The notes under the pieces: model-generated
Seen by the model: only the letters and a program-made list of their open reading frames with translations
Told to the model about the DNA's origin: nothing
The model's database searches: none
Source: Cyclobacteriaceae bacterium
GTDB lineage: Bacteria; Bacteroidota; Bacteroidia; Cytophagales; Cyclobacteriaceae
Direction: 5' to 3'
NCBI GenBank assembly: GCA_029858965.1
Contig: JAOUDZ010000004.1
Coordinates: 1-64,000 of the forward strand
DNA: 64,000 bases
Program-made: the position numbers and the translations under genes
Part shown: positions 1-64,000 of the stretch, piece by piece
Position numbering within the stretch: position 1 is the stretch's first letter
How the letters are laid out: every line of letters starts with the position of its first letter

Positions 1-76
1 AAGGGTAATAGCCAAGAACCATTGACTTGCCCTAACGGTGAAAGCCGATTTTATGTCGGCGCATTACCAGGAGCAA

Positions 77-1621
77 TTACAATTCGGTAGGCACTATTGG
101 ATTGGCCACTTTGCCGTTTAAGGGAGTCGTCTTGACGAACGATTTAGCAAGGACTTGCATATCATCACCGGGAACTAACGGCATACCGGGTTCACTGTTG
201 AATCGTTTTGTCAGGTACTTATGAATGGAAGCGGCTGCTTTTTTTGCTTGCCCCATGGCCAGGATCACTGTCGATCCTCCTGTTATAGCATCGCCAGCAG
301 CAAATACGCCTTCCTTGCTGGTTTGGCAAGTGTCGTTGTCAACGGTTATGACACCCCATTTGTTGGTGCGGATTTCTGAATCTGTTGATGGAATGATAGG
401 GTTAACGCTGCAGCCCAAAGACATAACCACGGTGTCGCAATCTTCGACAAAGAATTCTCCCGTAGGAATTGGCTTTCGGCGGCCGGTTTCATCCTGTTCA
501 GAAAGCGTCATCTTTTCGCACTTGATTTGTCTTACGAAATTATCATCATCCACAATGAATTCAACGGGGTTGGAGAGCCAACGCCATTTCATATCCTCCT
601 GCTCGGCATGTTTGAGTTCCTCCGACCGGGCCGGTGCTTCTGCGTGCGACCTTCTGTAGTAGCACGTTGCTTCTGCGCCTAAGCGCTTGGCAGTTCTCAA
701 TACATCCATGGCCGTATTTCCGGCACCAATAACGGCCACTTTCTTGCCCGAATAAATGGGTGTACTGTATTGTGGGAAATGATTCGCTTCCATGAGATAA
801 ATGCGGGTAAGGTATTCGTTAGCGGAATACACTCCATTTGCATTTGACCCCGGCACTGCGAGCATCCGAGGTAGTCCTGCACCAGTTCCAATCATGACCG
901 CATCAAATCCTTCGCGTTGCAGCAAATCATCAAGTGAAAGCACCTTTCCGATCACCATATTGTACACAAAGTGCACACCTAATCGGGTTAGGAAGCGTAT
1001 GTCTTCGTCAACTATTCTTAGGGGCAGCCGAAAGCGAGGGATACCGTACACCATTACGCCGCCCGCCCGATGGAAGGCTTCAAATACCACTACTTCATGA
1101 CCTCGTATAACCAGCTCATAGGCTGCTGAAAGTCCAGCGGGACCGGAACCTATAATTGCCACTCTTTTTCCAGTAGGCTCCTGCACCGAAGGGATTTCAA
1201 GCAGGCCATTTGCCCTTTCAAAGTCGGCCGCGTAGCGCTCAAGGTTACCAATTCCTACAGGAATGTTTTTACGGCCTACCATACATACTGCTTGGCACTG
1301 TTTGTCCTGTGGGCAAACTCTTCCACAGACTGCAGGCAGGAAATTCGTCTCCCTGATTTTTTTCGCAGCTGCTCCAGGGTCACCCTGCTCAATCAGTCGT
1401 ATAAAACCTGGAATATCAATTCCCACCGGGCACGCCGCAACACAGTCTGGTTTCCTGCATTGGAGGCAACGCAACGCTTCGTTTACTGCTTGCTCATCAG
1501 AATACCCAACAGGTACTTCGTCAAAATTATTGATCCTGGATTGAGCAGGTTGCAAGGGCATCTCCTGGTATGGAAGCTTTGACCTTTCACTTTTATTCAA
1601 TTTCAATGGTTGGGGTATCAT
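77..1621 (-). CDS. NAD(P)-dependent oxidoreductase, glutamate synthase small subunit / NfnB-like (FAD, two 4Fe-4S)
   Basis: ORF 77..1636; motifs CLQCRKPDCVAACPVG, CGRVCPQDKQCQAVC, two GxGxxG folds (IIGSGPAGLSAAYE, VIGAGNTAMD). ATG at 1621 has AGGAG upstream; the ORF-track start at 1636 is TTG. Confidence 0.93.
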   Translation of the reverse strand: MIPQPLKLNKSERSKLPYQEMPLQPAQSRINNFDEVPVGYSDEQAVNEALRCLQCRKPDCVAACPVGIDIPGFIRLIEQGDPGAAAKKIRETNFLPAVCGRVCPQDKQCQAVCMVGRKNIPVGIGNLERYAADFERANGLLEIPSVQEPTGKRVAIIGSGPAGLSAAYELVIRGHEVVVFEAFHRAGGVMVYGIPRFRLPLRIVDEDIRFLTRLGVHFVYNMVIGKVLSLDDLLQREGFDAVMIGTGAGLPRMLAVPGSNANGVYSANEYLTRIYLMEANHFPQYSTPIYSGKKVAVIGAGNTAMDVLRTAKRLGAEATCYYRRSHAEAPARSEELKHAEQEDMKWRWLSNPVEFIVDDDNFVRQIKCEKMTLSEQDETGRRKPIPTGEFFVEDCDTVVMSLGCSVNPIIPSTDSEIRTNKWGVITVDNDTCQTSKEGVFAAGDAITGGSTVILAMGQAKKAAASIHKYLTKRFNSEPGMPLVPGDDMQVLAKSFVKTTPLNGKVANPIVPTEL

Positions 1622-1632
1622 GGCTACGCTCC

Positions 1633-3291
1633 TCAAATTTTCATGCTGGCCAGCGCCAGCTTCTCTTGCTTGACAAACATTTTTTGACGCTTCATTAGAT
1701 TGTCAAAGTCTACTTTGTGTCCATCAAAATCTGGTCCATGGAAGCAAGCAAACTTTGTCTCCCCGCCAACAGTCACTCTGCAAGCTCCGCACATTCCTGT
1801 TCCATCCACCATCACGGCATTAAGTGAAACATATGTTGGTATAATTGCTGAGCGGGTCATCTCACTTACGGCTTTCATCATCGGCACCGGACCGATTGCG
1901 AGGACATGGATAATTGGCTCGTGTTGTAGGATTTCTTGCAAAGCTTCCGTAACAAAACCCCGGAGCCCCTTTGAACCGTCGTTGGTGGTAACCACGACCT
2001 CATCGCAGACCTGGCTTAACGCGTCTACCATAATAAGGCTGTCTGCACTCCGCGCGCCAACGATGCCAATTACTTTGTTTCCGAGGGCTTTAAGATCCTT
2101 TGCGGTGGGAATTATCGCCCCTGTACCGTAGCCGCCGCCGATAACGACACAGGTACCAATGGAAGTCGGAAGTGTGGATCGCTCTCCCAGAGGACCCACA
2201 ATATCTTGAAGACTATCGCCTGGCTCCATAGCATTGAGTTCTGTGGTTGTTTTTCCCACGGCAGAAATAATAATGTCAATTGTGCCTTGCTCGCGATTCC
2301 AGGCACATACCGAGAGCGGTATTCGCTCGCTGTAAATATGGGGCCGGATAATGACGAACTGACCTGCTTCGATTTTATGGGCAATCAACGGGACTTCAAT
2401 GGTGAAGTGGTATGTTGCTGGGCAGAGAAGCCGCTTGGCGAGAATCTTGTTGTGTTGTTTGTACACCTTCACTGAAAGATATCCCTGCCTAAAGTAGGGC
2501 AGGTAGTCTTCTGTTTCACGCCGAACGATAAAAGCCCTGTCCCAATTATGATTTTCGTCTTTGCCAGTTATGGCCAAAAATGCTTTGCACAACTTCTTTT
2601 CCTGGGCATCAGTTAATAGTCCTTTACGCAACATCTTCCCCAAACACCGGGCAGCATTTTTTCGAACAAGCACCTGGGCAGATGACAAGAAACGAAAAGC
2701 GGACTCAAACATGCTTGACCTCAACGCTTCGTCGAAAGAAGGCGCAGGCAGTAGTTGCGTTAATCTGCCAACTGTAAACAACGACATTGCTGTAACCTGG
2801 TGATTGTGGTGTGTAGCAAGCCCGAGAATAATCGGAACTGCTTTTGCTGCTTCAGGAATCTTGAAATAAGAAAGTACCTGAATGAGATTAATAAGGTCGT
2901 GGTCCCGGTCTTGATAGTCCGCAAGCTTCGGTAGTATGTACGCAAGTCCCTCATGCCCGCTTCGGGCCAGGGTTTTCCCGAAGTAAACCGCTGTATCGCT
3001 GTCTGCCTCATGAACTGAGTCAAACAGAAAGGGTATCATTTCCGGGCCGAATTTGGCAATTCTTTTTTCAACGCGCACCGCCAGTTTTGGCATGAGCGTA
3101 GACCCCGTATGATGGGCGTGGAAGAAAACTTTAGCGAGGGCTTGGGCCAGGTTTAATTTTTCATCAAAGGTCAGCTCGCTTAAGCCCTTCACCGTGTCCA
3201 CGGCTTGCGCGACTGACGGAGCAGAGCCTGTATCCAGGTTTTGAATAATTTGGTTTACCCTGTCAGTCATTTTTGCATTTTGTTGTACCAA
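1633..3291 (-). CDS. NfnA-like sulfide/dihydroorotate dehydrogenase-type FAD/NAD-binding protein with ~260-aa helical N-terminal extension
   Basis: C-terminal half has FAD/NAD folds and 2Fe-2S motif DGTGMCGACRVTVGGETKFACFHGPDFDGHKVD; N-terminal half is alpha-helical/HEAT-like by eye. Confidence 0.88.
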   Translation of the reverse strand: MVQQNAKMTDRVNQIIQNLDTGSAPSVAQAVDTVKGLSELTFDEKLNLAQALAKVFFHAHHTGSTLMPKLAVRVEKRIAKFGPEMIPFLFDSVHEADSDTAVYFGKTLARSGHEGLAYILPKLADYQDRDHDLINLIQVLSYFKIPEAAKAVPIILGLATHHNHQVTAMSLFTVGRLTQLLPAPSFDEALRSSMFESAFRFLSSAQVLVRKNAARCLGKMLRKGLLTDAQEKKLCKAFLAITGKDENHNWDRAFIVRRETEDYLPYFRQGYLSVKVYKQHNKILAKRLLCPATYHFTIEVPLIAHKIEAGQFVIIRPHIYSERIPLSVCAWNREQGTIDIIISAVGKTTTELNAMEPGDSLQDIVGPLGERSTLPTSIGTCVVIGGGYGTGAIIPTAKDLKALGNKVIGIVGARSADSLIMVDALSQVCDEVVVTTNDGSKGLRGFVTEALQEILQHEPIIHVLAIGPVPMMKAVSEMTRSAIIPTYVSLNAVMVDGTGMCGACRVTVGGETKFACFHGPDFDGHKVDFDNLMKRQKMFVKQEKLALASMKI

Positions 3292-3566
3292 TGGACAATT
3301 GACGCATTCTATTTACCAAGAAAGGGATGGACAAGGAATGATTAAGATCAGGTTTTTTCCTTGCTTTTATCATCTTTGATAATTGCCACCAGGGAAACAA
3401 GCCTTTTGGCGGTGACGTTGGCAGGAGGCACCGGTAAGCACTCTTACAATATGTTTGTAAATGCCTGGCCGCGAAATATGAATGAAGCCCAAATGACATC
3501 AAAGCCTGCATCACCACGAAACGCTTCGTCAATGTGCCAGAAACATGCAACAGTGTTTGGTATTGA

Positions 3567-4190
3567 TTAACTCCTTTTGCGCTGATAGATTAGCACGATC
3601 ATCGAACACGTGAAAGAGAATCCAATCATGCCGGTAACGACAATCATGAGCCAGCGTTGGGTAAAAGTATCGATGATTACAGATTTCGGATCTTCACGAT
3701 TAACGTAAAGCACCAGGGTATCACCCACCGAAAACTCAGGCGTATCGGAATAGACCGGTGCGGCTAAGGAATGTTCCTCCCCGTTCATATCGTAAGCTAT
3801 AATGGGCGTATATGTGGTCGCCTCATCGTAGGCAACATGAGGTTCCAGTTCTACCACGGTCCCGATAACCTTCTCGCTGTGTTCAATTTGATAATTCGTA
3901 TAAACAAACACACCAATGGCCGCTAGCAATATGGGAATACCGATAAAGCCCATAACGAATGCTAGAATCCTAAAGAATCCCTTTTTATAACCGATGGCGC
4001 GGCCAAAAACACTTCTTATTAAACGGGCCGGATTAAGGGATTCGCGCAACGCCAGGACTAGCAATTTTTCAGCTTCCGCCGGGGATACATCATATTTTTC
4101 CTGCAACAATAGGATGGCTTTATCCTTTTGTCCTGAAAAGACCAAATCTCTTAGTTCTTCCTTTATTTCACTAAGGTCATTCACTGGCAA
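3567..4190 (-). CDS. DUF3592-like membrane protein
   Basis: Two TM segments flanking a domain with GTVVELEP...YTPIIAYDMNGEEH...GDTLVLYVNREDPKSVII. Confidence 0.7.
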   Translation of the reverse strand: MPVNDLSEIKEELRDLVFSGQKDKAILLLQEKYDVSPAEAEKLLVLALRESLNPARLIRSVFGRAIGYKKGFFRILAFVMGFIGIPILLAAIGVFVYTNYQIEHSEKVIGTVVELEPHVAYDEATTYTPIIAYDMNGEEHSLAAPVYSDTPEFSVGDTLVLYVNREDPKSVIIDTFTQRWLMIVVTGMIGFSFTCSMIVLIYQRKRS

Positions 4191-4327
4191 CGAACTTTGA
4201 ACTAATTTAAGAAAAAATAAACGTCATCAGGGGGTGGCCTTTTCGTTTAATAGGCAAGGAAATCCAAATGCTAGCAGCAGTCTGGTCACGATCATAATCT
4301 GGCATGCTGGAAGGGTAACACGGGCCG

Positions 4328-4510
4328 TTATTGGGGGATTAACTCTCGCTCGAAATAGGCAATGGGGTTCTGCGCTGGATCATCAAGAACGGCACAATAG
4401 TAAATGCGCTGATAATACTTTGTTATCGTCAGTCTTACTTCAGGATGCAATTTTGCAGACAGGTTAGTACCTACTTTGAAGATATTGTCTGTATTTGTTC
4501 GATAGCTCAC
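4328..4510 (-). CDS. Small conserved-looking hypothetical protein (60 aa)
   Basis: MSYRTNTDNIFKVGTNLSAKLHPEVRLTITKYYQRIYYCAVLDDPAQNPIAYFERELIPQ; sensible composition, start and stop. Confidence 0.5.
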   Translation of the reverse strand: MSYRTNTDNIFKVGTNLSAKLHPEVRLTITKYYQRIYYCAVLDDPAQNPIAYFERELIPQ

Positions 4511-4598
4511 TACGATTTTATTTATGCAGATGCCAGATCAACACCGTGTTCGATGGAAATCAACTGAGAAAGTTTGAAAAGGTTAACAACCTTTAGGA

Positions 4599-4784
4599 TC
4601 AATAACGCTGCAAATCAGCCAGTAGTGACTCCAATTCAACCCTGGATTTATTTAGCTTAAATCCAAGCTTTTCCAGCATACTCTCACGGTCTTCCTGCTC
4701 CAGTGCAAAGTCTTCATCGCTTAGGATTGGAAATATCCTTTTAAGCAGTGCTTTTTGTTCTCGCCAGCTTCTTATAATGTCCAT
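4599..4784 (-). CDS. Small helical protein, CsbD-like stress-protein type
   Basis: MDIIRSWREQKALLKRIFPILSDEDFALEQEDRESMLEKLGFKLNKSRVELESLL; ATG at 4784 just downstream of a TACCTTTG box. Confidence 0.6.
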   Translation of the reverse strand: MDIIRSWREQKALLKRIFPILSDEDFALEQEDRESMLEKLGFKLNKSRVELESLLADLQRY

Positions 4785-4909
4785 TGCACACAAAGGTAGT
4801 CATAAAGCATCAATATTCTGCTAATATTGACGCTCCTTATAAAAAACAGATTGTTATGCAATTTAACGGTACCTTTCAACCTACTCATATACTTTAGGGA
4901 TAGATTTCT

Positions 4910-6376
4910 ATGCGTGTTCCAGTAGCCCGAAAAAACATAAAGTTCACACCTGATTCTAGCAGAGTGGTTGCCCGTTATTTTATGAACGGGGATGAACGTA
5001 CAAAGAACATGGTAAGCCGGATAATGGCGCTGGATGAAAAACAAGTTGCCCTCACCCTGGAGCATACCCTGCGCGAGTTTGCGAGCCGTCATCGCAATAT
5101 TTCGCGTGTTTTTTTTAAACATTGCGCCAATATTGAGGGAATTATTGAGAGCATGCAAATCAACTATGCTGGCTTATCCGATGAACGGAAACTGCTCATT
5201 GGTTCGTACTGTACGATGGAATATTCTATTGAATCGGCAGCCTTCTTCAACCCATCCATTGTCGAGGATTTTGACCAGCATTATCTGGAGAAAGGGGAGA
5301 AGAGAATCATCATTTCGTTCCGGGCTACCGGAGAAGGACACATATCCTCCATCGTTTTTAGACGAGGAGTCCTGGATAAGCATAATGATCTCCATGTTAC
5401 AAAACCGGGTGATTATGTTGACAAGGCAGAGATTACACACAAAAAGTTATACAACAAGAAACGATTTGTTAGAAAACTGGAAGAAATGGAAATTCCCGAT
5501 AAATATTCTACGAGTATTATGGAGGATCTCCCGGAAAAGTTTGAGTACTACATGCTAAAAAATTCCGTTGGAAAAGTTTTGAGTGAAAATAATATCAGTG
5601 CCGAAAGAAGAATTGCCCTGGAGCAGGTAACCTGGCTGGCGGATTCGTTTTATGACATTCAGTTTCATCACGATGCTGACATCACAGAGCGTGTTATGTT
5701 TCCGGTTTCTGATTCTGAAAGTCGGGGTATAGAGGATGCTCGTTTTGTGCGTTTTATGGATGATGACAAGACAGAAAAAATATATGCTACCTATACAGCT
5801 TTTAACGGACAAACTATTCTCCCAAAATTACTGTCAACGGAAGATTTTTATACTTTCCGTGTGATGCCACTGCACGGAACCGGGGCACAAAACAAGAATC
5901 TTGCGATGTTTCCAAGAAAAATTAAGGGGAAGTACGCGATGCTGGCAAGAATCGATGGCGTAAATAACTATTTGATGTATTCAGACAGAACAACCGTGTG
6001 GAATAACCCGGTTATGATCCAGGAACCACGCTTTCCCTGGGAATTTACGCAAATTGGTAATTGCGGTTCGCCACTCTGGACTGAAGAAGGTTGGCTGGTA
6101 ATTTCGCACGGTGTAGGACCCATGCGACGGTATTGCCTTGGCGCTTCGCTGTTTGATCTTGATGATCCTTCAAAAGAAATAGGCAGGCTTGACGAACCCT
6201 TGTTATCACCTCGCGAAGATGAACGGGAGGGTTACGTCCCCAACGTAGTATATTCATGCGGATCGATTATACACAACAACAGCCTCATATTGCCATATGC
6301 GGTATCAGATTATTCATCTACCTACGGCGTGGTGGATATGGCTGAACTAATTGATGTGCTGAAAAAAAGTAAATAG
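4910..6376 (+). CDS. GH130-family glycosidase/phosphorylase-like protein with N-terminal extension
   Basis: GIEDARFVRF, MFPRKIKGKYAMLARIDGVNNYLMYSD, GNCGSPLWTEEGWLVISHGVG: GH130 beta-propeller motifs. Confidence 0.85.
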   Translation: MRVPVARKNIKFTPDSSRVVARYFMNGDERTKNMVSRIMALDEKQVALTLEHTLREFASRHRNISRVFFKHCANIEGIIESMQINYAGLSDERKLLIGSYCTMEYSIESAAFFNPSIVEDFDQHYLEKGEKRIIISFRATGEGHISSIVFRRGVLDKHNDLHVTKPGDYVDKAEITHKKLYNKKRFVRKLEEMEIPDKYSTSIMEDLPEKFEYYMLKNSVGKVLSENNISAERRIALEQVTWLADSFYDIQFHHDADITERVMFPVSDSESRGIEDARFVRFMDDDKTEKIYATYTAFNGQTILPKLLSTEDFYTFRVMPLHGTGAQNKNLAMFPRKIKGKYAMLARIDGVNNYLMYSDRTTVWNNPVMIQEPRFPWEFTQIGNCGSPLWTEEGWLVISHGVGPMRRYCLGASLFDLDDPSKEIGRLDEPLLSPREDEREGYVPNVVYSCGSIIHNNSLILPYAVSDYSSTYGVVDMAELIDVLKKSK

Positions 6377-6410
6377 ATCCTTCAAGTCCCCGGACGAAAT
6401 AAATTTCTGC

Positions 6411-7421
6411 CTACTGCTGTATGACCATCGTGTAGGCATTGATGTACTCATCAATCATGCGTCCCATACTAAACTTGCGAATGGCATGTTCACGGCAACT
6501 GCGCGGATCTATATGCTTCAGTTTTGCCAAAGCCGCTACGGCTTCTTCGATTGTATTAGCCAAATATCCGGTACTTCCATCCACGATAAGTTCTGGCATG
6601 CTCCCCCGGGCGAAGGCCACAACAGGCGTTCCACACATCATAGCCTCCACCACACTCAAGCCAAAAGGTTCCTCAAAATATATCGGATGCAAGAGTGCCT
6701 TGGCATGGCTCAGGAGTTCATTTCGCATTGCTGGATCGGCGTTGCCTACATACGTTACACGATTGTTATCTATATGCGGTTTGATCTTCGTATTAAAATA
6801 ATCCTCATCCTGAATAAGTCCGGCAATTTTTAATGGATACCCGGCCTTACGGGCTATGTCTATCGCGGCATCGGCGCCTTTGTCAGGATGTATTCTGCCA
6901 AAATACAGCAGGCAGTTACCCTTTTCCTCGCGGAACGGAAAATTGTCTGGGTCTATTCCGTGGTAAATCGTTTGTAAATATTCAAGTTCGGGATGTCGGT
7001 CGGCATTTGAAATAGAGATGAAGGCTCCGGACTTGTTATACTTTTTATATACTGGAATTATTTGCGGGGAAGAGAACCCGTGGATGGTGGTAATCATTGG
7101 CGTGGCAATGAGGCGGGAGTAAGTCAGCGGAAGAAAATCAAAGTTATTGTGAATGATGTCGTATTGATCTGCCTTTTCCATTAAGTGACTAATGTGCAGG
7201 CATTCCCATACCTTTGGATCAAGATCAGCATTTTCTGCATACGGTGCTTTGCATACAGATTCAAGTTTTCCGTTCGTTAGGGAATCGCCGGTGGCAAAAA
7301 GAGTGACGTCGATACCCTTTCCTACCAACCCCTCCGCAATACTGGAAGCAACCTGTTCCCATGGACCGTACTTTCGGGGAGGCGTTCTCCATGCAATGGA
7401 AGAGAGTATCGCTACTTTCAT
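6411..7421 (-). CDS. Glycosyltransferase family 4
   Basis: LLYFGRIHPDKGAD, EPFGLSVVEAMMCGTPVVAFARGSMPELI. Confidence 0.9.
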   Translation of the reverse strand: MKVAILSSIAWRTPPRKYGPWEQVASSIAEGLVGKGIDVTLFATGDSLTNGKLESVCKAPYAENADLDPKVWECLHISHLMEKADQYDIIHNNFDFLPLTYSRLIATPMITTIHGFSSPQIIPVYKKYNKSGAFISISNADRHPELEYLQTIYHGIDPDNFPFREEKGNCLLYFGRIHPDKGADAAIDIARKAGYPLKIAGLIQDEDYFNTKIKPHIDNNRVTYVGNADPAMRNELLSHAKALLHPIYFEEPFGLSVVEAMMCGTPVVAFARGSMPELIVDGSTGYLANTIEEAVAALAKLKHIDPRSCREHAIRKFSMGRMIDEYINAYTMVIQQ

Positions 7422-7457
7422 GCTATCGGCGCTTGATAAATAGCCTCACCTGGATTC

Positions 7458-9692
7458 TTAATCTGATTTATAGAATTCTTCATAGGCTTGCAAAACAGTA
7501 AGGTGAGATATTAGATAAGCAAGCGAACTCTCAGCGCCCTGGTTTCTATTGACGCCATAGTTTTCAAAACCATCACAACAGCCCTTTGTCTCAAAATCGT
7601 ACAAACTCATTCTTAGATCATTCTCCCCCAAAAACCACATGAACGAGGTGTATAATTTATTGAGGTACTCCTTGTCCTTCGTCAGGTGAAATGCCTGGTG
7701 GTACATCAGTATCATGGCGAGCGCATCGATTGGCTGCTGCGCAAACATTGATCTTTCTCCGTCCTTTTTATACCATTCCTTATTTCCAATAATAGAGAGA
7801 TAGCCGTCCTTGAGGGTGATACTCGTAAGGAAGTTCATGCTGTCAAGGGCAGTCTTGGTTATTGTATCGTCATTTAATATTTCAGCAGAATGAAGCAGCG
7901 CCAACGGTAAGATACCATTGTCATAGGCCAATAAGGACTCAAACCATTTCCATTCGTGCGTGCTATTTTCCTGGTAATGTTTAATAAGGGTGTAGGCCAG
8001 ATTTCGCAGCCGTTCGGTCATTCCATCGTCACCAGGCGTATTTCTTAAGTAGTAGCTAATTCCAATCATCGTGTTGGCTATACTTCTTATGGACTTGAGC
8101 TTTTCAAAATTTGGGGCCGCATCAAAAAACACCAATCTGCCGGTTTGGTAATAGGCATCATTGGGTGCGTTTCCCAGCAAGTAACCAAGTGCCCAGATTG
8201 TCCTTCCGAAAGAATCCTCTGAACCAACTTGATCCAAAAAGTTCCGGTTGAAACTAAGGAAATTTCTGAAGGTACCATCCTTGTTTTGCATGTAATGGAT
8301 GTAGCTGAGATAAATGGGTGATAATTCAAGTGCCAGATCGTCCTTCTTTTGCTTGTAGGCCATCAGCACCATCAGCAGAGCCCTCGCATTGTCATCCAGG
8401 CAGTATCCTTCTTTTAAATTGGGAATGCCAAATTTTGCGTGCTGTATAATCCCGGTATCGTCGGTCAACCGTTTGATGTGCGTGAGCAGGAAGGGTGGCA
8501 GGAGTAGTGGATCAACGATTGTTTCTTTTTTGACAACCAATACAGCAGGTTCTGCAAGAATGTTTTTAGCTAGCAATGCATACTGTTCACCAGTCTTAGG
8601 CCAGGTAATGTTTCTCCCATAGTCGTGCGCTTTCTTTTGGAGGTCGTGCAATACATCAGGGTTGCTTAGCAGCTCAATGAAAATTGTTGAAAGCTCATCC
8701 GAATCTGTGAAGTTAAACAGCCTGCCCCTCCCATCCGCCAGCAGTTCTGTAGCATGCCAGTAGGGGGTAGAGATAACGGCACAGCCAACACCCATTGCAT
8801 AGGAAAGCGTTCCACTTGTTATTTGCGCTTCATTTAAATAGGGCGTAATGTATATATCGCATGCGGACAGATATTTGAACAATTCCTGCTGATCGATAAA
8901 TTCATTTAGAAATAGGACGTGATCGCTCAAGTGAAGACTTTTTACCAACAGATGCAGGTAATTCCTGTATTCTTCACCTGAATGCCGCAGAATATTCGGG
9001 TGCGTTTTCCCCAACACCATGTAGAGAATATCGGGGTATTCTGTTATCACTTTTGGCAAGGCCTTTATGACTGTTTCTATCCCTTTGTTTCGCCCAATAA
9101 ATCCAAAAGTCAGTAGAATCTTTTTGTTTTCAAGCTTTAGCTCTTTCTTGGATTGGGTCTGATCAAATTGAATATCGGGTACGCCATGTTCTATAAAAGC
9201 AATTTTATCTTTTGGAATCCCATATATCGTCGTGAGGAACTTGATGGCCTTCCGGCTCATGACAACAATTTTGTTGGCCATTTTGCAGATCTCCTTGAGC
9301 ACAGCCTTTTCGTTGTAAGACGGTGTCTTCAGAATTGTGTGCAGCGTTACCACGAGGGGAATATTAAGCTTATGCAGCAGCGGAAGGATATAGACACCAT
9401 TTTGTCCACCAAATATGCCAAACTCATGTTCTAAAATGCACAGGTCTGCGCCACTATGGTTAATAAAATTGGCCGCCTCCAGATAGTCCGCTTGTTCTTC
9501 CTGGCGGATGACGAGTTTCACTTCCTGCGGGTAGGGGTAGGTTTGCCCGTGGTCACTCAGGGCGATAACGAATCCTTCGCTCAATTGTGCAGCCGGAGCC
9601 TTATTACTCCGCATTGAATGGACTAGATTTTGCGTAAAAGTTCCGATGCCACACTCTCGTGGTGGATAGGTTCCGATGTAGGCGATTTTCAT
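7458..9692 (-). CDS. GT4 glycosyltransferase fused to a C-terminal (alpha/alpha)6-type domain
   Basis: MKIAYIGTYPPRECGIGTFTQNL start at 9692 (ORF track extends to 9866); GT4 core ILLTFGFIGRNKGIETVIKAL; C-terminal ~370 aa helical. Confidence 0.85.
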   Translation of the reverse strand: MKIAYIGTYPPRECGIGTFTQNLVHSMRSNKAPAAQLSEGFVIALSDHGQTYPYPQEVKLVIRQEEQADYLEAANFINHSGADLCILEHEFGIFGGQNGVYILPLLHKLNIPLVVTLHTILKTPSYNEKAVLKEICKMANKIVVMSRKAIKFLTTIYGIPKDKIAFIEHGVPDIQFDQTQSKKELKLENKKILLTFGFIGRNKGIETVIKALPKVITEYPDILYMVLGKTHPNILRHSGEEYRNYLHLLVKSLHLSDHVLFLNEFIDQQELFKYLSACDIYITPYLNEAQITSGTLSYAMGVGCAVISTPYWHATELLADGRGRLFNFTDSDELSTIFIELLSNPDVLHDLQKKAHDYGRNITWPKTGEQYALLAKNILAEPAVLVVKKETIVDPLLLPPFLLTHIKRLTDDTGIIQHAKFGIPNLKEGYCLDDNARALLMVLMAYKQKKDDLALELSPIYLSYIHYMQNKDGTFRNFLSFNRNFLDQVGSEDSFGRTIWALGYLLGNAPNDAYYQTGRLVFFDAAPNFEKLKSIRSIANTMIGISYYLRNTPGDDGMTERLRNLAYTLIKHYQENSTHEWKWFESLLAYDNGILPLALLHSAEILNDDTITKTALDSMNFLTSITLKDGYLSIIGNKEWYKKDGERSMFAQQPIDALAMILMYHQAFHLTKDKEYLNKLYTSFMWFLGENDLRMSLYDFETKGCCDGFENYGVNRNQGAESSLAYLISHLTVLQAYEEFYKSD

Positions 9693-10052
9693 GATAGTTG
9701 GAGCTTTAATGGACCAATTCGTGCAACAAAACCCAAGCTTATGGTAGAAAAGCGCCTTTCGGCGAGATATTCTTGTGGCAAAGCACTTAATGCTATAGAA
9801 ACGCTTGTCTGCTAGTGGGACGGATTTCCTGTGTACTGAATACAGGCAGGTTATCAATTTTGCCAAAGGTACGCATAATTAAGTGCATTCAGCCAGCTGC
9901 GAGATATTCAACTTAGCAAGGGCAGAAACAGGCCTGATCTCTTTTTGTTTTGCCTGCTGGATCGTATCAGACGATGTATGAAGGGTTATAACCAAATAAT
10001 TCAACCCATTTTTCTTGCCTTTGCTTTGTATTCTTCAAGAAGGCTTTTTATA

Positions 10053-10072
10053 TTGACCGACCGTTTAGTCAA
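10053..10072. promoter_or_regulatory. TetR-type operator (imperfect palindrome)
   Basis: TTGACCGACCGTTTAGTCAA, 7 of 10 half-site positions symmetric, directly upstream of the TetR gene. Confidence 0.7.
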
Positions 10073-10078
10073 AAAAAA

Positions 10079-10669
10079 TTGAGCCCTCGCAGCGCCATTA
10101 AAAACCAGGAAATAAGGCAAGAAACCATGGTGAAGATCATGGATGCTGCTTTTTCATTGATCGCAAGACAGGGCTATGAATCCACCAGCATCTCGCAGAT
10201 TGCCAGGAAAGCCGGTATATCCAAAGGGCTTTTGTACAACTATTTTCTTAGCAAAGAAGCACTACTTGAAAAGCTCATTCAAAACGCAATGTCACAAGGG
10301 GAACAAATCGTAGCCACTTCATTCACTGACGATCCGGCGAAGACATTGGAGAATCTTTTCAGGCGGTTTTTTAGGGAACTTCGCGAACGGCCTGAATATT
10401 GGCGTCTTTTAACGGAGCTGACTTTGAAAATCGATAAGTTCAAATTTGTGCACGATATCGCGGTAGAGAAAATGACGGCTTACACTGAATTGTTGAGGCA
10501 CCTATTCGTGCAGCTGGGGGTGGAGGACCCTGCCGGTGAAGCAAAATTGGTTGCTGCCGTATTTGATGGAATAGGGATGCAAGCTGTTGTGATAAAACAA
10601 GATTATCCGCTGGATGAATTGGAAAGGATATTAATCAGAAAGTATTGCAACCGAAAAATAACGCAATGA
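10079..10669 (+). CDS. TetR/AcrR family transcriptional regulator (TTG start)
   Basis: MDAAFSLIARQGYESTSISQIARKAGISKGLLYNYFLSKEALLEKLI. Confidence 0.93.
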   Translation: MSPRSAIKNQEIRQETMVKIMDAAFSLIARQGYESTSISQIARKAGISKGLLYNYFLSKEALLEKLIQNAMSQGEQIVATSFTDDPAKTLENLFRRFFRELRERPEYWRLLTELTLKIDKFKFVHDIAVEKMTAYTELLRHLFVQLGVEDPAGEAKLVAAVFDGIGMQAVVIKQDYPLDELERILIRKYCNRKITQ

Positions 10670-11406
10670 AAAAGTTGATAGTCGTATTGCTCGTGTGTAT
10701 CCCGATGGGCGTTCAAGCGCAGACCGCGAAAGAGATCATTAAGAAAGTGGATGACAAGATGCAGGGTAATTCCAACCGGTCGGTAATGAGGATGACCATC
10801 GTTCGACCAGATTGGAAGCGGGAGGTGACCATGAAAGGGTGGTCACTGGGAAGGCAGTATAGCCTGATCCTCATTACAGCACCTGCACGCGATAAAGGTC
10901 AGGCTTTTCTCAAACGACATACTGAAATGTGGAACTGGCAACCGTCTATTGACAGGGTTATTAAACTTCCTCCTTCCATGATGCTGCAATCGTGGATGGG
11001 GTCCGACTTCACGAACGACGATCTGGTGAAGGAATCATCTGTTGTGGAAGACTACATCCATACATTAAAGCAGGATACCACAATAGGCGGGCGCGTCGCG
11101 TATCAAATCGAAATGATACCCAGGCCCGATGCGGCAGTGGTCTGGGGAAAAGTAACAGTGTTTGTTGACAAGGCAGAATTAAACCAACTGCTGGTCCGGT
11201 ATTATGACGAAGACGGGAGCTTGGTAAATACGATGGTCCTCTCGGACATTAAGCCCATTGGCGGCAGGGTCCTTCCGTGTCGCCTTGAAATGATTCCGTC
11301 TGATAATCCAAAACAAAAGACCGTAATAGAATATCTTGATTTGGAGTTTGACCTCAACCTGGAGGAAGATTTTTTTTCTATGCAGAATATGAAGCGCGTT
11401 CGATGA
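10666..11406 (+). CDS. Outer-membrane lipoprotein-sorting (LolA-like) protein
   Basis: Signal peptide MKKLIVVLLVCIPMGVQA; RSVMRMTIVRPDWKREVTMKGWSLG; ATGA overlap with the TetR stop. Confidence 0.82.
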   Translation: MKKLIVVLLVCIPMGVQAQTAKEIIKKVDDKMQGNSNRSVMRMTIVRPDWKREVTMKGWSLGRQYSLILITAPARDKGQAFLKRHTEMWNWQPSIDRVIKLPPSMMLQSWMGSDFTNDDLVKESSVVEDYIHTLKQDTTIGGRVAYQIEMIPRPDAAVVWGKVTVFVDKAELNQLLVRYYDEDGSLVNTMVLSDIKPIGGRVLPCRLEMIPSDNPKQKTVIEYLDLEFDLNLEEDFFSMQNMKRVR

Positions 11407-11441
11407 ATGCAATACCTGGTATACACTAAGAAACAAATACA

Positions 11442-12659
11442 ATGTTTTTCACCCTGGCATGGCGCAATACATGGAGAAATAAAAGGCGGTCACTTATCAC
11501 GGTGCTTTCAATCACTTTTGCGGTGTTGCTGGCTTGTGTTATGCGTTCTCTGCAAATAGGTTCGTATGAAAGAATGATCGATAATTCGGTGCGGTTTTAC
11601 ACTGGCTATATCCAGATTCATAAGAACGGCTATTGGGATGATAAGGTCATCGACAATAGTTTCAAGTACGATACTTCGCTGCAGCGCACAGTGACCACTA
11701 TGCATGGGGTTAAATTGGATGTGCCACGGTTAGAATCTTTTGCGCTGACGTCCTTTCGGAGTCAAACAAAAGGCGCGATGGTTATGGGGGTGGACCCACA
11801 ACGGGAAAATAAACTGACGAACGTAAAAGAAAAGATTGTTCGGGGAAGATTTCTCCAAGAAGACGACGAGGGAATACTGTTGGGAGAAGGTCTGGCCGGC
11901 TACCTCAAAGTACAAATAGGGGATACTGTCACTTTGCTAAGCCAGGGATTTCACGGTGCGAATGCTGCGGGATTATTTGCGGTGAGGGGCATCATCCGAT
12001 TCGCTTTACCACAACAAAATAACCAGCTTATCTATATGTCGCTGCCTCGCGCGCAATGGTTTTATGCAGCGCCGGAACTCATTACCAGCATTGCGCTGCT
12101 GATCGATAAACCTGCCCACACGACTAGGATCGTTTCGCTATTGAAAAGCAAAACTGATTCCAACCAAATTGAGATCATGGGCTGGCGGGATTTGGTTCCT
12201 GAATTAGTGCAGAGTATTGAACTTGACAACCTGAGCGGCAAAGTGATGCTATGGGTCTTATACCTGGTCATTGGCTTTGGAATGTTTGGGACCTTTTTGA
12301 TGATGGCGGCAGAACGCCAATACGAATTCGGCGTAATGCTAGCAGTAGGGATGCGAAGAATCCGGCTGCAGGCTGTTGTGTTTCTCGAAATCTCGCTCAT
12401 GACCGTCCTGGGTGTATTGCTGGGAATCACCGTCAGCCTGCCAATACTTACTTATTTCTACTACAACCCAATCCGCTACGATGAAGAAGCTGCCAAAGCG
12501 ATTGAAAGTTTTGGCGTTGAGGCCATCTATCCGTTTTCGCTCGACCCGGTAATTTTCACAAATCAGGCATATGCCATTTTTATCATGGCCATAGTGCTGT
12601 CAGCATATCCTATTTGGACGATTTATAAAATGAAAGTGGTTGAATCCATGCGACCATAA
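11442..12659 (+). CDS. ABC transporter permease (FtsX/MacB)
   Basis: LAWRNTWRNKRRSLITV N-terminus; FtsX-type C-terminus. Confidence 0.92.
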   Translation: MFFTLAWRNTWRNKRRSLITVLSITFAVLLACVMRSLQIGSYERMIDNSVRFYTGYIQIHKNGYWDDKVIDNSFKYDTSLQRTVTTMHGVKLDVPRLESFALTSFRSQTKGAMVMGVDPQRENKLTNVKEKIVRGRFLQEDDEGILLGEGLAGYLKVQIGDTVTLLSQGFHGANAAGLFAVRGIIRFALPQQNNQLIYMSLPRAQWFYAAPELITSIALLIDKPAHTTRIVSLLKSKTDSNQIEIMGWRDLVPELVQSIELDNLSGKVMLWVLYLVIGFGMFGTFLMMAAERQYEFGVMLAVGMRRIRLQAVVFLEISLMTVLGVLLGITVSLPILTYFYYNPIRYDEEAAKAIESFGVEAIYPFSLDPVIFTNQAYAIFIMAIVLSAYPIWTIYKMKVVESMRP

Positions 12660-12671
12660 ATACAATAGCCT

Positions 12672-13886
12672 ATGTTAACAATAATTGCCTGGCGAAACGT
12701 TTGGCGGAATAAGGGTAGGAGTGGAGTAGTGATTGGGGCTATGGTGGTGGGTATTTGGGCCCTTTCGTTTGGCAGTGGATTTATGCAAAGTTTTTTGATC
12801 GGCTACATCGAATCAGCCATACGGTATGAGACTTCAAATGGTCAAATCCACCATCCGTCGTTCATGGAAGATCAGGATATAAAATTCACCATAGGCGATC
12901 CTTTAAAAGTAGTTGCTTATTTAAAAGAACAAAGCGCTGTCAGAGGGATTTGTGCCAGGAGCCTCGTCAATGGGATGATATCTTCTGCGCGCCAGGCAAC
13001 GGGGGTTCGCATTGTCGGGGTCAATCCAGTGGAAGAGGCTGATGTAACCCACCTTGACTCCTTGATCGCGGATGGTGAATACTTTTCTACTGTGCTTAGC
13101 AACCCGGTCCTTATCGGCGAGAAGCTGGCAGAAAAACTCAAAGTTAAAGTAAAAGCGAAAGTAGTGCTCACTTTTCAGGATGCAAATGGAAATATCACGG
13201 CAGGTCGTTTTCGTGTAGCGGGTATTTTGCATGCCGCGTCGTTGGTAATCAATGAATCATCGGCATATGTCCGAAAGGATGACCTTAATCGGTTGCTCAA
13301 CATCAATGCGGCAATACATGAAATCGCGTATATAACAAATCCCGGTACGGATGATCAGGCACTAGCAGATCAACTCAACAAAAAATTTCCCAATGAAAAG
13401 ACATCATCGTGGCAGGAACTCTCACCCGCGCTCGTGTTCATGCAGCAATGGATGGGCGCCATTTTAAAAGTGCTGATCGTGGTGATCATGACTGCCCTTG
13501 CGTTTGGCATTGTGAATACCATGCTCATGGCGGTGCTCGAACGTATCCGTGAGCTGGGTGTCCTGATGGCCCTGGGTATGAATAGGGGCCGCGTTTTTCT
13601 AATGATCATGATGGAAACTATTTTTCTTACCACCATTGGAGGGCCTTTGGGTTTGATTGCCGGTTATGCTACAATTTCATATTTGGGCGAAAAAGGTATT
13701 GACCTTTCCAGCTATTCTGAAGGCCTGGAAGCAATCGGATACGAAAGCGTATTGTATCCAAGCCTGGGAACAACTGACTATATACAGATCGTTGTTGGGG
13801 TATTGATCACGGCAATCCTTGCTTCAATCTATCCGGCATGGAAAGCCATACAGTATAATCCTGTAGAGGCGATTCATACGCTTTGA
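12672..13886 (+). CDS. ABC transporter permease (FtsX/MacB)
   Basis: IAWRNVWRNKGRSGVVIGAM; FtsX-type TM pattern. Confidence 0.92.
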   Translation: MLTIIAWRNVWRNKGRSGVVIGAMVVGIWALSFGSGFMQSFLIGYIESAIRYETSNGQIHHPSFMEDQDIKFTIGDPLKVVAYLKEQSAVRGICARSLVNGMISSARQATGVRIVGVNPVEEADVTHLDSLIADGEYFSTVLSNPVLIGEKLAEKLKVKVKAKVVLTFQDANGNITAGRFRVAGILHAASLVINESSAYVRKDDLNRLLNINAAIHEIAYITNPGTDDQALADQLNKKFPNEKTSSWQELSPALVFMQQWMGAILKVLIVVIMTALAFGIVNTMLMAVLERIRELGVLMALGMNRGRVFLMIMMETIFLTTIGGPLGLIAGYATISYLGEKGIDLSSYSEGLEAIGYESVLYPSLGTTDYIQIVVGVLITAILASIYPAWKAIQYNPVEAIHTL

Positions 13887-13918
13887 GTCAGGTAAATGTA
13901 TTAATTAAGTAATAAGAA

Positions 13919-14605
13919 ATGGCTACACTAATTGAGGCTACAGGAATTTCAAAAGTATATCATAAAACTACGGTACCGGTACATGCCGTAAATAATATGG
14001 ATTTGACGATTGAAGAAGGCGAGTTTACAGCCATTGTCGGTCCTTCCGGATGTGGCAAGACTACGTTACTCAATATTTTGGGAGGTCTCGACTATCCCTC
14101 GTCGGGAAAAGTAGAAATAGCCGGTGTAGATATTACAGACATGAAAGATCGCGACCTGATTGACTTTCGCCTCAGCAATATTGGGTTTGTTTTTCAAGCG
14201 TATAATTTGATCCCTGTGCTTACGGCTGTTGAGAATGTTGAGTTTATCATGCTGCTGCAAAAAAAAGGGAAAAAGGAACGCGAAGTGCGCGCCCGTGAAC
14301 TGTTGATCCAAATGTCCATGGGCGATAAATTAGACAGCAGACCCGGTGAACTCGCAGGCGGTCAACAACAACGTGTAGCTGTTGCAAGGGCGCTGGCATC
14401 AAAACCGCGTTTTATCCTGGCTGATGAGCCGACCGCAAATCTTGATTCTGCTTCAACTGAAAATCTATTGAATCTTATGTCGCAAATCAACACAGAACAG
14501 CATACTACCTTCGTCTTTTCTACGCACGATCAACGGGTAATGGATAAGGCGAAGCGGCTGGTAACATTACAGGATGGTGCTATTATTTCAGATACCAGAA
14601 GATAA
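13919..14605 (+). CDS. ABC transporter ATP-binding protein (LolD/MacB type)
   Basis: Walker A GPSGCGKTT, signature LAGGQQQRVAVARAL, Walker B FILADEPT. Confidence 0.96.
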   Translation: MATLIEATGISKVYHKTTVPVHAVNNMDLTIEEGEFTAIVGPSGCGKTTLLNILGGLDYPSSGKVEIAGVDITDMKDRDLIDFRLSNIGFVFQAYNLIPVLTAVENVEFIMLLQKKGKKEREVRARELLIQMSMGDKLDSRPGELAGGQQQRVAVARALASKPRFILADEPTANLDSASTENLLNLMSQINTEQHTTFVFSTHDQRVMDKAKRLVTLQDGAIISDTRR

Positions 14606-14606
14606 A

Positions 14607-15779
14607 ATGTTTGCAAAAGTTGCGCTTATTCTTTTGCTATTGCCGACCACAATGTTGTCGGCGCAGGACGAGACGGACAAACCAAGGAAATTTACCATGA
14701 AGGGGTATCTCAAGGAAATGGCATCCTTCAACTATTTTGGTGACAGTTTGCTTTTGCAGAATCTTGTTCATAGCCGGCTTAATTTTGCATGGTATGCTAA
14801 TGCTGAATTCACCGTGTATGCTGAATTCAGAACCCGTTTGATAACCGGAGATCTGGTCAGGGAAATTCCAAACTATAGCGCGTATATCGACTCGAACAAT
14901 GACTATTTTGACCTTTCTGTTAACCTGATTGATAACAAAACTGCTTTGCTCAATGCGATGGCTGATCGCCTTTTTATTCAATGGATACATAATAATTGGG
15001 AAATCAAAGCCGGCAGGCAACGCATCAACTGGGGTGTAAACCTGGCCTGGAATCCGAACGATTGGTTTAATGCCTATTCATTCTTTGATTTTGACTATGA
15101 GGAACGGCCAGGTGCTGATGCGCTGCGGATAAGCTATTATACTGGCGTTGCTTCGAGTGTTGAAGTTGCCGCTAAGATGGCGAAAGATGTGGATCATTTT
15201 GTTGGTGCATCCATGTGGAGGCTGAACAAGTATGATTACGATATTCAATTCCTGGGGGGGCTTGTACAAGGAGATGCAGCACTAGGCACCGGATGGGCTG
15301 GCAACCTCGGTAAGGCGGGATTCAAAGGAGAGTTAACTTACTTTCACAAGGTTGTCAATACACAATTCAACAGCGCATATAACAACATGTTCCTGGGAGC
15401 ATTTTCAGTAGATTACGCTTTCCCCAGCTCGTTGTATTTTAACGGATCACTGATGTACAATTCGCAAGGGTCCTTGCATCCGGATTTCGGATTTGAGTTG
15501 GTTGCTCTGCGCCCAGGCACTGTACGCGATTTGTCGCCGTATACCTGGTCCACTTTTATTCAATCGGCATACCAAGTTACGCCGTTGTTCTACGCGAGCC
15601 TGGCGTTGATTGGCTATCCCGGTGGTGACACATTCTTCGTTAACCCGGCACTTACTATATCGGTATTGCAAAACCTTGACGTAGACCTGATCGGCCAACT
15701 GTTTTATGGTGAAGATCAAACGGGCCATTTTGGATCACTGTTAAAAGCTGCATACATAAGAGTGAAGTGGAGCTTTTAA
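14607..15779 (+). CDS. Outer-membrane beta-barrel/porin-like protein
   Basis: ORF track 14574..15779; signal peptide from MFAKVALILLLLPTTMLSAQ; alternating beta-strand pattern and terminal aromatic (VKWSF). Confidence 0.75.
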   Translation: MFAKVALILLLLPTTMLSAQDETDKPRKFTMKGYLKEMASFNYFGDSLLLQNLVHSRLNFAWYANAEFTVYAEFRTRLITGDLVREIPNYSAYIDSNNDYFDLSVNLIDNKTALLNAMADRLFIQWIHNNWEIKAGRQRINWGVNLAWNPNDWFNAYSFFDFDYEERPGADALRISYYTGVASSVEVAAKMAKDVDHFVGASMWRLNKYDYDIQFLGGLVQGDAALGTGWAGNLGKAGFKGELTYFHKVVNTQFNSAYNNMFLGAFSVDYAFPSSLYFNGSLMYNSQGSLHPDFGFELVALRPGTVRDLSPYTWSTFIQSAYQVTPLFYASLALIGYPGGDTFFVNPALTISVLQNLDVDLIGQLFYGEDQTGHFGSLLKAAYIRVKWSF

Positions 15780-16299
15780 AGTCACCTTTCACCACACATA
15801 CAACATACAACAAAATGCTCTTTTATTTCCTGTTAATTATAATCTTATAATCCCATGTGGTGCGCAATTAGTTTCTAGCACAATTTCCAAAGTCACCAGA
15901 ACTGCATGTCTTCAATACAAGGATGAAGGAATGGGAATTGTAGCATTCCCTCTTGTTATGATTCATTCTGTAATGAATTATGCCATGAAGTTCCCTAGAA
16001 TATTTATTGGGTTGCTCGCCACGTTTACACTGGGATACCTGTTGGGCACAACGCACGGCAGGGCCGACGAACCCCTATCCGGAGGCGATAGCCAGTCAGG
16101 TAATTTCCCGGAATCAAACAAAGCGAATTACGGCGTTAGGGAGTTTCCTCGCCGAAGGACCTGAAGGCGATTATACGGTAAGAAATGATCCGATTCAATT
16201 TTACTTACCCATTATGAGGATGGTTGCAATGTAGTTCACGCTTGAACCCTTTCCCTTAAATGTTACTGCGCTGATTGCTGTACGGCCCCGGTATTGTTC

Positions 16300-17133
16300 T
16301 TATAATTCTCGAATCCAAATATTTCTAAATCGAACTTTGTTCCCATGGTCCTGCAACAACAAAGGTAGTTTTTCAGGATGCTTAAAATAATAGGGCGTAC
16401 CAATATATACACACGGACCTTTTAGCACTGCATGGTTTTGAATAAGCAGTCCATTGTGAAATACGGTTATTGTAGCAGGAGACTTCAATGTGCCGTCTTC
16501 ATTAAACCTGGGTGCGGTAAAGACGATGTCATACGATTGCCATTCACCTGGGGGCCTGCTTGCATTTACCAACGGGATCAGTTGTTTATACATTGATCCA
16601 GCCTGCCCGTTAGAGTACGTTTCATTTTCGTAAGAGTTTAGTACCTGGAGCTCATACATTCCCATTAAAAATATGCCGCTGTTGCTGTACCCCTGACTCT
16701 CTTTACCGGGATCCACGGGTGCCAGCCACTCAATGTGCAGTTGTACATCACCAAATGCTAAATTGGTTTCAATGGCGCCAGCTCCAGGTTTTACAATCAT
16801 TTGGCCATCTTTTACGATCCACTCAGCAGCTGAATTTTCAGGATGATCAGCTTTCCATTTGATGATGGATTCAACCTCATCCATACGTGTACCGTACCCA
16901 TATTTGGGTTTATGCCATGCGTCCAGGTCTTTACCATCAAATAGCACAATAGCATCAGATGGCGCTAACGTGAACATTCCAGGAGTCACCTTAGGGGGTT
17001 TTGGTTCCCACTGCTCAGTGGCAGCCCACGGCTTTGATGATTGCAAGGCAGACAGGTCAATTTTAATGGGCTGGGCAATCAGACCGGAAATTGATAAAAC
17101 AGCAAGAATCAAAGAGGTGATGTACACTTTCAT
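16300..17133 (-). CDS. DUF1080 (3-keto-disaccharide hydrolase-like) secreted protein
   Basis: IVLFDGKDLDAWHKPKYG, GAIETNLAFGDVQLHIEWLAP, YSNSGIFLMGMYELQVLNSY. Confidence 0.9.
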   Translation of the reverse strand: MKVYITSLILAVLSISGLIAQPIKIDLSALQSSKPWAATEQWEPKPPKVTPGMFTLAPSDAIVLFDGKDLDAWHKPKYGYGTRMDEVESIIKWKADHPENSAAEWIVKDGQMIVKPGAGAIETNLAFGDVQLHIEWLAPVDPGKESQGYSNSGIFLMGMYELQVLNSYENETYSNGQAGSMYKQLIPLVNASRPPGEWQSYDIVFTAPRFNEDGTLKSPATITVFHNGLLIQNHAVLKGPCVYIGTPYYFKHPEKLPLLLQDHGNKVRFRNIWIREL

Positions 17134-17501
17134 ATTGTTTGTTTAATTTTATTTCCTAAGGTAATCAATCTTCTGAAAATTGTGACAGGGTCATAAAAAT
17201 ACACAGGGATAAAAATTCGAGGCTGTTGTTATTTGGTCCGGTCGCTACGTCGTGAATAGGTATCTGAACGTCTGTGGCATACGCGGCGGCCAAATTTTGC
17301 TATGCATATACAGTGACGAGTGTCATCGAATAAGATCAAATTGCCTAGCAATGCCGGGAATTCCGTGCCGATTTATTCGAGCATACCATGTTAAATGGCG
17401 AGAACCACCTAAAGGAGAATGATGAATATCACTCCAATTGAAAATTATTGTCATAGCGCGTGGCTGGGATAAATTTTAATTTCATAGCAAAATTGAATGC
17501 C

Positions 17502-18329
17502 ATGAAAAACATAATTATCCCTGTAGATTTTTCTCCCTATTCGATTAGTGCAGCCAGAACGGGCGCCTTCTTAGCGAAGCACACAGGAGCTCAAATACAC
17601 CTTTTGCATGTAGCCGACATACCTGCGGATTGGAAAAAGCAACCGCTCAGTGTTCGAAAGAAGAATTCAATGCTGGAAGGTCGATTGCGAGAAGTCAATG
17701 CAAAGCTCTTGAAACTTTCCAAGAACGCCATATTTAAAGGTATTCGTGTTTCCACGGACGTAACTGGTGAGATTCCTTACGAACAGATTACCGCGTATGC
17801 TAAGACACTGCCCAAGTCACTCATTGTTATGGGGGCTCACGGCGCAGGGGATGCTGGCGGATTGTTTATAGGATCAACGACGCAGCGTGTATTGCGTACA
17901 GCGCCGTGCCCGGTGCTTTCCGTAAAGAAGAACTACAGGCCAAAAGCTATTCGGAAAATAGTATTTGCTTCTGATTTTGAAAACAAAATAGCAGCTCAAT
18001 TGAATATTGTAAAAGATCTCGCGGAAGATCTCAAAGCCTCCGTAGATCTTTTATTCGTTAACACGCCGACGCTATTTAAGGATAGCGAACAATTGGATAA
18101 ACGAATGCTTCGCGAGATTCCCGCTAAGACAGATGTAGCATTTAAATGCGTAGTATATCAAGACCATCACCGGGAATTGGGTATATACCATTATGCTAAA
18201 AAATCCAAGGCAGGAATGATTGCCATGATCACTAATCTTCGTATAAAGAAATCCGAATACTCATTAGGAGTTACTGAAACATTGCTCTTTCACACGGATG
18301 TACCCCTGTTAAGTTTTACGGTACACTAA
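17502..18329 (+). CDS. Universal stress protein, tandem domain
   Basis: MKNIIIPVDFSPYS, MGAHGAGDAGGLFIGSTTQRVLRTAPCPVLSV; second domain lacks the ATP motif. ORF track start 17460. Confidence 0.92.
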   Translation: MKNIIIPVDFSPYSISAARTGAFLAKHTGAQIHLLHVADIPADWKKQPLSVRKKNSMLEGRLREVNAKLLKLSKNAIFKGIRVSTDVTGEIPYEQITAYAKTLPKSLIVMGAHGAGDAGGLFIGSTTQRVLRTAPCPVLSVKKNYRPKAIRKIVFASDFENKIAAQLNIVKDLAEDLKASVDLLFVNTPTLFKDSEQLDKRMLREIPAKTDVAFKCVVYQDHHRELGIYHYAKKSKAGMIAMITNLRIKKSEYSLGVTETLLFHTDVPLLSFTVH

Positions 18330-18547
18330 ATAAGATCATAAAAAAGTAAGCAACCGCGGCATAGCGTTCGATTTTTCATATTTTTGCTGCTATACTTTAT
18401 TCAACTAACCGTAGAAAGGGATCAGCTTTTCAGGTAATCTACCGCCTGCTGATCAGGATAGGCATAATCTTTCTGCCCAGATACAATTTCAAGGCTTCAT
18501 GGACTTCATCCTTATTAAAATAGCATTACTTTTAGATTCATACACTA

Positions 18548-19309
18548 ATGCCAAACATGCGATTCAAAAATAAAGTAGTCCTTGTTACCGGTGCCGCCAG
18601 AGATATTGGTAAAGCCATCGCCATTAAGTTTGCTGCAGAAGGCGCCCGGGTAATTATAAATTATCTACAGTCGGAAGAGGCCGCCCGACAAACCGAACAG
18701 GAAGCCAAAGCTGCCGGTGGCGAGGTGGCTATTTTCAAAGCAGATTTGACCCGATCAGCTCAAGTGGAAAAACTCAAAAAGTTTAGCTCGAATACATATG
18801 GGAAAAAGTTGGACATCCTTATCAATAATACAGGTGGAATCGTTGGCCGCAAAAAACTGACGGAGCAAGATGAGGCCTTTTACGACTCGGTCATGGACTT
18901 GAATCTTAAATCAGTTTTTTTGGTAACAAGCGCCTTTGTTCCGCTAATGACTATCGGCGGGGCAATTGTAAACATTTCTTCGCTGGCAGCTCGCGATGGA
19001 GGAGGAGGAGGGTCGTCCCTGTATGCGGCTTCAAAAGGTGCCATATCAACGTACACGCGTTCCTTGGCAAAGGAGTTGGGTCCCTCCGGTATCCGCGTTA
19101 ATGCTGTTTGTCCGGGTCTGATTGACACCACTTTTCACGATTTGTTTACGCCAGACGATATGCGTGAAAAGATAGCTTTAGACACACCGTTGAGAAGGGA
19201 AGGAACTTCAGCGGATGTGGCCAACCTGGTGGCCTTTCTTGCTTCTGAAGATGCATCATTCATTACGGGAGCCAACTACGACATCAATGGTGGACTTGGC
19301 TTCTCCTGA
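18548..19309 (+). CDS. SDR family oxidoreductase
   Basis: VVLVTGAARDIGKAIA, SLYAASKGAISTYTRSLAKELGPSGIRVNAVCPG. Confidence 0.93.
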   Translation: MPNMRFKNKVVLVTGAARDIGKAIAIKFAAEGARVIINYLQSEEAARQTEQEAKAAGGEVAIFKADLTRSAQVEKLKKFSSNTYGKKLDILINNTGGIVGRKKLTEQDEAFYDSVMDLNLKSVFLVTSAFVPLMTIGGAIVNISSLAARDGGGGGSSLYAASKGAISTYTRSLAKELGPSGIRVNAVCPGLIDTTFHDLFTPDDMREKIALDTPLRREGTSADVANLVAFLASEDASFITGANYDINGGLGFS

Positions 19310-19409
19310 ATTAGGGCTAAAAGACAAATGATCTGCTGGCAAACCTGGAATCTGATTTTCAAAAAGGTTTGGTGCATGTTTAAATATTGACAATTGAATT
19401 TTTCAAACC

Positions 19410-20591
19410 ATGAAAGCACTAATTTTTATTTTACTATTTCCTGCTGCTTTAGCTGCCCAAAGAAATCCAAGTGCGGATGTTGCTGTTCAAAACACGTTTA
19501 ACGTTATGTCGTATGGCGCAAAGGGAAATGGGATTGCTGATGACACCCAAGCATTCCAAAATGCGTTTGATGCTGCTAATGCTGCAAATGGGAAGGTAAT
19601 TATTCCATCGCCTGCTCAATTTTATAGACTTACCAATACCATCAATGTGGTTCCAGTGACTGGTAACCAGGTTTGGATTCACGTAGAAGCATGGGGTAGA
19701 GCCGGCTCAATCCGCTATCATGGGGTAAGCAATAAACCTGTATTCAGGATTATTGGGCTAAAGGGTGCGGTATGGACTGGCGTGAATGTGGCAATAGGAA
19801 ACGGATTAACCAATGTTCAGTGTTTTGACATAGACACAACACCGGAAGCCGAATCTACTTCATTTGTAACGTTTAAAGATTGCTATCTGGACCTGGGAAA
19901 TCAGCCAAATAACGATGGTTTCAGGCTTGGACATAATTCAGGCGGCGGTGCAGATATCTCCAATTATCAATGGGAAAACTGTACGGTGTTTGGCACAAGG
20001 AAATCAGGCCAGATAGCCTATCACATTGAGGGCTCCAATACCCTGTCCCAAACCTGGATGGGTGGATTTGTCGCCTTCTGCGATCGGGCTTACTCGAACA
20101 AATCAGGGACTGGCGCCAAAGATGGTCGTGGTAACGGAAGCGTTTACTTTTTTGGTATGGGTTGCTCTCAAAACAATATTGATTACGATATAAATTTTGA
20201 GCAGACATATCTAATTTCTGGGGGACGATATGAGGCTGGTGGGAGCTTTTTAGAGACTGGAGTTGGCTCTTACCATGCTGCTATTACCGTTGAAAACCTG
20301 CAAATAAACGATTACAAAAGTGATCACTTATTTGATATTAACACGGCGGCCACTTTGGTGATAAGCAACTGTCGGATGAACAAGCAATCAAGTTCGTTCA
20401 CTGATCTCGTTAGAGTTTCAGCTCAAAGTGGGGCGGGTTCTGTTATCATCGACGGTGGTGGTACCAGGGCCGTAAATATCATAAACAAGGAAAAGGGGAG
20501 ATGGAAAGCCTACACAAGAGGGTTGGGTAAATTTTCAGACGCCAATGGTGTATTCATCGGCAGTTACTACCCGGACTTAAATGGGCAGTGA
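19410..20591 (+). CDS. Secreted pectate-lyase-3/GH28-related beta-helix protein
   Basis: NVMSYGAKGNGIADDTQAFQNAFDAANAANGKVIIPS after a signal peptide. Confidence 0.8.
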   Translation: MKALIFILLFPAALAAQRNPSADVAVQNTFNVMSYGAKGNGIADDTQAFQNAFDAANAANGKVIIPSPAQFYRLTNTINVVPVTGNQVWIHVEAWGRAGSIRYHGVSNKPVFRIIGLKGAVWTGVNVAIGNGLTNVQCFDIDTTPEAESTSFVTFKDCYLDLGNQPNNDGFRLGHNSGGGADISNYQWENCTVFGTRKSGQIAYHIEGSNTLSQTWMGGFVAFCDRAYSNKSGTGAKDGRGNGSVYFFGMGCSQNNIDYDINFEQTYLISGGRYEAGGSFLETGVGSYHAAITVENLQINDYKSDHLFDINTAATLVISNCRMNKQSSSFTDLVRVSAQSGAGSVIIDGGGTRAVNIINKEKGRWKAYTRGLGKFSDANGVFIGSYYPDLNGQ

Positions 20592-20718
20592 TATTACCGC
20601 ATGCGGTAAAAACGCTCATAGCCTCGTCCGCCCGAGTCAACCATCGGTTGAGAAATATCCACTGGCATGTTTTGTTGTAGGAATCTTCTTCGCACAAAAG
20701 TCACGGCAAAATCCACTT

Positions 20719-22851
20719 TTATAAATTAAGTCCGGCTGGAACCAACGGTAATGTGTTCAGGTTCTTGCCCGTGGCATGGCTTATTGCATTGCGAATGGCA
20801 GGTGCTATGCCGAGAATGGGCGTTTCTCCCGCACCAAGGGATGGAATGTCCTTCCGGTTGAGCATAACGGCTTCGACTTTAGGCAGATCGCTGAAACGGG
20901 GCACTCGGTAACTGGAAAAGCGCGGATTGACAATTTTACCGTCTTTAAAATCAATCCACTCAAACAGTGCACCACCCATACCCTGGATGACAGATCCAAC
21001 AATTTGGTTTTCCAGATGATTTGGATTAATGATAGCACCGCATTCAAACGCTACCACTATACGCGTAACCTTCACATTGCCGCTGTCCGGATCAACAGCC
21101 ACCTCGGCACAAGTAGCGACGTAACTTCCTTTTTCATCACCACAACCAATGCCAATGCCATGATTAGGCGCTGGTGTAGCAGTCGCCCATCCAAATTTGA
21201 CAGCAGCAGCCTCCAGTACGTCGATCATTCTGGTTTCTTTTAGATTCTTTAGCCGGAAAGCTAATGGATCCATATTGGCTGCTCGCGCCAGGTCATTCAT
21301 GACGCACTCGCGCGCAAATACATTTGCCGTCGCAGCAAGCCCGCGATATGAACCTTGTCGCAACGGCGAATCAGCAGGATGGAATTGAATTTCCTTGTTG
21401 GCAACATCATATGGAGTTTCAATGCCTGAGCTACCGGAGTTATAATTGTGAAACTCCCACGCACTTACAATCCCATCGTTGGTAGCGCCTGCCTTTACTT
21501 CAATCACACCAGCGGGTCGCAAGTATGCCCATGTGAATTCCTCTTCGCGTGACCAGACTACTTTTACGGGCTTCTTTGCTTCCCTCGCGAGCCGGGCCGC
21601 TTCAATACCGGCTTCGCCGGTATGTTTTCCGCCGTATCCGGAGCCTGTGTCTGGCATGATAACCCGGATATCTTCCTTCGGGATCGGAAAAACATCTGCC
21701 AATTCTTGCTGAACTCCAAACGGTCGTTGGGTTCCTACCCAGACGGTTAATTTTTCACCGTTCCACTGTGCAATACCAGCCCGGGGTTCGAGCGGTGCAT
21801 GGGCAATGTAATCAATGTTGAAAGTCTGCTCAATTTTCAATGCTGAATGGTTGAATGCTTCTCGCACGTTTCCCGTGGCATTTTTGTCATGGCCGTCTTC
21901 AGGCTTGGCAATCGCTTTCAGGTGTGAAAATATTTCACTCCGCGATGGTTGTGGTGTTGTTTTCCATTCTGCTTTAATCGCATACAAAGCTTCTGAGGCT
22001 AAGCGAAGAGTCGGTGCAGCGACCCCCACAAAATTGCCTTCTATCACCACCGTGACGTCCTTAATGGACCGGGCACCGGAAGCATCCACCGTGGTCAGCG
22101 TTGCCCCGTAGGCAGGGGGGCGTAAGATCTTACCATATAGCATACCCGGTAATTTCATGTCTGATACATACTTGTGCTTGCCCGTGACAAATGTCTCACC
22201 ATTTTTCTTGGGCACGGACGTTCCTGCTATACGCCATTGCTCAACAGGTTTTGTTGAAACCGCATTGTTGATGGGCTTTATTAACTTTTTCCCAGCCACC
22301 AATTTTCCAATATCGATCGTCTGCTGATTTCTATCATTGAAAACAGTACCGTTTTCAATGCGAATAGCTTTGCGATTGGTTTTCCATTTCTCCGCTGCCA
22401 AGTCAATGAAATACTCCCGGGCAGAGGCTGCGGCCTTCCGCAGCTGTGGCCCCATAAAGGGGATGGAACGGCTTCCGAAGGTCCCTCTGTCGTAGGGGGT
22501 GAGATTCGTGTCTCCCATGATCATTTCAACACTGTCGATATGCACATCCATTTCCTCGGCAACGATCTGTGCCAACGATGTACGTATGTTTTGGCCTACT
22601 TCAACTTTTCCGGTATATACGGTAACCAATCCATTCTCCCCCACGTGAATCCATGCGCTGATTTGATCTTCTGCATCCTTTGAATCCGTGAGATCGCCTA
22701 ATAGGTCAGCACCCAGACTGCTGGCTACACTGAAGGTAACTGTAATACCGCTGCCCAGTGCCTTAAAGAACTTCCGTCTGTCCATACGAAATGTAAACAC
22801 AGGTTCGCCTTGCTCCGGGGAGAGTTGCTGATGCTGAATCCTCTTTTTCAT
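20719..22851 (-). CDS. Molybdopterin-dependent (xanthine/aldehyde dehydrogenase-type, IorB-like) large subunit, TAT exported
   Basis: RRKFFKALGSGITVTFSVASS TAT-like leader; GSYRGLAATANVFARE, GAGETPILGIAPAIRNAI. Confidence 0.92.
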   Translation of the reverse strand: MKKRIQHQQLSPEQGEPVFTFRMDRRKFFKALGSGITVTFSVASSLGADLLGDLTDSKDAEDQISAWIHVGENGLVTVYTGKVEVGQNIRTSLAQIVAEEMDVHIDSVEMIMGDTNLTPYDRGTFGSRSIPFMGPQLRKAAASAREYFIDLAAEKWKTNRKAIRIENGTVFNDRNQQTIDIGKLVAGKKLIKPINNAVSTKPVEQWRIAGTSVPKKNGETFVTGKHKYVSDMKLPGMLYGKILRPPAYGATLTTVDASGARSIKDVTVVIEGNFVGVAAPTLRLASEALYAIKAEWKTTPQPSRSEIFSHLKAIAKPEDGHDKNATGNVREAFNHSALKIEQTFNIDYIAHAPLEPRAGIAQWNGEKLTVWVGTQRPFGVQQELADVFPIPKEDIRVIMPDTGSGYGGKHTGEAGIEAARLAREAKKPVKVVWSREEEFTWAYLRPAGVIEVKAGATNDGIVSAWEFHNYNSGSSGIETPYDVANKEIQFHPADSPLRQGSYRGLAATANVFARECVMNDLARAANMDPLAFRLKNLKETRMIDVLEAAAVKFGWATATPAPNHGIGIGCGDEKGSYVATCAEVAVDPDSGNVKVTRIVVAFECGAIINPNHLENQIVGSVIQGMGGALFEWIDFKDGKIVNPRFSSYRVPRFSDLPKVEAVMLNRKDIPSLGAGETPILGIAPAIRNAISHATGKNLNTLPLVPAGLNL

Positions 22852-22854
22852 GGG

Positions 22855-23304
22855 CTAAGTGTTTGCTGCCTCCTGGATAGCTTTAACAATGCGCGGGTAC
22901 GTCCCACAACGACATATATTGCCCTGCATGGAACGGATGATTTCCTGTTCCGAGGGCTTGGGCGACTTTTCCAATAAAGAAACTGCAGACAACGTCATGC
23001 CTGAGGCGCAATAGGCACATTGAAAAACATCTACATGAAGGAATGCCTGCTGAACACGATGGAGTTTTCCATCCTCAGCTACACCTTCAATAGTAGTTAT
23101 ATGCTTTCCAACGGTACTTCCTGTGGACGTAATACATGAGCGAACCGCAGTTCCATCGATGAGTACTGTGCACGCACCACATACGCCTTCACCGCAGCCG
23201 TACTTACTTCCGGTTAGATCAAGCTCATCACGTAATACGTACAGCAGTTGATCGTCTGGGTGGGCATTTACAGAATATTTCTTTTTGTTGATTAATAGCT
23301 CCAT
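22855..23304 (-). CDS. 2Fe-2S small subunit of the molybdopterin oxidoreductase (IorA-like)
   Basis: GSKYGCGEGVCGACTVLIDG and CAYCASGM...GNICRCGTYPRI. Confidence 0.95.
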   Translation of the reverse strand: MELLINKKKYSVNAHPDDQLLYVLRDELDLTGSKYGCGEGVCGACTVLIDGTAVRSCITSTGSTVGKHITTIEGVAEDGKLHRVQQAFLHVDVFQCAYCASGMTLSAVSLLEKSPKPSEQEIIRSMQGNICRCGTYPRIVKAIQEAANT

Positions 23305-23690
23305 TGATTCATGTATTATATTCTACAATTCACTGTAATCGGCAATGATAACTTAACGAAAAGGGTTAAGAAAAACAACACGCGTCTTCAGAAATTACAT
23401 TGGGGATACCCTGGGGGGTACGACGAAGCATGTAAGCAGAGAAATTAATGGTGGGTAATTAGCCCTTTCAGCGTTGTTAACTTGGTCCCTAAAATGAGAC
23501 GGGAAACAAAAATGCCTTAGCACGCCTCTGCCCAAACTCAGTTGCATGTGGATAGATAGATCGATACATCAGGTTGAGAGTGTGACCTCTTCAACTGATT
23601 TCTTTCTTTTGAACAGGCCCCTTATCGAGAATTTTTTTCTCTGATCTTCAGAATAATAACGTTTCTCATATCTTTTATAATGCCTTGTCA

Positions 23691-24131
23691 CTAGTTAATA
23701 TTCCAATCTGGGGATGAAGTGGCAGGACTTCCGTTTTGATACCACTGACTAATCACCTCTCGCTGCGAGTCTTTGGCGAACCCTACCGATGGAAAGTAAA
23801 CGGCATAGGAATACCACATATCCTTACCTGGCAGTGCTTTGATAATCGTGACCTCTGCGCGTTTTCCATTCTTTACCAGTGGTTGATTGTCTCTAATTTC
23901 AAATTTCACAGCCTTTTTTCCTTTGTATACAGGACTACCTACAATTTGCATGGCATAATCCCAGCTGCCTGTTTCCAAATTATGCGCACTTGAAAGCGGG
24001 TGATCTCCTTCAAAATTTTCCTGGAACAACAGCCCTTTTTGGGGTCCATTCCCCTGCGCAATCGCCTGAGAACGCTGCGGGTCTGATAATTGGGAAAGGA
24101 GCACTATTATGGCTATAATGATGTAATTCAA
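23691..24131 (-). pseudogene. Truncated polysaccharide-lyase-like secreted protein (N-terminal part only)
   Basis: GLLFQENFEGDHPL...KFEIRDNQPLVKNGKRAEV...MWYSYAVYFP...EVISQWYQNGSPATSSPDWNIN*, ends mid-fold. Confidence 0.55.
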
Positions 24132-24361
24132 TACGAATAGTTTTGCAGTAAGTTAACGAATTTTCGACCAAGAATTAAGCTTTAGCGTAAGTTCTTTATT
24201 GACCTCTTCCCATGTAATAATTTCCAATTAATCAGGCACAGCGGTAATACTCTTCATGTTGGTCAAGAGATTGATTTTTCATAAAAGAAGTGAATTTGGT
24301 ACTGCAGGCTGATGCTAGTGCAAACGGGTTCTTTGTTGTGGCGTGCGTTCGATCTCATTGC

Positions 24362-25072
24362 CTATGTTTTCGCAGAATGCAGCGGGCGCTGGTTATGCCC
24401 GAGAATGCGACCGTCTTCCATCTCAATAATCCGGTCGGTCTTTTCGGCAAATCCGGGGTCGTGCGTCACTACCAAAAAGGTCTGGTTTAGTTCCTGCGAC
24501 ATTTGTTTAAAAAGACCAAAAACGATTTCGCTATTTTTCTTATCCAGGTTGCCAGTCGGTTCATCTCCCATAATAATAAGCGGGTCATTGATCATGGCGC
24601 GCGCAAGCGCTGCTCTTTGCTTCTCTCCGCCTGAAATCTGACCGGCTTTTTTCAGGGCCAGATTTTCTATCCCTAGTCTTCTCAACCGTTCCCTGGCCTG
24701 GTATTCTACTTCCGCTGCGGGATACTTATTGAGTTTGAGGCCAGGCAGCATCACATTTTCCAGGACCGTGAATTCGTTCCACAGGTAGTGGAACTGAAAT
24801 ACAAAGCCAATTTTTTCATTGCGCACATGCGCCAGATATGGTTCGTTTCTTCCTTTGACAGATTGCTGGTCAATAAAGAGGTCACCATCGAAATCCGTAT
24901 CCATTGTAGAAAGGATGTATAGCAGTGTAGACTTTCCGCAGCCGGATTTGCCCATCATCGAAACAAACTCTCCTTTTGATACTGTAAAGGTGATATCTTT
25001 AAGAATCTGGACCGTTACCGGGTCATGGAATGTTTTGTTGATGTGCCTTGCTTCCAGGATGACCTGATTCAT
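24362..25072 (-). CDS. ABC transporter ATP-binding protein (LolD/MacB type)
   Basis: GKSGCGKSTLLYILS, ISGGEKQRAALARAM, IIMGDEPTGNLD. Confidence 0.95.
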   Translation of the reverse strand: MNQVILEARHINKTFHDPVTVQILKDITFTVSKGEFVSMMGKSGCGKSTLLYILSTMDTDFDGDLFIDQQSVKGRNEPYLAHVRNEKIGFVFQFHYLWNEFTVLENVMLPGLKLNKYPAAEVEYQARERLRRLGIENLALKKAGQISGGEKQRAALARAMINDPLIIMGDEPTGNLDKKNSEIVFGLFKQMSQELNQTFLVVTHDPGFAEKTDRIIEMEDGRILGHNQRPLHSAKT

Positions 25073-25075
25073 ATT

Positions 25076-26335
25076 TTATTTTCCTCTTATAATAACTACA
25101 GGATCAATGCGGCTGGCTTTCGCAGCCGGGAATAATCCTGCCAGGTAAGTCGTAATCAGGGAAAAACTCAAACCAATTGCGTAATAGACAAGATCGTAAT
25201 TCACCGGATAAGTTGTTATCGTAGGCAGGGCTGGCGTGTTGAAAGGAATCTGGTCGATGCCTGCTGAGGCAAGAAAACCGAAAAGAATTCCTGATAGCCC
25301 CCCCGAAACGCCAATACTTAAGGCAATCAAAATGAATATCCGATTTACATCAGCGCCTGAGAATCCGGTTGCTTTCAAGATGGCAATAGAATCCATCTTT
25401 TCATAAATCATCATATTGAGAATGTTATAGATTCCAAATCCCGCAACAATCAAAAGTGTTATGCCAACCGCATAGGAGATCAGGGTACGCACAAAACTCC
25501 CGGTTTCAAATTGCGCATTCGCCGTTTGAATATCTTCTGTGTCAGTCTGAAACAAACGATGATATTCTCCTGCAACAGCAGGGGCCAATTCCAGATCTTT
25601 TAGCTTAACCTGAATATCCGTGATATAGTGATTCCCTTTTCCGAGTATTTTTTGGGTGGTGCTTAAGGAGGAATAGCTTTGCGCTTTGTCAAAATCCTGG
25701 ATGCCGGACTGAAAGTAGCCTACCACTTTTAGCCCGAATCGTTCCCCTTGCGGAGTGGCCACGTATATGAGATCACCAATACCTGCCATTAATTTGTCGG
25801 CTAAAGCCTTACCCAGGATAATGCTATTGGAAACGGTTCTTATGTTTGCTGAATTTCCTGCTGTGATGTAATCATCAAAATGGAAAAGCCGGCTTTCGGC
25901 ATCGGGATCAATTCCATTGATTACACCGGTAATTTCTATCGTGCCTGCCGCGAAGAAAAGCGGTGCACTTATTTTAGGGGCGACACCCAATACGCGGTCA
26001 TCTTCCTGCAATGCTTTCAGAATAGCCTGGCTATTGTAAATTTCCTGCCGGCTGTTGTTCGGTTTTATCGAACGGACAAAGTTATGCATGGCTTTGAATT
26101 CACTCGAATTATTGATTGGTTGCTCCTCGCTCACTTTTGTTTCGGAGTATAAACGCACGTGCGCTGTACGGTTCAGGATTAATCCATCCAACAGGTCATT
26201 CAACCCATTCATGAAGCCCAACAGTGCAATGAACATCGTGATGCTAAACATGACACCGATCGCTGCCACCAGCGTTTGTTTCCAACGCGCGAGCAATAAC
26301 GAAACCGCAATCCTGATTATCAACGTGTAGTTCAC
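25076..26335 (-). CDS. ABC transporter permease (FtsX family)
   Basis: FtsX topology; KMDSIAILKATGFSGADV, PAAKASRIDPVVIIRGK. Confidence 0.93.
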   Translation of the reverse strand: MNYTLIIRIAVSLLLARWKQTLVAAIGVMFSITMFIALLGFMNGLNDLLDGLILNRTAHVRLYSETKVSEEQPINNSSEFKAMHNFVRSIKPNNSRQEIYNSQAILKALQEDDRVLGVAPKISAPLFFAAGTIEITGVINGIDPDAESRLFHFDDYITAGNSANIRTVSNSIILGKALADKLMAGIGDLIYVATPQGERFGLKVVGYFQSGIQDFDKAQSYSSLSTTQKILGKGNHYITDIQVKLKDLELAPAVAGEYHRLFQTDTEDIQTANAQFETGSFVRTLISYAVGITLLIVAGFGIYNILNMMIYEKMDSIAILKATGFSGADVNRIFILIALSIGVSGGLSGILFGFLASAGIDQIPFNTPALPTITTYPVNYDLVYYAIGLSFSLITTYLAGLFPAAKASRIDPVVIIRGK

Positions 26336-27432
26336 TGCTCCGGTTTTAAGATAAAATCATCAGGGGTCAATCCGTCTAGAATTTCTACTTTCTGATAGTC
26401 CTTCAAGCCAGTTGTCACTTTTTTCTTCTTTTTTCCTGCAGTCCAAACAAAGGAATCGTCAACCAGGTAATTTCGTGGTATGGTCAACACGTTCTCTTTT
26501 ATCTGGATCACGATGTTTGCTTCGGCGGTAAGGAAAGGGTAGAGCAAAGGAGGCTGTGTTATGAAGTCAGCTTCTACGGTAAACGACTTCGAACGCTCAT
26601 TCATTACCGGGTTAATTCTGGTAACGATCCCCTTGAAAACCTGGCCTTTGTAGCTGTCCATATTTATCAAAACCTGCTGGCCTTCTTTTATCCTGGCGAT
26701 ATCGTACTCATCTACCTGCAGCTCAAGGAAAAATTGATTCTCGCTTCCGATCAGGGCGAGTGGGTTCTGTACCGTCACCAACTCGCCCTTTTCTTTTAAT
26801 ATGTCGTATACTTTTCCATCCACTTCACTCTTAATTATGTATTCGTCTGCCAGCGTAGTGCTGATCTCAAAATTATTCGAAGTCTGTTTTGCATTTAGCT
26901 CAAGTTGGCGGCGCAGATCTTCGAGCCGGATCTGTGCGGAACGATAATTCGAGACCGAACCTTGATAGTTCAGGGTCGTCTGTTCAAGCTCGACGGCTGT
27001 ACCTATGTTTTGTGCCCACAATTGACGCTTACGTTCAAGCAGGAGAGAGTCATTTTCCTTTTTTATTTTAGCCACTTCAACCGCCATTTTCAATTCGTCA
27101 AGCTTTTGCTGATTCTCGCTGAGCTTTGCGTAGTCCGCTGTCAGTTGTGCATTTCTGGCATTCAATTCGGATGTCTTGTTGAATATTCTCAACAGCGGCG
27201 TTCCTTTTGTTACGCGTTCGCCTTCAGCCACAAGAATTTCCTTGATAATACCGCTGACTGTCGAGAATACCTGATATTGATTTTCACTTTTCACGATGCC
27301 TGAGGCATAGACCGATTCGGAAATGTCCTCCACCGTGGGTTGTATTTTCGTCTCATGAGACTGGCATGAGAAAATGACGATGGCGAGCAATGAGAAGACA
27401 GAGAATATGCTATTTTGAGTACTTTTTTGCAT
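26332..27432 (-). CDS. HlyD/MacA-type periplasmic adaptor
   Basis: Lipoprotein-like N-terminus (SCQSHE), coiled-coil hairpin, VDEYDIARIKEGQQVLINMDSYKGQVFKGIVTRINPV. Confidence 0.9.
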   Translation of the reverse strand: MQKSTQNSIFSVFSLLAIVIFSCQSHETKIQPTVEDISESVYASGIVKSENQYQVFSTVSGIIKEILVAEGERVTKGTPLLRIFNKTSELNARNAQLTADYAKLSENQQKLDELKMAVEVAKIKKENDSLLLERKRQLWAQNIGTAVELEQTTLNYQGSVSNYRSAQIRLEDLRRQLELNAKQTSNNFEISTTLADEYIIKSEVDGKVYDILKEKGELVTVQNPLALIGSENQFFLELQVDEYDIARIKEGQQVLINMDSYKGQVFKGIVTRINPVMNERSKSFTVEADFITQPPLLYPFLTAEANIVIQIKENVLTIPRNYLVDDSFVWTAGKKKKKVTTGLKDYQKVEILDGLTPDDFILKPEQ

Positions 27433-27567
27433 GTTAAAACCGCAACAAGGTCTGCATTATAAAAGGCTCTGGATATGACAATCGTCACTATTGGAATTGA
27501 CAAATAACAGCATGGAATGTGCCCGATTCCAGCTATTAGGGGCTTTACGTTCGCTGCCTATCTGAAA

Positions 27568-27599
27568 TTTGCTATGCTGACCATTTTTTTGTACCTTTG
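27568..27599 (+). promoter_or_regulatory. Bacteroidota-type promoter (TTTG -33, TAnnTTTG -7) for the sigma factor gene
   Basis: TTTG 27568-27571, 20-nt spacer, TACCTTTG 27592-27599. Confidence 0.6.
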
Positions 27600-27625
27600 C
27601 ACAGCATGAATCATATCTCACTCTC

Positions 27626-27729
27626 ATAGTAAGCATTATCACCTCCTTTTTCTCTTTTACATTCCGCCATGTAGCAACAAATGAATACGATAAGGAACTA
27701 TCGTTGGTGATTTCTATGTTGCTTACTGT
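27626..27729 (+). ncRNA. Candidate structured 5' leader RNA of the sigma factor gene
   Basis: Nested stems AGTAAGCA(27628-35)/TGCTTACT(27720-27), ATCACC(27638-43)/GGTGAT(27706-11), hairpin ACGATA-AGGAAC-TATCGT (27687-27704). Confidence 0.5.
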
Positions 27730-27775
27730 TTATGAATGTGTGAATTAATGACTAAAAATTAAAAACAAAGCGACC

Positions 27776-28639
27776 ATGAGGCAACTAAAAATAACCCAAA
27801 AGATTACAAACAGAGAATCGCAATCGTTAGACAGATATTTGACAGAAATCGCTAAAATAGATTTGATCACAGCTGAGGAAGAAGTCAAACTGGCACAACG
27901 AATAAGAGAAGGTGATGATAAAGCTTTGGAAAGGCTGGTGAATGCAAACCTTCGTTTTGTTGTATCTGTAGCAAAACAATACCAGGCCACGGGGATGACA
28001 CTTAGTGACCTTATTAATGAGGGAAATCTCGGGTTGATTAAGGCAGCATCCCGTTTTGACGAGAAGCGGGGCTTCAAGTTTATATCATATGCAGTATGGT
28101 GGATAAGACAAACCATCTTGCAGGCATTAGCGGAACAGTCGCGCATTGTGCGTTTACCGCTTAACCGTGTAGGCGCATTGAATAAAATCAATCTAGCCTT
28201 CTCCGAACTGGAACAACAGCATCAACGGGAACCCACAGCCGAAGAATTGGCGGAAGTAATGGAGACAACACCTGATGAAATCCGGAAAACTTTAAGTTAT
28301 CGAAATCGCAAAGTTTCCATGGATGCCCCACTGGGACATGACAGTGACGCAGGTACTTTGCTTGATGTTATGCCCGATGCGACTGCTGACATGCCGGATT
28401 CGCAGCTGATGAATACATCAATGCAAAACGAAATCAAGCGGGCCTTGTCGAGGTTAAGCGAGCGCGAAGCGCAGGTTTTATCCTTGCATTACGGCCTTTC
28501 GGGCGGGCATGCAATTTCCTTACATGAAATTGGTGATCGATTTGATTTAAGTATGGAGCGTGTCCGTCAAATCAAAGAGAAAGCTACCCGGAAACTGCGC
28601 AATGCACCCCGCATGGAAGCATTGAAGTCGTACTTATAA
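27776..28639 (+). CDS. RpoD/SigA-family RNA polymerase sigma factor (possibly a secondary paralogue)
   Basis: LVNANLRFVVSVAKQYQ, DLINEGNLGLIKAASRFDEKRGFKFISYAVWWIRQTI, MERVRQIKEKATRKLR. Confidence 0.95.
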   Translation: MRQLKITQKITNRESQSLDRYLTEIAKIDLITAEEEVKLAQRIREGDDKALERLVNANLRFVVSVAKQYQATGMTLSDLINEGNLGLIKAASRFDEKRGFKFISYAVWWIRQTILQALAEQSRIVRLPLNRVGALNKINLAFSELEQQHQREPTAEELAEVMETTPDEIRKTLSYRNRKVSMDAPLGHDSDAGTLLDVMPDATADMPDSQLMNTSMQNEIKRALSRLSEREAQVLSLHYGLSGGHAISLHEIGDRFDLSMERVRQIKEKATRKLRNAPRMEALKSYL

Positions 28640-28726
28640 TTTCGACCAAGTGCCGTGCATGAATCATTAGCCGGCATCAGCCTTGATTACCGCAGTTCAC
28701 AAGTATACTTTTCAATTCTCGTTTGG

Positions 28727-31132
28727 CTATTCGTAGCGCAATGCTTGAATCGGATTGGCAATCGCTGCGCGTACCGTGTGATAGCCTACGGTAAGTAATG
28801 CGATGATAAGGGAAGAAATCCCAACCAATATGAAAATGCCTATTCCGATGTCGGTCTTATAGGCAAAGTTATTTAGCCATAAGCTGCTGAAGTAATAGGA
28901 TATTGGTATGGAAATGCCAAAAGCAATCAGGATCAGTAATGAGAAGTCCTTTGAAAGCAGGCCGATAAGCCCCGCCGTGGTGGCGCCATTTACCTTGCGT
29001 ATCCCAATTTCTTTCCTCCGCATTTCCGTCGTATAGGAAGAAAGTCCCAATAGGCCAAGGCATGCAATGAAGATGGCCAATATGCTGAAGTATTCCATAG
29101 TCCTGCTGAACTTGTCTTCTTTCCGGTAAAGATTGTCGAAATTATCATCCATAAATGAGTATCGGAATGGATTTCCCTCAAACTGCGTATTCCATTCTTT
29201 CTCAATCGTTGCAATGGTCTGTTTCAAGTCTTTTGATTGTACTTTGATTGATAACACGTTACCACCTAATTGAATAACTAATGGTTTAATGGGATCGTAG
29301 AGTGGTCGGTAATGAAAATCTTTTACCAGCCCGATGACAGTTCCGGCTTGAATTATGTTGGCATTGGCTAACCGCTCTATCTTTTTGCCCACTGCATCGT
29401 TGCCCCAGCCAAGGGCGGCCGCAGCAGATTCATTGATGATGTATCCTACAGAGTCCGTGGAATTTCCAATCTGGAATGAATGCCCCTCAAGGAATTCAAC
29501 ATTCAAAACCTTCTCGAAATCGTGCCCCACAAACATGACGCTAAACCACTGTTGCTTTTCCTGTGGTTGGCCGCCTTCCACAAAGGCGTTCTCAATCACC
29601 TCTTCCTTTCCGGGAATACTGCCTCCGAATAGTGATACTGCTTTGATTTCGTGGTTTTTAATAAGCTCGGACTTAAATCCCTGATATTTTGGAAAAATGT
29701 TAAATGTGGCGTCCACCATCATGACCTGCTCTTTGCTAAAGCCCATATCCTTGTTGTGGACATAGTCAAGCTGCTTGAAAACAATGCCAATACAAATAAT
29801 AAGCGATATTGAAATCACAAACTGGCTTACGACCAGTGCTTTGCGTAGAAAATTATTCGATGCTTTGCTTCCCGCATTTCCCTTTAACACTTCTGTAGGC
29901 TGAAACGAAGCCAGCACAAGGGCTGGGTAGCTTCCGGCCAGGATGCCGGTTACGCAGGCCAGCACCAGCATACTAAAGACAAGTACCGGATTGAACAGAA
30001 TATCATCGGTAAATGACTTACCTGTGAGGCTGTTAAACCAGGGTAGGACCGTGATGATAAGGAAAACAGCGATGATCAGTGACAGAAAACTGGTCAGGAT
30101 AGCCTCACCCATAAACTGAAATATCAGCATGCTTTTATATGCGCCCATTACTTTTCGCATGCCTACCTCTTTAGCACGCTTTATCGAACGGGAAGTAGAC
30201 AAATTCATGAAATTAATAATGGCAATAATCAGGATCAGAAAAGCAACGAAGGAAAAGAGGTATACATGTTGAATCTTTCCGTTCGATTCAAATTCTAATT
30301 CCAGGTCAGAATTAAGGTGGATATCATTGGCCTTTTGCAGGTGAAGTACCACGCCGTTTGCTGAAAGGTTTTCAGGGTAATGATTCTTGACGTAGGCTGG
30401 CAGACCGGCTTCGATCTTTTTCGCTACATCGTCATTGGGTACTGTAAAATACATCCATGCCGCGACCCATACCCATTGGGTTTCAAAAAATTGAGGGTTG
30501 TTGAAAAATGATTTGAATGTTTCAAAGGAGCAGATCATGCTAAACTGTAAGTGGGTGTTGAGCGGCAAATCTTCGATCACACCAATTACTTCCAAATCCC
30601 GAAAACCATTTAAGTCAAGACGTTTGCCAATTGGATCCTGATCTCCAAAGTACTGCTTTGCTTTGCTTTCGGTCAGGATAACCTGGTTCGGGCCGGTAAG
30701 TGCTCCTTTGCTTTCTCCCTTTATGAATTTGAATGTATAGATCTCCAGAAAACTGGGCTCCGCGAAAATAAGATCATCTTCAATATATTCCTCCTCCTCT
30801 AACTTTATTACGGGAGTATTTCCCCAGCTTGAAGGCCTGAATATGATGGCTGCATTTGTGATTTCCGGAAAATCATTTACCAGGGTGTTCTTTGTTGGGA
30901 AAGGAACAGTTGCCGATTGTGACAGGTGTGTCCCCATGGGGAAATCCTGAACAAGACGATAGATTTGTTGGTTATTCTCAAATCCCTTTTCATAACTCAT
31001 TTCGTCTTGCACAAAAAGAAGGATAAGTATACACGCACCTGTCCCGAGCGCAAGCCCCATTGTATTAATTAAGGAGTAATATTTCTGGTTAAAAAATCGT
31101 CGAAATGCAACTTTCAAATAGTTTGTAAGCAT
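28727..31132 (-). CDS. ABC transporter permease, large two-block MacB/FtsX protein
   Basis: MLTNYLKVAFRRFFNQKYYSLINTMGLALG start at 31132; two FtsX blocks. Confidence 0.93.
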   Translation of the reverse strand: MLTNYLKVAFRRFFNQKYYSLINTMGLALGTGACILILLFVQDEMSYEKGFENNQQIYRLVQDFPMGTHLSQSATVPFPTKNTLVNDFPEITNAAIIFRPSSWGNTPVIKLEEEEYIEDDLIFAEPSFLEIYTFKFIKGESKGALTGPNQVILTESKAKQYFGDQDPIGKRLDLNGFRDLEVIGVIEDLPLNTHLQFSMICSFETFKSFFNNPQFFETQWVWVAAWMYFTVPNDDVAKKIEAGLPAYVKNHYPENLSANGVVLHLQKANDIHLNSDLELEFESNGKIQHVYLFSFVAFLILIIAIINFMNLSTSRSIKRAKEVGMRKVMGAYKSMLIFQFMGEAILTSFLSLIIAVFLIITVLPWFNSLTGKSFTDDILFNPVLVFSMLVLACVTGILAGSYPALVLASFQPTEVLKGNAGSKASNNFLRKALVVSQFVISISLIICIGIVFKQLDYVHNKDMGFSKEQVMMVDATFNIFPKYQGFKSELIKNHEIKAVSLFGGSIPGKEEVIENAFVEGGQPQEKQQWFSVMFVGHDFEKVLNVEFLEGHSFQIGNSTDSVGYIINESAAAALGWGNDAVGKKIERLANANIIQAGTVIGLVKDFHYRPLYDPIKPLVIQLGGNVLSIKVQSKDLKQTIATIEKEWNTQFEGNPFRYSFMDDNFDNLYRKEDKFSRTMEYFSILAIFIACLGLLGLSSYTTEMRRKEIGIRKVNGATTAGLIGLLSKDFSLLILIAFGISIPISYYFSSLWLNNFAYKTDIGIGIFILVGISSLIIALLTVGYHTVRAAIANPIQALRYE

Positions 31133-31442
31133 AATGGCGTGGTTTGAACATTGTACTAACAAGCAGCATACCATAAAATAATGTGGTGTTTCGCTTCAAT
31201 CTGGCAGCAGCTCCTGTTCGAATTTGAAAATTCGTGGTCGGAAACGAACTACCGCAAATGGGAGTATTCACCGTTCTATTCGAAAGCAAAGCCCTCGATG
31301 CGATCATCGTGATCTGCGGACGTATGGCCAGGGTTGCTAGCACACGATCAAAATCAGCCCCACTTCGATTAAAATTTGTGATATTTAATGAATGTTGAAA
31401 AAATAGTGCCAGAAGAAATATTTCCAAGCCAGGGAGAACTTT

Positions 31443-32255
31443 ATGCTTAAATACAGTGGTCAGCGGGCATTTAACGTAGCCAGGCATGCCGCCCGGGAAC
31501 TGGTTGTGTTCTCCAAGTTGGAAAGGCTTGTGGCTGCAGTTTGTATGGGCACGCCTTTCTTTTTGATCCTGGCCGACTCCCAGGACAAGATCAATTTCTG
31601 GCCTATTGCTTTTGGCACATTTACCATTATGGCAATTCCACTGATCGTGTCGCTTGCGGCATACAAAATTTACGGTATGGCTACACTACGTAATGGGATT
31701 CTCGCCTTTGTTAGTGCTTTTATATTGGTGGCGATTTTGTTTTACATTTGGTATCAGACCTTACCGGCTAATTTCATTGTAAGGGACAGCATCAGCAGTT
31801 ACGTATCCATGAAAAATGCACAGATATTTGGCCTTTTGCTGACTTCTGCATCGATGTTGTTTCTTTTCAATGGTGCAGTGTATATCAACACCGTACCCGA
31901 AATCTCCAGCAAAAAGCACGGAAAGTGGTATAACCTTGTGTTGGGTATCAGTTTGCTCGGTGTAGTCTTGTTTCCATGCACCAATCCCAAACTGGAAGTA
32001 TTTCACTACAGTTGTGCCATACTATTCTTTGCGGGCGGTGCTTTCGTGATTGCTTTTTTTAACAATGAAGAGCATCGGATAATAAGCATCATTATTGCTG
32101 GGATTTCATTGCTTGGCTTCGTTGTATATCTGTCCAATACGATTTGGCTGAAGAGCGCAGCCCTATCTTCATTTTCGCTTTTTTGGGCTGAGACAATCGC
32201 CCTCTGGGTTATTGGTATACATTACATTCTTGAGTCGCTTGGCGAATTGAGTTAA
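31443..32255 (+). CDS. Multi-pass membrane protein, DUF998-like
   Basis: Roughly 7-8 hydrophobic helices over 270 aa. Confidence 0.6.
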   Translation: MLKYSGQRAFNVARHAARELVVFSKLERLVAAVCMGTPFFLILADSQDKINFWPIAFGTFTIMAIPLIVSLAAYKIYGMATLRNGILAFVSAFILVAILFYIWYQTLPANFIVRDSISSYVSMKNAQIFGLLLTSASMLFLFNGAVYINTVPEISSKKHGKWYNLVLGISLLGVVLFPCTNPKLEVFHYSCAILFFAGGAFVIAFFNNEEHRIISIIIAGISLLGFVVYLSNTIWLKSAALSSFSLFWAETIALWVIGIHYILESLGELS

Positions 32256-32380
32256 CCCGAATGTAACTGTTTTGAAGGGATAACCTTCCTAAAGTGTATT
32301 TATTGTTTCCAGACAACACTGAACTTGTTACCTTAGCATATCATCATTAGGCAATCATAGGTGGTGTTAGGTGTAAGCAA

Positions 32381-34657
32381 ATGAATTTTTTTACATTATC
32401 ATCTCTGCGACGCGAGTTCGATTTCAGGTTGGCGGGGCGTTGGTTACTACTAGGGTCTGCTGTGGGTATCATTAGCGGTCTTGGTGCAATCCTTTTTCAA
32501 AACCTTCTTATGTTTGTTAAGGAGTTCGCAACAATACACTGGATGGGATTACAACCCGGTGAACCGGGAGGAGAGGTAGCTGAGCATTTCTTTTCAGTCG
32601 GCGCTTTTAACCCTTACCTGATTGTTTTAGTCCCTGCAATCGGTGGGCTCATCACGGGATTTATCGTTTATAAATTTGCACCGGAAGCAGAAGGGCATGG
32701 CACTGATGAAGCGATAAAAGCTTTCCACAAGAAGCGCGGTATAATTCGGCCTATCGTGCCCATTGTGAAGCTTTTTGCCTCTGCTATTACCATTGGAACT
32801 GGGGGATCAGGTGGAAGGGAGGGGCCAATTGCGCAAATTGGAGCTGGTTTTGGAAGTTTCCTTGGCCAACGTCTTGGGCTTAATGCGCAAACGCGTCGAT
32901 GGCTGCTGGCAGCGGGCATGGGCGCCGGTATTGGTAGTATTTTCCGTGCCCCCCTGGCGGGTGCGATATTCGCAGCCGAGGTTTTGTATTCATCGATGGA
33001 AGTGGAAACGGAAGTGCTATTGCCGGCAACAGTATCGTCCATTATCGCTTATTCTGTTTACTCTTTCAGCTTCGGCTGGGATCATATCTTTACCAATGTT
33101 GAGCAGCATGGGTTTTCCAATCCATTAGAGTTGATCCCATATTCCATTGAGGCACTTGTCCTGGCGTTTGCCGCACTCATTTTTGTAAAGTCATTCTATG
33201 GCGTACGCAACCTTTTTGCAAAGTGGTCCATTCCTGCTTACATCAAGCCCGTCCTTGGGGGACTCATCACCGGAACTGTAGCCTTGTTGCTCATACAGTT
33301 AACCGGTGATAGAAAATTCGTTATTGACGTACTGGGAGGCGGCTATGGAATTTTGCAGGAAATATTTCAGAATGGGCTGTTGAATGTCAGCCTATTGATC
33401 CTTGCTCTCGTGGCAGTAGGTAAAATCATTACTACCTCTTTTACGATAGGCTCGGGAGGCAGCGCCGGTGTTTTTGGTCCGTCTATGGTCATCGGTGGAA
33501 CGGTTGGAGCGGCAACAGGATATATTTTGCAACTGATTTTCCCCGGAATCCCCATCCATCCTTCAACATTTGCAATTGTAGGTATGGCCGGGTTTTTCTC
33601 TGCTGCCGCCAATACGCCGCTGTCTACGATTATTATGGTCAGTGAACTAACGGGTAATTACTCACTATTGCTACCAAGCATGTGGGTTTGTACGCTGGCA
33701 TACCTTGTAGCCCGACGGTGGAGCATTTATAAAAGCCAGGTGCCCGGAAAGGCATACTCCCAGGCACACTTTGGGGAGTATTCCTACGATATATTTGAGA
33801 CCACACTCGTAGAGGAAGCTTTTAGAAAGGAACGAAATTACGTAACTATCCCCTCTACGACCACACTGGACGAAATTGTGAAGCGGGCTGCAAATATCCG
33901 ACAGCATATATTTCCCGTAACCGATAACGATGGGCATCTTATCGGCTCATTTACTACACCCGATCTTACGCAGGCGCTGATGGAGACGGGAGGTGCAACG
34001 CGCACCGCCGTCGACATAATGTCCGGTGCCTGGCTGCGCGTAATGCCTAGAGAGACAATGCGCAAGGCTCAGCAAATCATGATGGATAATCAGGTAGAGG
34101 AATTGCTTGTAGTGGACGCTCATGAACTTCCGGCGAAAACATTGGGCATCATTACTACTGCTGATTTGCTTACCGCTTATAACTCTAAGTTTGCCCAGAT
34201 GAAATTTGGAAATGCGAAACCTGAGACCGCGCTGCCAGAAGATACTTCAGTGCTGGGGCGTATAACACTCAGTGATGTATTAGAACGAGATCTCATTACC
34301 ATCGAGCCGGAGGCAACACTTGGTGATCTAGTGAAGATTATTATACGCTCAAAACGTAACATCTTTCCCGTGGTGGATAAGCGCCTGAAATACTATGGAA
34401 TCATTCTATTAAACGATGTCCGGGAAATCATGTTTGACAACAAGCTATATGAGACAACGTTGGTAAAAGATCTTATGGTAAAGTCTCCAGATACAATCAT
34501 TATCGATGAAGGCATGAATGAAGTGATGAAGAAGTTTGAACAAACAAATGCCTGGAATCTTCCGGTGGTTGATCGCTACAAGCGCTATCGCGGCCTGATT
34601 TCCAAATCAAACATTTTCTCTGCATACCGTAACCAATTGCTCGTACAGGCCGGCTAA
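32381..34657 (+). CDS. ClC-type chloride channel/antiporter with C-terminal CBS domains
   Basis: GSGGREGPIAQIGAG, GSGGSAGVFGPSMVIGG, CBS repeats after residue ~450. Confidence 0.95.
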   Translation: MNFFTLSSLRREFDFRLAGRWLLLGSAVGIISGLGAILFQNLLMFVKEFATIHWMGLQPGEPGGEVAEHFFSVGAFNPYLIVLVPAIGGLITGFIVYKFAPEAEGHGTDEAIKAFHKKRGIIRPIVPIVKLFASAITIGTGGSGGREGPIAQIGAGFGSFLGQRLGLNAQTRRWLLAAGMGAGIGSIFRAPLAGAIFAAEVLYSSMEVETEVLLPATVSSIIAYSVYSFSFGWDHIFTNVEQHGFSNPLELIPYSIEALVLAFAALIFVKSFYGVRNLFAKWSIPAYIKPVLGGLITGTVALLLIQLTGDRKFVIDVLGGGYGILQEIFQNGLLNVSLLILALVAVGKIITTSFTIGSGGSAGVFGPSMVIGGTVGAATGYILQLIFPGIPIHPSTFAIVGMAGFFSAAANTPLSTIIMVSELTGNYSLLLPSMWVCTLAYLVARRWSIYKSQVPGKAYSQAHFGEYSYDIFETTLVEEAFRKERNYVTIPSTTTLDEIVKRAANIRQHIFPVTDNDGHLIGSFTTPDLTQALMETGGATRTAVDIMSGAWLRVMPRETMRKAQQIMMDNQVEELLVVDAHELPAKTLGIITTADLLTAYNSKFAQMKFGNAKPETALPEDTSVLGRITLSDVLERDLITIEPEATLGDLVKIIIRSKRNIFPVVDKRLKYYGIILLNDVREIMFDNKLYETTLVKDLMVKSPDTIIIDEGMNEVMKKFEQTNAWNLPVVDRYKRYRGLISKSNIFSAYRNQLLVQAG

Positions 34658-34666
34658 CAAGCATCT

Positions 34667-34743
34667 ACCCTATACCCTATACCATATACCTTATACCCTA
34701 TACCCTATACCTTATACCTTATACCCTATACCCTATACCCATA
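34667..34743. repeat. Heptanucleotide tandem array (ACCYTAT), ~11 copies
   Basis: accctat accctat accatat accttat accctat accctat accttat accttat accctat accctat acccata. Confidence 0.97.
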
Positions 34744-34770
34744 ACCCTCCAACCACAAAAGAAAATCGCG

Positions 34771-36054
34771 ATGAACAAGCACTACCCCCAAATCTCATTT
34801 ATCTTTTTCACCATCATCCTCTTTGTCACCAGTCTATCTTATGCGCAGGAACTTCCTGTAGTGAAACCGGAAGACATTGGATTTTCGAGCGAACGGTTAC
34901 AACGCATCGATGCGGTGTTCAGTTCCTATGTAACCGACAACAAGATGGCAGGGAGTGTAATCCTGGTAAGCCGCCGGGGTAAAGTTGGTTACTTCCAAGC
35001 ATTTGGATACCGCGATATTGAATCTAAGTCCACGATGAACAGGGATGCTATTTTTCGCATAGCCTCACAAACCAAAGCAGTCATTAGTGTGGCCATCATG
35101 ATTCTGCAGGAGGAAGGAAAGTTATTGATTCAGGATTCTGCCAGCAAGTATATACCCGAATTCAAAGAAACCACCGTAGCGGAAATCAAGCCCGGAGGTG
35201 GCTATGCGGTAGTAAAAGCTGAAAGACAGATCACGATAAGGGACTTGTTAAACCACACCGCAGGAATTAGTTATGGCCAGGATGGGGTCGCCAGCGAGGA
35301 GTGGAAGAAAGCTGGGATACAGGGATGGTATTTTGCCGACCGTGATGAGCCGATTTCAAAAACGATAGAACGAATGGCAAAGCTGCCGATGGACGCGCAG
35401 CCAGGAGCCAAGTGGGTATATGGATATTCGACCGATATCCTCGGCGTAATCATAGAGCGCGCTTCAGGCATACCGTTAGATCAATTTTTGAAAACCCGTA
35501 TTTTTGATCCATTGGGTATGGCTGATACCTATTTTTACTTGCCAAAGAACAAGGCAGGAAGATTGGCAACCGTTTATACACCATCTGAAGGCCAACCCTT
35601 GAAACCGGCGCCGGATGGATCGGGAATGAACAGCCAGGGTAACTATGTCGATGGCCCAAGGAAAAGTTTTTCTGGAGGTGCAGGACTTCTTTCCACGGCA
35701 AGAGATTATTATCTCTTCCTGCAGATGCTTGCAAATGGTGGAATTTCTAATGGGAGCAGAATCCTTTCTTCTCGAACAGTCGATTTGATGACGGTAAATC
35801 ACGTGCCTCGGGGAGTTGATTTTCGTCCAGGAGAGGGATTCGGCCTCGGATTCGAAGTAGTACTCGATCAGGGCGAGCGCGGCACGCAGGGATCGGTCGG
35901 AGAATTCGGCTGGGGAGGTGCATATGGTTCTACCTATTGGGTCGACCCCGCCGAAGAGCTCGTGGTGGTTTATTTTACGCAGCTTCAGCCTGGCTCTATC
36001 GTGCAGGATCAGTTAATGCTCCGCGCACTGATCTACCAGGCTTTGGTGGATTGA
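34771..36054 (+). CDS. Serine hydrolase, class C beta-lactamase/DD-peptidase-like
   Basis: FRIASQTKAVISVAIM (SxxK), WVYGYSTDILGVIIE (YxT/S). Confidence 0.92.
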   Translation: MNKHYPQISFIFFTIILFVTSLSYAQELPVVKPEDIGFSSERLQRIDAVFSSYVTDNKMAGSVILVSRRGKVGYFQAFGYRDIESKSTMNRDAIFRIASQTKAVISVAIMILQEEGKLLIQDSASKYIPEFKETTVAEIKPGGGYAVVKAERQITIRDLLNHTAGISYGQDGVASEEWKKAGIQGWYFADRDEPISKTIERMAKLPMDAQPGAKWVYGYSTDILGVIIERASGIPLDQFLKTRIFDPLGMADTYFYLPKNKAGRLATVYTPSEGQPLKPAPDGSGMNSQGNYVDGPRKSFSGGAGLLSTARDYYLFLQMLANGGISNGSRILSSRTVDLMTVNHVPRGVDFRPGEGFGLGFEVVLDQGERGTQGSVGEFGWGGAYGSTYWVDPAEELVVVYFTQLQPGSIVQDQLMLRALIYQALVD

Positions 36055-36109
36055 AAAAGCACAATCGTATATTGGGATTGTTTCGATACATTTGCCGCTA
36101 TCAACTTGA

Positions 36110-37288
36110 ATGGATCCAATGAGAAAAATAGTAGGACCTGGGATACTCCTTATCATACTGAGTTTTAGTGTCAATGTCCATAGCCAAGACAACATGCTTT
36201 GCGTGGGAAAGTATTGGACCGAAGATGAAGCAAAGCTTATGATGGATGACTTTGCCAAGCAATGGACAGACGTTGACTCGTGGCAGAAACGCGCGAACCA
36301 AATCAGAGAGGGCATCATTAAAGGAATGCAGCTTGATAAAATGCCCAAAATTGAAGGTCAGTTTAATCCTGTCATTACTGCCCATCGCGAAATGGACGGA
36401 TACAGTGTTGAAAACATAGTCATCGAAAGTTTCCCTGGATTTTATATTACGGGTAATTTGTACTTACCCAGGAAAAACCAAGATAGATATGCAGCTATCC
36501 TGAATCCCCATGGGCATGGTGTTGACAAACGGTTTTCAGAGGAGACTCAAATACGCGACGCTGTATTTGCCCGGATGGGAGCCATCGTTTTTACCTATGA
36601 TATGGTGGGAACGGGGGAAAGCATGCAGGTAAACCACAAAATGCCCATCGCACTTGTATTACAGACGTATAACAGTAGGCGGGTATTGGAGTATCTGCTC
36701 TCCCGGACTGATGTTGATCCGGAAAGGATCGGGATGACTGGCTATTCCGGTGGTGGTACACAGACTTTTATTTTATCGGCGATCGATGATCGCATCAAAG
36801 TGTCGGCCCCTGTTACGCAGGTATCTGCCCACTTTTTTGGCGGATGTGTTTGTGAAAGCGGCATGCCTATCCATAAAAGCAAAATGCATCAAACCAACAA
36901 TGTAGAGATCGCCGCACTGTTTGCACCAAAGCCATTGCTCATCGTGTCTGATGGTGGCGATTGGACATCCAATACACCTAGGGTTGAATTTCCATATATC
37001 CAAAAGGTTTATAACGCTTACCAAGCCGGAGACAAAGTTCGCAACGTACATCTACCAAACGAAGGGCATGACTACGGTCCCTCTAAAAGGGCGGCTGTTT
37101 ATGCATTCTTTTCAAAATACTTACAGCTGAACGACGGTGATGTAAGTTATAATGGTGGATACAAAGAGGATTTCCCTACTTTTTTGACAAAAGACGAATT
37201 GAATGTATTTAGTGTGGACCATCCGTTTCCGCCAAGTTCGCTTCAGGGCGATGAGGCTGTAATGAGGTACCTGGGTATTGGATTATAG
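36110..37288 (+). CDS. Secreted alpha/beta hydrolase, acetyl xylan esterase-like
   Basis: GMTGYSGGGTQTFI nucleophile elbow, late His in NEGHDYGPSKR. Confidence 0.82.
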   Translation: MDPMRKIVGPGILLIILSFSVNVHSQDNMLCVGKYWTEDEAKLMMDDFAKQWTDVDSWQKRANQIREGIIKGMQLDKMPKIEGQFNPVITAHREMDGYSVENIVIESFPGFYITGNLYLPRKNQDRYAAILNPHGHGVDKRFSEETQIRDAVFARMGAIVFTYDMVGTGESMQVNHKMPIALVLQTYNSRRVLEYLLSRTDVDPERIGMTGYSGGGTQTFILSAIDDRIKVSAPVTQVSAHFFGGCVCESGMPIHKSKMHQTNNVEIAALFAPKPLLIVSDGGDWTSNTPRVEFPYIQKVYNAYQAGDKVRNVHLPNEGHDYGPSKRAAVYAFFSKYLQLNDGDVSYNGGYKEDFPTFLTKDELNVFSVDHPFPPSSLQGDEAVMRYLGIGL

Positions 37289-37360
37289 CAGTTGTTTATG
37301 GGTTTGATACGAAATCCTGCGTAAACCGAGTGAGCGTCTTATTATGTTTTACAATTGTGC

Positions 37361-38908
37361 ATGATTATGCGAGGCATTGCGATCCTATTATTCACCTTTT
37401 TCTTCACCACAATTCAATCTTGCCAGAAAGCGTCAGTAACATTTGTTGATATCGTTGAAAACACACCATGGGGGGAAGAGGTGTTTAAAGAGCCGGTTTT
37501 TCCGGCTTCACAGTTCCCGATCACCAACTTCGGCGCAACGCTGGAATCTGCCAACAATCAGACTGCCATACAAGCTGCTATTGAAGCATGCCATCAAAAT
37601 GGAGGGGGTACCGTGGTTGTACCCGGCGGGAAATGGAAAACGTCGTGGCTGGAACTGAGATCCAATGTAAACCTTTTTTTGTCCGAGGGAGCAATACTGT
37701 TGTTCAGTGATGACATTGCGCTGTACAGCACGCCAACGTTCACCCGGTGGGAGGGGATCGAATGCATGAATTACCATCCGCTGATCTACGCGAAAGATGT
37801 TGAAAATATTGCCATAACTGGTTCGGGGAAGATCGATGGCAATGGAAAAAAATGGTGGACATTCAAAGGGAAACAGATTGAAACACTAACCAAATTGTAC
37901 GACCAGGTGCAGGAAGACGTACCCGTCGCACAAAGGAACTGCCTGGCTTATGCGCCAACTTCATATTTACGGCCATCGTTGATTCAGACCATTAATTGCA
38001 AAAATGTGCTGGTGGAAGGTATTGAAGTTGGGTCGGGGCCGATGTGGACCATCCATTTCATTTATTGTGAAAATGTCATAGCCAGAAATCTGAAGGTGAT
38101 TACAAACGGCGTGAACAACGACGGGATCACACCCGATGCCTGCAACAAGGTGCTCATCGACAACTGCTATTTCTCTACTGGTGATGACTGTATTGTTATT
38201 AAATCAGGTCTCAATGAAGATGGATGGCGGGTAAACAAGCCCAGCCAGAATATTATTATCAAGAATTGCATAACCAACAAGGGACACGGTGGTGTTGTCA
38301 TTGGTAGTGAGATGTCGGGTGGTGTGCGGAATGTATATGCACACGATTGTGATTTCAGCCACACACAACGAGGACTTCGTTTTAAGTCCATGAAAGGAAG
38401 GGGAGGTATTGTGGAAAACCTGTGGTTTGAAAACATTAAAATGGATAGTATTGAAGCAGAAGCTATTCAGATTAACATGCACTATGGCTCCAGTTCCATA
38501 GCACCCAGAACGCAGACGCCGCCGGTGTTCAGGAATTTCCATTTTAAAAATATCACTTCTTCCTATGCCCAAACCGCCATCCGATTGAACGGGATCGATG
38601 ACCAATACATCGACAGCATGACTTTTAGCGGGTTAACCATGAAAAGCAAATATGGAATAGTGATTAAAAACGCTGAAAACTCCAGCTTTGATAGTTTGAA
38701 TATTCAGGCTGGAGTTGGACCTATCAGCATTACCAATGCAAGAAACATATGGTTTCGAAATTTGCGATACGAGGCAGCAATTGATACGATGGTGCGGCTT
38801 TATGGGCACATTGAAGGCGTCTATTTTCGCCACACGAATATCAAGGAATACAAGTTTCCGTTTCAATCAGAAGCCTCGATGCATACCCCCGTTGTTGAAA
38901 TTGACTAG
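37361..38908 (+). CDS. Glycoside hydrolase family 28 (polygalacturonase-like), lipoprotein-type signal
   Basis: NNDGITPDACNKVLIDNCYFSTGDDCIVIKSG, GHGGVVIGSEMSGGVRNV. Confidence 0.93.
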   Translation: MIMRGIAILLFTFFFTTIQSCQKASVTFVDIVENTPWGEEVFKEPVFPASQFPITNFGATLESANNQTAIQAAIEACHQNGGGTVVVPGGKWKTSWLELRSNVNLFLSEGAILLFSDDIALYSTPTFTRWEGIECMNYHPLIYAKDVENIAITGSGKIDGNGKKWWTFKGKQIETLTKLYDQVQEDVPVAQRNCLAYAPTSYLRPSLIQTINCKNVLVEGIEVGSGPMWTIHFIYCENVIARNLKVITNGVNNDGITPDACNKVLIDNCYFSTGDDCIVIKSGLNEDGWRVNKPSQNIIIKNCITNKGHGGVVIGSEMSGGVRNVYAHDCDFSHTQRGLRFKSMKGRGGIVENLWFENIKMDSIEAEAIQINMHYGSSSIAPRTQTPPVFRNFHFKNITSSYAQTAIRLNGIDDQYIDSMTFSGLTMKSKYGIVIKNAENSSFDSLNIQAGVGPISITNARNIWFRNLRYEAAIDTMVRLYGHIEGVYFRHTNIKEYKFPFQSEASMHTPVVEID

Positions 38909-38954
38909 TTGGATATAACTAATCATTTCGTTGCGCATGATAGGTTTGATTTCA

Positions 38955-39335
38955 TCATATCACCTTGGCTTCCGTGCTCAACAGATTCTCGTCAATGACT
39001 TTTTTGAATATATTTTTTGGCAAGGCCCCCGGCTGCATCATCGGTTTGCCTTCAATCGGGATGAAAAGGAAGCTAGGAATGCTCTGAATGCCAAATACGG
39101 CGGATAATTCGACCTCTTTTTCCGTGTCTACCTTGTAGATTATCAACTTGCCTTCATACTCACCCGCCAACTCCTCCAATACCGGGGCTACCATTTTGCA
39201 GGGCCCGCACCAATCGGCATAGAAATCAATGATAGCGGGCATGGTACCCCGGTATTTCCACTCCTGTTCCTGCGTATAGTCAAATACCTTTTGTTTAAAA
39301 TCTTCAGTTGTCAGTCTTATGGTTTTCATGTGCAT
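38955..39335 (-). CDS. trxA: Thioredoxin
   Basis: IDFYADWCGPCKMVAPVLEELA, FGIQSIPSFLF. Confidence 0.95.
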   Translation of the reverse strand: MHMKTIRLTTEDFKQKVFDYTQEQEWKYRGTMPAIIDFYADWCGPCKMVAPVLEELAGEYEGKLIIYKVDTEKEVELSAVFGIQSIPSFLFIPIEGKPMMQPGALPKNIFKKVIDENLLSTEAKVI

Positions 39336-39379
39336 TAATTTAAGTACACAAATTTCGGTATTCTGAGCGAGTTCTTATG

Positions 39380-39391
39380 TGACCTTAATCA
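39380..39391. promoter_or_regulatory. CRP/FNR-like site
   Basis: TGACCTTAATCA within TGTGACCTTAATCACG, upstream of trxA. Confidence 0.5.
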
Positions 39392-39493
39392 CGCAACTTC
39401 ATTTTACATGCGATACCCGGCATAACATCTCCGCTTGTAATGGTAAGGCGGATTATGCCAGGTTAGAATCTGGGAATGACCCCTGGCTTCCTA

Positions 39494-39505
39494 TGACCTA
39501 AATCA
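39494..39505. promoter_or_regulatory. CRP/FNR-like site (second copy)
   Basis: TGACCTAAATCA, upstream of the ABC permease gene. Confidence 0.45.
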
Positions 39506-39659
39506 TTTCCAATGATGATCGGACTCATTTTTACTGGCTTCAGTTACGACTATTTTTAATGATGATGCTGAAAAGCCCATTCACAGTTTTCATCACCTTT
39601 CGGTCAGGTATTATTTGTGCACGGGATGTCAGCGAAATTGATGGAAAACCCGATATGCT

Positions 39660-40877
39660 ATGTGGTTGATGAAACTGGCCTGGAAGAATATGTGGCGAAA
39701 CCGTAACCGCACAGCCATTACTATCGCTGCCATTTTCTTTGCAGTAATATTATCGGTGGTCACCAGCAGTTTGCAGGATGGTGTATTCGACAACCTTATC
39801 AAAAATGTAGTAAGCTTCTACAGTGGTTATGTGCAGGTGCATAAGCAGGGTTACTGGGACGAGCGCATCCTCGATAATACTTTTGCGCAGTCCGGTGCGG
39901 TTGAACGCAAGATACTCCAGCAAAAAAATATATCGGACATAGCGCCCCGGTTGGAATCTTTTGCACTGGCATCCTCAGAAGAAACTACCAAGGGTTGTAT
40001 GGTAACGGGCATCTCCCCGGAAGAAGAAAATAGAATCACTGACCTTCAGCGGCGGGTAGTCGCTGGGGAATACCTGACAGCAGATGACAGGAGCGTGCTT
40101 GTGGGGCAGGGTCTTGCCAGCCGCCTGGGCCTTCAATTGCATGATACTTTGGTGCTTATCGGTCAGGGATACCACGGAGCGACTGCAGCCGGAAAATATC
40201 CCATCAAAGGGATTCTGAAATTTGGTTCACCGGATTTAAATGATCAATCGCTCTTTCTCTCCTTACCAGCCGCACAGGAATTCTACAGTGCCGAAAGTAT
40301 GCTTACGTCGTATGTCCTGGCGCTAAGAAACCCAGCCAGCCTTGTTGGGACTGCCGATGGGGTCCGCGCTGCCATTGGCAATACTTACGAAACGATGACC
40401 TGGGAGGAAATGATGCCGGAAATAATACAGCACATCCGTACTGACAAAGGAAGTATGTACATCATTCAGGGTATCTTATACATGCTGATATGCTTTGGTA
40501 TCATCGGCACTTTACTGATGATGATGGTAGAACGCAAATATGAAATGGGCATGTTGGTAGCGCTTGGGATGAAGAAGATAAAGCTCATGCAGTTGCTGTT
40601 GATGGAATCGGTATTGACGGTGATCAGTGGGTGCGTATTTGGTATTATGGCCAGTGTTCCTATCGTGTACTACCTATACAAATATCCCATACGCTTTACG
40701 GGAGAAATGGCGAAGGTCTATGAAGAGTTTGGCTTCGAACCCATTTTCCCCGCATCTAGAGATGTAAATATATTTCTTACACAAGGTGCTATAGTGCTTG
40801 TGTTGGGTTTGCTTCTTTCATTATACCCTATGATAAAGGTAGTACAGCTCGATCCGATAAAGGCCATGAAAAAATAG
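39660..40877 (+). CDS. ABC transporter permease (FtsX), paralogue of 11442..12659
   Basis: LAWKNMWRNRNRTAITIAAIFFAVILSVVTSSLQ; FYSGYVQVHKQGYWDERILDNTF matches FYTGYIQIHKNGYWDDKVIDNSF. Confidence 0.93.
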   Translation: MWLMKLAWKNMWRNRNRTAITIAAIFFAVILSVVTSSLQDGVFDNLIKNVVSFYSGYVQVHKQGYWDERILDNTFAQSGAVERKILQQKNISDIAPRLESFALASSEETTKGCMVTGISPEEENRITDLQRRVVAGEYLTADDRSVLVGQGLASRLGLQLHDTLVLIGQGYHGATAAGKYPIKGILKFGSPDLNDQSLFLSLPAAQEFYSAESMLTSYVLALRNPASLVGTADGVRAAIGNTYETMTWEEMMPEIIQHIRTDKGSMYIIQGILYMLICFGIIGTLLMMMVERKYEMGMLVALGMKKIKLMQLLLMESVLTVISGCVFGIMASVPIVYYLYKYPIRFTGEMAKVYEEFGFEPIFPASRDVNIFLTQGAIVLVLGLLLSLYPMIKVVQLDPIKAMKK

Positions 40878-40882
40878 CGATT

Positions 40883-42097
40883 ATGAACCTGATCCTGGCA
40901 TGGCGGAATGTATGGCGTAACAAAACGAGGAGCTTTATTATCCTGGCGTCGGTGGCCCTCGGCTTGTTTGCCGGTATTTTTGTTTTAGGATTATACGAAG
41001 GAATGATTCGCGCAAGGGTCCGCACGGTGATCGACACCGAAGTAGCTCACATCCAGATTCATCATCCGAATTTTAAGGACGACTATGATCCCGCATTTAC
41101 CATTGCTGGCCAAGCCCAGGTGAGCGGAGCATTGCGTACCGTAAAAGATATTAAAGCGGTAGCGTACCGATCAATGACGCAGGGCATGCTGGCCACTGCT
41201 ACGGGTAGTGCAGGCGTTCAAATTAATGGTATCATACCCGACGAAGAAAATGCTGTATCAAGCATGAAAAAAAAGATTATTGAAGGGGATGAGTTGGATC
41301 TCAAAAAGAAAAACGGGATCCTGATCGGAAAGAAGTTGGCAGATAAGATGAAACTAAGTATCGGCAATAAGCTTGTACTCACTTTCACGGATCGTGAAAA
41401 CAACATCACGGCTGGCGCTTTTAAGGTCGCAGGGATTTACCAGACGAGCAACAGTCCATTGGACGAGCGAAACGTATTTGTTAATCGGGCTACACTAAAT
41501 TCGTATCTCCTTATTGGCGAAGCGTGCCACGAAATCGCAATTCTGCTAGTCAACGATACAGCGGTAGAAGGTGTGAAGCAATCACTGCAACAGCGATTCC
41601 CTGCGTATTCGATACAAACATGGAGGGAAAACTCACCGGAAACGGACCTGATGGTAAGTACGATTAACCAGTATTCATCCATCATCATCGTCATCATTAT
41701 GATTGCGCTGGCTTTCGGTATAGTCAATACGATGCTGATGTCGGTATTGGAGCGAACACGGGAAATTGGGATGCTCACTGCGTTGGGTATGAACCGAGTC
41801 AAGGTGTTTGTGCTTGTCCTCGCTGAAACTGTAATATTGACCCTCGTGGGCGTTCCGCTTGGATTATTATCCGCCTGGATTACAATTCTTTATTTTTCCA
41901 CCGCTGGAATTGATATTTCCTCTTTTGCTGGGGCGGCCATGTCGGGATTTGGTTTCGGTAGCATTATCTATCCTGAATTTCCAATAGCCAGCCTGCAGAC
42001 CGTCATGATTATCGTCGTAAGCACGGCATTAATTTCGTCTTTGTTTCCTTCAATGAAAGCCATAAAACTTCAACCAGCCGATGCCCTTCGACAATAA
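40883..42097 (+). CDS. ABC transporter permease (FtsX), paralogue of 12672..13886
   Basis: LAWRNVWRNKTRSFIILASVALG; ALAFGIVNTMLMSVLERTREIGMLTALGMN. Confidence 0.93.
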   Translation: MNLILAWRNVWRNKTRSFIILASVALGLFAGIFVLGLYEGMIRARVRTVIDTEVAHIQIHHPNFKDDYDPAFTIAGQAQVSGALRTVKDIKAVAYRSMTQGMLATATGSAGVQINGIIPDEENAVSSMKKKIIEGDELDLKKKNGILIGKKLADKMKLSIGNKLVLTFTDRENNITAGAFKVAGIYQTSNSPLDERNVFVNRATLNSYLLIGEACHEIAILLVNDTAVEGVKQSLQQRFPAYSIQTWRENSPETDLMVSTINQYSSIIIVIIMIALAFGIVNTMLMSVLERTREIGMLTALGMNRVKVFVLVLAETVILTLVGVPLGLLSAWITILYFSTAGIDISSFAGAAMSGFGFGSIIYPEFPIASLQTVMIIVVSTALISSLFPSMKAIKLQPADALRQ

Positions 42098-42108
42098 ACA
42101 GCTTTGTT

Positions 42109-42837
42109 ATGAAAACTGTCATCGATGCCCACAATATCAGCAAGACCTTTAATCCTGAAACCATTCCTGTTTTGGCTGTCGACAAGGTGCATTTGCATCT
42201 CGAAAGGGGAGAGTTTACCGCTTTAGTAGGACCATCCGGTTCCGGGAAAACGACGTTGCTGAATTTGATTGGCGGATTAGACAAGCCCGATACCGGAAAT
42301 ATTCTGATCAATGGTGTAGACATTACGTTACTTTCAGCGAATGCCCTCATTGATTTTCGTTTGCACAACATTGGATTTGTCTTTCAGTCATTCAATCTGA
42401 TCCCTGTACTTACTGCAAAAGAAAACGTAGAATTAATTATGCAATTGCAGCACAGCAAAAGAGCGTCGATTGAAAAGCGGGTGCGTGCACTATTTCAAGA
42501 AATTGGATTGGAAGATAAGATGCAAACACGCCCTGCTCAATTATCCGGTGGGCAACAACAGCGTGTGGCTGTGGCCAGGGCGCTTGCGCCAAAGCCCCAG
42601 TTTGTGCTGGCGGATGAACCTACAGCCAACCTCGATTCGAAATCCGCTGCGAACCTGCTGGATATCATGGCCAAGCTAAACCAGGAGGAAAACATCACGT
42701 TCATATTTTCCACCCACGATGCCAGGGTGATTGAAAGAGCACGGCGTGTGATTACGCTGGTGGATGGACAAATTCACGCTGACACGGCGCACGTGGAAAC
42801 GAACGTGGCCCATGAAGGTTTTTCAACCAACAAATAG
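42109..42837 (+). CDS. ABC transporter ATP-binding protein, paralogue of 13919..14605
   Basis: GPSGSGKTT, LSGGQQQRVAVARAL, FVLADEPTANLD. Confidence 0.96.
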   Translation: MKTVIDAHNISKTFNPETIPVLAVDKVHLHLERGEFTALVGPSGSGKTTLLNLIGGLDKPDTGNILINGVDITLLSANALIDFRLHNIGFVFQSFNLIPVLTAKENVELIMQLQHSKRASIEKRVRALFQEIGLEDKMQTRPAQLSGGQQQRVAVARALAPKPQFVLADEPTANLDSKSAANLLDIMAKLNQEENITFIFSTHDARVIERARRVITLVDGQIHADTAHVETNVAHEGFSTNK

Positions 42838-42874
42838 TTGACGCAATGCCATGACTTCACGACGAAACGGACTG

Positions 42875-45142
42875 TCAGGAATTCTTAGCTATCGTTCGTT
42901 GCTTATACTCAGTCGGAGAGCATCCGAATAACTCTTGAAAGGATGAACTGAAATAGGTTTGACTGTTAAAGCCTACCTTGTATGCAATTTCGGATATATT
43001 GCCCGCTTCTTGACTCAACAGGTCTGCTGCGCGGTGAAGTCTGTAGTTGCGGATAAATGTGGTGGCTGACTGGTTAGTAAGGGCTTTCAGTTTGCGGTGA
43101 ATCTGAGAACGACTCATCGCCAAAGCTTCACCGAGATCTTCAACGCTAAACAATTCGTTATCAATATTTTTCTCAACGACCCTTTTTAACGCCTCGAGGA
43201 ATTTTTGATGAACCGAAGCAACCTTTAACTCCTTGGGCTTCAGCCATGATTCTTGCTGGTATTTCTGCTGTAACTTTTGGCGGATGGCGATGAGGTTTTT
43301 TATCCTTACCTGAAGTTCTGCATCGTCAAACGGTTTAACCAAATAGTCGTCAGCACCTGTCTCTAAACCTTCCAGTTTGTTTTCTCTCGCTGCTTTCGCA
43401 GTTAACAAAATTACAGGTATATGGTTTGTCTTTTCATTAGCTTTCAGATTCTTGCACATTTCGAAACCATCCATCATTGGCATCATCACATCACTAATGA
43501 TCAAATCAGGAATTGATGCCACGGCTTTCTTCATGCCATCGATGCCATCAACAGCTTCAACTATGCTGTAATCGCGTTCAAGAATACTAGCGATAAACGA
43601 CCGGAGGTCACGATTATCCTCTACAATAAGAATTTCAAGGCGGTCGTCTGCTTCTGATTCCGTGACCAAGGCACCATAATCTCTTATCTTGGAAGGCTTA
43701 CTTGTATCTCCGAGTAATTGAATTGGTAATTCGGGTATAGAATCAGCCGTAACGGAAACCATTTTCTCTTCTTCTGTAAGGTAACCTTCATTTAATGGTA
43801 GTAGGACTATAAAGGAGGTTACGCCCAGGTTGCTTTCGACGGATACTTTGCCACGGTGTAACTGAACCAATTCCTTTACCAATGCCAGTCCAATTCCTGT
43901 TCCTTCGTATTGCCTGTTGCTGGCACTATCTACCTGGAAAAACCTGTCGAAGACATAAGGCAACTTGTCTTTAGGAATTCCTTCACCTGTGTTGCTTACC
44001 ACGATGCTTACCATCCCGGTAGTTGATTCCGCACCGACCATTTCTTCTTTTACCTCTACAGCGATCCTTCCGTATTTGGGCGTGAATTTCACCGCGTTGG
44101 CGAGTAGATTCGTTAATATTTTTTGAAGCTTTTCCCTGTCGAAAAACAATTCAATGGGCGTAAAAGAGTCCTGAACACACAGATCTTGACCATTGAAGGT
44201 GATTGCGATTTCTTTCGCGGATGCCAATGATTCAAACTGCGCACTTAGGTTTCCAGCGAACTTCACTATGTCATTTCTTGATGCTTCTATTTTCAGCTCG
44301 CTTGACTCAATTTTGGACAGATCAAGTAACTGATTGATCAGTTGTAGCAGCCGCTGACTATTCCGTTTTATGGTATCACTATCCTTAGGATCAGCTGGTC
44401 TTTTGGGTTCGGATATTTGTTTGTTTACAAGTCCAAGAATGAGCGTAAGAGGAGTTCTGAATTCATGTGAAATGTTAGCAAAAAACCGTGATTTTATTTT
44501 GTCCATTTCCTTCAGTTTCAGGGACTGTTCTTCTAGTTCATTCTTTTTTTGTTCTATGTCCGCATTGAGCTCAGTTATTTTCCCTACGAAATAATACAGG
44601 ATAGCAAAAACAATGCTTGAGACCCCAATAATGTTCATCAGAAATAGTCCGTCAATGAAACCTTCCGACAAATTCTGGTTGACGTAGTCCGGTATAAGGT
44701 CATTAACCAGGTAGGCAATACAGACCAGCAAAATATATGCTGCAAACCAGTAGACAGATTTCTTGACACTATCAAAAAACATGGCACCGGCGGGTGCAAT
44801 AATTGCCCAATACATCACTGCACTACTTGGGACAAATCCACCAAGGCTTATTTGTAGTGCGAATGGCAGGATAAGGATGAGGAATAATTGACTGTTCCTG
44901 AAACTTTTATACTTTTTCGATATGCTGAAACTGATAATGCTTACAATCGATAATAGACCGTAGCAAAAAGGAATTGCACCTGGAATAACAAGGCCGTTAG
45001 CAAAGTATATCAGTCCCCAAAGCAACCCGGCCAGCATGAAAGGCCCCGCCATTACCAGCAAACTGGATTTTTTCAATTTCTCATCATCTCGATCGTCCGG
45101 ATGGTGACCTAAAGCAATGAACTTTTGAAAAATTGAACTCAT
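42875..45142 (-). CDS. Hybrid sensor histidine kinase: TM sensor + HisKA/HATPase + receiver + AraC-type HTH
   Basis: FANISHEFRTPLTLILG, GTGIGLALVKELVQLH, DLIISDVMMPMMDGFEM, C-terminal AraC HTH. Confidence 0.95.
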   Translation of the reverse strand: MSSIFQKFIALGHHPDDRDDEKLKKSSLLVMAGPFMLAGLLWGLIYFANGLVIPGAIPFCYGLLSIVSIISFSISKKYKSFRNSQLFLILILPFALQISLGGFVPSSAVMYWAIIAPAGAMFFDSVKKSVYWFAAYILLVCIAYLVNDLIPDYVNQNLSEGFIDGLFLMNIIGVSSIVFAILYYFVGKITELNADIEQKKNELEEQSLKLKEMDKIKSRFFANISHEFRTPLTLILGLVNKQISEPKRPADPKDSDTIKRNSQRLLQLINQLLDLSKIESSELKIEASRNDIVKFAGNLSAQFESLASAKEIAITFNGQDLCVQDSFTPIELFFDREKLQKILTNLLANAVKFTPKYGRIAVEVKEEMVGAESTTGMVSIVVSNTGEGIPKDKLPYVFDRFFQVDSASNRQYEGTGIGLALVKELVQLHRGKVSVESNLGVTSFIVLLPLNEGYLTEEEKMVSVTADSIPELPIQLLGDTSKPSKIRDYGALVTESEADDRLEILIVEDNRDLRSFIASILERDYSIVEAVDGIDGMKKAVASIPDLIISDVMMPMMDGFEMCKNLKANEKTNHIPVILLTAKAARENKLEGLETGADDYLVKPFDDAELQVRIKNLIAIRQKLQQKYQQESWLKPKELKVASVHQKFLEALKRVVEKNIDNELFSVEDLGEALAMSRSQIHRKLKALTNQSATTFIRNYRLHRAADLLSQEAGNISEIAYKVGFNSQTYFSSSFQELFGCSPTEYKQRTIAKNS

Positions 45143-45195
45143 CTAGAATCTAAGGTATTGATATTTAGAAAGTTAAACAACCTTTTGTTCTTGGG

Positions 45196-45256
45196 CTGCA
45201 ACATTTCTTAATGGTTCTGCAACAACGCTTAATGCGCTGCCACAATGTTTAACGGC
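45196..45256. promoter_or_regulatory. Three ~20-bp direct repeats, candidate operator
   Basis: CTGCAACATTTCTTAATGG (45196), CTGCAACAACGCTTAATGC (45217), CTGCCACAATGTTTAACGG (45237). Confidence 0.7.
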
Positions 45257-45349
45257 TTTGAGACGATAGGAAATGCCGCATGCTTTCGCCCATTCTACCT
45301 TTGCTTTCGTCGATCTAATATTTTTTTGCAACCTAAAAAAGTGTCGGTA

Positions 45350-45856
45350 ATGAAAACAAAAAGAAACATCCTCACAGTAACTCGTCTTAATCGTTTACGT
45401 GCCCAGGGTTATTCTTGTGAGAGTAATGCGCAATTGAGTGAAATGGCATTTGGAATTCGTTTTGCTTATCGTTCATGTGTCATCGTATTGCTTGTGGCCA
45501 CTGCAACCCAGAGTACCGCTGTATTTTCCGTAATGCTCGGTATAGCATTCCTGGGCATCGTCTTGCCAAACCATCCTTTTGATTATGTATATAATTATGC
45601 GTTACGCCACTGGATGAAAAAACCAAAACTGCCGGAGCGGTCTAAACAATTAAAGTTTGCATGTGTAATCGCAACAACATGGCTGGCATCCATTGTCTAT
45701 CTGATGTCTACGATGCATATCACAGTAGCCTTATTGTTGGCAGGCACATTAACGTTTGTTGCTGTGCTTACAAGCACCATAGACTTGTGCGTTCCCTCAC
45801 TTATTTATAATGCCCTTTTTTCTAATAAAGGTGTAACGCCAATAAAGATTCAATAA
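45350..45856 (+). CDS. DUF4395 membrane protein
   Basis: MKTKRNILTVTRLNRLRAQGYSCESNAQLSEMAFGIRFAYRSCV, CVPSLIYNALF. ORF track start 45245. Confidence 0.8.
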   Translation: MKTKRNILTVTRLNRLRAQGYSCESNAQLSEMAFGIRFAYRSCVIVLLVATATQSTAVFSVMLGIAFLGIVLPNHPFDYVYNYALRHWMKKPKLPERSKQLKFACVIATTWLASIVYLMSTMHITVALLLAGTLTFVAVLTSTIDLCVPSLIYNALFSNKGVTPIKIQ

Positions 45857-45883
45857 AGCACTAAACACTAAACACTAATAATC

Positions 45884-46669
45884 ATGAATGCAATAACCAC
45901 AAACAAACCTGAAGTTAACAGGGAGGAGCTTGAACAAAAAGTCAAGAAGATGTACACAGATGTGGCGCTCCATCCGGATGTAACCTATCATTTCGAAATG
46001 GGAAGGGCATTGGCAGAAAGGCTGGGATATCCTGCACTATTGTTGAACGATGTACCGGCTTCAGCCATTGACTCATTTGCCGGTGTTGGCTATTATTTTG
46101 ACCTCGCACAATTACAAAGTGGGGAATATGTAGTCGACCTTGGCAGCGGCTCAGGAATGGATGTTTTTTTTGCTGCACGGCAGGTAGGTGAAAGCGGTGA
46201 GGTAATCGGCATTGACATGACTACCGAACAGCTCAAAAAATCGGAACGGCTCCGGCAGGAATATGGTTTCAAGCAGGTTCAATTCAGAAACAGTTATATC
46301 GAAAGCATCCCGGTGGTTTCCGGTAGCATAGATGTGGTGATCAGCAATGGTGTAATTAATCTTTCAGGTGAAAAGGAAAAGGTATTCAAGGAGGCAGCCC
46401 GGGTTCTCAAACCCGGTGGCCGCATCGCCTTATCAGATATTGTTACGACTGTGAAACTTCCGGAGAACATCAGCTGCAATGCAACGCTGTGGGCTGCTTG
46501 CATTGGTGGTGCAATGCAACATGAGGAGTACTATGCCCTGTTTGAGGCAGCCGGATTGAAGGTAATTGTTACAAAGGAAAATCCTTATGAATTCATTTCA
46601 AATAGCGCCAAAGGTGCTACGAGCGACTACGGCATTAAAAGTGTCTCGGTGCTCGCAGTCAAACAGTAA
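45884..46669 (+). CDS. SAM-dependent methyltransferase (ArsM/UbiE-like)
   Basis: VVDLGSGSGMDVFFAARQVGESGEVIGIDMT, ARVLKPGGRIALSDIV. Confidence 0.9.
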   Translation: MNAITTNKPEVNREELEQKVKKMYTDVALHPDVTYHFEMGRALAERLGYPALLLNDVPASAIDSFAGVGYYFDLAQLQSGEYVVDLGSGSGMDVFFAARQVGESGEVIGIDMTTEQLKKSERLRQEYGFKQVQFRNSYIESIPVVSGSIDVVISNGVINLSGEKEKVFKEAARVLKPGGRIALSDIVTTVKLPENISCNATLWAACIGGAMQHEEYYALFEAAGLKVIVTKENPYEFISNSAKGATSDYGIKSVSVLAVKQ

Positions 46670-46744
46670 TGGAGCGTGGAACAAAACAACGCAAAATAGA
46701 AGCCCAATCATTAATCAATTTTTAACCTTTAAACTTTACAAATT

Positions 46745-47314
46745 ATGAACGAAGTAGCAATCAACTCAATGAATGGAGTTAATGTAGAACAACTATTTGG
46801 AACCATCGATGCAGTAAAATCTGATCCTGAAATCGCATCGTTTAAATTCCGGTCTACTACAAAATGGATCAATGGCGGACATTGCCAAACTGAGATTAAT
46901 GGATTCTATGGAGCAAAGCAAGAAGACACAACTCGGTTAAAACCATTTGTACTGGAAGGGGATGAGCCCGCCGTGCTGCTGGGTGAAAATCACGGGGCAA
47001 ATGCGGTAGAAGCTGTACTTCATGCGTTGGCTTCTTGCCTTTCCGTCGGGATCGTGTACAATGCATCTGCGATGGGCATTAAGATCAACACGTTAACTTT
47101 TGATCTTAACGGTGAAATTGACCTGCATGCTTTCCTGGGTTTATCGGAAGACGTAAGACCGGGCTACAAGAATATCAGCGTAGGGGTCAACCTGAATGCC
47201 GATGCCCCAAAGGAAAAACTGACGGAACTGTTTGAATATGTTCGTAAGACTTCGCCAGTGCTGGATATTGTGTTGAATCCTGTTCCGGTATCATTCAAAT
47301 TGAATGTATCATAA
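46745..47314 (+). CDS. OsmC/Ohr family protein
   Basis: GANAVEAVLHALASCLSVGIVYNASAMGIKINTL, KTSPVLDIVLNPVPV. Confidence 0.9.
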   Translation: MNEVAINSMNGVNVEQLFGTIDAVKSDPEIASFKFRSTTKWINGGHCQTEINGFYGAKQEDTTRLKPFVLEGDEPAVLLGENHGANAVEAVLHALASCLSVGIVYNASAMGIKINTLTFDLNGEIDLHAFLGLSEDVRPGYKNISVGVNLNADAPKEKLTELFEYVRKTSPVLDIVLNPVPVSFKLNVS

Positions 47315-47325
47315 ATCCTCAACTC

Positions 47326-47365
47326 AGTACCGAATAGCACCGTGAAGCTATTCGGTACTTCTTTT
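47326..47365 (+). terminator. Rho-independent terminator after the OsmC gene
   Basis: 13-bp perfect stem AGTACCGAATAGC-ACCGTGAA-GCTATTCGGTACT followed by TCTTTT. Confidence 0.85.
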
Positions 47366-47556
47366 GAAGAACGCTTTCGGCTGTTAGCGGTTATTACAGT
47401 TTTGATGGCGTGCGGGTGTAGAAAATAACGTTGTGTATATCGATGTCCGAAGCAATGAATAGTTCAAAGCGTTCTGTTTAATCTCGAATGCCTTTAAACT
47501 CCTGGTAAAATTATTTACATTCATTCCACCAATCAACTAAACAAAAGCGTACAACT

Positions 47557-47988
47557 ATGGAAGAAATGCATATTAACATCGTGGCTGTAATGGTAGCTGT
47601 GGTAGCCAACTTTTTCCTTGGCTTCCTTTGGTATACGCCATTATTTGGAAAGGCATGGGCGAAAGAAATGGGCTTGGATACAAGTGTTAAGTCATCGGGT
47701 GGACAGATGGCAAAAGGCATGCTCATAATGGTCATCGGCAACTTTTTCCTGGCCTATGTTTTCGCACATAATATTGCAGCCTGGCGCTACGTCCCTGGCA
47801 CCAGCGAAATGTCCATGTTCTCGAACATCATGAGTTCAACAATCTTTACCTGGCTTGGTTTCTACCTGCCCGTCGATTTGGGTACCGTCGCTTGGGAAAA
47901 CAAATCCTGGAAACTGTTCGGCATCAATACGTCATATCACTTCACGATGCTGTTTGTTGCCTCAGCGATTTTGACCTACAAGCAATGA
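47557..47988 (+). CDS. DUF1761 membrane protein
   Basis: ANFFLGFLWYTPLFGKAWAKEMG; four TM helices. Confidence 0.85.
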   Translation: MEEMHINIVAVMVAVVANFFLGFLWYTPLFGKAWAKEMGLDTSVKSSGGQMAKGMLIMVIGNFFLAYVFAHNIAAWRYVPGTSEMSMFSNIMSSTIFTWLGFYLPVDLGTVAWENKSWKLFGINTSYHFTMLFVASAILTYKQ

Positions 47989-48099
47989 TATCTTCGCTGT
48001 AGCCGGTGGCTCTGTTCCTTGATTAAAAGGCTAAAGCACTTGGGTACAAATGTCTACAGCACGCTGTGTCTTTTATTTTAGCAAGAAACGGCTACCACA

Positions 48100-49722
48100 T
48101 CAACGCTTAATGTAGAGCTGCTGATAGTACTCCTCCAGCATACGCTTTACGGCAAATTCTTTATGCGTGGTCAGCGTGCTCTGCTTCATCATCTCCACCC
48201 AATGTTCCTTGTCCTCATAGTACGTGGGCAATACTTCGTTTAAGAGTACTTTGTAAAAAGCCTTCTGATCGTGCGCATCAAGTTTCTTTTCATTTTTGTT
48301 TTCATAGCCGCCTCCGATTTGCCAGCCATTCACACCATGCTGGCAGGCTTCGGGCCACCAGCCATCCAGAATACTCAGGTTGAGGACACCATTCATTGCT
48401 GCTTTCATACCGGAAGTTCCACTGGCTTCCTGGGGCCTTCGAGGGTTGTTAAGCCATACATCCGATCCCCTCACGAGCATCGACCCAATAGTCATGTCGT
48501 AGTTCTCCAGAAAGACAACAGAACCCGGGTACTTTTTGGTAAGTGCTACGATGTTGGCGACAATTCTCTTACCGCCATCATCGAGGGGGTGAGCCTTTCC
48601 GGAAAATATAATCTGCAGTTTTCCGCTCTTAAACAGTTTGTCTATTTTTGAGCGGTCGCTGAAAATGAAGTCGCTGCGTTTGTAAGGTACAGCCCTGCGC
48701 GAAAAACCCAGCAAGAGCGCGTCCCGTTTCAACCGTACGCCTGTGCGCTGATATACAAAATCGAGAAGCTTCTTTTTGTTTTGTTGATGCAGCCTCCAGA
48801 TGTTACTCGAATTATCTTTTGCTGCCTTGATGATCCGCCTGTCTACCCATGTAGGAATGTGAATGGCGTTGGTGATGCCGATGATTTCAGCACGGTCTTT
48901 CACGTCTTTCCACATTTTGTTGGCCGTCTCAGCATGCAGTTGTGCTACCGCATTAGCCTTGCGCGACAGACGCAAAGCACCTACTGTCATATTGAATGGC
49001 GCACCGCCGAGCTTTTTCAATTGTTGTTTTGTGAATACTCCGTTGTCGGCACCCATGTACAATAGCCGATCAAGATAATGTGACTCATTTCCCTGCACAA
49101 CTGGAGTATGCGTTGTAAATACTATTTCATCCCGGGAATCAGCGAGCGCTTTCTCGAAAGGTTTTCCCTTTTCCATTTTTTCACGTACCAATTCAAATCC
49201 AGCAAAAAGGGCATGCCCTTCGTTGAAGTGATACACATCTATCGGAATCTTCAGTGCGCGCAGAGCTTTGACACCACCGATTCCCAGCACCATTTCCTGG
49301 GCAATTCGCTCCTCGCCAAACCATCCGTAGAGCTGTCCGGTTATCCAGTTGTCTTCATTGCCCTGTACGTCGGTGTCAAGGAGATACAAGGGAGCATTGC
49401 GAAATTTATCACACAGCCAGACCTTGCATTTTACTTCTCGCTTTCGTATGGTAACAGAAACAGTGACTCCTGTGTCTTGTAAAAAAGGGTATTCGTAGAT
49501 AGGGTAGGTGTCAACAGGTTTGCCATCCGGTGAAATGCGTTGATCAGTATACCCTTGCTTCCATTTCAGACCAATACCTACAATTGGAAATTTATGATCT
49601 TTCGCACCTTTGAGGTAATCGCCGGCTAAGATGCCGAGGCCGCCGGCATACATTTTAAAGTCGCTCTGCAAAGCATATTCCATGCAGAAGTAGGCAACAT
49701 GTGGGAGTGGTTTCGATTGCAT
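48100..49722 (-). CDS. glgP: Alpha-glucan family phosphorylase
   Basis: YFCMEYALQSDFKMYAGGLGILAGDYLK, SGTSGMKAAMNGVLNLSILDGWWPEA. Confidence 0.94.
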   Translation of the reverse strand: MQSKPLPHVAYFCMEYALQSDFKMYAGGLGILAGDYLKGAKDHKFPIVGIGLKWKQGYTDQRISPDGKPVDTYPIYEYPFLQDTGVTVSVTIRKREVKCKVWLCDKFRNAPLYLLDTDVQGNEDNWITGQLYGWFGEERIAQEMVLGIGGVKALRALKIPIDVYHFNEGHALFAGFELVREKMEKGKPFEKALADSRDEIVFTTHTPVVQGNESHYLDRLLYMGADNGVFTKQQLKKLGGAPFNMTVGALRLSRKANAVAQLHAETANKMWKDVKDRAEIIGITNAIHIPTWVDRRIIKAAKDNSSNIWRLHQQNKKKLLDFVYQRTGVRLKRDALLLGFSRRAVPYKRSDFIFSDRSKIDKLFKSGKLQIIFSGKAHPLDDGGKRIVANIVALTKKYPGSVVFLENYDMTIGSMLVRGSDVWLNNPRRPQEASGTSGMKAAMNGVLNLSILDGWWPEACQHGVNGWQIGGGYENKNEKKLDAHDQKAFYKVLLNEVLPTYYEDKEHWVEMMKQSTLTTHKEFAVKRMLEEYYQQLYIKR

Positions 49723-50123
49723 AAGGGTTCTTCTATTATTTGGCGGAAAAATAGGGAATGAGGTTCAATTATGCACCACAGTTGAATAGTTTTCTTTGTC
49801 AGTCAGCTTGTTCATAACCAATCCATGAAATGTAAGTCCTTACCAGAACCTGGAAGCTCAAATTTGAAGTGATGAAGATTGATTCATCCCAGCGTGTTCT
49901 GAAATGACTTCGAAATCAGGATTAGCTTCCAACCCAGTATGATTTCTGCTCGTCCATAAATATCATCAGGGTTGTCCGGAAGTGTGGTATGCTGTGGGCT
50001 GATGGTAGGGTTTGCAAAATCATGACCTAAACTACCAAAGTTATTATGATAAAACTTATGGACTGTAATTTACAGAAGACGAATAAGGCTACACGATGAC
50101 TGAGGCAAACAATTCGACAAACC

Positions 50124-50921
50124 TTATAGGGTAACTCCTTTCACGAGGAATCGCGTGAAAACTAAAGCAACGATTACTATGGCGATTAATGCGAGTGAAA
50201 TTTTCTCAGGGTACCTGGCTTCTCCAATCAGGTTGTCTTTCTTTCGTCTCAATCTTCCGTAGATCATGAAGGTTATGAAAGGGCTTGTTGCCGGATAGAG
50301 TATACTTATGAAAGTTGGTACAGGCAATGAAATCAACGTGGTCAAAACACAACCAACATATACAGGATATGCGATTAGCAAATTAGCAAGTCGACCTGGT
50401 TTGTAGTCTTCATCTGATGATTTATTGGGGAGCTGTTTTTCAAAATCCTTTGTGAAATTCACAATTATTTTCATCGATCCTAACAAAGCCACAACAGCGA
50501 TAATCCATTTCAACCATTCCGGTGTGTTCAGCAATGCAAAGACCCGGCCTGTGTCGCCATAAGCCACCATTGGTGTAAGCATGAGGTATCCACCGATATT
50601 TATAAAACCCATGACACTCATCCACAAATAGAACAGGGTCACCAGCGATTTCTGACTACTTGTTCTTAGCAAGACTAGGAAAACGATGGCTTGAATGAGC
50701 GACATTAATGGCCCTGCCGCCGGCGTCATTATCTTCACAATAGGAGGGTCCGATTCATTTCCGGAAGTTGAAACATAATTGTGGTGCAGGACTGGATTTA
50801 AGCCGGTTGCCTTAGCAACAATGGCATGCGCACCTTCATGAATAGTAGTGTTGAGTATGAAGCACAAGACGTATGTCAGAATGGAGTGAATAAGTAAATT
50901 GTTGTATGCATTCGATTTCAT
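50124..50921 (-). CDS. Multi-pass membrane protein with HExxH (M50-like metalloprotease candidate)
   Basis: TTIHEGAHAIVAKATG in a TM helix; several further TM helices. Confidence 0.55.
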   Translation of the reverse strand: MKSNAYNNLLIHSILTYVLCFILNTTIHEGAHAIVAKATGLNPVLHHNYVSTSGNESDPPIVKIMTPAAGPLMSLIQAIVFLVLLRTSSQKSLVTLFYLWMSVMGFINIGGYLMLTPMVAYGDTGRVFALLNTPEWLKWIIAVVALLGSMKIIVNFTKDFEKQLPNKSSDEDYKPGRLANLLIAYPVYVGCVLTTLISLPVPTFISILYPATSPFITFMIYGRLRRKKDNLIGEARYPEKISLALIAIVIVALVFTRFLVKGVTL

Positions 50922-51306
50922 GGTTTTTTCCTGTTAATTTCAATTACTTTTTTTGCATTTTTGATTAGCGATCTTTATGGTCTTTTCGCCGGACTCCAGG
51001 TCAGTTTATTTGTAATATAATAATCCATTGCTTTCTCGTTTGCGCTCAGGACCAGTTCAGAATTTCCATCGATGTAAAACAAAAGCCGTTACATAGCCTA
51101 ACCTGTAACACTCGTATAAGGGAAAGCATTATCCTATCTACAACTATCTTCATTTTTCCAATAATTCAGATCGTAGTCAAACGTTATTTGAATTTTGAGT
51201 TGCCCTTAGAAAGTAACGGTATGTTTTATTAAGTGGGTTAGGAGAACATCCCAAATTGGACACAATGCCTGCCCTCAATTAATCGAAAGACCAGACAAAT
51301 GCAACA

Positions 51307-53685
51307 TTATTTAGTTTTAAAAGGCTCCCTTTTTTTTACCTTACTTATAGCCGCTAATAGAATGGCGTTGCTGGACATTGGTTCAGTAACAGGCTTTCCA
51401 TAGTCCTGTTTTAAGGCTTGATAATGATGAGATCCAAAAATATTTACTTCCTTTATTTTCTTCCCAAAGCGTTTGTTAACCCATTCGAATGCAAAGAATG
51501 ATACCGGATTTATTTTCATATCTGAGGAACAGGGAATTGGATCGGCTTCGTAACAATAGGCCCTTTGGTCAGCACCCGTGTCACCGATTCTTGTGTCAAG
51601 GCTTTTCTCTCCCCCTGGATTCCACTCCAATATATTAACGCCATATTGGACAGGAACTATTTCCTTAAACCCGTCTTCATAGACAATTTCATACCAACCT
51701 AAAAGATCGGATGAATCAAAGTTGTTTGGAATATTAAAATAGGCCTTTTGATTTCCCGAAGGGGTTGCACAAGCGTGTAAGAATATAAGACTGCTAACGT
51801 CTTCATTAATGCCTATACCATTTACGTTTTTTGGGAAGGGGTTGGCACCCACTCCTTCAGCACCAACAGCGATCACACAGTTTTCAGCGACCTTTGATGT
51901 TGTTAAGTTGAACACCTTGTTGTCTCTGCGAACCTCACCTGATTTTATTGTGCTTAGATTGATGTCAAAAACTTTGGAATTTTTTGACATATTGAAATGA
52001 GAAGATACATCAACAGGTTCAACTGTATCTCCATCTTCGCTTGGAACGCGCTCAGCTTTTAGGGCGGATCTGATGGAAGGCATTCGGTCCCAAACGATTC
52101 CAGGCATATCAATCTGCTTAACGGTGTGCGAAGACCAAACTAGATTTGCGCAGCCTAGAAAATCCAACAGAATGTCTTTGCCAAAATTAGCTTCATTCGT
52201 AGCAGCCCACGAGGAAGGCGCACCCCCTGCCAGAGAAATCTTCTTTATTCGTTCATCCCAATTGGGGATATTCGGTGTGAAGTTTCCATAGATCTGTGTG
52301 AATCCAAATTGCTTTAGGGCCATTTCTTTTAGTGTATCAACCCAAAACCAATTGAAGATCAGAATATCTTTTGGTATGGATTTCTTAACAACTTCAGGAC
52401 TTACTGCTCCAGGTGTTCGGTATTTAATTCCCGTAGACGAAACTCTATCCTGATACGTTGTATCGCGCACACTTTCAAGTAAATAATCTCCCCACATCGC
52501 AAGTTTAATACCCTTCTTCGAAAAGTAGCTGTGTATTTTAGTTACATCCTCCGCGAATAAAGTTGAATAATCTTTCCCGCTACATAATGGGCATACCCCC
52601 ATAGGCGCACCCCACCATTCATCGTGGCCTATATGTACCATCTTTGGTTTCATCACTTCTATATACTCATCGTATACATCAAACATCAGATCATAAGTTT
52701 TAGGGTTTGAGGGACAATACGTATCGGGCCATCGGTCTCCCGGGTACTCCGCCAATTCCGGATGTTTTGTTAATAGATAATAACCGTGCGTGAGTGAAGG
52801 TATCTCCGGTATAACTTCTATAAAGTTCTGATTCGCTTGTTTAACAATATTTCTAACATCATCCTTTTCAATAATAAAACCATCACCTGCATCATAATGA
52901 CTCGAGTTTTTCTCTTCCCCACGAAGCCCCTCTGTTGCATTAGATCGGGTATATTGCATATACTTTGTAAACGCTATCCAACCTGTATTGACCTCAGGAT
53001 GTCTGTCCAGTCGCATACAATTTAATTCAAGGACAACTTTGTTGAATTTGTATAGTGCCATAAAATCTCCCAGGAAGCGATTGAAAAAAGCTATGTTTTC
53101 AGGACCCGGTATGTAAAGCCTGATTGCTCTAAAAGGAAAGTTAGGCCAGTCGCGAACTTCTACACCGGGAATACTTTTTCCCTTTCCAGGTTCCATCAGT
53201 TGACGTAAGGATTGAAATCCGTAAAAAGCTCCGGCATCATCCGATCCACCAATAATTATAGCATTACTGCTAACATGTAATATGTAGCCCTCCGAACCTG
53301 GATTCTTCTGCGTTAACACTACCTTATTAACATCACAATATTTTTTTATCAACGGGTTTTGAATGGACCCCATCACTACAATCTTCTTGTCTTTTGGTAT
53401 ATCTGTTCGTGTTACGATTTTTAATGGAACACCGTACCGGTCGCTTAACTCACGTACCAACATTCTGGCAAGTGAAATATCCTTCTCACTTGCGTTTTGC
53501 GGAATAATAATGGATACAGTTTCATCCAAAACAAAATCATCGTTGATAACCTTAAGTTGCTGTGGAATTGGGAAGATTAAGTGCCTTTCCTGTGCCATGC
53601 TTCCGATTGACCAACTTAGCAAGGAGCCCCAGATGACCGTTCTTAAAATGGATCGCCAAATTGTAACCGAGTGTATTTTTTCCAT
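51307..53685 (-). CDS. Glycoside hydrolase family 20-like (beta-N-acetylhexosaminidase-type)
   Basis: GYILHVSSNAIIIGGSDDAGAFYGFQSLRQL, MVHIGHDEWWGAP. Confidence 0.83.
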   Translation of the reverse strand: MEKIHSVTIWRSILRTVIWGSLLSWSIGSMAQERHLIFPIPQQLKVINDDFVLDETVSIIIPQNASEKDISLARMLVRELSDRYGVPLKIVTRTDIPKDKKIVVMGSIQNPLIKKYCDVNKVVLTQKNPGSEGYILHVSSNAIIIGGSDDAGAFYGFQSLRQLMEPGKGKSIPGVEVRDWPNFPFRAIRLYIPGPENIAFFNRFLGDFMALYKFNKVVLELNCMRLDRHPEVNTGWIAFTKYMQYTRSNATEGLRGEEKNSSHYDAGDGFIIEKDDVRNIVKQANQNFIEVIPEIPSLTHGYYLLTKHPELAEYPGDRWPDTYCPSNPKTYDLMFDVYDEYIEVMKPKMVHIGHDEWWGAPMGVCPLCSGKDYSTLFAEDVTKIHSYFSKKGIKLAMWGDYLLESVRDTTYQDRVSSTGIKYRTPGAVSPEVVKKSIPKDILIFNWFWVDTLKEMALKQFGFTQIYGNFTPNIPNWDERIKKISLAGGAPSSWAATNEANFGKDILLDFLGCANLVWSSHTVKQIDMPGIVWDRMPSIRSALKAERVPSEDGDTVEPVDVSSHFNMSKNSKVFDINLSTIKSGEVRRDNKVFNLTTSKVAENCVIAVGAEGVGANPFPKNVNGIGINEDVSSLIFLHACATPSGNQKAYFNIPNNFDSSDLLGWYEIVYEDGFKEIVPVQYGVNILEWNPGGEKSLDTRIGDTGADQRAYCYEADPIPCSSDMKINPVSFFAFEWVNKRFGKKIKEVNIFGSHHYQALKQDYGKPVTEPMSSNAILLAAISKVKKREPFKTK

Positions 53686-53798
53686 GAGGGCTTAGTTTAG
53701 GGGTGTATTCGGAAGTCTTTTCAATTTTACTTTGGCTCTGGTTGGTCATGACCACTGAGGCATTTACGCTACTGAAGTGAATCCACCCTTTTTTATTT

Positions 53799-55064
53799 TT
53801 ATTCCTGAATTACATTTCCAAGAGTATGACCACTCATTCTATTATTTTCTGTTTTCACGACAGGTGAACTTTTGCTGATAAAGATGGCAGCCTTTTGACT
53901 GCCGTTTTTGGTATCGCGTATTATATTGTCTTTCAATACTACATCCGTTGCATTGCCATAAAATGAAAATCCATATCCACCTTTAACAGTACCGTTATTT
54001 TCAACTGTATTGTTACTAAAAGTATTGCGGTGGGGAGAATTCTTTTGATCTTCATATCTGAAATAAACACCATCACCACCATTCTCGTAAATGTGGTTCT
54101 TTTCAAAAAGCACATCGGAGTCTTTATGTCCCGTACTGATGCCAATTTCCTGATTATGATGAAGTTCGTTGCCTGAAACAACACTATGTTGAACTCTCCA
54201 GCACAAATACAATCCAACTTTGTTATCATGGCTGTTGTTACCCTCGATTATTGAATTGGGTGAACCCGTTCCTGGATGCATACCCATATTGGTACATCCG
54301 TTGATTTCACAGTTTCGCACGGTTACATTTTCAGTAATTTGCCAGGTGATACCTTCTCCGTTAAAATCCTTTACATGCACATTCTCGACGGTCACATTCC
54401 TTGATTTCATGATTACCACACCCCCACCGTTACATCCATCTAGACGATCGTTATTGGCCTTGTTCCCGTCAATGGTAAAATTTGACACGAAAACATTCTG
54501 TGCTCCGAAAACAGAGACACAGGATCCGGCATTGGTGACCTTGCCATTTTGCTCGCTATCATAGTCCCTGATAAGATGGGTGTCTATGTAAATCACATTG
54601 CCAACAATATCGGTGATAATGCCGGTTGTCACATCCCAGCAGTCAGCATTTACATCATCCGTAACTTGTATACTCATCCCTACCGCAAAGCCTGATGCAT
54701 CGTCAACTGTTAATTTGAGCTCACCAAAATCAGCGTCAATGATAAATTTGGTGTGAAAGCCATCTATTCTTACTAGGATGGTCTCAGGCCCTGATCCGAT
54801 GAGTTTGACATTTGAAGGAAGTCGGACAGGAGCCATAATGTTGTATTGGCCCGGATCCATTTTGACCGTACCGCCCTCGGCGGGAAGGGCGTCAACGGCT
54901 CTTTGAATAGCTTCGTTTGTATTTCCTGGCATATCTGCGGTTGGCCCTCCCACGCTAATAATCCGTTCTTTCGTCTTTGGACTGACAAGGGCATCGACGG
55001 TGAATTTACCCTCTTGTGCAACGCACACATTGGTAAGCAGCAAGAAAGAAAGTAAAAGTCTCAT
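53799..55064 (-). CDS. Secreted right-handed parallel beta-helix protein
   Basis: NEAIQRAVDALPAEGGTVKMDPGQYNI; NosD-like beta-helix repeats. Confidence 0.85.
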   Translation of the reverse strand: MRLLLSFLLLTNVCVAQEGKFTVDALVSPKTKERIISVGGPTADMPGNTNEAIQRAVDALPAEGGTVKMDPGQYNIMAPVRLPSNVKLIGSGPETILVRIDGFHTKFIIDADFGELKLTVDDASGFAVGMSIQVTDDVNADCWDVTTGIITDIVGNVIYIDTHLIRDYDSEQNGKVTNAGSCVSVFGAQNVFVSNFTIDGNKANNDRLDGCNGGGVVIMKSRNVTVENVHVKDFNGEGITWQITENVTVRNCEINGCTNMGMHPGTGSPNSIIEGNNSHDNKVGLYLCWRVQHSVVSGNELHHNQEIGISTGHKDSDVLFEKNHIYENGGDGVYFRYEDQKNSPHRNTFSNNTVENNGTVKGGYGFSFYGNATDVVLKDNIIRDTKNGSQKAAIFISKSSPVVKTENNRMSGHTLGNVIQE

Positions 55065-55390
55065 ATGTTCAAGTTTTAACGGTACATGGTCTTATTTTAA
55101 TTCCCTTCCATCACGATTTCCATAGCTGAAGGTATCCAATTTATTTTTTCCTTCCTAAATCTAAAATGCGTACCTTTTTAACTGCTACGTTACTACTTAA
55201 GTCTTGTGCGCGATTATTAAATTAATGATAACTCCAGTAAAGACTATGTGATGGTGGCAACAGTGAACCCGATTAAATGAAGAGAACCGACTGGAAAATT
55301 GAGAATCTTGTAAGATACAGTCCCACCCAAATGACGGTACTGGTAAAGGCGAACCACAGGCGCATTGACTTGAAGCTTTCATTATTCTTT

Positions 55391-55398
55391 TAGCTTTG
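55391..55398 (+). promoter_or_regulatory. Candidate -7 box (TAGCTTTG) for the DoxX gene
   Basis: TAnnTTTG match ~50 nt upstream of the ATG. Confidence 0.4.
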
Positions 55399-55449
55399 TT
55401 TATTGTACGATGCACTGAGCCGATAGCAAGCATTTTTAACTACTCCAAT

Positions 55450-55872
55450 ATGAAAACTTTATTTTCAGTCTCGCCTATTTGGCAAAACGAAGCAATGGGC
55501 GTTATACGCATCGTTCTTGGTTTATTAATAATTTACCATGGCCAGGAAGTGTTTAATGAATCGTTAATGAAAGAATATTTGGCGTGGGATACTTTTAAAG
55601 GACCTAACGGTGAAATGATGCTATACTTTGGAAAATCTTCCGAACTTATTGCAGGTATATTTTTGCTGCTTGGTTTATTCACGAGGATTGGTGCCTTACT
55701 GATCATTGGTACATTGTTATTTGTAACGTTTTTTGTTGGCAGCGGAAGGTTTTGGTATGAAGACCAACATCCCTTTATGTTTGTTATATTGGGCCTGGTT
55801 TACTTCTTTAATGGGCCTGGTGCATGGAGTTTGGACAAGCTGATCTTTGGGGCGAGAGAAGACATCTCATGA
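55450..55872 (+). CDS. DoxX family membrane protein
   Basis: GVIRIVLGLLIIYHGQEVF, GKSSELIAGIFLLLGLFTRIGALLIIG. ORF track start 55396. Confidence 0.88.
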   Translation: MKTLFSVSPIWQNEAMGVIRIVLGLLIIYHGQEVFNESLMKEYLAWDTFKGPNGEMMLYFGKSSELIAGIFLLLGLFTRIGALLIIGTLLFVTFFVGSGRFWYEDQHPFMFVILGLVYFFNGPGAWSLDKLIFGAREDIS

Positions 55873-55907
55873 CCCATTTCGGGATGGGTGCATTAATAAA
55901 TAAGAAT

Positions 55908-57182
55908 ATGAAGAATACCAGGAGAGACTTTTTAGCCCAGGGTGCGATGGGGGCCACATTGTTGGCGGCAGGATGGAGCGGATGTCATTCGGCGAATGAT
56001 TCCATATTGAATACGATGGAAGAGAAGTATAAGCTGCTCGATGATGCTGCGTCAGAACCGGTTTTGAAAGTGGAATTATTTCCATATCCATTGATTGTCG
56101 AAAAACTTGACTTGCTGAGATACCAAAATAATTTTATCTGCATTGTACGAACAGCAGATGGGGCAGAAGGGATATCGGTGAGCAACAATGCGCAAATGAT
56201 TTCTCTTTATCCAATTTTCGTGAACAGACTTCAGCCATTCTTTATCGGGAAAGATGCAAGGAATTTGGAAAAATTGCTGGAGGAAGTTTATGTTTATCAA
56301 AGTAATTATAAACTACAAAATCTGGCACTGTGGATCCCGCTTGCTACGATCGAATTTGCACTGCTTGATTTGTTGGGAAAAAAAGCCCAAAAATCAATGG
56401 GAGAGCTTATCGGTGAGATCCATAATCCAAAAATTGCCGTTTATCAAGCCAACAATTACCGGGGTAAATCAGCAGAAGAATCCCTGGAGGGAATAAAGAA
56501 AGACGTAGCAGAAACGAAGGCCAAGGCCCTGAAATTTAAGATTGGCGGTCGTATGAGTAAGAACGCCGATTTCCCGGCAGGCAGAACAGAAAAACTGATC
56601 CCGCTGGTTCGGAAAGCCTTTGGTGACGAAATGATTATTTATGCGGACTCCAATGGTTCATACACCGTGAAAGAAGCGATCAGAATAGGAAAGATAATTG
56701 AAGAATATAAATTTGATTTCTATGAGGAACCGGTGCCGTTCGATTGGTATGATGAAACCAGACAAGTGGCAGTGGCACTACAGGTACCCATAGCAGGAGG
56801 GGAGCAGGAGCCAAGCCTGCACCAGTTCACGTGGTTGATCTGTAATGACGCCCTCGATATTGTTCAGCCTGACATGTTTTATTTTGGGGGAATGGTCCGG
56901 TCAATGAAAGTAGCCAGGATGGCGCATGCTGTTGGCAAACAATGCGTACCCCATATCTCAGGTTCCGGACTAGGATATTTGTATATGATGCATTTTGTTT
57001 CTGCAATACCTAATGCGGGTGAATACCATGAATTCAAAGGCTTCAATAGGACGTTACCAATTGAATGCAGTACTTCTTCGCTTGAAAGTGAGCATGGCGT
57101 TGTTACGGTCCCTTCGGGTCCTGGCCTCGGTGTAACTATTGATCCGGAATACATCGCAAAACATACGGTTGTAAAGGGGTAA
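55908..57182 (+). CDS. Mandelate racemase/muconate lactonizing enzyme family protein with TAT-type signal
   Basis: NTRRDFLAQGAMGATLLAAG; KALKFKIGG, YADSNGSYTVKEAI, FYEEPVPFD, AGGEQEPSL. ORF track start 55824. Confidence 0.9.
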   Translation: MKNTRRDFLAQGAMGATLLAAGWSGCHSANDSILNTMEEKYKLLDDAASEPVLKVELFPYPLIVEKLDLLRYQNNFICIVRTADGAEGISVSNNAQMISLYPIFVNRLQPFFIGKDARNLEKLLEEVYVYQSNYKLQNLALWIPLATIEFALLDLLGKKAQKSMGELIGEIHNPKIAVYQANNYRGKSAEESLEGIKKDVAETKAKALKFKIGGRMSKNADFPAGRTEKLIPLVRKAFGDEMIIYADSNGSYTVKEAIRIGKIIEEYKFDFYEEPVPFDWYDETRQVAVALQVPIAGGEQEPSLHQFTWLICNDALDIVQPDMFYFGGMVRSMKVARMAHAVGKQCVPHISGSGLGYLYMMHFVSAIPNAGEYHEFKGFNRTLPIECSTSSLESEHGVVTVPSGPGLGVTIDPEYIAKHTVVKG

Positions 57183-57758
57183 TAAGGGCAAGCGGATATG
57201 CCGCACCTGGTTGTTTCATCTTTCAAAGTCACGGCTTGCGGCGCAATTGGTTCCATTTTTGAAATTGATGATAGAACCACTCCACCCCCTGATTTCAATA
57301 TAACAATATAGGGATTGATACCACCGGCATCGAAATCACCCGCAAAAAGCCAGCTTCTGTAAATTTTTCTAACAAAATCATAATGCGAGGTAGGAAATAC
57401 GCCCGGCCAACTGTTGTTACACTGGATTTGGTGATGGGCGTTATTATCGATGCATATTTTCAGACTGATTCCAGAGATGATTCAAACCTTTCTAAGGGTA
57501 AGCGCCCCAATAGTTGTGAAGGTAACGGTCAGAAAGTGGTGCTTGCGTTGGCAGGGATACGACCGGAGAAGCATAGGCTTGAGCCGGTATTTCATGCCAT
57601 TGACAGAAAAGTGCCTTGAAATATCCGTTTTTCGCCAATATTTTACGGGATTAGATGGCTTATGGTAATTAGCATTACTGTTTTTTTAGCCAAAACTACT
57701 TTACTAAGGTTTTTATAAGCGACCTTTTCTTTTTATGTGCACTTCCTTCTGGTACCCT

Positions 57759-57766
57759 TAACTTTG
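57759..57766 (+). promoter_or_regulatory. Candidate -7 box (TAACTTTG) for ccsBA, very short leader
   Basis: TAnnTTTG match 11 nt before the ATG at 57777. Confidence 0.4.
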
Positions 57767-57776
57767 CTGTAAGTAA

Positions 57777-60700
57777 ATGAAAATTATTCTTGATTTTTTG
57801 AAAAAATACTTAAGTCCACTTTTTAATACCCGGGCTGCTGGTCTTTACATCCTTTGTTTTGCAATATCCATTGCGGTAGCCACTTTTATTGAGAATGATT
57901 TTGGTACCAGCTCTTCCCAGAAAGTTGTCTACAAGACGTGGTGGTTTACCGCCTTGCTCGCTTTATTCGCCGTCACTATTATCGTCAACATTTTCCGCTT
58001 CAGGATGATCCAGCAAAAGAAGTGGGCTTTACTAATGTTTCACTTAGCGATGATTATCATTCTGCTAGGGTCTGCAGTTACCCGGTATTTTGGATATGAG
58101 GGCGTAATGCATATCCGGGAGAACGATGCTTCGAATAGCTTCTTATCTTCAGAAACCTATTTACAGTTCAACGTTTTTAAGGATGAGCAGTCCTATGCGT
58201 TTGACGAGCCGGTGCTCTTTGCCACGCTGGGGAATAATCATTGGAAGGAGTCCTATTTGGTTGGAAAGGACCTGATTGAAGTTGAAGTAATCGATTTTAT
58301 TCCAAACCCGATTCAAGTGCTGGATGCTGACGCCTCCGGTCTCCCGACAATCAAAATTGTTATGGGTGGTATGGATGGCAGGGAGGAATACTTTGTGCGG
58401 CAGGGAGAAACCTACAGAATCCGGGATGCGATTTTTAATTTTCGTGACGAACAAATCCCGGAGGCAATAAACATAGCGTATCGAAATGACTCTCTCCTCA
58501 TTAAGACCAGTAAGGTTTTGATGCAAACCGTAATGGCTACCCAGAAAAGGGATACGCTCTATCCAACTTCAGGCTATCATCCATTGATGTTAAGGTCATT
58601 ATATACTGATGGCGTTAGTAGCTTCGTTTTTGGTGATTTCAATGCAAAAGGAGCAGTGCGCATTGACTCTGAAGGTCCAAAAGTAAAAAGCGAAAGTATG
58701 ACTGCCCTCAAAGCAAAAGTTTCCGTAAACGGAGTTGCCGACACACTCTATATATATGGGGCAAAAGGACTACATGGAAGTCCTTCAACGACTGAACTGG
58801 ATGGCCTTGGTTTATCAATTGCCTATGGTGCAAAACATATTGCGTTACCGTTCTCACTCAAGCTATACGACTTCATTATGGAAAGGTATCCGGGTACCAA
58901 CAGTGCAGTATCGTATGCCAGTGAAGTACAATTGATTGACACCAGGAAAAACCTGGAAGAGGACCACCGCATCTATATGAACCACATTCTGAACTATGAA
59001 GGCTATCGGTTTTTTCAGTCTTCTTTTGACAATGATGAACTGGGAACTTACCTCAGTGTTAACCATGATTTTTGGGGCTCATGGATTTCCTACCTTGGCT
59101 ATACGCTACTGACGCTGGGTATGATCATGACCTTGTTGAGTCGGAAAAGTAGATTCTACCAGGTTTCTCAAAACATTAAGAAACTTAGATTAAAAAGTGC
59201 CGCTTCGCTGGTGTTCGTTGCGCTCCTGCTAAGTATACCTACGATCACTTCAGCACAAAAGATAATCGATCAGGGGAATTTTCAAAACATTGTCGATGCT
59301 GACCATGCGCGCGCGTTTAGCAGGCTAATTGTTCAGGATCACAATGGCCGGATGAAACCGATCCATACGCTTACCCGGGAAGTGATGAGAAAGTTGGCTC
59401 GGAAAGAAAGCCTCAACGGGCTAAATGCCGATCAGATCATTTTGGGAATGTTTGTTAACAGCCGAGACTGGATTGGAGTGCCCATGATCAGCCTGGGCCA
59501 GCATGAAGCAATCCACAAACTTCTCGGGGTCTCTGAAAAGATGGCTTCCTATAAGGATTTTTTTGCGCAGAATGGTGAATACCTGCTGAATGATGAGGTC
59601 AGCGTTGCGTATAGCCTCCAGCCTGTTGATCGGGGTGTCTATGAAAAAGAGCTGATGAAAATTGATGAAAGGGTGAACATAGCAAACATGGTGTATTCGG
59701 GCACCCTGTTCAAGATGGTACCTGTGCCAGACGACCCCAACAATACCTGGGCCGCTGTTCAGGTATCAGGCCATAACCATGGTGAACCAAACACGCCATT
59801 GGCGACAAAATTTTTTGAATCGTATAAGTCCGCGCTGGCAGAGGCGATGGTTACAAATGATTATAGGCTGGCAGGTAAAATGTTAAGCGAATTAGCATCG
59901 TATCAAAAGTCAAAAGGTGGGGCATTGATGCCTTCGCCTTCGGAAATTAAGGCAGAAATACTCCTCAATAAATTGAATATCTTCAATCGATTGGCCGTTT
60001 TGTATTCATTGTTGGGCGTTGCGTTTTTGTTCTTTCTATTCTTCTCCGTTTTCCGACCCGACACTAAGCTAAGCACTGTACACAAAGTGTTACTTGGGTT
60101 GGTGATCGCCAGCTTTGTTTTCCACACGATTGGTCTGGGTATGCGATGGTATGTGTCGGGCAGAGCGCCCTGGAGCAATGGTTATGAGTCAATGATTTAC
60201 ATAGCCTGGACTACGCTCCTGGCCGGTGTAATATTTGCCAGAAAATCTTTCGGTGGCTTGGCTGCGACGATGACCTTGTCCGCTACCGTATTGCTCGTAG
60301 CCAGTTTGAGTTACCTCGACCCGGAAATCACACCTTTAGTTCCTGTGCTCAGATCGTATTGGTTGACCATCCATGTGTCCATGGAAGCCGGGAGTTATGG
60401 ATTCCTAATGTTAGGGGCCATCATAGGACTAATCAATTTAATCCTGATGGTTTTCCTTACCACCAGGAACAAGGACAAAATTCATCATCAGATCAGGGAG
60501 ATGTCATACCTGAGTGAAATGACTTTGATAGGTGGCTTGTTTATGATCAGTATAGGAACTTACCTGGGTGGCGTTTGGGCTAATGAATCATGGGGCAGGT
60601 ATTGGGGCTGGGATGCGAAAGAGACGTGGGCTTTGGTGACTATCCTGGTCTATGCATTTATCCTGCACATGCGGATTATCCCTAAAATGCAAGGGCTGTT

Positions 60701-60905
60701 TGCCTATAATTTTGCTACAATTTTTGGGCTGGGATCGGTAGTCATGACCTACTATGGTGTCAACTATTACTTATCCGGATTGCATTCGTATGCTGCCGGA
60801 GATCCTGTTCCCATACCACAATGGGTATACATTGTGATCACCTCGATCTTGATTATTAGTATACTGGCTTTTTGGAAGAAACGAATGCACAACATCACCA
60901 CGTAA
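57777..60905 (+). CDS. Cytochrome c biogenesis protein, ResB-CcsA fusion (CcsBA, system II)
   Basis: N-terminal ResB-like TM/periplasmic region; C-terminal WGRYWGWDAKETWALVTILVYAFILH. Confidence 0.94.
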   Translation: MKIILDFLKKYLSPLFNTRAAGLYILCFAISIAVATFIENDFGTSSSQKVVYKTWWFTALLALFAVTIIVNIFRFRMIQQKKWALLMFHLAMIIILLGSAVTRYFGYEGVMHIRENDASNSFLSSETYLQFNVFKDEQSYAFDEPVLFATLGNNHWKESYLVGKDLIEVEVIDFIPNPIQVLDADASGLPTIKIVMGGMDGREEYFVRQGETYRIRDAIFNFRDEQIPEAINIAYRNDSLLIKTSKVLMQTVMATQKRDTLYPTSGYHPLMLRSLYTDGVSSFVFGDFNAKGAVRIDSEGPKVKSESMTALKAKVSVNGVADTLYIYGAKGLHGSPSTTELDGLGLSIAYGAKHIALPFSLKLYDFIMERYPGTNSAVSYASEVQLIDTRKNLEEDHRIYMNHILNYEGYRFFQSSFDNDELGTYLSVNHDFWGSWISYLGYTLLTLGMIMTLLSRKSRFYQVSQNIKKLRLKSAASLVFVALLLSIPTITSAQKIIDQGNFQNIVDADHARAFSRLIVQDHNGRMKPIHTLTREVMRKLARKESLNGLNADQIILGMFVNSRDWIGVPMISLGQHEAIHKLLGVSEKMASYKDFFAQNGEYLLNDEVSVAYSLQPVDRGVYEKELMKIDERVNIANMVYSGTLFKMVPVPDDPNNTWAAVQVSGHNHGEPNTPLATKFFESYKSALAEAMVTNDYRLAGKMLSELASYQKSKGGALMPSPSEIKAEILLNKLNIFNRLAVLYSLLGVAFLFFLFFSVFRPDTKLSTVHKVLLGLVIASFVFHTIGLGMRWYVSGRAPWSNGYESMIYIAWTTLLAGVIFARKSFGGLAATMTLSATVLLVASLSYLDPEITPLVPVLRSYWLTIHVSMEAGSYGFLMLGAIIGLINLILMVFLTTRNKDKIHHQIREMSYLSEMTLIGGLFMISIGTYLGGVWANESWGRYWGWDAKETWALVTILVYAFILHMRIIPKMQGLFAYNFATIFGLGSVVMTYYGVNYYLSGLHSYAAGDPVPIPQWVYIVITSILIISILAFWKKRMHNITT

Positions 60906-61072
60906 AGTCCATTGTGTTGCAGGTCTGTTTGTAAGGAATAAATCTGTAAAACTGATGAAGTTTATCAATGACCGGAACTCCAGATTGGATTTACCTTGAT
61001 ACAAGGTGCTGAGTGTGATGGGATTAAGAAATGAAGAAGATTATTAAATCATCAAATAAATGAGCTTTATCA

Positions 61073-61921
61073 ATGACCAAACCTGTTCATAGAATTTATG
61101 TCGGGACGATGGTGCTGGCCGTTATAGCCGTAACGGCGTACCTTATATACACAGGGTATTCCTATTATGATAGTCCGCTGGAGGAAAGGTTTTATCATCC
61201 CCGTCACGACTGGTTTAAACCAAGTGGTGCCTTTGGGCATGGCCTGGGTATTTTGGGTACGCTGATGATATTGTTCGGGGTCTCAATTTATATTGCCAGG
61301 AAGCGATACAATTTTCTAACAAAACAATTAAGACTGAAATACCTGCTGGAGTTTCATATTTTCCTTTGCACGCTTGGTCCTATCCTAATTCTTTTTCACA
61401 CTGCTTTTAAGTTTGGCGGAATTGTTTCCATTGCCTTTTGGAGTATGGTTGCCGTTGTATTAAGCGGTGTTATAGGCAGATTTGTATATATACAGATACC
61501 CCGTACCATTGAGGGGAGGGAACTTACACTCAACGAGGTGAAGCATATGCAGGAGGGTTTGTCGGATACGTTAAAGAGAAGTATTGGAATTGATGATCAA
61601 ATAGCCCGCACGATCGTCAGCCTGACTTCAGGTCATCACCCATCCGGAAATGGTTCAGGTCATCTTGGAAATAGAAAGGCAATTGGAATCATCAGAAAAA
61701 TTCTCAGACAAAGAAAAATTGGCAGGAAACAAAGAAGATATATTATCAAATTGGCGAAAGAAGAAATTTCCTTATCCAATAAAATAAGGCGATTACAGAC
61801 GATGCAAAAACTATTCAAATACTGGCACGTTGCACATTTACCCTTTGCGTTGATTATGCTGATCATACTGATCATCCACGTTGCAGTTACGTTATCGTTT
61901 GGATATAAATGGATATTCTGA
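61073..61921 (+). CDS. Membrane cytochrome b-like protein
   Basis: TM helices with paired His: LEFHIFLCTLGPILILFHTAF and WHVAHLPFALIMLIILIIHVAV. Confidence 0.7.
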   Translation: MTKPVHRIYVGTMVLAVIAVTAYLIYTGYSYYDSPLEERFYHPRHDWFKPSGAFGHGLGILGTLMILFGVSIYIARKRYNFLTKQLRLKYLLEFHIFLCTLGPILILFHTAFKFGGIVSIAFWSMVAVVLSGVIGRFVYIQIPRTIEGRELTLNEVKHMQEGLSDTLKRSIGIDDQIARTIVSLTSGHHPSGNGSGHLGNRKAIGIIRKILRQRKIGRKQRRYIIKLAKEEISLSNKIRRLQTMQKLFKYWHVAHLPFALIMLIILIIHVAVTLSFGYKWIF

Positions 61922-63255
61922 TGGAAGAAGTATTTATTGAACAAGTAGTGATGTATGGCGCCGCAATTTTATTGTGTGCAGTCGTAGTCTATTTTTATTT
62001 GAGACAGAATAAGGTTACTTCATCTGTGACGCGGCACAAAGTGGCTATTGCCAAAGCGGAGGGATTATTTGAGCCCGTTTCGCTGCATCCTTATATAGAC
62101 CTTAATACTTGTATCGGTAGCGCTGCATGCATCTCGGATTGTCCGGAAAAAGATATTTTGGGGCTGATCGATGGCAAGGCGACTGTCATCAATGCTTCAA
62201 ACTGTGTTGGTCATGGCGCATGCTTTCATGCTTGTCCTGTTGAGGCCATATCGCTCCGGATCGGCACGGAAGCGAGGGGTGTGGATTTGCCGCATGTCAA
62301 TGAAAACTTTGAGACTAACGTATCCGGTATCTATATCGCAGGAGAACTGGGAGGAATGGGATTGATTAAAAACAGCGTTGAACAAGGCCAGCAAGCGGTG
62401 GAATACATGGTGAAGCGCAAAAAGAAAGCAGGGCAAGATGCGCTTGACATTGTTATTATTGGCGCAGGGCCTGCAGGTATTTCCGCGTCACTAGCCGCAA
62501 AAAAACACGGATTAACGAGTATAACGCTTGAACAAGATTCTTTAGGGGGAACGGTTTATACCTTTCCGAGAGCAAAAGTTGTTATGACCTCACCGATGAA
62601 CCTGCCCTTATTCGGGAAGGTGAAGTTGACGGACACTTCGAAAGATGAGTTGCTGGGAATTTGGAAAAAAGTGATTTCAGAAAACAGTCTCAGGATCAAG
62701 GAGAATACCAAAGTAAAAGATATCCTGCCTATGCAGAATGGGGCGTTTAAAGTAGTAACAGCGGGAGGTGATCAATACATAAGCAATAATGTTCTGCTTG
62801 CCATCGGGCGCAGGGGGAGCCCGAGGAAATTAGGGATCAAGGGTGAGGACCTGCCAAAAGTTGCCTATCGCCTGATAGAATCCGAGAGGATTTCGAACAA
62901 GAAAATAATAGTGGTAGGCGGGGGAGATTCGGCTGTAGAATCCGCCTTGCTGTTGAAAGACAGAAATGAAGTTATTCTCTCCTATAGAAAGGATAAATTC
63001 TCTCGGCTGAAGCCAAAAAACAAACATAATGTGGAGCGTGCTGTTGCAGATCACTCGCTCAAAATGATGTTTAACTCTGACCTGGTCTCCGTAGATTCAA
63101 AATCGGTATCGATGAATGTTGATGGAGAAAATAAGGTACTGGAGAATGACCTGGTCTACATTTTTGCCGGAGGAGAAATGCCCACAGAATTCCTTCAAAA
63201 GGCGGGCATAGAGATTTCAAAAAGATTCGGACATATTGTGAAAAAGCACGGCTAG
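61909..63255 (+). CDS. Membrane-anchored ferredoxin-like + FAD/NAD(P)-dependent oxidoreductase
   Basis: N-terminal TM; CIGSAACISDCPEKD and CVGHGACFHACPVEA; DIVIIGAGPAGISASLAA; IIVVGGGDSAVESALLL. Confidence 0.88.
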   Translation: MDILMEEVFIEQVVMYGAAILLCAVVVYFYLRQNKVTSSVTRHKVAIAKAEGLFEPVSLHPYIDLNTCIGSAACISDCPEKDILGLIDGKATVINASNCVGHGACFHACPVEAISLRIGTEARGVDLPHVNENFETNVSGIYIAGELGGMGLIKNSVEQGQQAVEYMVKRKKKAGQDALDIVIIGAGPAGISASLAAKKHGLTSITLEQDSLGGTVYTFPRAKVVMTSPMNLPLFGKVKLTDTSKDELLGIWKKVISENSLRIKENTKVKDILPMQNGAFKVVTAGGDQYISNNVLLAIGRRGSPRKLGIKGEDLPKVAYRLIESERISNKKIIVVGGGDSAVESALLLKDRNEVILSYRKDKFSRLKPKNKHNVERAVADHSLKMMFNSDLVSVDSKSVSMNVDGENKVLENDLVYIFAGGEMPTEFLQKAGIEISKRFGHIVKKHG

Positions 63256-63261
63256 ACGGAT

Positions 63262-64000
63262 TTGAAATTCTTTTGGATACATATCATCACGACGTTATTG
63301 TCTGTTTCAGTCAGCTTCGGACAAATATCACCAGGTGATCTATCCACTGCACATGCCAAATTTGAAGGGATGAGCAATTGTACGCAATGCCATGATCTGG
63401 GAAAGAAGGTTTCCAGCATCAAGTGCCTGGAGTGTCACAAAGAAATCCAGTCACTGGTTAGTCAAAAAAAAGGATACCATTCCAGTGCTAGCGTAACCAA
63501 CAAAGATTGTTTCGCATGTCACAGCGAACACCATGGAAGAAACTTTGATATGGTTCGATTTAATGAAAAGCAATTCAACCACGACCTTACCGGGTATAAA
63601 CTTGAGGGTAAGCATGCTGTCATTGAATGCCGTGATTGCCACCGACCGGATTATATACAAAACGCTGAGTTAAGAAAAAACAAAAACACTTTTCTGGGTT
63701 TGAAACAAGAATGCCTGTCTTGTCATGAAGACTTTCACCAAAAGACCTTATCAACGAACTGCGTGGCTTGCCATGACATGAAGGCGTTCAGGCCAGCGTC
63801 AAAGTTCGATCACAACCTCGCTAAATTCAAACTCACCGGTAAGCACACGGAAGTTGATTGTAAAGAATGCCATAAAGTAAGCACCAAAAATGGAAGGGAA
63901 TTTCAGGCATTTACAAATATCCCCCATAACGATTGCGTGGCCTGTCACAAGGACCCTCACAATAATCGCTTCGAGGGCAAATGCACACAATGCCATACCG
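63262..64000 (+). CDS. Multihaem c-type cytochrome (cytochrome c3-like), truncated by window end
   Basis: Frame-1 translation, TTG start: LKFFWIHIITTLLSVSVSFGQ signal peptide, then nine CxxCH motifs: CTQCH CLECH CFACH CRDCH CLSCH CVACH CKECH CVACH CTQCH; absent from ORF track because it is open at the edge. Confidence 0.93.
   Translation, partial: MKFFWIHIITTLLSVSVSFGQISPGDLSTAHAKFEGMSNCTQCHDLGKKVSSIKCLECHKEIQSLVSQKKGYHSSASVTNKDCFACHSEHHGRNFDMVRFNEKQFNHDLTGYKLEGKHAVIECRDCHRPDYIQNAELRKNKNTFLGLKQECLSCHEDFHQKTLSTNCVACHDMKAFRPASKFDHNLAKFKLTGKHTEVDCKECHKVSTKNGREFQAFTNIPHNDCVACHKDPHNNRFEGKCTQCHT

Follow-up and report, generated by a model that had tools for sequence, protein, structure and literature searches.

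In Escherichia coli, AUG triplets at the 5′ terminus of an mRNA (uAUGs) bind 70S ribosomes and change the expression of the downstream gene, and removal of the uAUG of ptrB reduces its expression to below 8% (PMC4965119). Upstream open reading frames (uORFs) can also act as sensors, as exemplified by toiL and the uORF preceding whiB7, both of which sense ribosome stress (PMC12121999). Within the Bacteroidota, amino-acid leader-peptide attenuators have been reported in flavobacteria, and candidate small ORFs (sORFs) in the long 5′ untranslated regions of Bacteroides (PMC9723704, PMC7366714). Our search of the open-access literature found no description of a mini-ORF of the kind presented here ahead of a Bacteroidota sigma factor gene. 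The locus lies in a 64,000-nucleotide stretch of DNA (the window), which is part of a 114.6-kb contig of a Cytophagales genome, and comprises the following features:

27568–27571, forward strand: −33 element TTTG, identified by sequence; most orthologous promoters have TTTG or a T-rich stretch at this distance (alignment).
27592–27599, forward strand: −7 element TACCTTTG, identified by sequence; the Bacteroidota −7 consensus is TAnnTTTG (PMC9723704, PMC7366714).
27604, forward strand: predicted transcription start (+1), from the −7 box rule of Flavobacterium psychrophilum.
27606–27629, forward strand: 5′-terminal mini-ORF ATGAATCATATCTCACTCTCATAG, predicted peptide MNHISLS followed by a stop; an equivalent ORF is present in 10 of 10 subclade members.
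27618–27629, forward strand: conserved block TCACTCTCATAG (family form TCACTCTYNTAR), defined by pairwise identity and ending at the mini-ORF stop.
27628–27727, forward strand: stem-loop region (outer helix of 8 bp, inner helix of 6 bp, two hairpins), a predicted fold that is not conserved.
27776–28639, forward strand: RpoD-like sigma factor of 287 aa with regions 1.2, 2, 3 and 4 (Pfam), placed by phylogeny as an accessory paralogue.

The sigma gene has the domain content (regions 1.2, 2, 3 and 4; Pfam) and length (~287 aa) of a Bacteroidota primary RpoD, but the tree does not place it as an orthologue of the copy conserved genus-wide. Its own genome encodes two other RpoD-like copies, each 65% identical to it. 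The C170 copy (L003) clusters with near-identical copies found throughout the genus, and the window copy falls in a separate supported clade. Because the C170 copy groups with the genus-wide copies, the phylogeny identifies the window gene as an accessory paralogue and not the primary rpoD of this genome. No orthologue was found in the genus mates searched (best match 65%), and a plasmid search returned nothing above 65%. Copies at 70–77% identity were confined to genus g17 among the 396 family and 390 order genomes drawn, and a search of all 63 g17 genomes recovered 15 copies in 11 genomes. Together with the window copy these form a 16-row clade (support 100/99), which contains a 10-row subclade including the window gene (100/97) and a 5-row sister subclade (98/93) made up of second copies from four of those same genomes plus one more. 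The position of the window copy within the g17 group, combined with the lack of the gene in its own genus, suggests horizontal transfer or repeated loss. No gene neighbourhood is common to all ten subclade members, and the conserved unit is therefore the gene together with its leader. In the window, the sigma gene is flanked on the opposite strand by an ABC ATPase/permease/membrane-fusion-type cluster (24362–27432, minus strand) and, on its other side, by a large permease-like ORF (28727–31174, minus strand), both named by eye. In the Chryseolinea-type genus mates (L006–L025) the number of full-length RpoD-like sigma genes is three to six per genome, an unusual expansion of primary-type sigma factors.

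A first-pass annotation of this DNA had proposed a TTTG-N20-TACCTTTG promoter followed by a ~170-nt leader, and both the promoter and a leader of ~172 nt look real. In F. psychrophilum the TAnnTTTG box occupies positions −12 to −5 (PMC9723704), which places the predicted +1 at 27604, 2 nt before the ATG. With starts placed by promoter or mini-ORF, the 16 leaders of the clade are 138–191 nt long; five of the ten subclade leaders have a weak −7 box. The further proposal that the leader is a cis-regulatory element of an RpoD-like sigma gene agrees with the recurrence of promoter, leader and a conserved 5′ element in orthologues. Comparison of these sequences supports a real regulatory leader, the conserved part of which is its first ~25 nt and not its fold; the first-pass annotation was thus right about the leader, but had stressed the fold and missed the mini-ORF. 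A DNA search for the window leader in 59 genomes matched only itself. In another sigma paralogue group (L013, L014, L016 and L021), a TACCTTGY-like box lies ~100–130 nt ahead of the sigma start, and a C/T-rich stretch (CTTCTCTCCCCCTTCC) comes after it. This box is comparable to the SM5 motif TAnnTTGY (PMC9723704) and possibly represents a different promoter class or a common leader element.

The mini-ORF of the window consists of seven codons and a stop (ATG AAT CAT ATC TCA CTC TCA TAG). All ten subclade leaders carry an equivalent ORF of 5–10 codons directly after the −7 box, mostly of the pattern M-x-x-[I/F]-S-L-[F/S]-stop (MNHISLS, MKIISLS, MKVISLF, MKLISLF, MEHFSLF, MIKKLF, MSIISLF, MDFLF, MDRFSHFSLF and MNRISLF), which L135 (MIKKLF) and L138 (MDFLF) fit only loosely. 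An ATG and a TAA or TAG stop are present in all ten, codons 2 and 3 vary almost freely, and the length differences of −6, −3 and +9 nt are each a multiple of three. With the ten leaders anchored on the mini-ORF stop codon, mean pairwise identity is 0.78 over the final 12 nt of the ORF and drops exactly at the stop to 0.25–0.34, mostly 0.26, the level of unrelated sequence; farther downstream it does not rise until the A-rich region that precedes the sigma gene. The stop lies 113–147 nt before the sigma start codon, and the offset of the mini-ORF to the sigma frame varies among the ten leaders. Start, frame and stop are thus kept in 10 of 10, as for a short ORF under selection independently of the main frame. 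In shuffled sequences, the probability of finding an open in-frame ATG this close to the 5′ end is 0.03–0.07 per leader, which combines to ~1e-4 over the three leaders with changed spacing and to ~6e-10 over seven deep lineages. The latter value presumes independent lineages, and these are only partly so; the ten leaders share ancestry, and the mini-ORFs were recognised by eye first and tested afterwards. The second copy in G350, at a contig end, differs from its twin at one position in 275 nt, a synonymous change within the ORF. On this comparative evidence the mini-ORF is a well-supported conserved element.

The motif is also specific to this gene. Its strict form, ATGNNNNNNWTHTCACTCTYNTAR, occurs 13 times in the 396 family genomes, seven times before the window-type sigma gene and six times inside longer reading frames; outside longer frames it was accordingly found only before the window-type sigma gene. 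Across the 63 genomes of g17 a looser form has more matches, almost all of them inside frames of annotated length; in the window's own genome it has only one other match, whose frame ends at codon 2 (ATGTGA). Among 119 other sigma upstream regions, an ATG stands at the equivalent position in only 2. The sister subclade (L139–L143) has its own conserved 5′ segment, GCTGGCGRTTTATGCGTATTTCTCTTGAAATTGCCC, in the first 40 nt of the leader. Putative ORFs in these five leaders were rejected as coding, given that they vary in length and that close relatives differ by a 1-nt indel, and because of this indel the segment is probably non-coding.

We posit that the mini-ORF is a translation-responsive, 5′-terminal (leaderless) element that couples expression of the accessory sigma factor to ribosome behaviour, and we regard this as the probable explanation. 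The sigma mRNA would start ~2 nt before the MNHISLS ORF, and ribosomes would load right at its 5′ terminus, in the manner of a leaderless mRNA. They would read 5–10 codons ending mostly in Ser-Leu-Phe/Ser-stop and terminate 113–147 nt upstream of the point where sigma translation starts. How often, or for how long, ribosomes sit at the end of the mini-ORF would then set the amount of sigma mRNA that is made, survives or is translated, and the accessory sigma factor would thereby be tied to translation state or to the supply of charged tRNA. The mini-ORF is kept by relatives and the large fold is not; the control point is therefore likely to be the ribosome on the mini-ORF and not an RNA thermometer or switch. 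For the output step we favour Rho-dependent polarity, ribosome supply or mRNA protection and survival as candidates over masking of the start site, which is disfavoured because the folding evidence is negative. The C-rich, G-poor composition of a Rho-loading region is present after the mini-ORF only as a weak bias (C 0.24 and G 0.15 in the first 60 nt), and no coupling structure that would transmit an effect of the mini-ORF was found in the leader folds.

The conserved block could alternatively act as nucleic acid. Its serine codon is TCA in 8 of 8 cases and its leucine codon CTC in 9 of 10, compared with 21% of serine and 9% of leucine codons in g17 loci. This constraint exceeds the needs of the peptide, and it is possible that the codons themselves matter (through tRNA or decoding speed) or that the block is also a nucleic-acid site. 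Taken to its limit, TCACTCTYNTAR would be bound by a protein at about +15 to +26, either as a DNA operator or as a site in the RNA, with an incidental reading frame. We consider this unlikely but worth serious attention, as such a site would explain the codon bias; however, the ATG is conserved on its own, set apart by bases that vary freely, the frame is kept in all three spacing changes, conservation stops exactly at an in-frame TAR that alternates between TAG and TAA, and the block is not palindromic. Because ATG, frame and stop are separately conserved, a translated ORF is clearly favoured over a nucleic-acid site by these sequence comparisons. If the mini-ORF is translated, the codon bias might reflect a codon-level sensor, in which the near-invariant TCA-CTC-TTT/TCN-TAR end slows or stalls ribosomes according to the state of a particular tRNA or release factor and so switches on the sigma factor, a specific version of the model that we regard as unlikely.

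A ribosome on the mini-ORF could also act through RNA structure, as in erm-type translational attenuation, in which it would open a structure that masks the start of the sigma gene. For each of the ten leaders we computed the energy needed to open the sigma start region, once with the mini-ORF occupied by a ribosome and once with it empty. In L144, GAGTTTA just past the mini-ORF stop can pair with TAAACTC near the sigma start, and opening costs 1.3 kcal/mol less under occupancy, a saving reached by 5 of 60 shuffles; in the window, the mini-ORF stop codon shares bases with the beginning of the predicted outer helix. Yet most leaders lack the effect or show it with the sign reversed (−2.9 kcal/mol in the window), none of the ten clearly exceeds shuffles, and neither a consistent gain from occupancy nor a start that is masked unless a ribosome sits on the uORF was seen across them. 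The start regions of the window, L135, L136 and L146 are open from the outset, more so than in almost every shuffle. Open start regions without a consistent gain speak against a thermometer as well as an erm-type switch, and we regard the latter as very improbable. A leader-peptide transcription attenuator was rejected, as the ten ORFs contain no run of codons for a single amino acid and the leader folds no convincing intrinsic terminator, judged by eye. The leader also contains a 12-mer, ATCACCTCCTTT (27638–27649, forward strand), identical to the 3′ tail of 16S rRNA; 0.01 occurrences are expected per window by shuffling. Its absence from orthologous leaders and its three copies in the genome led us to dismiss it as a ribosome decoy and to regard the match as coincidence.

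The multibranch fold on which the first-pass annotation had centred can be drawn as described, and all of its elements belong to the minimum-energy structure predicted by RNAfold: the outer helix AGTAAGCA (27628–27635) with TGCTTACT (27720–27727), the inner helix ATCACC (27638–27643) with GGTGAT (27706–27711), the ACAT/ATGT hairpin (27659–27672) and the hairpin ACGATA-AGGAAC-TATCGT (27687–27704). The pairing is less exceptional than had been claimed. The full leader has a folding z of −1.0, with 31 of 200 shuffles at least as stable, and the segment around the stems, picked after the fact, has a z of −2.8 (3 of 200). Nested helices of at least 8 and at least 6 bp occur in 22 of 2000 dinucleotide shuffles (1.1%) and, when the window itself is cut into 743 overlapping stretches of 172 nt, in 3 of these, so that a few are expected per 64 kb. 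No equivalent nested helix is found in any of the 15 orthologous leaders, which are too diverged to align for pair counting, and in the stem region orthologues are no more alike than expected by chance. The fold is therefore not a conserved feature by this comparison, and the structure may be private to the window species. Rfam searches of the window and leader gave no match reaching the gathering score (best permissive match E = 4.3, minus strand). That the fold itself is a regulator, riboswitch or thermosensor is the least probable of the readings considered: orthologues do not have it in common, and folding predicts a sigma start region that is more accessible than that of 59 of 60 shuffles, opposite to what a masking thermometer would show.

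The record of this locus is corrected in that the leader conserves roughly its first 25 nt, not its fold. If the 5′-terminal mini-ORF acts as posited, an accessory Bacteroidota sigma factor would be wired directly to ribosome state by a regulatory ORF that ranks among the shortest conserved ones and is read from the 5′ terminus with no Shine-Dalgarno sequence, and the locus would provide a compact, mutable system in which to test leaderless initiation against sigma-factor supply in Bacteroidota. A codon-level sensor, if true, would amount to a sigma switch in a phylum largely without Shine-Dalgarno initiation.

The locus shares with the flavobacterial attenuators and Bacteroides sORFs a short ORF in a long 5′ leader within the Bacteroidota, but has neither a run of codons for one amino acid nor a terminator, and its target is a sigma factor. 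Like toiL-topAI and whiB7, it combines a short uORF ahead of a gene with a long leader, and whiB7 also encodes a transcription regulator; in contrast to both, no masked start site or terminator was found in the sigma leader, and the mini-ORF is far shorter than their uORFs and situated at the very 5′ end. This location is also that of the E. coli 5′-terminal uAUG/uORF mRNAs such as ptrB (PMC4965119), which likewise have an AUG at or near the (here predicted) 5′ end, a short uORF and a separate downstream gene with its own start. The downstream genes in E. coli have Shine-Dalgarno sites, whereas the sigma gene has an A-rich start region with no obvious Shine-Dalgarno sequence. Relative to the E. 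coli mRNAs, translation of the mini-ORF is only predicted here, and conservation of the uORF within the lineage of its gene is observed.
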